From contig NC_058137.1 in the NCBI RefSeq assembly GCF_011075055.1, forward strand, positions 22,801,463 to 22,865,462: a stretch of 64,000 nt of DNA. Direction: 5' to 3'. Shown here in pieces: positions 1 through 64,000 of the stretch (position 1 is the first letter of the stretch; each line of letters begins with the position of its first letter). The notes under the pieces were generated by a model, which did not search any database, was not told the origin of the DNA, and saw only the letters and a list, made by a program, of their open reading frames with translations. The position numbers were made by a program, and so were the translations under genes. The stretch comes from Mangifera indica (lineage: Eukaryota; Streptophyta; Magnoliopsida; Sapindales; Anacardiaceae).

Positions 1-990
1 TTTTTTGTTTTTAAGTCGATAAATTATTGTATTTTTACCCAAAAAAGGGTGATATTGGCATATGTTCATGAGTTTGATGAAATTTTAAGGGGTTTTTTTT
101 TTTTTCAGAAGTTACAACGTATTACACTAAACCTTTTGTTAATAAATTAAACTTTAAACGAAAGTAAATGTAAGATTTTAAAATATTAGAGGATTGATAC
201 CATTTATATTAGCATCTTCAAGGGTCTATACTCAAAATCTAGAAGCTAAGGGGGCTAGATGTGAAAACTTAGTTTGAATAATATCATATGGAAAGTAACT
301 TGATAAATAATCATTTATCATTAATAATGAAAAATTAATATAAATATATATTATTTGAAAGATTATTAAATATAAATTATTATTATATTTAACTAAATTA
401 TCATATATAAATAATAAAATATTAGTTACTATTTTATTTAAATATCTTCAATGATTATTATGTACACATTATTTTTGTGTTGATTGGACAAACATGAATT
501 ATGCACTTTATAAAATATTTTTAATGTTAATAATATATTATAATTTTTTCAATATTCAAATTATAAAATAATTTAATTAAATTATTTTTTCAGTTATTAT
601 TTTATTGTTAATTTTTTAAAAAATATTTTCAAGATTATTTTTTATTTTAACTGAAAATGAAAATATTTTTATCTAAAAAATTTAATATATAAAAATCAAA
701 TTATAATAAAATTAAGAATATATAAGTAATTCTCTAATACTTAAAATATGGTAAGTATATTTATGGATAGATGATAAAAGATAATGGTCAAATATGGTAT
801 GTAGGCTTTCAATATGGTAAGATATTTAAAAAAAAAAAGGTAAAATATTGAAAAATATATGAATATGGTATGTAAAATATTAATAAATATGGTAATCAAA
901 ATATGTAATTTTTCAATTTACATAATAAAAAACCAAATGGAACCAAAGTTTCATCTAATATTACTCATCCAAACGCATCCACTGCCCCCA
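1..990. other. AT-rich 5' flank of UGT1A
   Basis: Very AT-rich noncoding DNA with no credible gene. It is closely similar to 33845-34819 upstream of UGT1B, apart from small indels. The last 250 bases carry a repeated AATATGGTA motif, annotated separately. ATG codons from 859 are in frame with UGT1A, but this lead-in is AT-rich and unlike any UGT N-terminus. Confidence 0.6.
743..912 (+). repeat. AATATGGTA repeats upstream of UGT1A
   Basis: About five spaced copies of AATATGGTA, followed variably by AGT, TGT or ATC, lie 80-250 bp before the UGT1A start. The UGT1B promoter has the same series plus one extra copy nearest the gene. They could be regulatory or simple sequence; only the repetition is seen. 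Confidence 0.55.
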
Positions 991-2445
991 ATGAACAACA
1001 AACCTGAGCTCGTCTTTGTCCCTGGACCGGGCGTCGGCCACCTTATCCCCTTCGTGGAGCTGGCCAAGCTTCTCGTCCAACGCCACCACCGCCTCTCCAT
1101 CACTGTCCTTGTCATAAAACCACCCTTCGACTCAAAAAATAATGCCTATCTCGACTTACTCTCTGCTGGTGACGGTATCAACTTTGTTCATCTCCCCACC
1201 AATGATCTTCAAACATTCAACGCCCAAAGCATCCTCACTTCTTTCATTGAATCACATAAACCGCAAGTCAAAGAAGCTGTCTCTAAGCTTGTTCTCTCCG
1301 AGTCAGCCTCCGATGACTCACCTAAACTTGCTGGGTTTGTTCTTGACATGTGTTGTACAAGCTTGATCGATGTTGCTGATGAGTTTGGAGTTCCAAGCTA
1401 TATTTTCTTTACGTCGAGTGCAGCTTTTCTGGGTTTGATGATTCACGTGCAGGCTCTTTATGATGAGCAGAACAAACACATTGTTGATTTGAAAGACTCG
1501 GATTCTGAATTGGAAGTACCGTGTCTCGCTAACACACTTCCTGCTAAGGTTTTGCCTTTTGTGTACTTGGACAAAGATTGGTCTATGATTATGTTTGAGC
1601 TAGCGAGGAGATTTCGAAGAGTCAACGGCATAATTGTGAATTCGTTTAAGGAGTTGGAATCTTTTGCGTTCAAGTCTTTATCTAGTGTTGAAACCAGCAT
1701 CCCACCTGTTTATCCTATTGGGCCCATTTTAAATCTTGATGGTAAAAGAATCGATCTGGGGTCAGCTGAGTCCAAAACAAAAGCAGAGATCATTGAGTGG
1801 CTTGAGGATCAACCACCATCGTCAGTTGTGTTCCTATGCTTCGGGAGCATGGGAAGCTTCGACAAGGAGCAGGTGAAAGAGATTGCTAGGGCGCTTGAAC
1901 AGAGTGGGCATCGTTTCTTGTGGTCTCTACGTCAACCTCCACCCAAGGACCAGTTTGTTGCTCCAAATGACTACAAAAATCTAACAGATGTGTTACCAGA
2001 AGGGTTTCTTGATCGAATAGCTAGGATTGGAAAAGTAATCGGTTGGGCTCCGCAAGTGTCAGTCCTAGCCCACAAGGCAATCGGAGGGTTTGTCTCACAT
2101 TGTGGGTGGAATTCAGTGCTAGAGAGCATTTGGTTAGGAGTTCCAATAGCCGCTTGGCCGATGTACGCAGAGCACCAGTTAAATGCGTTTGAGATGGTGA
2201 TTGAGTTAGAATCAGCAGTAGAGATTAAAATGGAATATAGGAAGGATTTTTTAGGAGAGAATAAAACGATGGTGAGTGCAGAGGAGATAGAGAGAGGGAT
2301 CAGGAAATTAATGGAGGATGATAATGAAATAAGGAGAAGAATTAAGGAGATGAGTGAAAAGAGTAGAAAAACGATGATGGAGGGTGGATCTTCATTCACT
2401 TCATTGGGTTGCTTCATTAACGATGTTATGAGCCATTTGTCATAA
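991..2445 (+). CDS. UDP-glycosyltransferase UGT1A (UGT71-like, group E)
   Basis: Family-1 glycosyltransferase of 484 residues, predicted cytosolic, transferring a sugar from a UDP-sugar to a small hydrophobic acceptor such as a phenylpropanoid, flavonoid or terpenoid; the acceptor cannot be read from sequence. The N-terminal acceptor half holds catalytic His17 (GVGHL) and its likely partner Asp119 (FVLDM). The C-terminal donor half holds the PSPG box from Trp352, with HCGWNS at 370-375. The last PSPG position is His395 (YAEHQ) where the other UGTs here have Gln. The start at 991 was chosen because MNNKPELVF aligns with the other paralogues; upstream in-frame ATGs would add 44 AT-coded residues. 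Single exon, as is usual for this group. Thirteen residues differ from UGT1B. Residue 382 is Leu (IWLGVP), against Phe in the paralogues. Confidence 0.95.
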   Translation: MNNKPELVFVPGPGVGHLIPFVELAKLLVQRHHRLSITVLVIKPPFDSKNNAYLDLLSAGDGINFVHLPTNDLQTFNAQSILTSFIESHKPQVKEAVSKLVLSESASDDSPKLAGFVLDMCCTSLIDVADEFGVPSYIFFTSSAAFLGLMIHVQALYDEQNKHIVDLKDSDSELEVPCLANTLPAKVLPFVYLDKDWSMIMFELARRFRRVNGIIVNSFKELESFAFKSLSSVETSIPPVYPIGPILNLDGKRIDLGSAESKTKAEIIEWLEDQPPSSVVFLCFGSMGSFDKEQVKEIARALEQSGHRFLWSLRQPPPKDQFVAPNDYKNLTDVLPEGFLDRIARIGKVIGWAPQVSVLAHKAIGGFVSHCGWNSVLESIWLGVPIAAWPMYAEHQLNAFEMVIELESAVEIKMEYRKDFLGENKTMVSAEEIERGIRKLMEDDNEIRRRIKEMSEKSRKTMMEGGSSFTSLGCFINDVMSHLS

Positions 2446-3031
2446 ATTTTGAAATAGAGCATTTTTAGGACGAGTGTTAGATTTTAAGCAGAATGGTTTG
2501 ATTTATGTGACTTAGGGGTGAAAAATGTCTTTAGATCAAATCTTGAGCAGAAAAATGTGAGCTTACTTCAATAATAATCTAATATTATTATAAAAATTGG
2601 TATTTAAATGAGTTTTACCATATATTCAATTTTCATCATTGTGATGTTGTCTTATCCGAAAGAATGTAGGGCAACTATTCTCGCATTTGAAATAGTAATA
2701 GATGGAGTTAAAATTTGAGGTAGAGGTGTCAATTGGTTGTGCCGACCAAGGTTTTCAAAATCAGATCGGGATAAAAACCATTTTAAGTACTGATTTCAAT
2801 CGAATCGGTTGAACTGTTTGAACCAATCGGTTGGACCGAAATTACTTAAGCAATTGATCACAGCCTTAAGCAATTGATTTGAAACTTGAACAATATTGAT
2901 TTGAACATGCAGTATTATTTATACCTTTTAATTTGAAACTTTCAAATTAAAATCACAACCTTAAGCAATTGATCTACTAAAGAGTTTACAAGGCCTTACA
3001 AAACACCAGCTTCCTGTCGTTGCCTGAGAAG

Positions 3032-4457
3032 TGTAGGGTCGAATGGCCTAAGAGGGGGGGTGAATTAGGCAATTTTAAAACTATCTTTACCAAATTTGAG
3101 AATTAAAGCAATTTATTCAAATCAAATAATGTTGCCTATTTTTAATCCAATGTATGAAAATAACTAAAATATCTCAAACAATCAATACAATCAAAATAAC
3201 ATAACATAAAATATAAGTTTAAGGGAAGAGAAAATCAAACACGCGATGTATAGTGGTTCGGCTCAACCCGGCCTACGTCCACTCCTCCAAGCTTTCTCCC
3301 TTGGAGTATTCCACTAATCCTTGGTTGACTAAACCTCAACCAAGCTTTTCTTCACAACCAAAATAGCTTCCAAGGTGCTATTAACCTTTACAAATGTTGA
3401 AACACAATTTCTCTCACAAGAAATTTTCTAATCTCTCCAAGAGTGAACCTCACTCTTTTATAACACGAATTTTAGTATGAATATTGAAATATGATCTCTC
3501 TCAAAGTGTATATGAAAGTTAAAGCTTAGTACAACCCAAAGCAAATGAAATTACAAAGTGTAAAAGCAAGGGTTTTGATTAGAGAGAATAATTTGCAAGT
3601 CAATAGCTCAAAACTAATTTACTCTCAAATATATGAAAGTTCTTGGTGGCAAAAAAGTTCTTTTCGAACGAAATTGATTGGGTTTATATAAGGAAAAATA
3701 AGGAAAGTTACCGTTGTGCACAAAGATAGTCGTTTTAATTTTCCAGAAAACGCACAATTCGGTCGACCGAATGGAATTCGGTCAACCGGATGTGACATGA
3801 CACTTCCGTGGAGCTTACGTGGCACTAGCCGTTGGAAAAATTCAAACCAAAATTCGGTCAACCGAATTTCTGAAGCCAAAATACATGGCTTTTGGATAAT
3901 TCGGAAGCTGATTCGGTCGGTGAAATTCGGTCGACCGAATTTTATTACATTTTACCCCCTGGATTTTTAAAAACTACAATTTGACCCCTAAAACTTTGAA
4001 AAGTGACAATTTAACCCAATTTTGAAAATTCTTTCAAAACCAACTTTAAGATATGAAAATGTAGTTCACAAAACTTCATCATTTTAAAAGAATTAATAAA
4101 CTTTGGTGAAAGAATTGGCTTAAACCAATAAGTTTGAAAAATGACATTTTAACCCAAAATGTGAAAGATATGAAAATGAGTTTTCAAGTGAGCTATCCCA
4201 TGCAAATAAATATTCTAATCAAAACGAATGCTCTAAATTACAAATATATCTACCTAACACTTGAGTTTTTCTTCAAATCTTCAATAATTCTTCAATTGAC
4301 TCTTCTCTTTCATTTCCATCTTGAAACTCCTTCAAGTGCATTAGATAAATCCTTGCAATCTAAGCTCACACTCAAGTAAAATCATTAGTCAATATGTTTA
4401 GGGACATATTAGTTTGTTATCATCAAAATAAGAGCATAATGACTCCTCAAGTCAACA
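3032..4457. repeat. Solo LTR nested in the hAT-like element
   Basis: A 1426-bp sequence starting TGTAGGGTC and ending GTCAACA, flanked by the 5-bp direct repeat AGAAG (3027-3031 and 4458-4462). TG...CA ends with a 5-bp duplication are what an LTR left by recombination would show. It contains no coding domain. Around 3757-3940 it holds several copies of the palindrome ATTCGGTCGACCGAAT or one-base variants. Superfamily cannot be assigned. Confidence 0.7.
3757..3940. repeat. Repeated 16-bp palindrome ATTCGGTCGACCGAAT
   Basis: Perfect copies at 3757-3772 and 3925-3940. Near copies at 3776-3791 (ending CCGGAT) and 3852-3867 (central CAAC). A half copy lies near 3911. All are within the solo LTR. 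Function unknown. Confidence 0.8.
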
Positions 4458-4924
4458 AGAAGTCGCTGGTCACAACAGCAATGGAAATCGACGTCGTCAG
4501 CTAACGTCTAAGCCTGGAAAGTCACCGTGAAACTTGCAAATATAGTCATGAAACTACACCTTGTAAGCCTGCAAACCGACACCCCTCGACGACAGCGTCG
4601 TCGTCGGCAGCCGTATTTAAACCGTCGTTGGCAAGGAACAGGAAATTCGTCGGCTGCAGTAATTGAGGATTGCGTCTGCACGCACTACAAGGAAGAGAAA
4701 AAAATGAAAAACAGTGTAAAAGTTTTATATGCAGCCTTGAACCGGTTCTGCATGGACCGGGTTGGACTGCGGTTCAGGATAGAACCGGCGGTTCAACCGT
4801 GGTCCAATCCGATTTCTATTCCAAAACTGTTTTGCCTTCAACAGAACCCGGCTACAGTGCCGGTTCATGGACCAATCGGTTCGACCGGCCAATCCGGTCC
4901 GATTTTTAAAACCTTGGTGCCGAC

Positions 4925-5293
4925 ATGGTCTGTCTTATTGATGGGTTACCCAACTATGCAATTTGAATTTAATAATCACTCAATTTTTACATATATTATT
5001 GTCTCGACTATATAAAAATATAAGTTGGAGCACATGTCATCCAACATACATCAACTTATACTAAAAGTTAACTCTAATGCTATAATAAATATAAGAGGTA
5101 TCAGTAGATCACATCCCATAATAGAAAACACAAGATAAGTATTTTGATGTGTTTTCTATCATAACTGAACATCAAAAAAGTTATCTTTCTTATTCATAAT
5201 TTCAAAAAAATATCAATATTAATAAAATTATAAAACTCACAATAATTGAAACTTTGACCTTCATGTTGGTTACTTTTGCATGGGATAGACAAT
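4925..5293. other. AT-rich DNA between two insertions
   Basis: Noncoding block A sequence between the hAT-like element and the gypsy element. It aligns with 36579-36913 of block B. No gene seen. Confidence 0.6.
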
Positions 5294-5298
5294 ATATG

Positions 5299-7285
<1,987 letters not shown>

Positions 7286-7305
7286 GTTGGTATCAGAGCA
7301 TGATT
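7286..7305 (+). other. Primer binding site of gypsy element
   Basis: TTGGTATCAGAGCATGA follows the 5' LTR after one base. It contains TGGTATCAGAGC, the usual plant complement to the 3' end of initiator tRNA-Met used to prime minus-strand synthesis. Confidence 0.85.
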
Positions 7306-7472
7306 TTGGAACCCAAAAGATGTTTTCTAAAATAAAATGGAGTAATGAAAGTAACACAGAGATGAAATACCCTCCAGCCACGTTGACCACCCTCGCAGCC
7401 GATCACTGTAAGTTAAGTTTTTATTTATACCTACTGAGTTTTATGAAACTAATGTGTTCATTTTAAGGACCT

Positions 7473-8543
7473 ATGAGTCAAACACCAGTAGATCCCTCTC
7501 AGAGGAGCCAGAATGAAGAAGCAGCCCCTCAGGTGCCCCAGGGGGCACTCAGTGCACATGATGTGCGAGAGATTTTCAGAGAGATGATGAGAGAGCACAA
7601 AGGTGCTCCTACATAGGGAAGTGAGACGGCTCATACGCCGCCAACCCAGGGACATGAAATGAAGGAGGTTACTTCAGCATCTACAGCAGCCCCAGTGAGG
7701 ACTCAGTTGCATCCTATTTTCAACCTCCCTAGTATGCACCAACCTCAAAAATTTGATGGTGCAAGGGACCCAATAGCAGCTGAAGAGTGGTTGGAATCAG
7801 TAGAGAGTGCAATGGCCTTGTTTGACATGACTGACCAAGAAGGAGTGAGATATGCCACTTATCTTTTCAAGTCAGGGGCAAGAATATGGTGAAACTTAGT
7901 CAGGGAGACGGTCAATGTCTCAGAAATAACATGGACAGAGTTTAGGCGTCGATTTGAGGCAGAGTACAGGGGCGCCGATGTTACTTGTATCAGGGCCCAA
8001 GAGTTTATCAGTCTAGTATAAGGGACAAACTCTGTAAAAGAATATTCCACAAAGTTTAATTAATTATCCCAGTATGCCCCTGAGATAGCTAGCACAGAAA
8101 TGAGGCATATGCAGAAGTTTGTGTACGGGTTGGATCTAGAGATAGCTCGAGATGTTATGACCGGGGCGTAGCCACCCAGAACTTATGCAGAGGCCCTTGA
8201 TAAAGCTTTGAGGGCAGAGGTTTTTGTCAGGAGGAGGTTTGGTCAGACCACAGGGCAAAAGGTTACACCTCCAGTTCAAAGGCATGAAAAAGAACTGGAA
8301 GAGTGGAAAGAAACAAAGAGGACTTGAGATACCAGCTTGCCAGAATGTGGGAAGCACCATAAAGGAGAGTGTTTGACAGGTCAGACAGTTTGTTTCAGAT
8401 GTCGTCAGCCTGGACATATTGCTAGTTTCTGTACAGCTGCCCCAGTGAGAGTAGAGCAGCAGTAGCTTATAGGAGGGGCCACAGCCAGAGTTTATACGAT
8501 CACCCAGGGCCCAGCAGAGGCTAACCCCTCAACAGTCACGGGG
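7473..8543 (+). pseudogene. gag of gypsy element, broken
   Basis: A frame from ATG 7473 runs without a shift into the RT-proximal region, but carries stops at 7614, 7890, 8019, 8061, 8169, 8325 and 8463. It encodes a retrotransposon gag domain (MHQPQKFDGARD, AEEWLESVE near 7735-7820) and a CCHC zinc knuckle (CFRCRQPGHIASFC, about 8395-8436). Several stops look like one-step transitions from Gln (CAG/CAA) or Trp (TGG) codons. After VTG at about 8540 the frame jumps straight to MDFLGRYG, so the protease core with its DSGA-type active site is missing. Confidence 0.85.
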
Positions 8544-11500
8544 ATGGACTTTTTGGGGAGATATGGAGCTGAGATTGATTGTAAAAAGAAGCAAGTGAGA
8601 TTTAACTTGGACTTTGAAGATCAATTCGAGTTTGGTAAGGGTCATATCCGGAGTTTAATGATCAGTATGTTAAAAGCTAGTAAAATATTGAAGAAAGGGT
8701 GTACAGGATATTTGGCTCATGTAGTGAGCAAGGTTGAGTCAGGCCCAACTATTGAGGAAACACCAGTGGTACGTGAGTTTCCAGATGTGTTTCCAAGTGA
8801 GCTATCGGGATTAGCTCCCGAGAGAGAGATTGAGTTTAGCATAGAGTTGGCACCTGGCACAATACCTATTTCAAGGGCACCCTATCGAATGGCCCCTGCC
8901 GAGTTACAAGAATTGAAAAAGCAGCTTCAAGAATTATTAGATCACGATTTTATCAAACCGAGCCTTCCCCTTGGGGAGCTCCCATCCTATTTGTGAAAAA
9001 GAAAGATGGATTTATGAGAATGTGCATTGATTACAGAGAGCTAAATAAAGCCACAGTTAAGAACAAGTACCCGTTACCCAGGATTGATGATTTATTTGAT
9101 CAATTGAAGGGATCCGTGGTCTTCTCCAAGATAGATTTGAGATCTGGTTATCACCAGGTGAGAGTGACAGAGAAGGATATACCCAAGACAGCTTTCCGAA
9201 CGAGGTATGGCCACTTTGAGTTTGTAGTGATGTCATTCGGATTGACAAATGCCCCTGCAGTATTTATGGATTTGATGAACAGGGTATTTCACGACTGTCT
9301 GGATAAATTTATTGTGGTATTCATTGATGATATCTTAGTATATTCTTGCAGTCGAGATGAACATGAACAACACTTGAGGTTTACCCTCCAGAGATTGAGA
9401 GAAAAACAACTGTATGCCAAATTCTCGAAATGTGAATTTTGGCTAGATAGAGTTACCTTTTTGGGGCATGTGATTTCAGCAGAGGGTATATCAGTGGATC
9501 CCAGTAAGATTGAGGCAATAATTGAATGGCAGAGACCAAAGACAGTCAAAGAGGTTCGTAGTTTCCTAGGTTTGGCAGGGTATTATCGGAGGTTTGTGGA
9601 AGGATTTGCCAGATTAGCCAGACCTCTTACAACCCTCACGAAGAAAGTAATGCCATTTCAGTGGTCAGATGTCTGTGAGACAAGCTTCCAAGAATTGAAA
9701 AGAAGATTGACTACTGCTCCGGTGTTAGCACTTCCAGAGGAGGGAGTTGAGTATGATTTATACACCGATGCCTCACACGGTGGTTTAGGAGCAGTGTTGA
9801 TGCAGCGAGGCAAGGTGATAGCATATGCCTCAAGACAATTGAAAGAATTTGAAACTCGATATCTCACTCATGATTTGAAGTTAGCAGCGGTGGTTTTTGC
9901 TTTGAAAATTTGGAGACACTATTTGTATGGGGTAAAATGTAATATTTATACTGATCATAAGAGCTTCAGATATTTCTTCACTCAGAAGGAATTAAATATG
10001 AGGCAGAGGCGATGGCTCGAGCTAGTAAAAGACTATGATTGTGATATTAAATACCATCCAGGCAAGGCTAATGTGGTTGCAGACGCCCTCAGTAGAAACG
10101 TGATGATATCACAATTGACGGTCCAGAAAGAAATTCAGAGAGAGATGGACCGAGAGCAGATTGAGCTCGTGATAGGAGCCTTCGCTAGATTAGAGATTCA
10201 GCCTACTCTCATAGATGAAATTTGAGAGGCTCAGACACAAGATGAATGGTGTCAACAGAAAATTCAGAAAGTAGAAGAGGGTCTCGAGGTAGATTTTCAA
10301 GTATCGAATAAAATTCTTAAATTTAGAGATCGAGTGTATGTTCCCCAGATAACTGAATTGAGACAGAGAATTCTTACAGAAGCTCATAGTTCTCTTTACA
10401 CTACCCACCCTGGGGGTGTAAAGATGTATCAGGACTTAAAAAGGCATTTTTGGTGGTCAGGCATGAAAAAGGATATAGGTGAGTTTGTTACCAAATGTCT
10501 CACCTGTCAGCAAATTAAGGCCGAACACCAGAGACCTGCAGGGTTACTTCAGTCTCTACCTATTCCAGAATGGAAATGGGAGCATATCTCCATAGACTTC
10601 ATTAGTGGACTCCCTAAAGCTCAGAATGGATGTAATGCTATCTGGGTGATTGTTGATAGAGCTCATTTCCTGCCCATCAAATATGCTACTACCACAGATC
10701 AGTTGGGGAGATTATATGTTAGGGAGATTATTAGATTGCATGGTGTACCCAGGACCATAGTATCTGATCGTGATACAAGATTTGTATCAGCTTTCTGGAA
10801 GAGTCTTCAAAGATCTTTGGCTACTAATTTGGCATTTAGTACAACCTATCATCCTCAGACGGATGGTCAGATAGAGAGGGTTAATCAGATTTTGGAGGAC
10901 ATGTTGAGAGCTGGTTGTTTGGATCATAAAGCGATATGGGTAGAAATGTTACCCTTGGTGGAGTTTGCTTATAATAATAGCTACCAGACGACTATTCAAA
11001 TGACACCTTATGAGGCATTATATGGTAGGAGGTGTCGTTCTCCTCTTCATTGGGAAGAGATAGGAGAGAAAGATGTGTTATCCTGATCCCTTGGGCCTGA
11101 GTTGACCTAGAAAATGATTGATGATGTCCAACTAACCAAGCAGAGAATAAAACAGGCCCAGGATCGACAGAAAAGCTATGCAGATCATCGACGTCGAGAC
11201 TTGGAATTCAATGTAGGTGAATTTGTATTTGTAAAGGTTGCTCCATTCAAGCATTTGATGAGATTTGGAAAGAAGGGAAAGCTAGCTCCCAGATTTATTG
11301 GTCCATATGAGATACTTGATAGAGTTGGTAAAGTGGCTTACAGATTAGCCTTACCAGCGAGTATGGACCGGATTCATGATGTATTTCATGTCTCATCGTT
11401 AAGAAAATGTCTTGGTGATCATTCCCAGGTTGTGAATACAGAAGATATTAAGTTATCAGAAGACCTTAGTTATGAAGAAAAACCGATTCAGATACTTGAC

Positions 11501-11632
11501 AGAAGAATTAAACAACTAAGGAACCGACAGATTCCTTTAGTAAAAGTCTTATGGACAAACCAGAAGACAGAGGAGGCTACCTGGGAAATGGAGCAAACCA
11601 TGAAGGAGAAGCATCCAGAGTTGTTTTTGTGA
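8544..11632 (+). pseudogene. pol of gypsy element (RT, RNase H, integrase), broken
   Basis: Frame 1 (8544-8996) carries the post-protease segment and the start of RT. A one-base loss near 8962 moves the rest into the frame read from 8970 to 11632. RT shows [20 protein letters not shown] and the catalytic FIDD (about 9320). RNase H shows YTDASHGG and IYTDHKSF. Integrase shows an HHCC finger (CLTCQQIK), the Asp of IDF, the Asp of SDRDTRF and the Glu of GQIERVNQ; four residues usual before AHFLP are absent. The C-terminus (PIQILDRR...EEATWEME) resembles a chromodomain. Stops lie at 10223, 11084 and 11108. Confidence 0.9.
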
Positions 11633-11650
11633 ATTCCGAGGACGGAATTT

Positions 11651-11668
11651 TTGTGAGGAGGGAAGAGT
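11651..11668 (+). other. Polypurine tract of gypsy element
   Basis: GAGGAGGGAAGAG immediately precedes the 3' LTR at 11669, as expected for the plus-strand primer. Confidence 0.75.
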
Positions 11669-11759
11669 TGTAATACCCTCAGGTATATTTCAGGGGTAAT
11701 TATGTCTTTTGACCCTGTTTTGAGATTTTTCTTATTTTAAATATATATATGTAGGGGTG

Positions 11760-11833
<74 letters not shown>

Positions 11834-13627
11834 GCATAAATAAATATAAATATATATATATATATAAAAATGCAAAAAAGGGCAAAAAGGGAAAAGAGAA
11901 AAAGAGAAAGAGATAAAGCTTTAGATATAAAGAGAAAGAGAAAACTTTTCCATCATTTTACATCTTCTCCCGTAAGAAACTCCAGCAGCCACCATTTTTC
12001 AGTTTTTTCCTTTGCTTGCTTGAAGAAAAAGGAAGGATTTGAGGGAGTTGGAAGATAAGAAAAGAAAAGAAAAGAAAATGAAGCACTTGGAAGCTTTTGT
12101 AACCAAAGATCTCCTTCCTTCTTCTTTCATCTATGTTTATATGCATGTTATGTGAATATGTTAGAGTGTTTTGGTATTGATTTAAAGTGATCTTGGTGAT
12201 AAAGGAAGCAAAACAAAGAGGAGGAAGCCAACTTTCAAAGATTTGGCTTAAAGCAAGGTAAGGGGTTTCCTCCTTGATATGTGATATGTTTTAGGGTTTT
12301 GGTTCCTTAGATCTATATTATATATGTTGATTTTGATGTTGAGGAATGTTGTTTTGCCATTTGGGATGTCTATGTATGTGATTTTGGTTCATGGCAGAAA
12401 GTTACAGAATATTTACAGTTTTTGCCACTGAGTTCGTCCCATGTTTTGGCTGCCTGATTGAATGAATTATGAGTGCTATTATAGGTCGTTGGAAAGATCT
12501 TTGAATCTTCTTTTCAACGATATATAGCTTGTATGAGTTAGAAACCGTTTGGGATGTTAAATTGTATGAAAAAGAAGGTTGCCCTGTTAAATGACTGTTC
12601 TGTGAACAGTGTTTCGCAATTCTGGGCAGGAAAGAAAGAAAGAAAGAAAGAAAAGGAAGAAGAAAGGAAAGAAAGGAAAGGAAAGGAAAGAAAAGAAGGA
12701 AAGAAAAAGAAAGAAAAAATAAGAAAAAGAATTTGGGACTCAAGATTTAGGGGTCGTCCCAAGAGTAATGTCTGGTGAGTTATGAATAAATTTAAATGGA
12801 AGCAAAATTAGTAAGATATAAGACCCGCATGCATGCTATAAACTATGAGGGGGCACTTTACACTACACCGCCCACAGTAGGGCACGTCCGCAGTAGGACA
12901 CGTCCGTAGTAGGACATAGACCCCCAGTAGGGTCCGCTCGCAGTAGAGCATGCTCGCAGTAGAGCTTAATTCAGAGTCAGAAATAGTGTAGTGAAAGAAA
13001 AAGAGCTTGAGCTTAAAAAAAAAAGTGCCAAATCCCTATAGTTAGCTTCCAGAAAGTATTAAATAGACACCAGATGGGACAAAGTATGACCCAAATAGTA
13101 AAGAGTGCACTAAATTACCCCCTCAATCTCTTATAGAGGTTAGGATGTGGGGTTGAGTCCCAAAAGTGAGTTAGAACAGGAAAAAAGGATAGTTTACTTA
13201 ATTTTTCCCCTTACTGAGTGTTCTAATCACTCACTCCCTTTTCTTTCCTGACTGCAGGTACAGGTGATCGAGGTAGCTGCGAGGCAGGGTCAGGTCAGCG
13301 TAGGTAGATCCGGCTGGAGCAGGTTATCTCTGGTTTATATTACATGCATACAGTAGCATGTTCTTATGGACCTTTGACTTTTGAGATTATGGTACAGTTA
13401 CATATGATTACTCCTTGTTTTCAGATACTTTCAGATGAGTCTTCATATGAGTATATACATCTTTTGTTCGCTTCCAGATTTTTAGTTTTCTTGGAATACT
13501 TCTTAAACACTTTTAATGATGCGTTTATTTTAAAGTATTTTTAAAAAGAAAAAAAAATAGACGCTACGAATATTAATTCGTAACATTTCTCCTTTGATGG
13601 GTAGTACTTCTAGGGAGGGATGTTACA
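11669..13627 (+). repeat. 3' LTR of gypsy element
   Basis: 1959 bp, nearly identical to the 5' LTR. Most of the length difference comes from a shorter (TA)n run (about 11764-11826). It ends GATGTTACA followed by the ATATG duplication. Confidence 0.95.
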
Positions 13628-13632
13628 ATATG

Positions 13633-16560
13633 TCACTTACTTTCAAACAAATTATATAAACTTACCTATTGTTATAACGTTTTTTTATATTTAATTGAAT
13701 AAATATTATATATTTAAAGTGAAAAATCATGAATATAATCCATTTTATAAAATTCTAATTCTAATAAATTCTCACTTATAGTTTCTAAAATTTGTGTACT
13801 TATAATAATTTTGTTTTAAAATCTAAAATGACGATTGCAACAAATAGTAATGATGTTTTCTTCCAATATTTTTTAAAATTTTCCTTAATTTATCTAGCAA
13901 TATCTTGAAAAACATTATATAACTTATATTCTTATAAAAAAGAAAACTAATTTATTCAATATATACATGAGCATTGATTTATGGCTGTTTTAAGGGGTTT
14001 TAACACGTTCATTAGAGCACCGGTCATGTCCTAATCATACTCAAATAAAAAAAAATTAGACTTTTGGTATCTTTTGGTTGTGTATTAAAAAATTGTATTA
14101 TAATTGTTTCATATCTTTCACATAATTTCAATATGAGACTTAATGAATTCCATTTAGTTTTGACATTAGTTATTAATTTGTTACGTCTTAAGCCTATTTA
14201 TTTACACATGTGATGGTATATTTGTATACGTGTTAAAGATGATAAATTGTAGGCGATAATATGTCTAATTGCTCATATATGTCCTTCTATCAAACTCAAT
14301 CCATCTTGATACTTAATATGAAATAATTTGCCACCAAACAATAATTTAAATTATTCATCGATAACTTAATTACTCTATCATTATTTGACATTGTCAAACA
14401 TAAATGTAAAAAAAAATATATATTTGTTAATCGTGAGTAAATTGTAACACCAAACTAAAAATATTTTAGTACCCTAAATTTATTTATTTTTCACAATTAT
14501 CAATTATAATTAATATAATACATCGTTACACAAAATTATCCCATTTAAAAAAAAAAATTAGCAAAATTGATTGTTCAGTTGGATATAGAAGTCAATGGAA
14601 GAAGACAATGAAACCAATCTGTTGTCATCTTCCATAGAGTTGGAATCAATACCACAATTATGTCCTTCCATCAATAGATTTAATAAGTTATAAAAACACC
14701 TTAAACAATTGACAGAGAGAACCACCGACTTTAAATAACTTACAACAAAATCTATCTTACCATTAAAATCTTCAAAAAGAAAGCTTTTACTTCAATTACC
14801 ATCTTGTTTTTTAACCTTAGCAGATTAAATTCATTAGAGTCTGAAAAATAAGCACTTAAGTATTTTGGAAAATATTTTTTTAAAATATGCCAAAATTTAT
14901 TCATTTTAAATTCAGTTAAAATTTAATTTCAATTGCATACCATAGAGTTGGTACATTTTTGAACAATTTTGATTTAAGAAATAAAATATCTTTAAGTTAT
15001 TCTTAAAATTCAATAAAACCGTAAATAATATTATATGTACATATTTTTAGTATATAAATTAAGTACATATATGATATGTTATTATGTGATTGGGTACTAC
15101 TTTATTTTTAATTCAAAATCATCTAATTATATAATAATATATTATTTATGTATTTTAATCATGTACTAAAAATGTATAAGAATAATTTTATTGTTATACT
15201 AGATAAGGGATGTACACACTAGAATTGGCAAATGGGCAAACTAGCACATTCATTTTTTTTTTTGTTACATTTGCATGGCAAAATTTTTAGCCCCCTTAGT
15301 TTAAAAATTTGTACATACACCTCCAAATTATAAATTCTAGTGTTTAAAAAAAAAAAAAATACAGTAAAACCCTTTGGCTTATAAATCTGACACTTACCCC
15401 TATCTTTCCTCTCCTACCCCTCCCCTGTTTTCTAAGTTCGATATACAGGTCTACTGTTCTTTAAAGTTTAACTTATTTACTAAATTTTGATTTTCTACAT
15501 AGAAAACCACCAATCTAAACCCTAGACGTATTCAATTCCATTAACTTGATTTACTGAAAATACACCCCCAACTTAGTTAAATTCACAACTTAATCACTTA
15601 AACAACCACAAAATTGTGATTTCCATTGCCAAACTCAAACACTAACTTTTAACCATAAACCCAATATAATCCACATTAACACAGTGTTTATTTTAAAAAA
15701 AAAATGTATAATGAATGAAATAAAAAGTCACAACTAAAATTTTCCCCCATTTTTACATAGAAGTGTGATTTGAATCTTCTAAAACAAACTCAACAATCAC
15801 CACAAAGAAAAATGATGGCAATGAAGAGCAATGGCAGAGCACGACTAAGAACGAAGAGGAGATAGATGAGAAATCAATTTGTAAGATTTGATGGGTGATT
15901 ATGGTAGATTTACAGTCGGATTTTTCGTTGAAAAAATTGGACAAAAACTATGCTGAAATTTCCTAAATTCAATTTATATATGATAAAAAATTTTTTTTTT
16001 ATCAATCTACCAATTGTTGGATATAAAAGTGTTAAGTCTTGCCGATGTTCGTATAACCCTAGCAAATACAATTATTTTAAAAGGGTATTTGATTCAAATA
16101 ATATTTTATTATTAAAATTAAATTATTACTTGAAAGATAAATTATTTAAAAGATTACTTTGTATAAATAATTATTATATGTGATAAAATTTAATAAAAAC
16201 AAATAAATAGAAATAATTATTATGTTTGATTAGAGATAATAAAAGAATACTAATAAATTAATTTACTTAAATACTTTTAGATATAATTATTTTAAAATAT
16301 TTTTTATATTATTCGTTATATTAATTAAAAATGAGATTATTTTTATTAAAAAAATTAATAAATAAAAATATAATTATAATAAAATTAAAATTATATTAAT
16401 AATATTTTAATACATAATAATTAAATTATAATTTATATTATTTATTATATTTTAATAATTAAATAAAATAATATAAATAATAAAAAATAAATTGATACGA
16501 TATTTTAATAAAAATTTACTAATAAACCGAACAAAAATTAAATTAGTAAAGTACTCTTCT
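13633..16560. other. Block A intergenic region with hAT transposase debris
   Basis: AT-rich DNA between the gypsy element and UGT2A, matching 36918-39350 in block B. Its left part includes the hAT relic annotated separately. The rest (14.5-16.5 kb) has no gene; short ORFs such as 15950-16183 are AT-coded and resemble no protein. Confidence 0.6.
13950..14530 (-). pseudogene. hAT transposase relic (block A)
   Basis: Read on the minus strand with several shifts and stops, this shows pieces of the RNase H-like core of plant hAT/BED transposases: a DN...NNDRVIKL segment, a GK-FH segment and an NVKTKWNS segment equivalent to the usual TRWNST motif. A better-preserved relative lies at 43.27-44.95 kb. 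Block B has lost about 500 bp of this region. No function is expected. Confidence 0.55.
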
Positions 16561-16674
16561 TGCAACGGCTCTGATTCGGAACCCTTGTAGTCAGTCAATA
16601 TTGAAGTTGTGCTGCAACTTCGAAGTTTGAATCTTCGCAGTTTGACTCTTCAATCTAGATTGTTGACTATTAGA

Positions 16675-16691
16675 TGACATCATCTCTGACG
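16675..16691 (+). promoter_or_regulatory. as-1-like element upstream of UGT2A
   Basis: TGACATCATCTCTGACG has two TGAC cores starting 12 bp apart, the spacing of as-1 (TGA-class bZIP) elements; the first half-site is imperfect. It lies about 115 bp before the ATG and 40 bp before a TATA-like run at 16728-16737. Two TTGAC W-box cores lie just upstream (16641-16670). Block B keeps all of this. as-1 sites commonly drive salicylate- or xenobiotic-induced UGT genes; that role here is inferred. Confidence 0.5.
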
Positions 16692-16727
16692 TTTCTTTCT
16701 TGCTCCTGTAATTTTTATACTTCCATT

Positions 16728-16737
16728 TTTATATATT
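16728..16737 (+). promoter_or_regulatory. TATA-like box of UGT2A
   Basis: TTTATATATT about 70 bp upstream of the UGT2A ATG, also present in block B. Confidence 0.5.
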
Positions 16738-16804
16738 CCATTAACTTTCTTATAAGTATACTCACAACGAACAACGGAATCATCTTCCACAAATCACAAG
16801 CTCA

Positions 16805-18262
16805 ATGAACAAGAAAGCTGAACTTGTTTTTATCCCTTCACCAGTCTTCGGCCACCTTGTCTCCACTGTGGAGCTGGCCAAGATCCTCGTCCATCGCCAC
16901 CACCGCCTCTCCATTACCGTCCTCGTCATGAAACTACCCTTTGACTCCGACATCAACGGCTATCTCGACTCACTCTCTGAATCCCACCATATCATCAAAT
17001 TCGTTCATCTCCCCAACGATGACCTTCCACAATCCAAAACCAGAAACTTCTTCACTTCTTTCATTGAATCTCATAAACCCCATGTCAAAGAAGCTGTCTC
17101 TAGGCTCGTTCAGTCAGAGTCAACCTCCGATGACTCGCCGATATTCTCCGGGTTCGTTCTCGACATGTTTTGTACATGTATGATTGATGTTGCCAATGAA
17201 TTTGGAGTTCCGAGCTATATTTTCTTCACTTCGAGTGCAGCTTTTCTGGGTTTGATGTTTCACATGCAATTTCTTTATGATGATGAGAATAAAGACCCCA
17301 CTGATTTGAATGACTCGGATACTGAGTTGGAAGTAATGAGTCTTGTTAACCGAATTCCTGTTAGGGTTTTGCCCAATGTGTTCTTGGGGAAAGAGGGGTC
17401 TTCCATTTTGTTTGAGGCGGCGAGGAGGATTCGAAGAGTTAAGGGTATCGTTGTAAATACGTTTATGGAGCTGGAATCTTTTGCCATCAAGTCTTTATCT
17501 AATGGTGAAATCAACATCCCACCCGTTTATCATGTGGGGCCGATTTTGAATCTTGATGGAAATAGCATCGATAAGGGGTCATCCGGGTCCCAAACAAAAG
17601 CAGAGATCATTGAGTGGCTTGATGATCAACCACCATCATCAGTTGTCTTTCTATGCTTCGGGAGCATGGGAAGCTTCGATGAGGATCAGGTGAAAGAGAT
17701 TGCTTGCGCGCTTGAACAGAGTGGGCATCGGTTCTTGTGGTCTCTTCGTCAACCTTCACCCAAGGGTCAGTTTCCTGTTCCCATTGACTACACGAATCTA
17801 ACAGACGTGTTACCAGAAGGGTTTCTTGATCGAACAGCTGCGGTCGGAAAAGTAATTGGTTGGGCTCCACAAGTATCAGTCCTAGCCCACAAGGCGGTCG
17901 GAGGGTTCGTGTCACATTGTGGGTGGAATTCAACACTAGAGAGCATATGGTTTGCAGTTCCAATAGCCGCTTGGCCAATGTACGCGGAGCAACAATTAAA
18001 CGCATTTCAGATGGTGGTTGAGTTAGAGTCAGCAGTGGAGATTAATATGGAATATAGGAAGGATTTTTCAGGAGAGAATAAAATGTTGGTGAGTGCAGGG
18101 GAGATAGAGAAAGGGATCAGAAAGTTAATGGAGGATGATAATAAGATAAGGGAAAGAGTGAAGGAGATGAGTGAAAAGAGTAGAAAAGTGATGATGGAGG
18201 GTGGATCTTCATTCACTTCACTGGGTTGCTTCATTGATGATGTTATGAGCCATTTGTCATAA
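16805..18262 (+). CDS. UDP-glycosyltransferase UGT2A (UGT71-like)
   Basis: Intact single-exon gene of 485 residues in the same family as UGT1A. Catalytic His17 lies in VFGHL; in UGT2B the residue before Gly16 is Val, as is common. The catalytic partner is Asp120 (FVLDM). The PSPG box spans Trp353 to Gln396, with HCGWNS at 371-376 and the glucosyl-type ending AEQQ, so UDP-glucose is the expected donor. Ala384 (IWFAVP) replaces the nearly universal Gly at PSPG position 32; the same change occurs in UGT2B, so it predates the block duplication. Twelve residues differ from UGT2B. A receptor kinase relic lies 0.5 kb downstream on the other strand. Confidence 0.95.
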
Positions 18263-18774
18263 ATTTATTGTAGTGTCTCGAATTATGACGGTTTGGACTT
18301 AGGAGAACACCGATGTGATAACTTCTGTGTTGTTTCATGGAAGCTGTGTTTTCAAATCCGGAGTAGGCCAATTAGTTCAATCAGAAATTAATCTATAATT
18401 TGGTTCGATTCTTATATAATTATTGATCAATTGAAAAATTAGTCAAATACAGTTAAAATCATTATAACTAAACAAATTTAAAATTGCACTCATTTTTTAA
18501 ATTTGTTTTAGACTCGCTTCTTTTAGCCCAGTATTTGGTCTTATACATGTAGATTAACAGGGATTTTAGTTGAATCATGTAAAGATTGTGGTATTCTCTT
18601 TTTAATATTTATTAATTGAGAGAATCATTCAAACCGTATCATGAATTTCAGAAACTCATACAACCTACATATCTACATGAACATATTACAAACAAATGTA
18701 TATTTTATTTTACTTCTACGCATCATTGCAACAATTAATTAAGCAACAATAATTTTGTATAAATATTTTTCCGT
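18263..18774. other. 3' flank of UGT2A
   Basis: Noncoding DNA between two convergent features. Similar to 41064-41504 in block B, with an internal length difference. No gene seen. Confidence 0.5.
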
Positions 18775-19520
18775 TTATTCATATAATGCCCAATCGGTTG
18801 AAAAGTCTAATTGAATCTCCCTTATAGAGACATTCTCAAAAGAAGAAAAAAAAGGTTTTGGAGACAACTGCAAGTCGACAATGCTTCCTTCTAACATCTC
18901 AATAACTTTTGTAATTAAGGGACGATCTAGACACTTGTATGCATCATAACCCAATCAAACAAAGTTTTTTGGCAATCACCATTTTATATTTAGTGACATG
19001 TTTAGGCTCTAAATTTTCACCAATATTTATTTGATTATATGCCCAGGAGAGGAAGTAGGCTTTGCTTGAACTAGCTACCCTCATATCAGAATTTCTTTTG
19101 CCTCCAACCATTTCCAGCAGTAGTATTCCAAAACTATAAACATTTAACTTGTTAGAAACCTTTCTGAAATTCCTTGAAATCAATTCAGGAGGTATGTATC
19201 CTATTGTTCGTCTTGTAGTACTAACAGACACAAAATCTTTTTCCTTTGGATAAAATTTTGCAAGTCCGAAATCAAAAACTTTTGGGATGAAATTTTGGTC
19301 TAGCAAGATATTGAGGCTTAATGTCAAAATGAAGAATGCATACATCACATTTCCTATGTAGATACTCAATCCCATGAGCAATTGCAAGAGCAATTTCACA
19401 TAGTTTATCCCAACTAAATGATAGAGACTTGCCAAGCTTGGAAAATATATGTTTATCGAGAGATCCATTTGACAAATACTCATACACAAGAGCACATTGC
19501 CACAATATATAGTTAAATGA
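18775..19520 (-). pseudogene. Receptor-like kinase relic, LRK10-like (block A)
   Basis: On the minus strand this encodes the C-terminal part of a Ser/Thr receptor kinase: ALVYEYLSNGSLDKHIF (subdomain V), HFDIKP (catalytic loop, with HFD in place of HRD), FDFGLAKFYP (DFG), GYIPPELISRNF, then VYSFGILLLEM and the tail ending DWALYE. HFDIKP and the KEKDFVS segment are typical of LRK10-like / rust-resistance Lr10-type kinases. A frameshift after HFDIKPQ and another near KKLCLIGL break it. The extracellular domain, membrane span and subdomains I-IV are absent. Block B has the same remnant (41505-42240), so it was already a fragment before duplication. Confidence 0.85.
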
Positions 19521-19559
19521 GTAATTAATACTTTTTCATTCAAACACTACCTCTTTTAA

Positions 19560-19947
19560 CGAAAAATTAGAATAAAAGGGCAAATAAATAATTTTGTTTT
19601 GAATAAAAAATTATTTTTTTATGTAAAATTAGAATAAATTTAATAACTCATAAGTGGGTAAATAAAACTTTCAAAATTAATAGAGAAAAACTTAAAAAAC
19701 CCGCATACTTTGGGTGGGAAATAGTTCTTTGGCCCTTTTAAAAACAAGAGATACATAACTTTGGGATGTTACTGTACCAGATGGGAACAAGCCTGTTGGC
19801 CATTCAAGTCTATTGGCCATTTGTCTTATCCTTTTCTTTCTCGGTGTTACCAAATCACTTGCATCATCATCCATCGCTTATTTATACTTGCCTTTCCCTG
19901 TGTTGAATTTGACTCACAAATATCAAAAACAGTCATCCGCTGCTTCA
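19560..19947 (+). promoter_or_regulatory. UGT3 promoter region
   Basis: From about 19763 this matches the UGT4 upstream region (from 31017), sharing GATGTTACTGTA, a GGTGGGAA/GATGGGAA...TTGGCC segment and a TATTTATA box at 19879-19886, 62 bp before the ATG. The UGT5 promoter also has GGTGGGAATAAG...TTTTGGCC near 48155. Confidence 0.55.
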
Positions 19948-21401
19948 ATGAACAACAAATCTGAGTTAGTCTTCATCCCTACACCAGGCGTCGGCCACCT
20001 TGTCTCCACCATTGAGCTGGCCAAGCTTCTCCTCCACCGCCACCACCGCCTCTCCATCACCGTCCTCGTCATGAAACTACCATCCGACTCTAAAATTAGT
20101 GCCTATCTTGACTCACTCTCTGTTGATGACCGTATCAACTTTGTTCATCTCCCCAACGATCACCTTCAAGGAATCAACCGCATCGGCGTCTTCACTTCTT
20201 TCATTGAATCGCATAAACCCCTCGTCAAAGAAGCTGTCTCTAAGCTTGTTCTCTCCGAGTCAGCCTCCGATGACTCACCTAAACTCGCTGGGTTTGTTCT
20301 TGACATGTTTTGCACAAGCATGATTGATGTTGCTGATGAGTTTGGAGTTCCAAGCTATATTTTCTTTACATCGGGTGCAGCTTTTCTGGGTTTGATGCTT
20401 CACTTGCAGGCTCTTCATGATGAGCAGAACAAACAAACTGTTGACTTGAAAGACTCGGATTCTGAATTGGAAGTACCGAGTCTCGTTAAGAAACTTCCTG
20501 CCAAGGTTTTGCCTTCTGTGTACTTCGAGAAAGAATGGCCTGTGATTATGTTTGAGCTGGCGAGGGGGTTCCGGAGAGTAAAGGGTATTGTTGTAAATTC
20601 GTTTATGGAGCTGGAATCTTTTGCCATCAAGTCGTTGTCTAGTAGTGAAGCCAACATCCCACCCGTTTATCCTGTGGGGCCCATTTTGAATCTTGACAGA
20701 AATAGCATCGACCAGAGTCAACTGAGTCCAAAACAAAAGCAGAAATCATCGAGTGGCTTGATGATCAACCACCGTCATCGGTTGTGTTTTTATGCTTCGG
20801 GAGCAAGGGAAGCTTTGAGGAGGATCAGGTGAAAGAGATTGCGTACGCGCTTGAACAGAGTGGGCATCGGTTCTTGTGGTCTCTTCGTCAACCTCCATCC
20901 AAGGGCCAGTTTGCTTCTCCAAGTGACTACACCAATCTAACAGACGTGTTGCCGGAAGGGTTTCTTGAACGAACAGTCGGGGTTGGAAAAGTAATCGGGT
21001 GGGCACCACAAGTGTCAGTGTTAGCCCACAAGGCGATCGGAGGGTTCGTATCGCATTGCGGATGGAATTCAACACTGGAGAGCATATGGTTTGGAGTTGC
21101 CATTGCCACATGGCCTATGCTCGCAGAGCAACAATTCAATGCGTTTGAGTTGGTGATTGAGTTGGGATCAGCTGTTGAAATTAAAATGGATTATAGGAAG
21201 GAGCTGTTGGCAGAGAATCGAATAGTGTTAAGGGCAGGGGAGATACAGAGAGGGATTAGGAAATTAATGGAGGATGATAATAAGATAAGAGAAAGAGTGG
21301 AGGAGATGAGCCAAAAGAGTAGAAAAGCTATGATGGATGGTGGATCTTCATTTACTTCATTGAGTTGCTCCATTGATGATGTCATGAGCAATTTGTCATA
21401 A
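19948..21401 (+). pseudogene. UGT3, UDP-glycosyltransferase broken by one-base deletion
   Basis: A full-length UGT71-like reading frame split by loss of one base at about 20712-20717, between the codons matching ILNLDGNCID and STESKTKAE of UGT4. Upstream of the break the frame gives a normal acceptor half (MNNKSELVF start, GVGHL, FVLDM). Downstream a different frame gives the complete donor half, with HCGWNS and AEQQ. Without that loss the length would match the family (484 residues). It carries GVAIATW where most UGTs have GVPI, as in UGT4. The first frame stops at 20832, which would leave a product without the PSPG box. The promoter looks intact, so it may still be transcribed. A sequencing or assembly error at this base is possible. 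Confidence 0.85.
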
Positions 21402-21800
21402 AGTTTGGACTAGAACATAGAACAAGGGTCAAATTTTACAAGAATAAATTGATTTTGGGTAGAAAAGTACTATTTATATCATTTAGGGGTGAAAATGTTT
21501 TTGACTAAACCTTAGGCGGGATATGGAATTTACTTTAATAATAATAATAATAATTAAACATGTTTTTTCGAATGACTTTTACTAAAATATTTGCTGTCTG
21601 TGGTAATGATATATGTGACAGTGGACCGAGTTGAGCTGTTTTGGATGTATAGTACAGTGCACCTAACCCACGTGTCAAGATTTGTTATTTAGTGAGCTTT
21701 TATATTATCAATCCAATAAAATCTCAAGGTTTACAGCATGATCTAACGTCTTTGGGACATGTCTCATGGGCCCTTAGCCGGTCGGGCCAAAAAATGATTT
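21402..21800. other. 3' flank of UGT3
   Basis: The first 160 bp match the UGT4 3' flank, including an AAT microsatellite. The rest shows no gene. Confidence 0.5.
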
Positions 21801-21974
21801 TCTTGGATAGACACTGGAGGTTACGTGAACTGTTTTGCATCCAAGGATCAAGAGCATCCGCAAACTGATGAGATATATGAGATGCTGGAAGGATTAGCCA
21901 TGGAAATGAAACATGCTGGTTGTAGGGCTAGGCGAAGCTCCAATCTAGATGTAATCTTGCAGTTTGATGAATGA
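21801..21974 (+). pseudogene. PPR protein C-terminal relic
   Basis: A 57-codon open stretch ending in TGA at 21972-21974 reads SWIDTGGYVNCF, then DQEHPQTDEIYEMLEGLAM and EMKHAGC. This closely resembles the E/E+ region at the end of plant PLS-class pentatricopeptide repeat proteins (SWI-GG, HPQTDEIYEML). No PPR motifs precede it, so it is a fragment or the last exon of something lost. Identification rests on this short match. Confidence 0.6.
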
Positions 21975-23006
21975 ACCGGAATATTTGTTTTAGAATTTAA
22001 AATAGGAGAATGAAATCGTGTTAGTAAACTGAAGACAACTAGCCGCAAAAATTTTGGCTGTTGAAAGGCCAGTAGTTGGCCATTAAATTACTGTGGATAC
22101 AACATGATGGTAGGTCCATATGTTGGTCTTTCGTCAAGACTGACAATTTGGATCTGCTCAACTTGCTCAGTTGAGCAGCTCCGTGTTTAGCATAACTCCA
22201 ATGGACTTGATGCTTGCATGGTCTTTAGTGGTCAAGTTAAGCAACGGAGACTGAATCAGGGTTGATTGGATAAGCTGCTCAGCTTTATTTAAACAAGTCT
22301 TAATTCATTGTTCAGGTAAACTACAAAAAACATTTTCTCAGCCTAGCATTAAATTATCTCACACTTCATGCTAAGGGATAAAAGGGGGGCTTTATATGGT
22401 GCATGAGTATGTGTAGGATTTGTTGCATGAGTTTCTTTATATGCTGTTTTCTCATTGCGACTTTATTATTAGTATCTTCTATCCTATGTCCTCTACCATG
22501 ATCAAAGCAGTTTCTTTGTTGATGTTTTAAAGTGAACAAACTAAAATTTTTATAGCAAAGCCTGTCCTTTTGATGAAAATTCTTAAGATAATGAATAATA
22601 AGTTTAAAATCCATTTGAGAGAAGTTGACGGTGCCTGAATTGAAGCAAATGCAAATCTGTATAAAAAAAAACTTCAAACCATTGGGTATCATACAGTTTC
22701 TATTTCCTGATAACTATACCTCACCAGGACTAAGTTTTAAGCAAATAAATAACCAAGCAAAAGTTTAAAGTCAATTTTGTATTGATTTACAGGATTTGAT
22801 ATTTCATTAAGTTAGCAAGAAAACTCATACTTTGGCCTTTTTTTTTCTTCTCGTTGTAATTAGTTTTTATTATGTTGGTCAGTGTTCTGCTGTAATGGAT
22901 TTTAATAAGATTTAATTCATTTCAAATTTTATAATTTCATTTCTCTTTTTTTTCTGAGAATATTACAGGAACAAATTCCACAATATGCAATTAATTATAA
23001 TTGCAG
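21975..23006. other. Intergenic, no gene recognised
   Basis: Mixed-composition DNA with possible splice-like sites (CAG|GTAAAC near 22315; a pyrimidine tract and ACAG near 22970) but no recognisable coding region. Confidence 0.4.
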
Positions 23007-23205
23007 AAATCAACAGTACCATAGTCAGCCTATTGTACTTCAAGTCCAGGATGAACAGATTCTACAATGTGCTTTCTCCTCGTCATCTGCAATTGAGCAG
23101 GATGATCATGGAGTTGCCAGGGGAGTCCATGCCATCTACCTCACTTATCCAGTTTGCACCGGGGTCCCTCTGCAGAATCATTCTAGGATAAACCCAAGCG
23201 ATTGA
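23007..23205 (+). other. Possible terminal exon of an unrecognised gene
   Basis: After an acceptor-like TAATTGCAG, an open frame of 66 codons (QQYHSQPIVLQVQDEQ...) runs to TGA at 23203-23205. Its base composition is more gene-like than its surroundings. It matches no family I recognise and has no visible upstream exons, so it may be a relic or chance. Confidence 0.2.
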
Positions 23206-23686
23206 AGGGGTGTCAGCAGTGGACATTCAACCAAGCATTCTAGGGTTTTACTTTGTTTTGTCTTCCATTAAAACACTATTAGATGATAATAATCTCGTTT
23301 GCCAATTCTAACAGGTAAATAATACAGTATTCTTTTTCCACAAGTCATGATATGACTCACCCTAGTAGCCGGTCATGCAGGCATTTTTGACTTTAAACCA
23401 TATGATCCATTATTTCGCCCAATCCTACACACTATCAAAAAATGAGCATTTATAGGACAAATTTTGATTGTGACTTTTATTTTGAACTTAATTATGTTTG
23501 GTTAGCAAGGCGTGGAAACTTGGTAAGCAAGGCAACACTTGTCAATATTAATCTAAATAAACCATTTTTATATGCATTTAATATAAAATATTTCCCATTT
23601 AGATAGGCCCTGAAGCTTTCCGCGAAAGACACAATATCTTTGTCTTTTACGTGAAGACTACGCATGCATAAAAAAAGCAATATACT

Positions 23687-23997
23687 TGTTATAAAATTAA
23701 TGGCAAAGTAATTGACTTGCCAAATAAAATTATCAAGCCAAAGCACGGCAGAAGGAATAAAGAAACAAGAAGAAGCAGAAAGAAGCAGAAAGAAAGAAAG
23801 AATTGTGTGTAAAATAATAGAGAAAGGGGGGGGTTTATATAGCAGTTTGCCGCCTCCCTTTTTACCTATTACATTGACTAAAACCCATTTTATTTGCTTC
23901 TCCTGCGTCACCTTGCCATTTTCTTCTTGCTCTAATAAATGAATTCCCACTGCCTTTTTTGACTTGCTTTGGTGGAAAGCCACCTGACTTTATAACA
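23687..23997 (-). repeat. 3' LTR of copia element
   Basis: 311 bp with TGTTATAA/TTATAACA ends. It has an 8-G run where the other LTR has 22 G. Next to it inside the element (from 23998, plus-strand CTCCCCTTTGG) is the polypurine tract. Confidence 0.92.
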
Positions 23998-24287
23998 CTC
24001 CCCTTTGGATTTTCATCACTTACAGATAATTATATTAACCTTACTAAGAAAAAACCCAAATAGGATAAAAACTAAAGCAAAGGAATATAATTATTAAATA
24101 TCCTGTAAGTTGACGTTGAACATACTTAAACTGCCTCATTAAAAACCTTACTAAGAAAACTCAGTGAGACAAAACCTAGTGAAGGAAAAAAGAGTACAGT
24201 GCACCTTTTGTCCAATATTGGATAAACTTCAAAATTTTGCCTAATGAACGTTCCCCCTGATGAACGCTCCCCCTCTTTATAGTAGGA

Positions 24288-26156
24288 TTAACTTGGTTGC
24301 TTGTTGAGCAGCCGCATACCGATGTTATACACTAACTTCTCAAATGTTGATGTCGGTAGTGTCTTAGTGAACAAATCTGCAAGATTCTCACTGGATCTGA
24401 TTTGCTTGACATCAATCTTTTTACTCTGCTGGAGCTCATGAGTGTAAAAGAACTTCGGTGAGATATGTTTGGTTCTGTCTCCTTTGATGTACCCACCTTT
24501 AATTTGGGCTATATATGCTGCATTGTCTTCATATAATATGGAAGGAGTGTCTGTTGTAGAAGGAAGACTGCATGCATTCTGAATATAATGGATGACAGAC
24601 CGTAACCATATACATTCTCGGCTGGCTTCATGGAGAGCTAAAATTTCTGAATGATTTGAAGAAGTTGCAACCAAGGTCTGCTTGGTGGAGCGCCATGATA
24701 TAGTTGTGTCATTATAAGTAAAAACATATCCCGTTTGTGAACGGGTCTTATAGGGGTCAGAAAGATAACCAACATCTGCATATCCAACCAAACTAGGATT
24801 TTTAGGGGATTTGGCAGAATAGAATAATCTCAAATCTCTAGCCCCACATAGGTAACGGAGTATATGTTTGATTCCGTTCCAGTGACGACGGGTTGGTGCA
24901 GAGCTAAATCAGGCCAATAAATTAACTGCGAAGGATATATCCGGTCTCGTGCATTGGGCCAAATATAATAAGGCTCAAATGGCATTAAGATATGGTACTT
25001 CAAGACCAAGTATATTTTCATCTTCTTCTTTAGGACGAAATGAATCATTTTTTAGATCAAGAGACCGAACAACCATTGGGGTGCTCAAAGGATAAGCCTT
25101 ATCCATATTAAAACGTTTTAATAATTTTTCAATATACGCTGATTGATGGATAAGTATTCCATTTGAATTGTGTTCGATCTGCAGGTCGAGACAATATTTT
25201 GTTTTCCCCAAATCCTTCATTTCAAATTCTTTTTTCAGATATTCAGCAGTTTTTGAGAGCTCTTCAGGAGTCCCAATTAAATTCATGTCATCAACATAAA
25301 CTGCTACAATAGCAAATCCCGATTCTGACCTTCTGATAAAGACACATGGGCATATAGGGTCATTCACATAACCCTCTTTTTTCAAATATTCACTGAGGCG
25401 ATTGTACCACATACGTTCGGATTGTTTTAATCCGTACAATGATCGTTGTAATTTAATTGAGTACAAGCCTCTTGAATTGACACTTTTTGCTTCAGGTAAT
25501 TTGTATCCTTTAGGGAGTTTCATGTAAATTTCAGTGTCCAAATTTCCATATAAATAAGTAGTAACTACGTCCATTAGACGCATATCCAGTCCTTCAGAGA
25601 CTGTTAAACTGATTAAATATCTGAATGTGATTATATCCATTACAGGTGCATATGTTTCATCAAAGTCTATACCGGACCTTTGGGAAAAGCCTTGGGCTAC
25701 AAGCCTGGCTTTATATTTAGCAATTTCATTTTTCTCATTTCTTTTTCTCACAAATACCCATTTATATCCAACGGGTTGTACGTCTTGAGGTGTTGGAACT
25801 ACAGGCCCAAACACTTGACGTTTTGCTAGGGAAGCTAATTCTGTTTGAATTGCTTCTTCCCATTTAGGAGAATCATGTCTTTGTTTGCACTCAGCCACAG
25901 TACGTGACTCAAAATCATCATCATTCAGAATTTCAGTAGCTACTACAAATGAGAATATATCATCAACTATAATTGTTTCACGATTCCACATTTTTTGTGT
26001 ATGAACATAATTTAAAGATATTTCAATATTCTTATTTTCCTGTTCTTCAGGGGTTTGTGCCACTTCAGGGGCTTGTGCCACTTCAGGGGCTTGAGTCTCT
26101 TCAGGGACTATAACCTCTTCTGGAGAAATATTTGTTTGATTATTTGCCTTTCTTTT
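24288..26156 (-). pseudogene. copia reverse transcriptase and RNase H, broken
   Basis: RT from 26156 down to 24975 shows EEAIQTELASL, GYKWVFVRKR, KARLVAQGF, GIDFDETYAPV, SLYGLKQSERMWYNRL and the catalytic YVDD. RNase H (24833-24288) shows VGYADVGYLSDP, TISWRSTKQTLV, ILYEDNAA, TKHISPKFFY and a normal stop after LLNKQPS. The two are joined by a frameshifted segment at 24830-25050. The N-terminal linker has an 18-bp tandem repeat coding for APEVAQ (about 26046-26095). Confidence 0.9.
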
Positions 26157-27638
26157 TCAAGGAATAGTGTCCTTCGATCCAACAGGTCTACCACGCTTCT
26201 GGCGTGAGATAGATGGATCAGTCACGGCTCGAATGGACTGTTCAACAGTCACATTGATTCTTGCTGGTGTATTAGTAGCTGGAACATGTGATCTTGTCAC
26301 TTTTGCTGTATCAACAAATGCATCAGGCATTTGGTTGACAATAATTTGTAATCGCACTATCCTTTGCACTTCAGTTTCACTTTGGGATGTCCGAGGATTT
26401 AAATGAGACATGGTAGGTACATACCAAGTAAGTTCATGCCTAACTTCAGGAGACATTTTCTTTTCCCCTAAAGATGGGAAAGTTGTCTCATCAAAGTGAC
26501 AATCTGTAAATCGTGCAGTAAAAAGATCACCTGTTAATGGTTCCAGGTACTTAATAATGGATGGTGAATTATATCCAACATATATTCTCAAACGATGTTG
26601 GGGTCCCATTTTTGTGCATTGAGGGGATGCAATAAGGACATATACAGCACAACCAAATATTCTCAAATGAGATACATTAGGTTGGTAACCAAGAACCAAT
26701 TGTAGGGGAGAATATTGATGATAAGAAGAAGGTCACAAGCGAATTAACGCTGCAGCATGTAATATAGCATATCCCCACATAGAAGTAGGTAATTGACTTT
26801 TTAATAATAAAGTACGTGCAATTACCTGAAGTCGTTTTATAAGAGACTCAGCTAATCCATTCTGTGTGTGGACATGTGAGACTGGATGTTCAACCTCAAT
26901 CCCCATAGACATGCAATAATCATCAAATGTTTTGGATGTAAATTCACCAGCATTATCTAATCGTATTGACTTGATCGAATAATCTGCGAAATGTGCCTTT
27001 AATTTGATAATTTGTGCTAACAGTTTAGCAAATGCAACATTTCGAATAGGCAATAAACAAACATGAGACCATCGTGCAGATGCATCAATTAAGACCATAA
27101 AATAACGAAATGACCCACTTGGTGGGTGAATGGGTCCACATATATCCCCTTGAATCCTTTGCAGAAACGATGGGGATTCACCTCCAATTTTGGAGGGGGA
27201 TGGTCTTATTATTAATTTGCCTTGAGAACAGACGGTGCAAAATTGTTCACTAGACAATAAAATTTTATGATTCTGTAATGTATGCCCATGTGAATTTTCA
27301 ACAATCCTACGCATCATTGTAGATCATGGGTGGCCTAAACGATCATACCAAAGCATAAATGCTTTTGGATCAACGAACTTCTGGTTTGATACTGCGTAGG
27401 TCTCAATTGCCTTTATGATTGTATAATACAATCCAGATGATAAAGCAGGCAATTTTTCTAGTATAAGCCTTCTTCCGGAGGCATTACTAGTTATACAGAT
27501 GAATTCTGCACCATTTTCACTCATGGTTTCAAGATGATAACCATTTTTTCTTATATTTTTAAAACTTAGTAGATTTCTTCTGGATCTACTTGAATATAAT
27601 GCATCATTGATGCTTAATTTGGTCCCATTGTTTAACAT
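26157..27638 (-). pseudogene. copia integrase, broken
   Basis: GAG-pre-integrase part (27638-27324) with the HHCC finger split by a TGA at RLGHP|STMMRRI. The core (27317-26733) has catalytic Asp in GDICGPIHPP, Asp in RLDNAGEF and Glu in NGLAESLIK. The C-terminal part (26699-26157) includes the VSHLRIFGCAVYV segment and a VGYNSPSIIKYL domain. Stops at about 26730 and 26156 fit CGA-to-TGA changes. Confidence 0.9.
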
Positions 27639-27639
27639 A

Positions 27640-27830
27640 ATTGTGGCTCTTCCGGAGCCTTCTATCAGATCAATTGATCATGATATGGTGGTTACTTTAG
27701 CTTCAATTAATGCTAAAGCTAAGAAAAATTTCTTTTCTTTAAGAATTGTGTGCGTTGTTGCACTATCCACCAAACATATGTCTCCCACATCAGCTTTTGA
27801 AGTCAACGCTTCAATTTTGGAGTCCATTTC
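27640..27830 (-). pseudogene. copia protease remnant
   Basis: CLVDSATTHTIL (D-S-A in place of D-S-G) starts about 45 bases after an ATG at about 27825 and runs in frame toward GSGRATIMLNNGTKLS, with one stop. It is the N-terminal protease of this element type; no gag or zinc knuckle precedes it. Confidence 0.75.
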
Positions 27831-27982
27831 CTTTCATTTAAAAATTACGTTAGTTGTAACGTACACAAAATATTGAAAGGAAGAGAACATGACAATAAAA
27901 TATAAAATAATATGCATGACTCCAAAATAAATATATATGATGGATTTAATTATAAAAATTTTGGGCATTTCATACTCATAAT

Positions 27983-29216
27983 AACTACTTCTGGTAGTTG
28001 CGTTCACTTCAGGGAACGATGTATAATGAGAAAATATTAATTCAGAATTTCTTTTCTGATATTGCTACTACAGGAGCAAAAATAAAATGTGGAGAATATT
28101 TTATCTTCCACATTCAGGAAAAGATTCTGAATATTACAGAGTTATACTAAATATAGAGTCATTGTATTCATATTTCGGCTTGTAATCCTTCAGGGATATG
28201 ATGCCAAAAGATAATAGCCTTGTATTTGTCCTTCTGGGATATTTTATTTAGTTAGTTTTTCAAGGCTCACAAATTCTAGGTGGAGACTCATGCAAAAAGC
28301 CCATTTAATATTATCCATCTAATTTTAGGAACTTCAGGTTCAATTATTGTCATATTTACAAAACTTCTGGTTTTGTAAACAATATATATGAGTTAATCTT
28401 TGAAACTTCAGGTTCAAATATTATTTCATATTTACAAAACAGCTGATTTTGTAGGAGAAATATTGAGATTAATTTTGGAGGCTTCAGGTCCATATATTAT
28501 CCCATATATACAAAACTTCTGGTTTTGTAATTAGTTTTCAGAATATTATAATACGTATTCTGAGTATGTTTTGGACTTCAAGTCCATATTTTTCACACTT
28601 TATGCAAACTTCAGGTTGCAAAGGTGATATCATTATTAAAATAAAGACTTTGATGAAACTAGGGACTTCCGGCCCATATTTATGAAACTGGGGACTTCCG
28701 GCCCATAAACATGTATTCTCATGATTTTATAAACTTCAAGTTGTAAATCGTAAAACTCAGGACTTTGGGCCCATATATATGATTTTCTCACGATTTTACA
28801 AACTTCAGGTTGTAAATCGGATATAAATAAAAATAAAGATTCAAATAAATAAATATGCGAATAAATAAATATTCAAATAAATGGAATACAATAAAAATAA
28901 ATATTTAAATAATATCAGGACTTCCGGTCCAAATTCTTGGTTTTGTAAACTTCAGGTTACAAGTAATATTTATAACTTCAGGTCACAAATTTATAATTTC
29001 GTAAACTTCGGGTTACGAACGATATTCAGGATTTCAGATCCAAATTCATGATATTCAGGACTGCAGGTCCAGATTCATAATTTTGTAAACTTCAAGTTAC
29101 AAATAAGATTCAGAACTTTAGGTTCAAATTTATGATATTTCAGACTTCAGATCTAGATTCAAGAGTTTCAGGACTTCAGGTCCAGATTTACAATTTTGCA
29201 AACTTCGGGTTGCAAA
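27983..29216 (-). repeat. Array of about 28 covarying short hairpins in the copia leader
   Basis: Short imperfect palindromes recur every 20-60 bp. On the plus strand the loop is TTCAG or ACTTCAGG (variants TTCTG, TTCGG, TTCCG). The stems differ but stay complementary: TTTGTAA/TTACAAA (29082-29103), TTCGTAA/TTACGAA (28998-29019), TTTGCAA/TTGCAAA (29195-29216), TTTACAA/TTGTAAA (28795-28816), GGAC/GTCC (29171-29183), GGAT/ATCC (29029-29041), GAAC/GTTC (29113-29125), ATCC/GGAT (28187-28199), CGTTC/GAACG (28001-28018), AACTAC/GTAGTT (27983-27999). A 10-bp perfect stem lies at 28355-28379. The array occupies the place where gag would be expected. Confidence 0.85.
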
Positions 29217-29356
29217 TATTATATAATTATAAAGAAAAATTAAGCAGAAATATAACATAAATTAAAAGTCAACTGGGATATCATAACTGAGATATCCATA
29301 TTTATAATATTTAAGCAACATAACGGTATAATATAAATATATAATATATCTGAGCT

Positions 29357-29372
29357 GATCGTGCTGATAACG
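29357..29372 (-). other. Primer binding site of copia element
   Basis: On the minus strand the bases after the 5' LTR read CGTTATCAGCACGATC. They lie where a primer site should be and resemble those of other plant copia elements; the tRNA is not certain. Confidence 0.6.
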
Positions 29373-29690
29373 TGTTATAAAATTAATGGCAAAGTAATTG
29401 ACTTGCCAAATAAAATTATTAAGCCAAAGCACGGCAGAAGGAATAAAGAAACAAGAAGAAGCAGAAAGAAAGAAAGAATTGTGTGTAAAATAATAGAGAA
29501 AGGGGGGGGGGGGGGGGGGGGGGTGGTTTATATAGCAGTTTGCCGCCTCCCTTTTTACCTAATACATTGGCTAAAACCCATTTTATTTGCTTCTCCTGCG
29601 TCACCTTGCCATTTTCTTCTTGCTCTAATAAACGAATTCCCACTGCCTTTTTTGACTTGCTTTGGTGGAAAGCCACCTGACTTTATAACA
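29373..29690 (-). repeat. 5' LTR of copia element
   Basis: 318 bp, nearly identical to 23687-23997 except for a 22-G run near 29502-29523 and a few substitutions. Confidence 0.92.
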
Positions 29691-30310
29691 ATGCTTACCT
29701 AATTAAGGGTTTTTTCAAATTTTTCATATATTTAAAGGGTGAAAAGGGGAGATTTGAGATAATTCTTTACAACAGGAAGAAAAGTTAGAATTGGTCTTTT
29801 CAAATTTTGTAGAGCGTAGTATTATACGTATAAAATTTATGTATAAAAAAATTACATAAACTAATATAACAATTATTTAATAGAGATAATATGATAGTAT
29901 TAATATATGACAAATAATAAAATATTATCATATCATTATTATATTAGTCTGTTTAATTATTTTATGCATATAATATTATTATTTTATAAATTTGATTGAA
30001 AAATGTTTATATGCATCCAATAAAAATTTTGAACCTGACTTGGCTAATAATTCAAGTGGTTCTTAAAAATTCAATAAAATAATACATCAAACAATATTTT
30101 ATTTATATACATATATATTTTACATAATTTAAATATATAAATAATATATCATCATATAATTAAATATTATTTTATCTTTAATTTAAAATCATATAATAAT
30201 ATATCGTTTATATATATAAATTATGCACACATAATTTTATTAAATTATATTACAAAGGAGAACCACATGCACCTTAATTTCTCTTGGCCAAAAGACTTTT
30301 TCCCACTCAA
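29691..30310. other. AT-rich intergenic DNA
   Basis: No gene or clear repeat seen between the copia element and the foldback upstream of UGT4. Confidence 0.5.
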
Positions 30311-30312
30311 TG

Positions 30313-31016
30313 TGTAATACCCTTAACTTTCAAAAATCTAAATACCTACTTATAATACCATTTTTATTAAAAATCTTAATTAGGGTTAATAATTATTTAA
30401 TCAAAAAATTAAAAAACTAAATTTTATCACATTCTCCCTTCAATTTGAAAATCTCATAATTTTTCTCTCAAAATTTCTTTCAAAGTTTGAAAAGTGGCAT
30501 TTTTCCCCAAAGATTTTTTTCCCTTTTCCCCAATGAAGATCTGCCTTCTTTGACCGTTAGTTGTCCTCCTTCCTATCTTATCTCTCCCTCTAGGTCTCTC
30601 TCTCTTTTCTCTTTGGCCATGAATAGATGAAAATCGTCTGAAAATCTATACAATTTTTATCTTTTGAAAATCCAAAAGAAAGTCAATTGGATTTTCAAAC
30701 AAAAATCGTCTGGATTTTCAAAATCCAGACGATTTTTGTCAATCTATGGCCATAAAAAAAAGGAAGAGAAACTAAGACGCAGGATGGCTAATGACTAGAG
30801 ATGACAGATCTTCGTTAGAGAAAAAAGAAAAAAATCTTAGAGGAAAATTATTATTTTTCAAATTTTTTGTAGAAGAAATTACACTTGGGAAAAAAATGTG
30901 ATAAATTTTTAATTTTTTAAATTTTTTTAGTAAGTAATGATTTTACCCTAATCCTAATACATAAATTATCTCATGGGGGTGTATTTGAATTTTTCAAAAT
31001 CAAAGGGGAGTATTAA
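30313..31016. mobile_element. Foldback/MITE-like inverted repeat upstream of UGT4
   Basis: The left end TAATACCC...TTTCAAAAATCTAAATAC is mirrored at the right end (reverse complement TAATACTCCCC...TTGAAAAATTCAAATAC), with further imperfect pairing inward. The centre holds a perfect inverted pair around GTCTGGATTTTC / GAAAATCCAGAC at 30708-30731. No coding. It ends about 170 bp before the UGT4 ATG. A similarly organised element precedes UGT5. Confidence 0.6.
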
Positions 31017-31114
31017 GATGTTACTGTATATTGGATGGGAACTGGTGTTTTGGCCATTTCTCTTACCTTTTCTTTCTCGCTGTTACCAAACAACTTGCAT
31101 CATCATCCCTCGCT

Positions 31115-31122
31115 TATTTATA
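31115..31122 (+). promoter_or_regulatory. TATA box of UGT4
   Basis: TATTTATA 61 bp before the ATG, in a segment shared with UGT3 (19879-19886). Confidence 0.55.
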
Positions 31123-31182
31123 CTGCCTTTCCCTTAATTGAATTTAACTCACAAATATCAAAAGCAATCATCCACTGCTTCA

Positions 31183-32637
31183 ATGAACAACAAATTTGAG
31201 TTAGTCTTCATTCCTGCACCAGGCGTCGGCCACCTTGTCTCCATCATGGAGCTGGCCAAGCTTCTCATCCACCGCCACCACCGCCTCTCCATCACCGTCC
31301 TCGTCATGAAAGTACCGTCAGACTCTAAAAGTAATGCCTATCTCGACTCACTCTCTGTCGATAACCGTGTCAACATTGTTTATCTCCCCAACGATGACCT
31401 TCAACGATTCAAACCCATGCGCGTCATCCCTTCTATCATTGAATTGCATAAACCCCTCTTCAAAGAAGCTGTCTCTAAGCTTGTTCTCTCCAAGTCAGCC
31501 TCCGATGACTCACCTAAACTCGTTGGGTTTGTTCTCGACATGTTTTGCACAAGCATGATTGATGTTGCTGATGAGTTTGGAGTTCCAAGCTATATTTTCT
31601 TTACAACGGGTGCAGCTTTGCTGGGTTTGATGCTTCACTTGCAGGCTCTTCATGATGAGCAGAACAAACAAACTGTTGATTTGAAAGACTCGGATTCTGA
31701 ATTGGAAGTACCGAGTCTCGTCAACAAACTTCCTGCTAAGGTTTTGCCTTCTGTGTACTTCGGGGAAGAATGGTCTATGGTTATGTTTGAGCTAGCGAGG
31801 GCGTTCCGAAGAGTAAAAGGTATTCTTGTAAATTCGTTTGTGGAGCTGGAATCTTTTGCCGTCAAGTCTTTGTCTAGTGGTGAAGACAACATCCCACCCG
31901 TTTATCCTGTGGGGCCCATTTTGAATCTTGATGGTAATTGCATCGATTTGGAATCAACTGAGTCCAAAACAAAAGCAGAAATCATCGAGTGGCTTGATGA
32001 TCAACCACCGTCATCGGTTGTGTTTTTATGCTTCGGGAGCGAGGGAAGCTTTGAGGAGGATCAGGTGAAAGAGATTGCGTACGCGCTTGAACAGAGTGGG
32101 CATCGGTTCTTGTGGTCTCTTCGTCAACCTCCATCCAAGGGCCAGTTTGCTTCTCCAAGTGACTACACTAATCTAACAGACGTGTTACCGGAAGGGTTTC
32201 TTGAACGAACAGCCGGGGTTGGAAAAGTAATCGGGTGGGCGCCACAAGTGTCGGTGTTAGCCCACAAGGCGATCGGAGGATTCTTATCGCATTGTGGATG
32301 GAATTCAACACTGGAGAGCATATGGTTTGGAGTTGCCATTGCCACATGGCCTATGTATGCAGAGCAACAATTCAATGCGTTTGAGTTGGTGATTGAGTTA
32401 GGATCAGCTGTTGAAATTAAAATGGATTATAGGAAGGAGTTGTCGACGGAGAATCAAATAGTGTTAAGGGCAGGGGAGATAGAGAGAGGGATTAGGAAAT
32501 TGATGGAGGACGATAATAAGATAAGGGAAAGAGTGAAGGAGATGCGCGAAAAGAGTAGAAAAGCTATGATGGATGGTGGATCTTCATTTACTTCATTGGG
32601 TTGCTTCATTGATGATGTTATGAGCAATTTGTCATAA
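31183..32637 (+). CDS. UDP-glycosyltransferase UGT4 (UGT71-like)
   Basis: Intact single-exon gene of 484 residues, the full-length partner of UGT3. Catalytic His17 (GVGHL) and Asp119 (FVLDM). The PSPG box runs from Trp352 to Gln395 with HCGWNS at 370-375; the AEQQ ending suggests UDP-glucose. Ala385 (FGVAIATW) replaces the nearly invariant Pro at PSPG position 34, as in UGT3. The start was set at the first ATG, in a CAATG context shared with UGT3; a TTG-initiated extension upstream is not credible. Promoter and 3' flank match UGT3 for about 1.8 kb, showing a local gene duplication distinct from the A/B block event. Confidence 0.95.
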   Translation: MNNKFELVFIPAPGVGHLVSIMELAKLLIHRHHRLSITVLVMKVPSDSKSNAYLDSLSVDNRVNIVYLPNDDLQRFKPMRVIPSIIELHKPLFKEAVSKLVLSKSASDDSPKLVGFVLDMFCTSMIDVADEFGVPSYIFFTTGAALLGLMLHLQALHDEQNKQTVDLKDSDSELEVPSLVNKLPAKVLPSVYFGEEWSMVMFELARAFRRVKGILVNSFVELESFAVKSLSSGEDNIPPVYPVGPILNLDGNCIDLESTESKTKAEIIEWLDDQPPSSVVFLCFGSEGSFEEDQVKEIAYALEQSGHRFLWSLRQPPSKGQFASPSDYTNLTDVLPEGFLERTAGVGKVIGWAPQVSVLAHKAIGGFLSHCGWNSTLESIWFGVAIATWPMYAEQQFNAFELVIELGSAVEIKMDYRKELSTENQIVLRAGEIERGIRKLMEDDNKIRERVKEMREKSRKAMMDGGSSFTSLGCFIDDVMSNLS

Positions 32638-33844
32638 AGTTTGGACCAGAACATAGAACAAGGATCAAATTTTACAAGAATAAATTGATTTTGGGTAGAA
32701 AAGCACTATTTATATCAATTAGGAGTGAAAATCTCTTTGACTAAACCTTAGGTGGGATATGTAATTTTATTTTTTTAATAATAATAATAATAATTAAACT
32801 GTTATACATGGTGAATTTTTTCACCACATGAATTTGATTTTGCCCAAAAGATAATATGAAGGCATTAAATACTTTGGAAAATTGACTTTAAAGAGAGTCA
32901 TTTTTGTTGGCTGGAGGGACGACAAAATTTCCTATAAATATCCCTCTCCTCTCTTCATGTAAGATATATGCACTTCTTCACTTAAAGCTTTCTTGTTTCA
33001 TCCTTTTACTTCTTGTTATCATTTCCTAAGCCTACCTTCTATTCCATAAAAATTTAGTTATAGTTTCTATTATTCAGTTAATTCTATTATATTTAATGTT
33101 AAATAATACTAAAGTTATTAATTCTTTTATTGGCTTAATTATAAAAATTTATTAATATAAATTTATGAGAACAAATTTATAAAAAGGTAAGGAGAAAATA
33201 AATAAATGTAATATTATTTTAAAGTATTTAAAGCAAATGACTCTTTCTTCCCCAAGGCTTGATAAAATCAAGAGATTATCACTCTTTAAATTTGAAAAAA
33301 ATTATTTTCTCAACTGTTTATTAAATTGAAAATCTTTGTTAATTTTTTTTATAAAATTGTTGAAGTGATTAAAAAAAAAACCAATAGGCTAGTTAATATT
33401 TTGCCCTTAAAATTTTATTAAAAATATTTTTACCCCTAATTCATATTAATTTAAATAAAAATTGTAAAAAATAAATTTAAAATTTAATGGTTGTTATGAC
33501 ATTCATACCACGTGACAAATAAAATTACACTAATTAGAGAAATTTTGAATGAAATTACATCCAATCAATGAGATTCTCCAATGGTGAAAAAGAAGTAGGT
33601 AGGAAGTGATTAAAGGGGGGGAAATGAAAAAAAATAAAGTATTCAAGGTTAAAATATAATTTGTTTGTGAGCATAAATAATATTAATCTTATTATAATAT
33701 TTACACAAAATTATACAAATACCTTTTGAACTATTAAACTTAACAACTGATTAAATTTTTTTTTTTCAATTCATAATCTCATATTCAAAATCTCACATTA
33801 AAAAAGTGAATTCAAAAATATGTATTTAAATCAATATATACTTG
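32638..33844. other. Intergenic, UGT4 to block B
   Basis: The first 170 bp match the UGT3 3' flank. A TATAAATA sequence near 32933, followed by a CT-rich stretch (32940-33040), looks promoter-like but no ORF follows. The rest is AT-rich without a recognisable gene. Confidence 0.45.
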
Positions 33845-34568
33845 TTTTTTGTTCTTGAGTCGATAGATTATTGTATTTTTTGTCCATGAGTTTGATGAAA
33901 TTTTAAGGGTTTTTTTTTTTTTTTCAGAAGTTACAACGTATTACACTAAACCTTTTGCTAATAAATTAAACTTTGAATGAAAGTAAATGTAAGATTTTAA
34001 AATATTAGAGGATTGATACAATTTTTATTAGCATCTTCAAGGGTCTATACTCAAAATCTAGAAGCTAAGGGGGCCAGATGTGAAAACTTAGTTTGAATAA
34101 TATCTTATGGAATGTAACTTGATAAATTATGAAGAATCATTTATCATTAATAATGAAAAATTATTATAAATATATATTATTTGAAAGATTATTAAATATA
34201 AATTATTATTATATTTAACTAAATTATCATATATAAATAATAAAATATTAGTTACTATTTTATTTAAATATCTTCAATGATTATTATGTATACATTATTT
34301 TTGTGTTGATTGGACAAACATGAATTATGTACTTTATAAAATATTTTTAATATTAATAATATATTATAAGTTTTTCAATATTCAAATTATAAAATAATTT
34401 AATTAAATTATTTTTTCAGTTATTATTTTATTGTTAATATTTTTTAAAATATTTTCAAAATTATTTTTTATTTTAACTGAAAATGAAAATATTTTTATCT
34501 AAAAAATTCAATATATAAAAATCAAATTATAATAAAATTAAGAATATATAAGTAATTCTCTAATACTT

Positions 34569-34733
34569 AAAATATGGTAAGTATATTTATGGATAGATAA
34601 TAAAAGATAATGGTCAAATATGGTATGTAGGCTTTCAATATGGTAAGATATTTTTAAAAAATGGTAAAATATTGAAAAATATATGAATATGGTATGTAAA
34701 ATATTAATAAATATGGTAATCAAAATATGGTAT
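34569..34733 (+). repeat. AATATGGTA repeats upstream of UGT1B
   Basis: The same motif series as in front of UGT1A, with one additional copy at 34724-34732. Confidence 0.55.
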
Positions 34734-34819
34734 GTAATTTTTCAATTTACATAATAAAAAACCAAATGGAACCAAAGTTTCATCTAATATTACTCATCCA
34801 AACGCATCCACTGCCCCCA

Positions 34820-36274
34820 ATGAACAACAAACCTGAGCTCGTCTTTGTCCCTGGACCGGGCGTCGGCCACCTTATCCCCTTCGTGGAGCTGGCCAAGCTT
34901 CTCGTCCATCGCCACCACCGCCTCTCCATCACTGTCCTTATCATAAAACCACCCTTCGACTCAAAAAATAACGCCTATCTTGACTTACTCTCTGCTGGTG
35001 ACGGTATCAACTTTGTTCATCTCCCCACCAATGACCTTCAAACATTCAACGCCCAAAGCATCCTCACTTCTTTCATTGAATCACATAAACCACAAGTCAA
35101 AGAAGCTGTCTCTAAGCTTGTTCTCTCCGAGTCAGCCTCCGATGACTCACCTAAACTTGCTGGGTTTGTTCTCGACATGTGTTGTACAAGCTTGATCGAT
35201 GTTGCTGATGAGTTTGGAGTTCCAAGCTATATTTTCTTTACGTCGAGTGCAGCTTTTCTGGGTTTGATGATTCACGTGCAGGCTCTTTATGATGAGCAGA
35301 ACAAACACATTGTTGATTTGAAAGACTCGGATTCTGAATTGGAAGTACCGTGTCTCGCTAACACACTTCCTGCTAAGGTTTTGCCTTTTGTGTACTTGGA
35401 CAAAGATTGGTCTATGATTATGTTTGAGCTAGCGAGGAGGTTTCGAAGAGTCAACGGCATAATTGTGAATTCGTTTAAGGAGTTGGAATCTTTTGCGTTC
35501 AAGTCTTTATCTAGTGGTGAAACCAACATCCCACCTGTTTATCCTATTGGGCCCATTTTAAATCTTGATGGTAAAAGAATCGATCTGGGGTCAGCTGAGT
35601 CCAAAACAAAAGCAGAGATCATTGAGTGGCTTGAGGATCAACCACCATCGTCAGTTGTGTTCCTATGCTTCGGGAGCATGGGAAGCTTCGACGAGGAGCA
35701 GGTGAAAGATATTGCTAGGGCGCTTGAACAGAGTGGGCATCGTTTCTTGTGGTCTCTACGTCAACCTCCACCCAAGGACCAGTTTGTTGCTCCAAATGAC
35801 TACAAAAATCTAACAGATGCGTTACCAGAAGGGTTTCTTGATCGAACAGCTAGGATTGGAAAAGTAATCGGTTGGGCTCCACAAGTATCAGTCCTAGCCC
35901 ACAAGGCGATCGGAGGGTTTGTCTCACATTGTGGGTGGAATTCAGTGCTAGAGAGCATTTGGTTTGGAGTTCCAATAGCCGCTTGGCCGATGTACGCAGA
36001 GCACCAGTTAAATGCGTTTGAGATGGTGATTGAGTTAGAATCAGCAGTAGAGATTAAAATGGAATATAGGAAGGATTTTTTAGGAGAGAATAAAACGATG
36101 GTGAGTGCAGAGGAGATAGAGAGAGGGATCAGGAAATTAATGGAGGATGATAATAAAATAACGAGAAGAATTAAGGAGATGAGTGAAAAGAGTAGAAAAG
36201 AGATGATGGAGGGTGGATCTTCATTCACTTCATTGGGTTGCTTCATCAACGATGTTATGAGCTATTTGTCATAA
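34820..36274 (+). CDS. UDP-glycosyltransferase UGT1B (UGT71-like)
   Basis: Intact 484-residue duplicate of UGT1A, with the same catalytic His17 and Asp119 and PSPG box 352-395. It shares the His395 ending (YAEHQ), so the Gln-to-His change was present before duplication. Differences from UGT1A include Phe382 in IWFGVP (the family norm), Gly233 for Val in the SSGETN loop, and scattered surface changes. An upstream in-frame ATG at 34727 adds 31 AT-coded residues and is unlikely to be used. Confidence 0.95.
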   Translation: MNNKPELVFVPGPGVGHLIPFVELAKLLVHRHHRLSITVLIIKPPFDSKNNAYLDLLSAGDGINFVHLPTNDLQTFNAQSILTSFIESHKPQVKEAVSKLVLSESASDDSPKLAGFVLDMCCTSLIDVADEFGVPSYIFFTSSAAFLGLMIHVQALYDEQNKHIVDLKDSDSELEVPCLANTLPAKVLPFVYLDKDWSMIMFELARRFRRVNGIIVNSFKELESFAFKSLSSGETNIPPVYPIGPILNLDGKRIDLGSAESKTKAEIIEWLEDQPPSSVVFLCFGSMGSFDEEQVKDIARALEQSGHRFLWSLRQPPPKDQFVAPNDYKNLTDALPEGFLDRTARIGKVIGWAPQVSVLAHKAIGGFVSHCGWNSVLESIWFGVPIAAWPMYAEHQLNAFEMVIELESAVEIKMEYRKDFLGENKTMVSAEEIERGIRKLMEDDNKITRRIKEMSEKSRKEMMEGGSSFTSLGCFINDVMSYLS

Positions 36275-39200
36275 ATTTTGAAATAGAGCATTTTTAGGAC
36301 GAGTGTTAGATTTTAAGCAGAATGGTTTGCTTTATGTGACTTAGGGGTGAAAAATGTCTTTAGATCAAATCTTGAGCAGAAAAATGTGATCTTGCTTCAA
36401 TAACAATAATAATAATATTATAGAAATTGGTATTTAAATGAGTTTTACTATATATTCAATTTTCGTCATAGTGATGTTGTCTTAACCAAAAGAATGTAGG
36501 GCAACTATTCTCACATTTGAAATAGTAATAGATGGAGTTAAAATTTGAGGTAGGGGTGTTAATAGGTTGTGTCGACATGGTCTACCATATTGATGGGTTA
36601 CCTGGCTATGCAATTTGAATTTAGTAATCACCCAATATTTACATATATTATTCTCTCAATTATATTAGAGTATAAGTTAAAATACATATTGACTCTAATG
36701 TTATAATAAATATAAGAGATATCAGTAGATCATATCTCATAACAAAAAACATAAGATAAGTATTTTGATGTGTTTTCTATCATAATTGAACATAAAAAAA
36801 GTTATCTTTCTTATTCATAATTTCAAAAAAATATCAATATTAATAAAATTATAAAACTCACAATAATGGAAACTTTGACCTTCATGCTGTTACTTTTGCA
36901 TGGGATAGACAATATATGTCACTTACCTTTAAATAAATTATATAAACTTACCTATTGTTATAACGTCTTTTCATATTTAATTAAATAAATATTATATATT
37001 TAAAGTGAAAAATCATAAATATAATCTATTTTATAAAATTATAATTCTAATAAATTCTCACTTATAACTTCTAAAATTTTTGTGCTTATGATACTTAATA
37101 TGAAATAATTTGCAACCAAACAATAATTTAAATTATTCATCGGTAACTTAATTACTCTATCATTATTTGACATTATCAAACATAAATGTAAAAAAAAAAA
37201 TATATTTGTTAATCGTGAGTAAATTGTAACACCAAACTAAAGATATTTTAGTACCCTAAATTTATTTATTTTTCACAATTATCAATTATAATTAATATAA
37301 TACATCCTTACACAAAATTATCCCATTTTTTTTTTTAAAATTAGCAAAATTGATTGTTCAGTTGGATATAGAGGTCAATGGAAGAAGACAATGAAACCAA
37401 TCTGTTGTCATCTTCCATGGAGTTGGAATCGATACCACAATTATGTCCTTCCATCAATAGATTTATTAAGTTATAAAGACACCTTAAACAACTAACAAAG
37501 AGAACCACCGACTTTAAATAACTTACAACAAAATCTATCTTACCATTAAAATCTTCAAAAAGAAAGCTTTTACTTCAATTACCATTTTGTTTTTTAACCT
37601 TAGTAGATTAAATTCATTAGAGTCTGAAAAATAAGTACTTAAGTATTTTGGAAAATATTTTTTTTAAAATTTTAGCATACTCCTAATTTGCTAAATTTTA
37701 TTCATTTTAAATTTGATTAAATTTTAATTTCAATCGCATACCATAGAGTTGGTACATTTTTGAAAAATTTTGATTTAAGAAATAAAATATCTTTAAGTTA
37801 TTCTTAAAATTCAATAAAACCGTAAATAATATTATATGTACATATTTTTAGTATATAATTTAAATACATATATGATATGTTATTATGTGATTGAGTATTA
37901 CTTTATTTTTTATTCAAAATCATCTAATTATATAATGATATATTATTTATGTATTTTAATCATGTATTAAAAATATATAAAAATAATTTTATTGTTATGC
38001 TAGATAAGGGATGTACACACTAGACTTGGCAAATGGGCAAACTAGCACATTCATTTTTTTTTTTGGTTACATTTGCATGACAAAATTTTTAGCCCCCTTA
38101 GTTTAAAATTTTGTGCATACACCTCCAAATTATAAATTCTAGTGTTAAAAAAAAAATTACAGTAAAACCCTTTGGCTTATAAATCTAACACTTACCCCTA
38201 TCTTTCCACTCCTACCCCTCCCCTGTTTTCTAAGTTCGAAGTACAGGTCTACTGTTCTTTAAAGTTCAATTTATTTACTAAATTTTGATTTTCTACATAA
38301 AAAACCACCAATCTAAACCCTAGACGTATTCAATTCCATTAACTTGATTTACTAAAAATACACCCCCAACTTAGTTAAATTCACAACTTAATCACTTAAA
38401 CAACCATAAAATTGTGATTTCCATTGCCAAACTCAAACACTAACTTTTAACCATAAACCCAATATAAACCACATTAACACAATGTTTTATAAATAAAAAA
38501 ATGTATAATGAATGAAATAAAAAGTCAAAACTAAAATTTTCCCCCATTTTTACATAAAAGTGTGATTTGAATCTTCTAAAACAAACTCAACAATCACCAC
38601 AAAGAAAAATGATGGCAATGGCAGAGCACAACTAAGAAGGAAGAGGAGATAGATGAGAAACCGATTTGTCAGATTTGATGGGTGAAAATGGTAAATTTAC
38701 AGTCGGATTTTTAGTTGAAAAAATTGGACAAAAACTATGCTGAAATTTCATAAATTCAATTTATATATGATAAAAAAATTTTTTTTTATCAATCTACCAA
38801 TTGTTGGATATAAAAGTGTTAAGTCTTGCCGATGTTCGTATAACCCTAGCAAATACGATTATTTTAAAAGGGTATTTGATTCAAGTAATATTTTATTATT
38901 AAAATTAAATTATTACTTTAAAGATAAATTATTTAAAAGATTATTTTGTATAAATAATTATTATATGTGATAAAATTTGATAAAAACAAATAAATAGAAA
39001 TAATTATTATGTTTAATTAGAGATAATAAAAGAATACTAATAAATTAATTTACTTAGATACCCTTAGATATAATTATTTTAAAATATTTTTTATATCATT
39101 CGTTATATTAATTAAAAATAAGATTATTTTTATTAAAAAATTTAATAAATAAAAATATAATTATAATAAAATTAAAATTATATTAATAATATTTTAATAT

Positions 39201-39475
39201 CTAAGATAAAGATAATAATTAAATTATTATCTATTATATTATTGTTAATAAATATTTTATTCATCAAATAAAATAATATAAATAAAAAATATATATTATC
39301 ATGATATTTTTAATAAACCGAACAAAAATTAAATTATTAAAGTACTCTTCATTGGCTTACACGAGACGGCTTTGATTCATAACCCTTGTAATCAGTCAAT
39401 ATTGAAGTTGTTCTGCAACTTCGAAGTTTGAATCTTCGCAGTTTGACTCTTCAATCTAGATTGTTGACTATTAGA
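36275..39475. other. Block B intergenic region
   Basis: AT-rich DNA colinear with block A 2446-2738, 4925-5293 and 13633-16674. It holds a reduced copy of the hAT transposase relic (about 36.9-37.35 kb, minus strand). The ORF at 38737-38970 has a block A twin at 15950 but looks like AT-rich chance coding. Confidence 0.55.
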
Positions 39476-39492
39476 TGACATCATCTCTGACG
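39476..39492 (+). promoter_or_regulatory. as-1-like element upstream of UGT2B
   Basis: Same TGACATCATCTCTGACG sequence and 12-bp core spacing as upstream of UGT2A, with a TATA-like TTTATATATT at 39528-39537 and the W-box cores retained. Confidence 0.5.
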
Positions 39493-39605
39493 TTTCTTCC
39501 TTGCTTCTGTAATTTTTACACTTTCATTTTTATATATTCCATTAACTTTCTTATAAGTTTACTCGCAACGAACAGGGGAATCATCTTCTACAAATCGCAA
39601 GCTCA

Positions 39606-41063
39606 ATGAACAGGAAAGCTGAGCTTGTTTTTATCCCTTCACCAGTCGTCGGCCACCTTGTCTCCACTGTGGAGCTGGCCAAGATCCTCGTCCATCGCCA
39701 CCACCGCCTCTCCATTACCGTCCTCGTCATGAAACTACCCTTTGACTCCGACATCAACGGCTATCTCGACTCACTCTCTGAATCCCACCATATCATCAAA
39801 TTCGTTCATCTCCCCAACGATGACCTTCCACAATCCAAAACCAGAAACTTCTTCACTTCTTTCATTGAATCTCATAAACCCCATGTCAAAGAAGCTGTCT
39901 CTAGGCTCGTTCAGTCAGAGTCAACCTCCGATGACTCGCCGATACTCTCCGGGTTCGTTCTCGACATGTTTTGTACATGTATGATTGATGTTGCCAATGA
40001 ATTTGGAGTTCCGAGCTATATTTTCTTCACTTCGAGTGCAGCTTTTCTGGGTTTGATGTTTCACATGCAATTTCTTTATGATGATGAGAATAAAGACCCC
40101 ACTGATTTGAATGACTCGGATACTGACTTGGAAGTAATGAGTCTTGTTAACCGAATTCCCGTTAGGGTTTTGCCCTATGTGTTCTTGGGGAAAGAGGGGT
40201 CTTCCATTTTGTTTGAGGCGGCGAGGAGGATTCGAAGCGTTAAGGGTATCATTGTAAATACGTTTATGGAGCTGGAATCTTTTGCCATCAAGTCTTTATC
40301 TAATGGTGAAACCAACATCCCACCCGTTTATCCTGTGGGGCCGATTTTGAATCTTGATGGTAATAGCATCGATAAGGGGTCATCCGGGTCCCAAACAAAA
40401 GCAGAGATCATTGAGTGGCTTGATGATCAACCACCATCATCAGTTGTCTTTCTATGCTTCGGGAGCATGGGAAGCTTCAATGAGGATCAGGTGAAAGAGA
40501 TTGCTTGTGCGCTTGAACAGAGTGGGCATCGGTTCTTGTGGTCTCTTCGTCAACCTTCACCCAAGGGTCAGTTTCCTGTTCCCATTGACTACACAAATCT
40601 AACAGACGTGTTACCAGAAGGGTTTCTTGATCGAACAGCTGCGGTTGGAAAAGTAATCGGTTGGGCTCCACAAGTATCAGTCCTAGCCCACAAGGCGGTC
40701 GGAGGGTTCGTGTCACATTGTGGGTGGAATTCAACACTAGAGAGCATATGGTTTGCAGTTCCAATAGCCGCTTGGCCAATGTACGCGGAGCAACAATTAA
40801 ACGCATTTCAGATGGTGGTTGAGTTAGAGTCAGCAGTGGATATTAATATGGAATATAGGAAGGATTTTTCAGGAGAGAATAAAATGTTGGTGAGTGCAGG
40901 GGAGATAGAGAAAGGGATCAGAAAGTTATTGGAGGATGATAATAAGATAAGGGAAAGAGTGAAGGAGATGAGTGAAAAGAGTAGAAAAGTGATGATGGAG
41001 GGTGGATCTTCATTCACTTCACTGGGTTGCTTCATTGATGATGTTATGAGCCATTTGTCATAA
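39606..41063 (+). CDS. UDP-glycosyltransferase UGT2B (UGT71-like)
   Basis: Intact 485-residue duplicate of UGT2A (12 differences). Catalytic His17 in the common VVGHL context, Asp120, PSPG Trp353-Gln396 with AEQQ, and the same unusual Ala384 in IWFAVP. Pro replaces His at residue 243 (VYPVGP), which is the family norm, so UGT2A is the more derived copy there. No disabling change is seen. Confidence 0.95.
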
Positions 41064-41504
41064 ATTTATTGTAGTGTCTCGAATTATGACGGTTTGGACT
41101 TAGGAGAACACTGATGGGATAACTTGTGTATCGCTTCATGGAAGCAGTGTTTTCAAATCCGGATTACGCCCATAGTTCAGTCTGTTTAATCTGGAATTAA
41201 TCACTACTTTAAAATTATACTCATCTTTTAAATTTGTTTTAAACTCGCTTCTTTTACAAAGTATTTAGTCCTATACATGTAGATTAAGAGGGATTTTAGT
41301 TGAATCATATACAAATTGGGGTATTCTCTTTTTAATATTTATTAATTGAGAGAATCATTCAAACCATATCATGAATTTCAGAAACTCATACAACCTACAT
41401 ACCTACATGAACATATTACAAACAAAAGTATATTTTATTTTACTTCTACGCATCATTGCAACAATTAATTAAGCAACAATAATTTTGTATAAATATTTTT
41501 CTGT

Positions 41505-42240
41505 TTATTCAAATAATAGCCAATCGGTTGAATAGTCTAATTGAATCTCTCTTATAGAGACATTCTCAGAAGAAGAAAAAAAGGGTTTTGGAGACAATTG
41601 CAAGTCGTCAATGCTTCCTTCTAACATTTCAATAACTTTTGTAATTGAGAGACGGTCTAAACGCTTGTATACACCATAACCCGATAAGACAAAGTTTTTT
41701 GGCAATCACCATTTCATGTTCAGTGACATGTTGAAGCTCTAAATTTTCATCAATATTTATTTGATTATATGCCCAGGAGGGGAAGTAGGCTTTGCTTGAA
41801 CCAGCTACCCTCATATCAGAATTTCTTTTGCCTCCAACCATTTCCAGCAGTAGTATTCCAAAGCTATAAACATCTAACTTGTTAGAAACCTTTCTGAAAT
41901 TCCTTGAAATCAATTCAAGAGGTATGTATCCTATTGTTCCTCTTGTAGCACTAACAGACACAAAATCCTTTTCCTTTGGGTAAAATTTTGCAAGTCCAAA
42001 ATGAAAGACTTTTGGGATGAAATTTTGGTCTAGCAAGATATTGAGGCTTAATATCAAAATGAAGAATGCATACATCACATTTCCTATGTAGATACTCGAC
42101 CCCACGAGCAATTGCAAGAGTAATTTCACATAGCTTGTCCCAACTAAATGATAGAGATTTGTCGGGCTTGGAAAATATATGTTTATCAAGAGATCCATTT
42201 AGCAGATACTCATACACAAGAGCACCTTGCCATAATATAT
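41505..42240 (-). pseudogene. Receptor-like kinase relic, LRK10-like (block B)
   Basis: Twin of the relic at 18775-19520. It shows YEYLLNGSLDKHIF, HFDIKP, HFGLAKFYP (DFG changed to HFG), IGYIPLELI, SFGILLLEM, LCLIGLWCIQ and a tail ending DWLLFE. It has frameshifts after HFDIKPQ and after LWCIQ. Loss of the DFG Asp makes kinase activity impossible even apart from the frameshifts. Confidence 0.85.
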
Positions 42241-42350
42241 AGTTGAATGAGTAATTAATATTTTTTCATTCAAACACTACCTCCCTTAACGAAAAATTAG
42301 AATAAAAGGGCAAATAAATAATTTTGTTATGAATAAAAAAATATTTTGTT

Positions 42351-43270
42351 TGGGTAAAATTAGAATAAAAGGGCAAATGAGTGAATTTTTCCCGTTAATG
42401 AAAAAATTAAAATAAAAGGCGTGAATCTATGTTTTTTTTTTAATTTTAATATTTCATCAATATTATTAACCCTGATGTTATAAAAGAATCACTTATCGAA
42501 AAGAAGTCAGAGATATTTTTTGATTTCCTCCTACAACCTTTAGCCTTGGTTTCTCTAATTCTCTTCATTTCTCTTTTTCTTTTCGTTCATGCCTTTTCTT
42601 TTCATTTCCCAAAGATTTTTTTTTGTGATTCTATTTTTCTCATTTTCTTCTTCTATATTTTCTCTTTTGATTTTCTTTCGATCTGGGTGTTGTTTGATTT
42701 ATAAACCTAAACCAAGTTCTGCAAAAAAACAAAAACACTTTAAACCTTAAACCTAGTTTATCAAGTTGTATCTTGTCGATCTAAGGCTTAAGTTTTCAAA
42801 AAAGGGACAGTTTCGAACTCTTCAACGGTGATAAGACGTGTGTGTGTGTGCGCGCGTGGGGGGTCAGCTTCTGGTTGATTTTCCCTACTGTAATTGTGGT
42901 TGAACACTTTTGCCTCTTTGTAATGTTAGCCTATCCTGGGTGAGTTTCCCTCAGAGATGACTTTGGACAAGTTCTACCTAATTCATATGTACTTTTAAAT
43001 AACTTTGCCTTTATGTAATGTTAGCTAAATTTTTTTTTTTAAAAAAACATTTTTTAGAGTAATGAAAGAATTTATTGGACAAGATTCCGCTGGAAAAACA
43101 CATATATTAATTGAAATACCAGCAGTCTGCTTACCTTTGCGTAAAAGAGACCATATACACGATTTTTAGCTAATGGTTAATATTGATATAATTATAAAAT
43201 TGACTATAATTTATACTTTGATCGGCAGACTGCTTATCTTTACGTAAAAGAGACCATATACACGATTTCT
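42351..43270. other. Intergenic DNA with short local repeats
   Basis: Contains a CT/T-rich tract (42500-42700) and a GTGTGTGTG...CGCGCG run at about 42840-42860. A segment of about 45 bp (CAGACTGCTTATC, TAAAAGAGACCATATACACG) is present twice, near 43121-43167 and 43226-43270. No gene seen. Confidence 0.5.
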
Positions 43271-44950
43271 TTGTTTGAACTACCAAAACTTACCTCTAGT
43301 GCAAACTTTGTACAATTCTTTCATATTTTTGTTTATAAATATATATCAAGTAAAAAATCTTGAATATATTCAATATAATTAACATTGCTATTAATTGACA
43401 ATTTTTCATTAATAACATCAAATAAATTTTGTAGTTTATTAGTTTTTGTCCAAGATCTAAAATAGTAGCTGCAGAATAAAGTAAAAGAATTTCACTCTAA
43501 TATTTTTTAAATTTTTGTTTCATTTGTCTAGATGTATTCTAGAAAATATGATGAGACTCATGAGACCTATGTTCTTTAAAAATATCACTTATTTCTATCA
43601 TACTATATATTATTGAATAAGTTGTTGAGTAATACACATTTGAGTAATGGTCTGTGACTATCTTCAATAGCTCTAACATATTCATTAGAGTTATAATTAT
43701 CTCTCAATTTTGATCTATAAAAAAAAAGGCTTCATCAAATCTTTTGGTTAGATATTGAAGTATCGTGTTATAAGAACTTCATACCCTTCACACGTTTTCA
43801 ATATGAGGTATGTTGAATTTCATCTAGTTTTAGCATTTACTTTTGATTTTTTTTCTTCTCAACCTCATTAATTTACATAATTGATGATATATTTGTACCT
43901 GTAATGAGAATGATGAAATATATACAATGACATGTCTAATTACTTGTATATGCTTTTTAGCTGAGCTCAAGTCTTCTTAAGCTATTAAATTAATAATATG
44001 ACATGCACATCAAATATAAAATAATTTTTCATTAAATGGAAGAGATAAATGATTATACATATATTCAATAACCTTATCATTATTTGTGGTATTATCAAAA
44101 GTAATTAAAAAATTCAATTATTAATTTTATATTTTTGAAAAATATTTGCTAATGTATAAAAAATTGTAAGATCATCATATGGATATTCTAAATTTCTAAA
44201 TGCAATAATTTTTTTACATAACTGTCAATCAAAATTAATATAATAAGTAGTTGCACAAAGATATTCTATATCCTAATTTGTAAAAATCCATAAATCAGAA
44301 GTTATTGAAATAACACTATTAAAATTATTTAATTCTCTAATAACTTTAATTTCATTAATTAATAATTCTCAGAATGTCTAACCTAATAATTGACCTATAA
44401 ATTCTTCTAAATGTCGGTTAAACGCTATTTTGCATCATTCATTCTAAAATTTCATCTTCTGCATAACTAAAAGGTTGATAAAAAACAACTATATATATGG
44501 TCACGTACTCTCACATATTCATTTGATCGTATGTGAAAGTTGACATTTCTTCCATGTGTTCGAAACCATTCAAACCTCTTGTTGAATTGGCGTTAGGACC
44601 AACGGGTCGCGATCGAGTGAATGCAATTTGTTTTTGTCCTCTGAGCTCATGTGAAATTTTTTTATAGTAATCAGTAACGTGTCGGTGAAAATGTCCCGTA
44701 CCATTTATACTTGCATATGTCAAACAAGAACTACAATGTTTATATATTATTCGATGAATTAATTTTCCTTTTATTGTTTTCTCTATTCGATCGAAATGTT
44801 CTCACATTATTGATGTTTGTTTTCTTGTTCTCTTTGTCGAATAATGTAAACTTGAACTTGTACCACTATCACTTTTACCTGTTGGTACTCTACCTATTCC
44901 ACTTTGTGCATCATCAATAATATCATCAATGTCAATATGATAATATTCAA
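43270..44950 (-). pseudogene. hAT-family transposase relic with BED zinc finger
   Basis: On the minus strand, from about 44940: an acidic start (DIDDIIDDAQ), a BED-like domain (EHFDRIEKTIKGKL, C-x2-C, then GTGHFHRH), then in other frames ITSDLWI, YINFD, KKIIAFRNLEYPYDD, DNTTNNDKVIEY, CHIINLIA and a degraded WNS block. This is the normal order of a plant hAT transposase. Many stops and shifts make it inactive. It is related to the smaller relics in blocks A and B. Confidence 0.75.
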
Positions 44951-45177
44951 ATAGATTGAATTTATTTAATATTGAAACTATTTGTAATATTTTATAATAA
45001 TAAAAATAAAATTATAAATACAAAGAATTATTATTTATGAATTTAAATAATTTTTAAAAAAGAATGATGAAAAAAATGAGATTTAGAATATAATAAAAAA
45101 ATTGAGATTAAAAAATTAAAAGATTTATAAATAAAATTAAAAATAGGGTAGAATTAAATTGATTTATATATATAAAA

Positions 45178-45415
45178 AATAAATAAATAAAAAGATTGAG
45201 AGATTTGTAGCCACTGAAGGCTTCTACCTTTGTGCTGCAGAAGCCCTTCTGCCTTGGCTTTTGCCATCCGCTTGTGGCAGAAGCCAATTGGATTGGTTTA
45301 TATTAAAAAACAAATAAATAAAAAGATTGAGAGATTTGTAGCCGTCGAAGGCTCTTACCTTTGTGCTGGCTTCTGTGCCTTGGCTTTTGCCGTCTGCTTG
45401 TGGCAGGAGCCTCAG
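45178..45415. repeat. Tandem duplication of about 130 bp
   Basis: Two imperfect copies of a segment beginning AAATAAATAAAAAGATTGAG and containing TTTGTAGCC...GAAGGCT...CCTTGGCTTTTGCC...GCTTGTGGCAG, at about 45178-45294 and 45308-45415. The GC-rich core contrasts with its surroundings. No gene assigned. Confidence 0.6.
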
Positions 45416-46612
45416 TTACTTCTGCTTGACGTATATGGCCCTTTCAAACTCCAGCACCAGCAGTCTCACTCTAACGGAGATGACAGTTACAAACATTTTC
45501 ATCAACAGTAATTATTTGGTTATTGACTAACAAAGGTGTCTCGTCTTGTCTTGTCTTTAATCTAAAATGTGACCTCATATTTTAAAGGTTATTTTGGAAC
45601 AAATTTCTTTTTTAATGTCAAATCGTTGAATGCGTTTGGTTCGGTCACCGAACAATCAATAAAAAACAACATACGCATGAATTTTGCCGAGGTTGTATTC
45701 CAAAATCAGCGGCTATAATCCATTGATACACATGCATGGGTTCCATGTACGAGGACAAAAGTTCAAATCTTTATGATTGAATTTAGTTAAAATATGCAAG
45801 TTTAATTTATTTATCATTTTAATAGTACGACAATACACGATTTTTTTATAAATAAAGTTTATCAAAGTTGAATTAATTTGTTAATAAGATATAAATTTGA
45901 ATTATAAATTTAAATCATAAATATAAGATTAATCATTTTTATTTGAATAAAACTCAAATTATTTATAATTTTAATTTGATAAATTCAAATAAAATTATTT
46001 TTTATTTAAATTAAATTTGAGTAAAAGATTGTCGAGCTTTGTTCCAATCTATCCACTAAGCTCCATCTATCCACCTTTACCTATCAAGAACGTTCTTTTG
46101 AGTCATACAACTAATATAAATTTAAATTCAAATTGGGTATTATCAATTCAAATCGGACTTAGCTGGATTGGGTATCCACCCCTGTATATTACATTACATT
46201 TATGATGTGATAGTTGTGGACACACAAATATATATAAGTTTTAATTTAAATATGTATAAAATATAGAATACAAAATTATATAATTAAATTGAATATAAAA
46301 TTAAAATTAAAGATATAAAAAAAATTGTTTAAGTTATATCTTTGAAACTAAAGATATTTATAAATTACGTAAAACTTAAAAACACGTTATGATATATTTT
46401 TTATTTTAAAAATCTTTCTATAATAGTTTTGAATGAGTAAATATATCAAAAATTAAAATTTAAAGTAAAAATCTAACCAATTTATAAAAAATTATTTAAA
46501 TCTTTCTATTAAATATCTAATAATGAAAGACTCATACTAGACTGTCTATATTTTTTTATAGTCGTATGCATCCTAATCTAAATAGATTACACTGTGAAAT
46601 CAGAATAATATC

Positions 46613-46656
<44 letters not shown>

Positions 46657-46690
46657 AGTTAAGCTAGGTTAGGTCAACAATCATTTCCCA
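45416..46690. other. Intergenic AT-rich DNA with ATT microsatellite
   Basis: No gene seen. A pure (ATT)n run of about 14 units lies at 46613-46655. Confidence 0.5.
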
Positions 46691-47288
46691 TTAAGGGGGC
46701 GTTTGGTTGCCCTCTTTTAAGATTACCTTGATAATCTATCTTTTATTCTTTTGTTTGGTTTATAAATAATAAAATATTACAGTAATCTTCTATTATCAAT
46801 ACTGACGTGACAGGTAATATAGGTAGTAATCTGGTTACCACCTTCACCTTAGGTATTTAAAGATTATTTTATAAATAATAAAATATTACAGTAATCTTCT
46901 ATTATCAATACTGACGTGACAGGTAATATAGGTAGTAATCTGGTTACCACCTTCACCTTAGGTATTTAAAGATTATTGACATAATCTTGAGTTTATTATA
47001 ATTATATTATTATTTATTAATTTTTTAAGATAAAAATAAATTTATTTTTAATTAATATGACAAATAATATGAAAAATATTTAAAAATAATTATATTTAAG
47101 GGCATTTAAGTAAAATAATTTACTAGTAATTTTTTATTACTTTTAACTAAACACAATAATTATTTATACCTATCAAATTTTATCAAACATAGTAATCATT
47201 TATATCTAGTAATCTTTTAAGTAATTTATCTTCAAGGTAATATTTCTATTTTGGTAATAAAATATTACCCAAACCAAACGCTCCTTAA
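46691..47288. mobile_element. MITE with TTAA flanks and internal tandem duplication
   Basis: Element 46695-47284 has ends GGGGGCGTTTGGTT and (reverse complement) GGAGCGTTTGGTT, with TTAA on both sides. Subterminal AGATTACCTTGATAATC-type sequence recurs inverted near the right end. Such GTTTGG-type ends are common in Tourist/Harbinger MITEs, whose 3-bp duplication would be TTA or TAA. It contains a perfect 109-bp tandem duplication (about 46760-46868 and 46869-46977). Confidence 0.65.
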
Positions 47289-47339
47289 GTTCTATTTTTC
47301 AATAATCTTTTTCCCACCCAAGGAATGGTGAAATCCCAA

Positions 47340-48115
47340 ACTCCCACTTTTTCAATTTTCAAAAATCTAACACCCACCCATAATTTGAAAAATTAATAAT
47401 TTCTCCTTAAAATTAAGTTAGAATTAAGAGTAAAATTCTCATTTAACAATAATATTTAAAGTTTCTATCATTTTACCCTTTTAATTTAAAAAACTAACAA
47501 TTTCTCTTAAAATTAAATTTTGAAATGTGACATTTTTCCCCTATCTAGGGTTTCCAATTTCATTGATCTCTCTCTCTTCCAATGTCGTCTCTCCCTCAGA
47601 TGCTCAATATCAAATCAATGATATCTAAATTCGATAAAATTCAAATAAAATTCAGATAAAGAGTCAAAACTCTTCGTTTGGATTTTCATAATCCAAACAA
47701 AATCGATTTCATCTAGATGATGACGATAATGATCCAAATGAGATCATTCATATGAAGTAGACTTTGTCTGGATGATGAAGATCTAGAAAAAGAGTTTTAA
47801 CTTTTTGTCTGGATTCTATAAATCTAAATGTCGTCGATATGATATTAAGCACCGAAAAAAGAAATAACATCGGGAGAGAGAGAAATCGGCTATTATTGGC
47901 TGAAAATTCATTAATGAAATTGAAAACCCTAGATAAGAAAAAAAAATCATTTTTTAAAACTTAATTTAAAAAAAAATTATTAATTTTTTAAATTAAAGGG
48001 ATAGAATGATATAAATTTTAAATATTATTATTAAATAATAATTTTATTATTAACTCTAATTTAATTATGAGAAAAACTGATTTATTTTTCAAATTTTAGG
48101 TGATTGTTGGGTTTT
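47340..48115. mobile_element. Foldback element upstream of UGT5
   Basis: Arms of about 300 bp pair across a centre near 47.72 kb: TATCTAGGGTTTCCAATTTC at 47542-47561 matches in reverse complement a segment near 47916-47935, and the AT-rich outer parts also pair. No coding. It ends about 155 bp before the UGT5 ATG. The layout and several sequences resemble the element before UGT4. Confidence 0.6.
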
Positions 48116-48270
48116 TTAATGTTGGAGGCGGTTACGATTACATCATGCCTTAGGTGGGAATAAGTGTTTTGGCCTTTATAATATCATCCATCATGCTAGC
48201 AAAGCACTTACATCATTCTTCCTGTATTTAATCTTTTATTATTATTCTAACTTTACAATTTTCAACAGAA

Positions 48271-49752
48271 ATGAAGAAAGCTGAGCTGGTGTTCATCCCT
48301 TCAACGGGCGTCGGCCACGTTGTAACGATGGTGGAGATGGCAAAGGTTCTGGTCGACCGCCACCACCGTCTCTCCATCACAGTCCTCATCATGCAGCTCC
48401 CCTTCAGCACAAAAGTCCCCGACTACCTTCACTCACTCTCTCTCACTCAACTCAACAACAACATCAAAATTGTTGAACTCCCAAAACTTAATCTTTCCCC
48501 TTCAAATTTTCCTTCCCGCGTAAGCTTCATTGATTTGTTCATCAAAAGCCATGTACCCCTCGTCAAGGAAGCGGTAAGTAATCTTATTCAGACCGAGTCA
48601 GCATCCGGTGACTCACCTAGACTCGCTGGGTTCGTTCTCGACATGTTCTGTGGTGACATGATCGAAGTAGCGAATGATTTTGGAGTTCCTAGCTACACAT
48701 TCTACCCCTCCTGTGCAGCTTTTCTTGGCATGCAGTTACACTTGCAAGCTCTTTGTGATGAGCAAAACCAGCACATCACTGAGTTGAAAGACTTGGTCAC
48801 CGAGTTAACTGTACCGAGTCTTGTTAAGCCATTTCCCGTGAAGGCTTTGCCTATTGTGTTGCAACAGAAGGAGTGGACTAGGGTTTTGTTTCGACATGCG
48901 AGGCTTTTCAGAGAAGTGAAGGGTATTATTGTAAATACATTCATGGAACTAGAATCCTATGCGGTCGAGTCTTTCTCCAATGGCAAGTTGACCAATGTCC
49001 CACCTGTGTATACAATAGGACCCATTTTGAATCTAGAAGGTGATAAGATTGATCAGGGATCAGTGAGTTCCGTTTCGAAATCAGAAATCATGGAGTGGCT
49101 TGATGATCAACCACCATCATCAGTTGTATTTCTCTGCTTTGGGAGCATGGGAAGCTTCAGTGGAGATCAGGTGAAGGAGATCGCCTTTGCACTTGAAAAT
49201 AGCGGCCATCGGTTTTTGTGGTCTCTACGTCAACCTCCACCCCTGGGTCAAGTCGGTAACCCTACTGATTATGTAAATCTGACGGATGTCCTACCTGAAG
49301 GGTTTACTGATCGGACGGTTGGGATTGGAAAGATAATTGGATGGGCCCCACAAATATCGATCCTAGCCCACAAGGCAATCGGAGGGTTTGTATCACATTG
49401 TGGATGGAATTCGGTGTTAGAGAGTGTATGGTTTGGAGTCCCGATTGCTGCGTGGCCGATGTACGCGGAGCAACAATTTAACGCCGTTGAGATGGTGATG
49501 GAGTTGGAATTAGCGGTCGAGATTAAAATGGATTATTTAAAAGATATTTCCGGGGAGAGTCTAATAATTGTGACTGCAAAACAGATAGAGAAAGGAATCA
49601 AGGAATTAATGGATCCTGATTGTGAGATCAGGAAACGGATGGCGGAGATGAGTGCAAAGAGTAGAAAGGCTGTGATGAAGGGTGGATCTTCCTTCTTCTC
49701 AATGGGTTGCTTGATTGATGAAGTCATGGGCAACACTGAAGACAGAATCTAG
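48271..49752 (+). CDS. UDP-glycosyltransferase UGT5 (UGT71-like)
   Basis: Intact single-exon gene of 493 residues, the most diverged family member in the cluster. Catalytic His16 (GVGHV) and Asp124 (FVLDM). The PSPG box runs from Trp358 to Gln401 with HCGWNS at 376-381, FGVPIAAW and AEQQ, so every PSPG position is standard and UDP-glucose is the expected donor. The tail (GNTEDRI) is longer than in the other copies. The ATG at 48271 is the first in frame and matches the family N-terminus ([10 protein letters not shown]). A UGT stub follows 125 bp downstream in the same orientation. Confidence 0.95.
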   Translation: MKKAELVFIPSTGVGHVVTMVEMAKVLVDRHHRLSITVLIMQLPFSTKVPDYLHSLSLTQLNNNIKIVELPKLNLSPSNFPSRVSFIDLFIKSHVPLVKEAVSNLIQTESASGDSPRLAGFVLDMFCGDMIEVANDFGVPSYTFYPSCAAFLGMQLHLQALCDEQNQHITELKDLVTELTVPSLVKPFPVKALPIVLQQKEWTRVLFRHARLFREVKGIIVNTFMELESYAVESFSNGKLTNVPPVYTIGPILNLEGDKIDQGSVSSVSKSEIMEWLDDQPPSSVVFLCFGSMGSFSGDQVKEIAFALENSGHRFLWSLRQPPPLGQVGNPTDYVNLTDVLPEGFTDRTVGIGKIIGWAPQISILAHKAIGGFVSHCGWNSVLESVWFGVPIAAWPMYAEQQFNAVEMVMELELAVEIKMDYLKDISGESLIIVTAKQIEKGIKELMDPDCEIRKRMAEMSAKSRKAVMKGGSSFFSMGCLIDEVMGNTEDRI

Positions 49753-49876
49753 ACGAGTAAGAATTGTATGCAGGCACAGCTGTGTTTGAAATTTAATAAT
49801 CCTGATTAGTTTATAATTATTGTTTCTAATTTGATTTTTAAATTTTCCATTGACTTCACCGTATACAAAAAAAACG

Positions 49877-49990
49877 ATGAAGCTCGCTGAGCTGGTGTTC
49901 ATCCCTTCACCAGGCGTCGGCCACCTGATATCGACGGTGGGGAATCATCACAACCTATCGCCTCTTCTTCATCATCAGAGCAGACGATGA
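49877..49990 (+). pseudogene. UGT N-terminal stub
   Basis: An ATG-initiated frame of 37 codons. The first 21 residues ([20 protein letters not shown], then V) are a perfect UGT71-type N-terminus with the catalytic His; the sequence then becomes unrelated and ends in TGA. The homology stops abruptly, so this is the 5' remnant of an eighth UGT copy lost by deletion or a failed duplication. The stub is closest to UGT5. Confidence 0.8.
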
Positions 49991-50940
49991 GTAGTCTGTT
50001 ATAAGTGGATAAAGCAAGAAGATTTTGTAAGACGACTCTGTGACTCTGTCCAAGTTCAGAGTCGTCGCACAGAGTTATGATGTGATGAACAACACAGAAT
50101 AATAACTGAAGTGATTGATTTTATTTGAAGTTCGAGCATGATATATTTTAAATTAAATGGTTGAGTAATATGGTTTCCTTTTTGTAATTGCACTATTTAG
50201 TTTTATTGAATTTGAATACTGTTGTTTGAATTTGTAGAAATATTTATACGTCATAAAATTTTATTTGGGTTGCTTATGTAGATATTAATTTCTATAATTT
50301 TATTATTAATTATTCTAAAATTAGTTTTTTTTAATAAATAAAGCTTTATAAAATGTGAATTTTGAATTATTGAATAAACAAAATTAATTAATATGAATTA
50401 ATATTATCTGCCCAGGAAATCGAAACCCAAAAATAAAAAAACAGACATCTACAATTTTTGCTATAAAAAAATTTTCTATAATAAAAAATAATTTGAAAAG
50501 GCCATAACACTTATTCTCACCTAAAATTTAGTTAATTATTTGATTTACAGTTGTGAGATATTAAAAACTTAAATACGTATCTTAATTACAGATTTGTTAA
50601 AATTTTTTGTTATATGTAAAAGTAAAACTGTTATTTTAATATTAATATTAAAAACTATATAATTTTATCTTATTATTCTTATATGTTGAAAACTAATTTT
50701 ATCTCTGTTTGAATTTTTTTAGTTTTAAAAAATAACTATTTATTCTTACATCTAAGTTTTTCTTTTCTCTTTGATCACCACTCAATCTTCAGTGATCTTT
50801 TTTTTCCTCTTCGACTGTTAGACGACTCTTCCTCGCTATCAATAAATGAAGAAATGTCGATGAGCAAACATCTACATTTGTCTATAGAGAGAGACAAATT
50901 GTCCTTGTTTCTCTCTGTAGACATCGCAATTGGGAGGAAG
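49991..50940. other. Intergenic DNA
   Basis: AT-rich with no recognisable gene. Confidence 0.5.
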
Positions 50941-51440
50941 GGGTTGGGGGAGAACACTCCTCACTATTTTTACCTCATCAACACAGCAATCTGTCATCAC
51001 CACTTCATTAGACCCACATCGCTCATAGAAAACAAACCTCATTAGCCCAAATTCTCAACACTTTCCATTAGCCTAATTTTTTTAATGTATAGTTTGGTCA
51101 ACAATTAATCGCCTCTGCTTCTATTGAAGATCCCAATTGGTATATGGACTTGGGAGCTACAGATCATGTTACCACAAACTTGCAACAACTCTTGTTAAAA
51201 ATTGAATACACTGGTAAACAATAATTATAAGGTGGCTGTGGGAAATGTTATCCAATTTCTCCCACAGGTTATAAATCTCTACTCTCCTCTTCACCAAGTA
51301 AGTGTTTAGATTAATGCCTAAAATCACTAACAAATTTCGTCTTGGTATCTCTAGGTTTCCTCAAGACAACAATGTGATGATTGACTTTGCTTCTGATCAT
51401 TGTCTTATAAAAGATAAAGATTCAAAAGGTAAGGAACGAC
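50940..51440 (+). pseudogene. Copia gag-protease fragment (ZIP1 downstream copy)
   Basis: Shows the Ty1/copia protease signature NWYMDLGATDHVT (51132-51173; Ser of D-S-G-A lost). A gag linker precedes it, and a degraded segment follows that resembles the region before the GAG-pre-integrase domain (DNNVMIDF, CLIKDKDSKG), with frameshifts. It lies on the strand opposite ZIP1 and is repeated beside ZIP2 (61739-62330), so it was carried along in the ZIP duplication. Confidence 0.7.
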
Positions 51441-51785
51441 TCTTATCAGTTTAACTATTGGCAGACTGCCCTCACCTGCCATTTTTGTTTCTACTCAAAC
51501 TAAACAGTGATGTACAATTAAAAAAAAAATATTTGTAAAGAGCGGTACTTTTGGAGGGATATGGTAATAAAAAATATTCCTTGAGCAGAGGCACTGAATC
51601 TGAATACCATTGAACTGTAAATTTGAAGTGCATGAATGATAATCTAAATTAAGTACGAAGTTCTATCTCTTTTCGTTGTAACTTTACAACTAACCAGTTT
51701 ACAATGGTGAGACCTCCAAAAAGATGGTGAAATAAAGTTTAAAGCACACCATTCAACAAGTTACAAAAAGAACAAATATGGTTTT

Positions 51786-53054
51786 TTAAGCCCATTTGGC
51801 CAATAGAGACATGCAGCCAATCCCTAGAAGAAGAGCAATATTAACTCCAATTTGAAGCCTTCTATTGGTTTGAACCTTTGTATTCATGAAATCAGCAGCA
51901 AGAAGATCCACAAGTGACATATATATCAAGATCCCGGCTGATGCTGCATTGAAAACCCCTTCAACAATTAAAGCTGTGGGACTATTCTCTGTGTACACAT
52001 TTGATATTCCTATCCCAATTGCAATCCCAACTGGGGTGGTCAATGAGAAGAATAACACCATAACTGCAACCACTCTAGCTTTGAATTTTGCCTACATATA
52101 TCAAACAACTTATTTGTTATTACTTCATCAATAACTTTGCGAAAACTTGGCAAAACATAAAATAATTAAAGGAAATAATACCTGAACAATACACCCTCCC
52201 AGTCCCATGCCTTCAAAAAATTGGTGGAAAGTCAAGGCAGCTACAAGTGGTCTTATAGTTTTTGGGCTTTCTGAAGCACCCAATGAAATCCCAATTATCA
52301 CTGAGTGCACCACAATTCCCATCTCCAAAACCTGCCATCAATTAATAAAAAAAACGTTTTATACAATAAACATAACATATATATCAGAAGAATAATGTTA
52401 ACAGATTAAAATCAAGGATTTAAATCTTGCCTGAGAGATGATACGATGCCTAAGGAGCTCTGAATCAGTCGAAGGGATGGCGCCATGGGCGTGTCCATGG
52501 GTTCCATGAGTGTGAACATGAACATGGCCTTCATGCCGATGAGCCGTCTCTTCATCTCCAGGATTTTTTTCAGGTTGAGCCTTACTGAAGTGAGACATGG
52601 TGAAATAAGAAGTTGCAAAAGCATCCACCATCAGAGTTCCAACGGTGGCCATCATGGCGACAAATCCTGTAAAAGGGAAGTTTCCCCATGGATTTTCTTT
52701 CAAACACGGTGATGTCAAGTTTTCAAATGCATCAGGAAGAACGTGGATGAACCCAGTTGAGAGTATCACTCCTGCGGCGAAGGCCTTGATGATAAAGAAA
52801 ATATTCTTCTCCGGACGTAAAGCTTCAATTTTTTTTCCCAAAACAGGGAGACAAACTCCAAGGGCGCCTGCAACAAGAATCGAAGCGATGGCTCCAAGTT
52901 TGTATTTCAGTGCCTGGGCCTTGTCATGTTCTTCTTCTTCTTCTTTATCACATGTGCACTCTCCAAAAGCAAATGATGGAAGAATTGAAAAGATGAAAAG
53001 ACAAACAAAAACCTTGTAATGTAGAAGATGACAATGAAGAAAGTGAGACTTCAT
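51786..53054 (-). CDS. ZIP-family zinc/iron transporter, copy 1 (three exons)
   Basis: Exons 53054-52431, 52331-52182 and 52091-51786 encode 359 residues, typical for plant ZIPs, which import Zn2+, Fe2+ or similar metals into the cytosol, usually across the plasma membrane. A signal peptide (about 1-27) is followed by [10 protein letters not shown], eight predicted membrane spans and a His-rich variable loop (His174-His190, eight His) between spans 3 and 4. Metal-path residues are His217/Ser218 ([12 protein letters not shown]) and His244/Glu248 (FHQFFEG). The start at 53054 matches that of copy 2; an in-frame ATG at 53108 would bury the signal peptide. Intron 1 uses a GC donor (CAG|GCAAG) where copy 2 has GT. 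Intron 2 is GT-AG. Most like the ZIP1/3/5 group; exact orthology not determined. Confidence 0.93.
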
Positions 53055-53109
53055 AATTTTGCGATCTGAGAAAAGTTGAGATTTCAGAAGAAAAGAGAAT
53101 TCTAACAAA

Positions 53110-55388
53110 ATGAAATTGGTGAAAACTGTGTCAATTATATTTAAAAAAAAAAAAATAACACTGTAATTTCTGAAGTTTGAACTCAGAAATTCTCATAAAA
53201 AATCAAGATGATGACATCCATGGTGTATTTTCCATAATAAAAACCGAATTGCAGTCACAATGGGTTTATTTAGGAAGGAAATGAGAACATGTTAACGAAT
53301 CAGGATGGTGCATTTGTTACTGCTTTTGATTTTTTTTACTTGGTCAAAATATGGTTTAAACTGAAGTAAATCTTTATAATTATACAAAGTGAAGAAACAT
53401 GTCGACATAATTAGGAACAATGCAAGAATTTCAAGGCATTCTCACGGAAGCCGAGGCTCACATAAGTCAAGTCAACTAAAAGATGTCGAAACTATGTGCA
53501 AAGATTGTTTAGCAATAGCACGACTTTTCAAGCTAGTAGGCTAACCAGATTCTTCATTTTTCTGGGCGTAGAATTCAACGATTGTAATTATCTCCCACGC
53601 CAAAACACTATTGCCGACCCACACTTCCAAATTCAATAAGCCAAATTCTCGTGTAATTTTCTTTCGTCAATAAATTTTATTAAATAAAAACATAAAAAAT
53701 TTATTTTACATAAATGGTTTTATTTTTTTATTATCTCTCCCCTCTTTTTTTTCAAAAATTTAGGAAGTAAACAACAATTTTTACAAATACGAAGAGTGTT
53801 GATAAAAAATTTGGTATAGTACTTAAAAATTAAAGAAAATTTAAGGATGTTTTTAAAATTTTAAATTCAACATATCTTTTGATAGTTTAAAAAATGGCAA
53901 GTACATCTCAAATAATTTTATTAAAATATAATATTTTAAAGTTTGTTAAAATTTTAATAATTTTTAAAAGCTTAAGCGATAAAATTTTAAATTGATAAGT
54001 TGACATTTTAACATGAAAACATTTTTTATGTGAAAAGTAAAACTACGAGTTTTACTTAAATAAACTAATCTACTATATCAAAAAAAAGTATACTGTTTTC
54101 AACCTATGAATAAGTAGATAACAAAGCAAAAAAATAACAAAGTTGCAGAAAAATAATGAATATCATAGTACACTTGAAAATTTATATCTCACATTACAAG
54201 CATAAAACAGAAATCCCCACCGTTTAAAATATGACACTAGATGTGCCTAAAATACTCTTAAAATTTGAAAGCAATCCAACGGTATACAAAAGAGAAAAAA
54301 ACATTTTTCTAAAAACCGTCTAAACAAAACTTCATAGCACAATCAATTACGTTTCAACTTAGATAATTGTTCACTTGAAAATCAAACCAATCATATTTTA
54401 ACACAGATAACTACTTACCTGAAAATCAAGCAACGTCTTCATAATTCAAAATGAAGAAAAATAAATCTTTTATAATAGTTCAAAAATCAAAATAATCTAA
54501 CAATGAAATTGAGAAAACAAAAAAATCTTCCAAAAACATACACTAAAACCCAAAGACGGTGTTTTTGTCTCTTCTTCTCTCTTCTCTTTGTTTTGAATTT
54601 AATGTGTTATTTGCAAGTACATGTTAAATTCTTATTTTGACTTGATTTATGAATTTAATAGGTCAAACTTTTTTACTAAATAAATTTAAGTTTCTCCATA
54701 TAAAAAGAGACCTAAAAGCCTAACACATATTTGGTGTTTTTTGCAAAGGGTCAGCAAAATACTTAAATTAAAACCGAAATCGTCAAAATCTTATATTTCA
54801 ATTCCAAGTAGGATTTGAAATCAATCTATCTCAGATAGATTCCACCTCTAATTCTTTGGAACCAATAGGTTATAGAACTAGCACTAAGAGCACAGAATAT
54901 AATGCACAAGAGGCCTCCCTTCACCGCCAATCCCGACTTGTGCTTATCTGACTATTTGAAGCACAACATGCCTCCCTTCTTCATCCCCATAAACTCAAAA
55001 ATTAAAAAAAAAATAAAAATAAACATTAGAAGAAAGAGATAAAGATCAAAAGCAGCACCATGCCAACATTGATCTTGTTGGGAGAAGAATAGCATTAAAT
55101 GTTTCAGTGACACCCATAATAGGAACCTTAATTAGGAGCAGTGTAGACATGATCCCATCAGGTAACCATGTTGTATCTTCATATACAAGAATAATAGGAG
55201 TTCGAATCTAAATATTTTCTTTTAAATCTCAAAATTTTCACTAATTTTGTTAATGTCTAATGTTCATTTAATATTACCTTTAGAAGATAAATTTGCACCA
55301 AATTTTAGACCCTCAGAAAATTTTAAATTGTTAATTCCAAATTCCAAGTAAAAACAAGATCCTATTGGAAATCAATGAGAAATTAATT
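53110..55388. other. ZIP1 upstream region and intergenic DNA
   Basis: 53.11-53.30 kb should contain the ZIP1 promoter. The remainder is AT-rich with no gene or clear repeat seen. Confidence 0.45.
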
Positions 55389-56206
55389 AAAATAAGTAAA
55401 AATCTGTCCGTTTATACGTTTTTAGGTCAATATAAAAAAGTTTCACCAAATTAAGTAAACATTAATTTTTTTACCCTTATGTTGAAAAACCAAGTAAAAA
55501 TATTTTTTCTGAAAATGTGCGTCAGTTTATAGTGGTTACGATGGTGGCTAGAGATTTTATAGTGAAACCCTAAATATGTCAAATTATGTATATGAATGTT
55601 TCGAATGGTATAAAATAATGTAGTTTCGATGTTAATGGATGTCTGGAAGTATAGCCGTTGAGAGACAAAAGCGCGCAAATTTACAGTGCCGTGCAAACTA
55701 CTCAAATCGCGTAAACACTATTCACATCACGTAAAAACTGTTCATATCACACAAACACTGTTCAACTGCTTGTAAAATCGCGCAAAAATCCTGTTCACAG
55801 GCTATGATATCTGCTTTTGCATGGTTTGAATAGTGTTTGCGTGATGTGAACAGTGTTTGCGCTGTGTGAACAGTATTTGTGCAGTTTGTGTGGCACTGTA
55901 AATTTGCGTGTTTTTGTCTCTCAACGGCTACACTTCCAGACATCTATTAACATCGAAACTACATCATTTTATACCATTCGAAACATTAAAAAACATTCAT
56001 ATACATAATTTGACATATTTAGGGTTTCACTATAAAATCCCTAGCCACCATCGTAACCACTATAAACCGACGCACATTTTCAGAAAAAATATTTTTACTT
56101 GGTTTTTCAACATAAGGGTAAAAAAATTAATGTTTACTTAATTTGGTGAAACTTTTTTATATTAACCTAAAAACGTATAAACGAATAAATTTTTGCTTAT
56201 TAATTA
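55389..56206. mobile_element. Long inverted-repeat (foldback) element
   Basis: Two arms of about 400 bp meet near 55.80 kb. Examples: GTTTATACGTTTTTAGG (left) against CCTAAAAACGTATAAAC (right), and AACCACTATAAACCGACGCA (right) against its left complement at about 55523. The inner part of each arm is made of a repeated unit of about 20 bp like CACTGTTCACATCACGCAAA. Arms are roughly 95% alike outside the centre. A short AATTA-type flank may be a target duplication but is not decisive. No coding; mirrored ORFs on each arm are by-products. Confidence 0.85.
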
Positions 56207-59200
56207 TCTTGGTTTCAAATAAGAACCTATTTTATATAATAGGGTATGATTTTAATTTCTTTTTTTAAAAACAGAGCCATTTTAATTTTAGTAGTTAGTT
56301 CTTTGTTTTTTAACAAAATATCCAAAACTACTCAAGGGTTCTTTTCATTATTAATATTTACATATTTTAAATAAAAAGGGATTAACCTCCCATCATTAAA
56401 AATATATAAATATTATTGATACCTTTTTTATAGTAAAGTAATGAAAAGTTGACTGAATTATACATTTTTAATATAACAAAACTTTAATTTTATTTGCCAC
56501 GGTGAGTGAAAAATAAATGAACAAATAAAATAATATAATGTGGAAAGATACATAAAGATGCGACATGCCGAATAATACTAACAATAAATTTGAGCTTAGG
56601 CAGTTGCTCCAGACACTAAAATTCTATCAATCATTGGAAGTAGGATTAGAAACCAAATTAATGAATATACTAAAGGACAGAGGTTAATTATATTTGATTA
56701 ATATGTAAATTAATCTTCGTATGAATACTGACATCAGGATGCACACTTGCAAAACACGCATACCATAGAGTCAGAGAGAGACAAAATGTTTGAATTCCCC
56801 TCAACTTTACTTTGTCAAAAGCAAGACATTGTTCGGCAATTGAACTCAAAGGTAAAACTTGACGGCTCAAGCATGGTATACATTGTGTGGTCTCTGAGCC
56901 TATTTTTATGTGTCCTTTTTGTTAAAAAAATTAGTGTTGGAAATAACCAAAAATTTTGTAAACCAAAGTACAGTAAAATAAACATACTCGAATTTGCATT
57001 GTATTTAAGATGAATATGATCCGAAGTTTGATAATTAATCTTTTTTATAACACAATTTGTCTGATAATATTGTCTAAATTCTGTGAATGCCTTTTTGGGA
57101 GCGCTTCTGTATCAGCTTCCTTTGAGTATTTGCGTTAGACTGTAAGAGAAGGAAAAAAAAAAAAACTTTGTTTCCTGTATTTTTAGTTACTGCAGTGAGA
57201 TGATGAAAAACAGCAGTTTGTAGACATTTTATATTCATTCAACCCAATTACCATATGGGTCGGATTGATCCGTCATAGGTGAATCTAAATTTAATAAATA
57301 GTATAATAAAAGTTTTAAATTTTTAAATAATAATTATATGATCAAATATTATATAATTTATTAATAATATTAATTGGAGGCTATGATATGTATATTTTGA
57401 TGTGAGATAAGTAAGTTTTACAGTAGCAATAGCCTCAATAGTATGCGTTCATTTTTGGTTAAATTGGTTTAATTTGATGTCTTCATTTCCTGCTCTCAAC
57501 TTTAGTTCTTGACAGTCGATTTTGACTTGGGGTCAATTTAGTGTTTGCTCGATAAAATGAACATCTATATATTTTATTCAGTCCTGCTGATGATGTGCCA
57601 CTAGACTTTATTAGAAGCTTTATTTGCTTGCAATTATTCCCTTCATATCCTTTTTACTTCACTTACTTATGCCACTACTTGAAATTATTTCTGTATTTCC
57701 AGGGTTTAGAGTTTCAAATAGGGATTTTACAAAAGAAATACCGTTCAAGTTTTCACATTAGGCAATACTTTTCAACCAAGCCATGCCCCCAGGCTGTGTA
57801 ATTGAGGGACCATCCACCTCCATTGGTTTTGCTCAGTCGTGTAGTTGATTATCTTGAAGCTAAAATGTTACTATTGTTCTTGACAGTTTGGAAGATCACT
57901 CATTTGGCTTGTTTTGTTTTTTTTCCCAGAATCTCTGAAGTTAACTTCTGCAATATCATCAATGCTACATTAGTAATCCTTGCAGTAGTGTCAAATTAAT
58001 GTATAACTGGGCTGTAGGATGAGGATCTGATTTTGTTCTTGTTTTCAGGGTTTTCATTGTTGCACTTGCTTTATGGGTTCAAATTGCTGAATTGGAAGAG
58101 ATTGGATGAAGATTGAACAGTACCAGATGTATTTACAATGGGCATAAAAGATGAACAATATTGAGTGAAAACCATAATTGAAACCGGAATTGACTGAATA
58201 AGTTACAAGTAAGAACTTATCTTGGTTGGTTATGATTCTAGTTCTATTTTCAGGTATTAACCGATTCTAATTTCGTTTTGCTGTTAGTTTTAGATAAACA
58301 TGATTGGTTTTACCACTATTTTTTGGTAGAAATAATTTTGTAAAGTTTCACAACTATAATCAAGTAACATAAGAAGCTTTAATGGTAATTTCATGTACCG
58401 AGTGTTACAAAATTTTAAGAAGTCTCAACCACACTAGATGGTTGAAAAACGAACAAAATAAATTACAAAAGGTTTAGTTTCCACTCAAGTCCAAGCTCCC
58501 TTCACTACTGGCAAAGTATTTTTAATAATGTTTTTAAAATCTAACTAATGATAGAATCGATTGTCTCCCTAGTTTATAGTTCAATTGAGAATAGGTTAAT
58601 TTAACTTATTATCAAATTATAATAAATTTTTTAAATAATATCAGATTAACCCACCGATTTTACTTAAAAATGTGTAAAAAATAAAATTAATAAAGATACT
58701 CAAACCTATGACGATTAGAACATATATTTTCTAAAAAGTGAAAATTATTCACATTATTTCAATGAAATAATTAGATACAAAAAATATTTTCATCTCATAA
58801 TATAAAAAAAAACCATAATTTTATAAGTTATTGTCTATACAAATCATTTCAATAAATATAAAATATATTTTTTTCATTTTTATTTTATTTTTGGTCTTTT
58901 TTTTTAAGACTTTTAGAAATTTATTTATTCTATTTTAAAATAATTAAATTACTTAAAAATAATTAAAATTTATAAAAATATCTTAAATTTTAATCAAATT
59001 CAATTCTATTAATTTTAATTAATTTACTAGCTTTTATCGAGTTTAACCAAATTAACAAATAAATTATCTTTTAATATTAATTAGACTGTACTTGAAACCA
59101 ATTTCCAATTCAATCAATTAAATCGGCCGGAGTGGTTTCCAAAACAGTGATTTTTAACTTCCACAGCACTGTACGGAAAACCCATAAGTAAAACACAACT

Positions 59201-61039
59201 AGGGACAATGTTAGTTTGCAGCAGACCTATTACCAGACACAGCCATGGAAAGCTAGATCCATTTCTTTTCCTTCTCGTCGTACGAGTCTTCATTGCCATA
59301 GAAATACTACTCCTCGTCATCCTCATCATAGTATTTTTTATCGTGCAAAATATATATTAGATTTATAAACATAAAAATTAAAACTAAAATTAATATTTAT
59401 TATCAGAAATATATATTAGACTTACAAATATGAATATTGAAACTAAAATCAATTGATTTATATTAAAATTCAATCCACAATACTTATATACTATTGTCTT
59501 ATATTCTATTTATTAGATATAAGACTTTTAGTTTCTAACACTTCTATTCAAGTGTAATAACCTATGCCGTTAGATCTGTTATTTGACTCAAAGGGTTTTT
59601 AATTGAGTGTCTTCTTACTTGTATCTAAAAACACTTTAGGGTGTTAGACCTATCATGTAGCTCGTGTTTTGATATCATATTAAAAATATATCATATCAAA
59701 AATATATATTGGAGTTACAAGTGTAAAGATTAAAAATCATATTACATAAAACTGATTGATTTGTGTTAAAATCTAATGCACAATACTTATATACCACTCT
59801 TTTATGTTCTATTTATTAGATGCGAGAGTTTTTAAGCCCGACAACACAATCATCATCCTTGCCATTCTGCAGTAGAAATTTGGAGTCTGTTTACATTTGC
59901 CCTCTTTACTGCTCTTGAATTCGATCACTGATAGCTGTGCCCTGAAATGCATCAGAACTTTGATTAGTTTGGTCAGATGATAGACCCAGAACACGGATAG
60001 AAGTTTATTATTTGATTCCATTCATGAGTAATACCATTCTGATGAATAGATCCTCTTACCATTTTGTGGCAACCTTCTTCAAACATCTCAAGGAAACCAG
60101 CACCCACCGATCAGCATTTTCCACCCACTCATTACGATGCATTGCAACAGTTTGAATCTACATATATCAGAACTGGAATGTAAAACCATCATATTCTACA
60201 CTACATGACAAGTAGGAATGTGAAAACTGAAGTTATGGTAACAACCACAACGATTCAGCAGAGGTCAGGCATTGCAGTGAAAAAGGACACTCAGATAAAC
60301 TTGCAAGATTGAATTCAAACCATTCGCTTCCATACGAACATGCTATCCTTAACTAAAGAAAATCCAAAAGCACCTAAAACTAACCAGCCAAATCAAACAA
60401 GTCAAGGACCAAACTAGTGTGGACCACTAATGCCACTGTAGACTAGCAGCTGTCTGATTATTTTGGTGTTATTAAGAAAATCCAATACTCATATGGCAGA
60501 ACTATCTATACTGAATTCCACACCACTGAAATTTCCAATTTTTGGTTTGTACCAAGAAGTCCTAGACCTCTCTTACAAGTTCACTACATTATAAACAGGA
60601 GACTACCATCGAATCCTACAATCTTAGTCAGAGAACTTGTCGATTGCAACACCCCAAGCCCCAAGGGAAGTTCCGAACTTCGACAAAACCAAAAGTCACT
60701 AGACTAATCGACCCAACCCTAAAGTAACTTTTTGTTTTTCCCTTTTCTCTGTTCTTTCCTTATTTGATATTTCTCTGCAAAATGGCTTTGATCCTACATA
60801 AGGTCAATCTCCCACTTACTCTCCTCAATAGCATCACGTCTACCCACAGGAAATGAGATTCAGTTTAGGGAATATGAATTGGCACAACTACTGCTAATGG
60901 TTAAACAATTTTAGATGGAGAATTGATCAATTTCATTATGGATGGTTTAGGGCTTGAATTTGATCTTGCAGTTGTACATATGTGATAGGTACCTGGTGTC
61001 AAGTTCTGGTAATCGGCTCGGAAGCTGCTGCACTGATGT
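56207..61039. other. Intergenic DNA without a recognised gene
   Basis: Read on both strands: short ORFs only, none resembling a known family. The 57.57-58.15 kb part has splice-like sites (TTTCCAG near 57.70 kb, TTTTCAG near 58.05 kb) and less AT-rich composition, as in an old gene or noncoding transcript. A minus-strand stretch near 59.1-59.34 kb encodes an acidic YYDEDDEE/YDEKEK-like run that may be a gene fragment. The rest is plain AT-rich sequence. Confidence 0.4.
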
Positions 61040-61610
61040 ATATGGTGCTGTCACATTGGCTAGACGGAAGTGGATACAAGAGCAATAAAATATTAATAGT
61101 TGCAAGGAAAGTTTTATTAAAACAGAACTATAAATTGAGATTTTAGAATGTATTTAAGACACTAATGAAAATAACATCTAGGAATCCGAATATAACTCTG
61201 TTTTCTCTTACAAACCAGTTCAATAAAAAGATAAAACCAGGAAACTAAACACTGAAAGAAACTCTAAGCTTAGGGCTCCATCACCATTATTCGAGAGGCT
61301 GGGCTCTCCTTCTCTGCTTCTTTTTCTGATTTCTCCTCTCCCTAAATAGCCTAACTTTCGAGAGGCTAAGTACTCTCCTTCTCAGCCAAAGCTGCCTACT
61401 TTTTCTTGAAAAATGTCTCCCCCCTCTCACCTTCTTTTCTTCTATTTTTATACCCCTTTCTCCTCTAACTATCCTTGATTTTATTTGCCACGTGTCTGCA
61501 TTTTCACAGTGGTCCAGCTGCTGCCTCACTTTTGTGTCTTCCTCTCTGTCTTACTTTTGTGGTGTGTCTTGGTTTTGTGCTCTGCCATTATACGAAGTCC
61601 TAACAATATG
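61040..61610 (-). repeat. Probable solo LTR, copia-like
   Basis: Minus strand: TGTTAGGACTTCG... to ...GTGACAGCA, 61605-61046, about 560 bp, with ATATG at 61606-61610 and at 61040-61044 (one extra G at the left junction). It contains GGTATAAAAATAG, a TATA-like promoter, and a purine-rich transcribed part as in copia LTRs. No internal domain is adjacent. Confidence 0.5.
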
Positions 61611-61738
61611 ACCTTTAAATTGGACTCTGGTTTAGAAATCATTTAACTCACAGATTGTAGAAACCAAGGCAATAATGTTATCATAGCTTTGATATAACCT
61701 ATATTAATAGTTTTTGGTTTTAGATTAATACTGTAAAT

Positions 61739-62330
61739 ATGGGCAATACAAACCCTTCTTCAAGACCTATATCAATAGAAAATGACAAGCCGAATCAATT
61801 CACAGCCTTCTTAATGTCAACCAAATCCCATTTTAATTCATCTACAAACACTCACTATTTTTCCTCATCAACAGAGCAATCTGTCATCACCACTTCATTA
61901 GATCCACATCACTCGTGGAATACAAGCCTTATCAGCCCAAATTCTCAACACTTTCCATTAGCCTAGTTATTTAATGTATAGTTTGGTCATCAATTAATTA
62001 CCCCTGCTTCTGTTGAAGATCCCAATTGGTACATGGGCTCTGGAGCTATAGATCATGTTACCACAAAAATGCAACAACTCTTGCTAAAAATTGAATACAC
62101 TAGTCCACGATAATTATAAGATGGCAGTGGGAAATGTTATCCAATTTTTCACACAAAGTTATAAATCTTTACTCTTCTCTTTACAAAATAAGTGTTTACA
62201 TTAATGCCTAAAATCAATAACCAATTCTTCTTGGTTATCTCAAGGTTTCCTCGAGACAATAATGTAATAATTGACTTTGCTTCTGATTATTGTCTTATAA
62301 AGCATAAAGATTCAAAAGGCAAGAAGAGAT
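61739..62330 (+). pseudogene. Copia gag-protease fragment (ZIP2 downstream copy)
   Basis: A gag linker rich in Ser, Thr and Asn (from MGNTNPSSRP), then the protease signature NWYMGSGAIDHVT (62024-62062) with the catalytic Asp changed to Gly, then a degraded pre-integrase part (DNNVIIDF). Twin of 50940-51440, with different mutations in the active-site motif. Confidence 0.7.
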
Positions 62331-62701
62331 GGTGATCAGCTGAACTATGTACACTACCCCTACTAAATATTCACCTACCATTTTGTTTCTACTCAAACTA
62401 AACAGTGATGTGTAAAATGAAAAATTATTACTTCTGAGAATCTCTGAAGGGGGTGCAACAGTAATAAGAAATATTATTTGAATCAAATATACACTTATTA
62501 CCATGTCTAACTGTAAATTTGAAGTATGTAATTGATAATCTCAATTAAGTTACAGAGGTTTTATCTCATCTCTGTTTCAACCTTACAACTAAACGATTTA
62601 CAATGGCAGGAACCCCCGAAAGATTGTGAAATAAAGTTTAAAGCACACAATTCAACAAGTTGCACACAATTCAACAAGTTACAAAAAACAACTACGTTTT
62701 T

Positions 62702-63974
62702 TTAAGCCCATTTGGCCAAAAAAGACATGAAGCCAACCCCAAGAAGAAGAGAAATATTAACTCCAATTTGAAGCCTTCTATTGGTTTGAACCTTTGTATT
62801 CATGAAATCTGCAGCAAGAAGATCCACAAGTGACATATATATCAAGATCCCGGCTGATGCTGCATTGAAAATCCCTTCAACAATTAAAGCTGTGGGACTA
62901 TTCTCTGAGTACACATTTGATATTCCTATCCCAATTGCAATCCCAACTGGGGTAGTCAATGAGAAGAACAACGCCATAACTGCAATCACTCTAGCTTTGA
63001 ATTTTGCCTGTATATATCAAACAACTCATTTGTTATTATTCCATCAATAACTCTGCGAAAACTTGTCAAAACCTAAAATAATGAAAGAAAATAATACCTG
63101 AGCAATACACCCTCCCAGTCCCATGCCTTCAAAAAATTGGTGGAAAGTCAAGGCAGCTACAAGTGGTCTTATAGTTTTTGGGCTTTCTGAAGCACCCAAT
63201 GAAATCCCAATTATCACTGAGTGCACTACAATTCCCATCTCCAAAACCTGCCATCAATTAATAAACAAAATGTTTTATATCATGTATATAGCATATATAA
63301 TATATATCAGAATAATAATGTTAACAGATTAAAATCAAGGATTTAAACCTAACCTGAGAGATGATACGATGCCTAAGGAGTTCTGAATCAGCTGAAGGGA
63401 TGGCACCATGAGCGTGTCCATGAGTTCCATGAGTGTGAACATGAACATGGCCTTCATGCTGCTGAACCATCTCTTCATCTCCAGCATTTTTTCCAGGTTG
63501 AGCCTTACTGAAGTGAAACTTGGTGTAATAAGAAGTTGCAAAAGCATCCACCATTAGAGTTCCAATGGTGGCCATCATGGCGACAAATCCTGTAAAAGGG
63601 AATTTTCCCCATGGATTTTCGTTTAAACACGGTGATGTCAAGTTTTCAAATGCATCAGGAAGAACGTGGATGAACCCAGTTGAGAGTATCACTCCTGCGG
63701 CGAAGGCCTTGATGATAAAGAAAATATTCTTCTCCGGACGTAAAGCTTCAATTGTTTTGCCCAAAACAGGAAGACAAACTCCAATGGCACTTGCAACAAG
63801 AATCGAAGCGATGGCTCCAAGTTTGTATTTGAGTGCTTCAGTCTTGTTGCGTTCTTCATCTTCAATATCACATGTGCAGTCTCCAAGAACAAAGGAAGGA
63901 AGAACCAAAAAGATGAAAAGGCAAGCAAAAAGCTTGTAAAGTGAAAGATCACAACGAAGAAAAGGGGTTCCCAT
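62702..63974 (-). CDS. ZIP-family zinc/iron transporter, copy 2 (three exons)
   Basis: Exons 63974-63354, 63247-63098 and 63007-62702 encode 358 residues, colinear with copy 1. Signal peptide [24 protein letters not shown] motif; His-rich loop [18 protein letters not shown]; metal-path His216/Ser217 and His243/Glu247. Exons 2 and 3 are nearly identical to copy 1; most changes are in the signal peptide, the acidic N-terminus and the loop. Both introns are GT-AG. The window ends 26 bp upstream of the ATG, so the promoter is not visible. Metal specificity cannot be told from sequence. Confidence 0.93.
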
Positions 63975-64000
63975 AATTTTGTGATCTGAGAACAGTCGAG

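What the first reader, a model, noticed from the sequence alone, without database searches (positions are those of the whole stretch)
27983..29216. Array of covarying short hairpins filling the leader/gag region of a copia element
About 28 small palindromes share a near-constant loop (plus strand TTCAG / ACTTCAGG) while their stems change in a compensated way: TTTGTAA/TTACAAA, TTCGTAA/TTACGAA, TTTGCAA/TTGCAAA, TTTACAA/TTGTAAA; and GGAC/GTCC, GGAT/ATCC, GAAC/GTTC. Paired substitutions on both arms are the signature of selection on structure, in RNA or single-stranded DNA, or of spread of a mini-palindrome. The array sits where gag should be. The same octamer appears in the 18-bp repeats in pol (about 26046-26095: GCC-ACTTCAGG-GGC). 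It might be a packaging or dimerisation signal that lets a gag-less element use a partner, a nuclease-resistant leader, or a self-spreading palindrome. I know of no named feature like it.
Basis: seen in the sequence. Interest (0 to 1): 0.82.

Follow-up and report, generated by a model that had tools for sequence, protein, structure and literature searches.

The report
RNA hairpin code in gag-less retrotransposons
In mango, a jumping element that has lost its shell-protein gene carries dozens of small RNA hairpins sharing one loop, some of them evolved from remains of the lost gene, and the same loop occurs in its shell-making relatives and in a miniature element, which suggests a tag for being packed into other elements' shells.

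Summary
The array is real and RNA-like, not decay. The element (23687-29690, minus strand) is a Bianca-type Ty1/copia element in mango (Mangifera indica). On its sense strand, pentaloops YNGAA sit on stems whose arms covary (44 sites; own arms beat all 20,000 arm swaps; of 27 loop classes this one has z 11.8, next 2.1). Beyond the given coordinates: (1) gag-carrying relatives have the same PBS and a shorter hairpin run before gag; (2) pol codons hold six YNGAA hairpins against 0.9 in synonymous shuffles (0 of 1000); (3) at three places gag remnants have YNGAA loops in 17/18, 17/18 and 18/20 gag-less copies against 0/12 gag+ copies; (4) a ~194-bp LTR/PBS-type unit carries up to three; (5) genome-wide, G-U forms outnumber A-C forms 40:15, so the sense RNA seems to be read; (6) gag-less and gag+ elements share pol but not leader or LTR, as recombination in shared particles would give. 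Best reading: a dispersed Gag-binding packaging or assembly signal, multiplied in a Gag-dependent subfamily. Selection on structure is well supported; Gag as reader is inferred. One genome only; predicted hairpins are weak.

The parts
23687..29690 (-). Bianca-type Ty1/copia element without gag, 6004 bp
   Evidence: LTR ends TGTTATAAAGTC...TTTTATAACA, flanks ATACT/ATGCT; Pfam RVT_2 and rve
29373..29690 (-). 5' LTR
   Evidence: 5 differences to the 3' LTR in 301 aligned columns, one of them at the alignment edge, 28 gap columns
23687..23997 (-). 3' LTR
29359..29372 (-). PBS CGTTATCAGCACGA, half-tRNA-Ile type
   Evidence: Bianca PBS type per PMC6317226 (passages); 211 exact copies in the genome, control 0; complement with wobble A found 13 times, control 0
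27983..29216 (-). array of YNGAA-type hairpins (27 of 29 listed with at least 4 pairs)
28174..28249 (-). gag remnant A with two hairpins (loops starting 28236 and 28193; the first has only 3 pairs in the window copy)
   Evidence: loop states
28033..28114 (-). gag remnant C with a hairpin around 28067-28074 (loop CTGTA, not YNGAA)
27981..28021 (-). gag remnant D (38 of 41 bases identical to a gag+ copy) with two hairpins
27681..27833 (-). start of pol, protease-like DSATTHT piece
   Evidence: no Pfam hit; motif meaning recalled
27327..27677 (-). pol piece, Pol_BBD and gag_pre-integrs (both below the curated cut-off)
26736..27323 (-). integrase core (rve)
24975..26156 (-). reverse transcriptase (RVT_2)
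27645..27659 (-). pol hairpin GGCTC-CGGAA-GAGCC
   Evidence: YNGAA loop in 27 of 30 copies
26236..26250 (-). pol hairpin GACTG-TTGAA-CAGTC
   Evidence: YNGAA loop in 29 of 30 copies
26192..26206 (-). pol hairpin CACGC-CAGAA-GCGTG
   Evidence: YNGAA loop in 28 of 30 copies
26045..26106 (-). 18-bp repeats GCC-CCTGAAGT-GGC in pol and the adjoining hairpin at 26104

Best explanation
The array is the densest part found of a family-wide sense-RNA code: short stem-loops with pentaloop YNGAA and exchangeable stems. Most likely the loop is read by the Gag protein of the Bianca family (capsid or zinc-knuckle part) as a dispersed packaging or assembly signal. Gag+ elements carry a run of it in the leader and single ones in coding sequence. 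The gag-less subfamily lives on Gag made by gag+ relatives, keeps pol, and has more and denser leader hairpins; after gag was lost, pieces of former gag sequence became further hairpins. Shown here: the hairpins, covariation, the loop difference in gag remnants, hairpins in pol, loss of gag with pol under purifying selection, pol shared between classes.
For: Arm covariation specific to this loop and strand. Genome-wide counts of one stem pair: G-C form 107, A-T form 184, G-U form 40, A-C form 15 (pattern controls 6, 10, 5, 5; tests). In 45 distinct gag-less arrays, variant states shared by at least 3 copies are G-U 22 and A-C 11, rarer ones G-U 21 and A-C 34 (Fisher p 0.015). Gag-remnant loops: YNGAA in 0/12, 0/12, 0/12 gag+ and 17/18, 17/18, 18/20 gag-less copies at three places; a fourth is YNGAA in both (10/11 and 19/20); mutation null P at most 2e-4 in all 8 settings. 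Pol: 6 hairpins against 0.90, 0 of 1000 synonymous shuffles; five of them compared keep the loop in 27-29 of 30 copies. Mini-unit with up to three such hairpins. Hairpins with at least 4 pairs: median 17 (13.0 per kb) in 26 full gag-less arrays, 2-7 (7.1 per kb) in 22 gag+ leaders. In gag+ leaders double changes at 7 of 67 pairs against 0-2 in slid controls. Recombination pattern. Gag+ protein has Retrotran_gag_2 (just under its cut-off) and a zinc knuckle. Precedent of a gag-less element packaged in a relative's particles: BARE2 (PMC3735527, passages).
Against: No protein-RNA or packaging data. Hairpins are weak: mean -3.2 kcal/mol for 27 hairpins, and the antisense strand folds as well (pair probability 0.50 sense, 0.49 antisense). 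Among 45 gag-less copies stem and loop sites do not vary less than spacers (p 0.18 and 0.98). Between gag-less copies double changes are few (8 of 168 pairs against 0-3 in slid controls). Gag+ leaders show no G-U excess (34 against 46 cells). The G-U/A-C counts come from related copies and are not independent. Many gag+ copies are old and decayed (stops in most listed), which lowers their hairpin count and weakens the comparison with gag-less arrays. The 4 gag+ copies of the identity profile were found by likeness of a pol piece, so high pol identity is partly chosen; and one old recombination would explain it as well as continuing co-packaging. One mini-unit copy has only one hairpin with at least 4 pairs (10 of 2000 shuffles reach that).
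Confidence: 0.55

Rival explanations
1. The hairpins bind a host RNA-binding protein (export, stability, P-body or stress-granule routing) that elements of this kind need, rather than Gag.
For: Explains hairpins in gag+, gag-less and mini-elements alike and the sense-RNA bias.
Against: Does not by itself explain why the gag-less subfamily has more of them and reuses gag remnants.
Confidence: 0.2
2. The hairpins serve translation: cap-independent entry, shunting or start-site choice on a long leader, for gag in gag+ and for pol in gag-less elements.
For: They fill the leader up to the start codon; in gag+ copies one stem (loop CTGCA) runs up to the gag ATG.
Against: They also occur inside pol and in a ~194-bp unit that has no room for a gene of this kind.
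Confidence: 0.1
3. No function: tandem duplication plus template-switch correction of imperfect palindromes during replication makes arms match without selection.
For: Part of the array is plainly tandem (29-, 56-, 69-, 76- and 84-bp periods), and such correction gives matching arms on its own (recalled mechanism).
Against: It would not fix the loop, favour one strand, favour G-U over A-C, give YNGAA loops in gag remnants, or place hairpins in pol codons beyond synonymous shuffles.
Confidence: 0.09
4. DNA-level motif: palindromic binding sites or small-RNA targets, like the palindromic repeat boxes of Sirevirus LTRs.
For: Palindromic repeats in non-coding parts of plant copia elements are known (PMC2829016, passages).
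Against: A dimeric DNA site would be expected to keep its half-sites and vary the spacer (general knowledge); here the centre is kept and the arms vary. The array is in the leader, not the LTR, and G-U is preferred to A-C in the sense RNA.
Confidence: 0.06

Closest known systems
Multiple dispersed packaging signals of single-stranded RNA viruses (MS2 and others; PMC6281560, passages seen)
   Same: Many stem-loops spread over the RNA, shared recognition motif in the loop, variable stems.
BARE2, gag-defective parasite of BARE1 in barley (PMC3735527, passages seen)
   Same: Copia element that cannot make Gag and multiplies with a gag+ relative.
   Different: BARE2 lost the gag start codon by a deletion; here gag has mostly gone and its remains carry hairpins. 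The word hairpin has 0 hits in that paper's main text.
Sirevirus LTR repeated motifs (PMC2829016, passages seen)
   Same: High-copy palindromic boxes in plant copia elements.
   Different: They lie in LTRs (and beside env in some) and mostly have a CGG-CCG core; they have intervening bases, but the passages seen do not say whether these are conserved as a loop, and speak of cis-acting DNA and CpG islands.
Tandem TRIM elements such as Cassandra (PMC7215508, passages seen)
   Same: Coding-free LTR units in tandem arrays with PBS.
   Different: The unit seen here has a half-tRNA-Ile-type PBS and YNGAA hairpins; Cassandra carries 5S sequence.
Athila non-autonomous families linked by recombination (PMC2410132, passages seen)
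   Same: Exchange of gene blocks between autonomous and non-autonomous elements.
   Different: A different group of elements, and there pol is what most of them lack.

Membership tests
Bianca lineage, Ty1/copia | PBS complementary to edited half-tRNA-Ile | tested here: met
   CGTTATCAGCACGA directly behind the LTR; type named in PMC6317226 (passages); the matching tRNA-arm pattern, partly recalled, occurs 13 times in the genome, control 0; those sites were not checked as tRNA genes
Bianca lineage, Ty1/copia | gag and pol in two ORFs with a gap | tested here: met
   gag+ relatives L054 and L055: about 90 bp between the two open frames; the paper gives 172 bp on average
Bianca lineage, Ty1/copia | RT/IN/RH phylogeny with reference Bianca elements | not tested
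   no reference elements at hand
Gag-dependent (BARE2-like) element | no usable gag, pol kept under selection | tested here: met
   gag only as broken remnants; dN/dS 0.16-0.87 in 28 pairs of 8 gag-less copies chosen for open frames
Gag-dependent (BARE2-like) element | RNA packaged in particles of a gag+ relative | not testable with these tools
   only indirect: shared pol block
Dispersed packaging signals | many stem-loops with one loop motif, also in coding sequence | tested here: met
Dispersed packaging signals | specific contact with the capsid protein | not testable with these tools
   needs binding assay
Sirevirus repeated motifs | palindromes in the LTR with CGG-CCG core | tested here: not met
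   array lies between PBS and pol; core is CTGAA-type
Rfam RNA family | match to a curated family | tested here: not met
   window 27800-29700, E up to 1: none of 4227 families

The most novel reading that the evidence does not exclude
A loop-coded packaging language (YNGAA on arbitrary stems) serves a whole community of plant retroelements: autonomous ones, a gag-less pol carrier, and a gene-free mini-element. Loss of gag freed former gag codons to turn into further packaging hairpins, so the parasite out-tags its provider.
Probability: 0.4. Interest if true: 0.92.

Novelty: new variant of a known kind. Interest (0 to 1): 0.82.

Why it matters
How plant LTR retrotransposon RNA is picked for particles, and how gene-less relatives get in, is little known. 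A short loop motif that can be tested with a purified protein and 20-base RNAs would make this directly testable, would give a way to predict which non-autonomous elements use which provider, and would carry the dispersed packaging-signal idea from RNA viruses to retrotransposons.

Tried and rejected
Plasmid and phage collections gave no match. Viral contigs: the RT piece found nothing, two leader patterns nothing, one pattern gave one contig (L001), which looks like a phage gene and a chance match. Rfam: nothing. Ten paper searches (listings and starts of abstracts) showed no report of this array; the library holds open-licence papers only, and listings were cut at 40 or fewer where more papers held the terms. 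Site conservation inside gag-less copies was tested as support and failed. Antisense folding was tested as a contrast and did not differ. The whole-window control showed an excess on the minus strand outside the array (604 sites, 16 hairpins of at least 4 pairs; plus strand 5); 6 of the 16 lie in pol, which led to the synonymous-shuffle test, and the other 10 were not explained. The first arm-swap test used hand-listed units and best registers, so one search replaced it. YNGNA in gag codons (4 against 0.27, 0 of 2000) used a loop class chosen after looking and is not counted as evidence; strict YNGAA in gag is 1 against 0.10 (191 of 2000). Dropped before counts: L090 and L100 of 20 gag+ leaders; L056, L062, L063, L065 and 11 duplicates from the array set; L051 from the identity profile. 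The 20 gag+ leaders and 12 distant copies were picked by hand from the lists (130 matches; 150 matches).

Full report
What it is. The window lies in mango: the two best gag proteins found by search are annotated Mangifera indica and sit on contigs of 21,083,371 and 1,372,446 bases, the lengths of contigs C5 and C23 of the window's own assembly. The element spans 23687-29690 on the minus strand: LTRs starting TGTTATAAAGTC and ending TTTTATAACA, near-matching 5-bp flanks ATACT/ATGCT, 5 differences in 301 aligned LTR columns of which one is at the alignment edge. Behind the 5' LTR comes CGTTATCAGCACGA, the half-tRNA-Ile-type PBS that Neumann et al. give for the Bianca lineage, which also has gag and pol in two ORFs with a gap (PMC6317226, passages). 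Pol pieces match RVT_2 and rve, and Pol_BBD and gag_pre-integrs below their cut-offs.

The array is structured RNA on the sense strand. The loop is YNGAA, closed by C-G in most units. Choosing sites by the loop alone, 44 sites have summed own-arm stems of 110 bp against 33.0 (sd 6.4) when 3' arms are swapped among sites (0 of 20,000). Of 27 loop classes with at least 15 sites, this one has z 11.8 and the next best 2.1; the other strand has 6 sites and no signal. Across the whole genome one stem pair of the short hairpin appears in four states: GGAC/GTCC 107, GAAC/GTTC 184, GGAC/GTTC (G-U) 40, GAAC/GTCC (A-C) 15, with backward-pattern controls of 6, 10, 5 and 5. Arms are far from independent (odds ratio 33) and G-U exceeds A-C (p 0.001); because the hairpin is a palindrome, neutral change should give both equally (inference). 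The copies are related, so these p-values overstate. In 45 distinct gag-less arrays, variant states shared by at least 3 copies lean to G-U (22:11) and those in 1-2 copies to A-C (34:21) (Fisher p 0.015). Results against: few double changes among close copies (8 of 168 pairs), no lower variability of stem and loop than spacer, no G-U excess in gag+ leaders, weak folding in isolation and equal folding of the antisense strand.

Gag+ relatives. A search with a pol piece gave 150 matches (150 of 977 candidates scored), 30 taken as loci. Of these 30, 25 have the array, 4 have gag-type frames directly before pol (2 of them broken by a stop), 1 (L051) is unclear. Eleven of the 30 have open pol frames of at least 1000 residues. 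The gag+ ORF matches Retrotran_gag_2 just under the cut-off and a zinc knuckle above it. The gag+ leaders carry the same PBS and a shorter hairpin run up to the gag ATG. Counting YNGAA hairpins with at least 4 pairs: median 17 (12-22), 13.0 per kb, in 26 full gag-less arrays; 2-7, 7.1 per kb, in the last 620 nt of 22 gag+ leaders. Many gag+ copies are decayed, so part of that difference may be age; the highest gag+ count is 7. Of 12 more distant copies fetched, 10 show array similarity, 2 of these with near-complete gag, and 2 show neither.

Former gag became hairpins. Pieces of gag survive in window 27981-28249, in broken frames. At three places the loop is YNGAA in 0 of 12 gag+ copies but in 17 of 18, 17 of 18 and 18 of 20 gag-less copies; at a fourth it is YNGAA in both classes (10 of 11 and 19 of 20). 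A fifth place (28074) keeps a hairpin with a CTGTA loop and does not fit. Random mutation of the gag+ pieces reaches the observed number of hairpins in at most 2 per 10,000 runs in all 8 settings; that test used the window copy and the pieces that still align, which favours retained hairpins. The fourth site codes for FPEVN; a tolerant form of this motif, [FL]PE[VATS]N, is present in 105 of the 120 best-listed of 1947 Gag homologues.

Beyond the leader. Pol of the window has 6 YNGAA hairpins with at least 4 bp against 0.90 in synonymous-codon shuffles (0 of 1000), six other loop classes show no such excess, and the five that could be compared keep the loop in 27-29 of 30 copies, gag+ copies among them. 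The loop was fixed from the array before pol was tested. A ~194-bp tandem unit found through the PBS pattern (L109) has the LTR end, the PBS, a G-tract and up to three YNGAA hairpins with unrelated stems; one unit has 2 with at least 4 bp against 0.0085 in shuffles (0 of 2000), another only 1 (10 of 2000). It has 134 matches on many contigs (40 of 173 candidates scored).

Shared pol. Averaged over 25 gag-less and 4 gag+ copies, identity between the classes is 0.82-0.86 over the first 200 bases of pol, then 0.94-0.97 to position 2000, about the level within each class. The 4 gag+ copies were found by likeness of a pol piece, so this level is partly chosen; the sharp step at base 200 is harder to explain that way, though the piece used begins near there. 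For one pair the likeness holds to about the end of pol (0.94-0.99 down to 24265), falls to 0.93-0.85 beyond it, and the LTR hardly aligns (about 0.5). A pol block exchanged between otherwise distinct elements points to template switching in shared particles, at least once. A tree of the 30 pol stretches puts the 4 gag+ rows on one branch (100/100), with the root unknown and L051 a very long branch. Pol of gag-less copies evolves under constraint: dN/dS 0.16-0.87 in 28 pairs of 8 copies chosen for open frames.

Mechanism. The common denominator of a gag+ element, a gag-less pol carrier and a gene-free unit is the need to enter a particle. A short loop on arbitrary stems, in many copies, is what dispersed packaging signals of RNA viruses look like (PMC6281560, passages), and a gag-defective copia element packaged by its relative is known (BARE2, PMC3735527, passages). 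I therefore take Gag as the most likely reader (0.55); a host RNA-binding protein is the main rival (0.2). That hairpins are selected as sense RNA I hold at about 0.9. Everything rests on one genome.

Noticed in passing
L109 (G000:C9:634900-635500) and 134 matches: Tandem and dispersed ~194-bp LTR/PBS mini-units with YNGAA hairpins; looks like a TRIM-type element using the same PBS as Bianca.
   Followed up: partly
window 29503-29524 and the matching place near 23830: G-tract in the LTR, much longer in the 5' LTR than in the 3' LTR.
   Followed up: no
window 20000-21014 and 31235-32250: Tandem gene duplication, about 11.2 kb apart (glycosyltransferase-like by eye, not searched), with the element in between.
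   Followed up: no
window 5395-6574 and 11765-12965: Same set of tandem repeats twice, about 6.4 kb apart: another tandem duplication.
   Followed up: no
window 30482-30866: Large imperfect inverted repeat (102-nt arms, perfect 20-bp core at 30699-30739), MITE-like.
   Followed up: no
L008, L021, L022, L031, L051: Second array copies in opposite orientation close to the first: nested or inverted insertions of the same family.
   Followed up: no
window minus strand outside the element (for example 39415, 30721, 14915): Ten further hairpins of at least 4 pairs with a YNGAA loop on the minus strand outside array and pol, against 5 on the plus strand; not explained.
   Followed up: no
Gag homologues P0001-P0120: The Gag motif [FL]PE[VATS]N, whose codons form a YNGAA hairpin in mango, is present in 105 of the 120 best-listed homologues.
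   Followed up: partly
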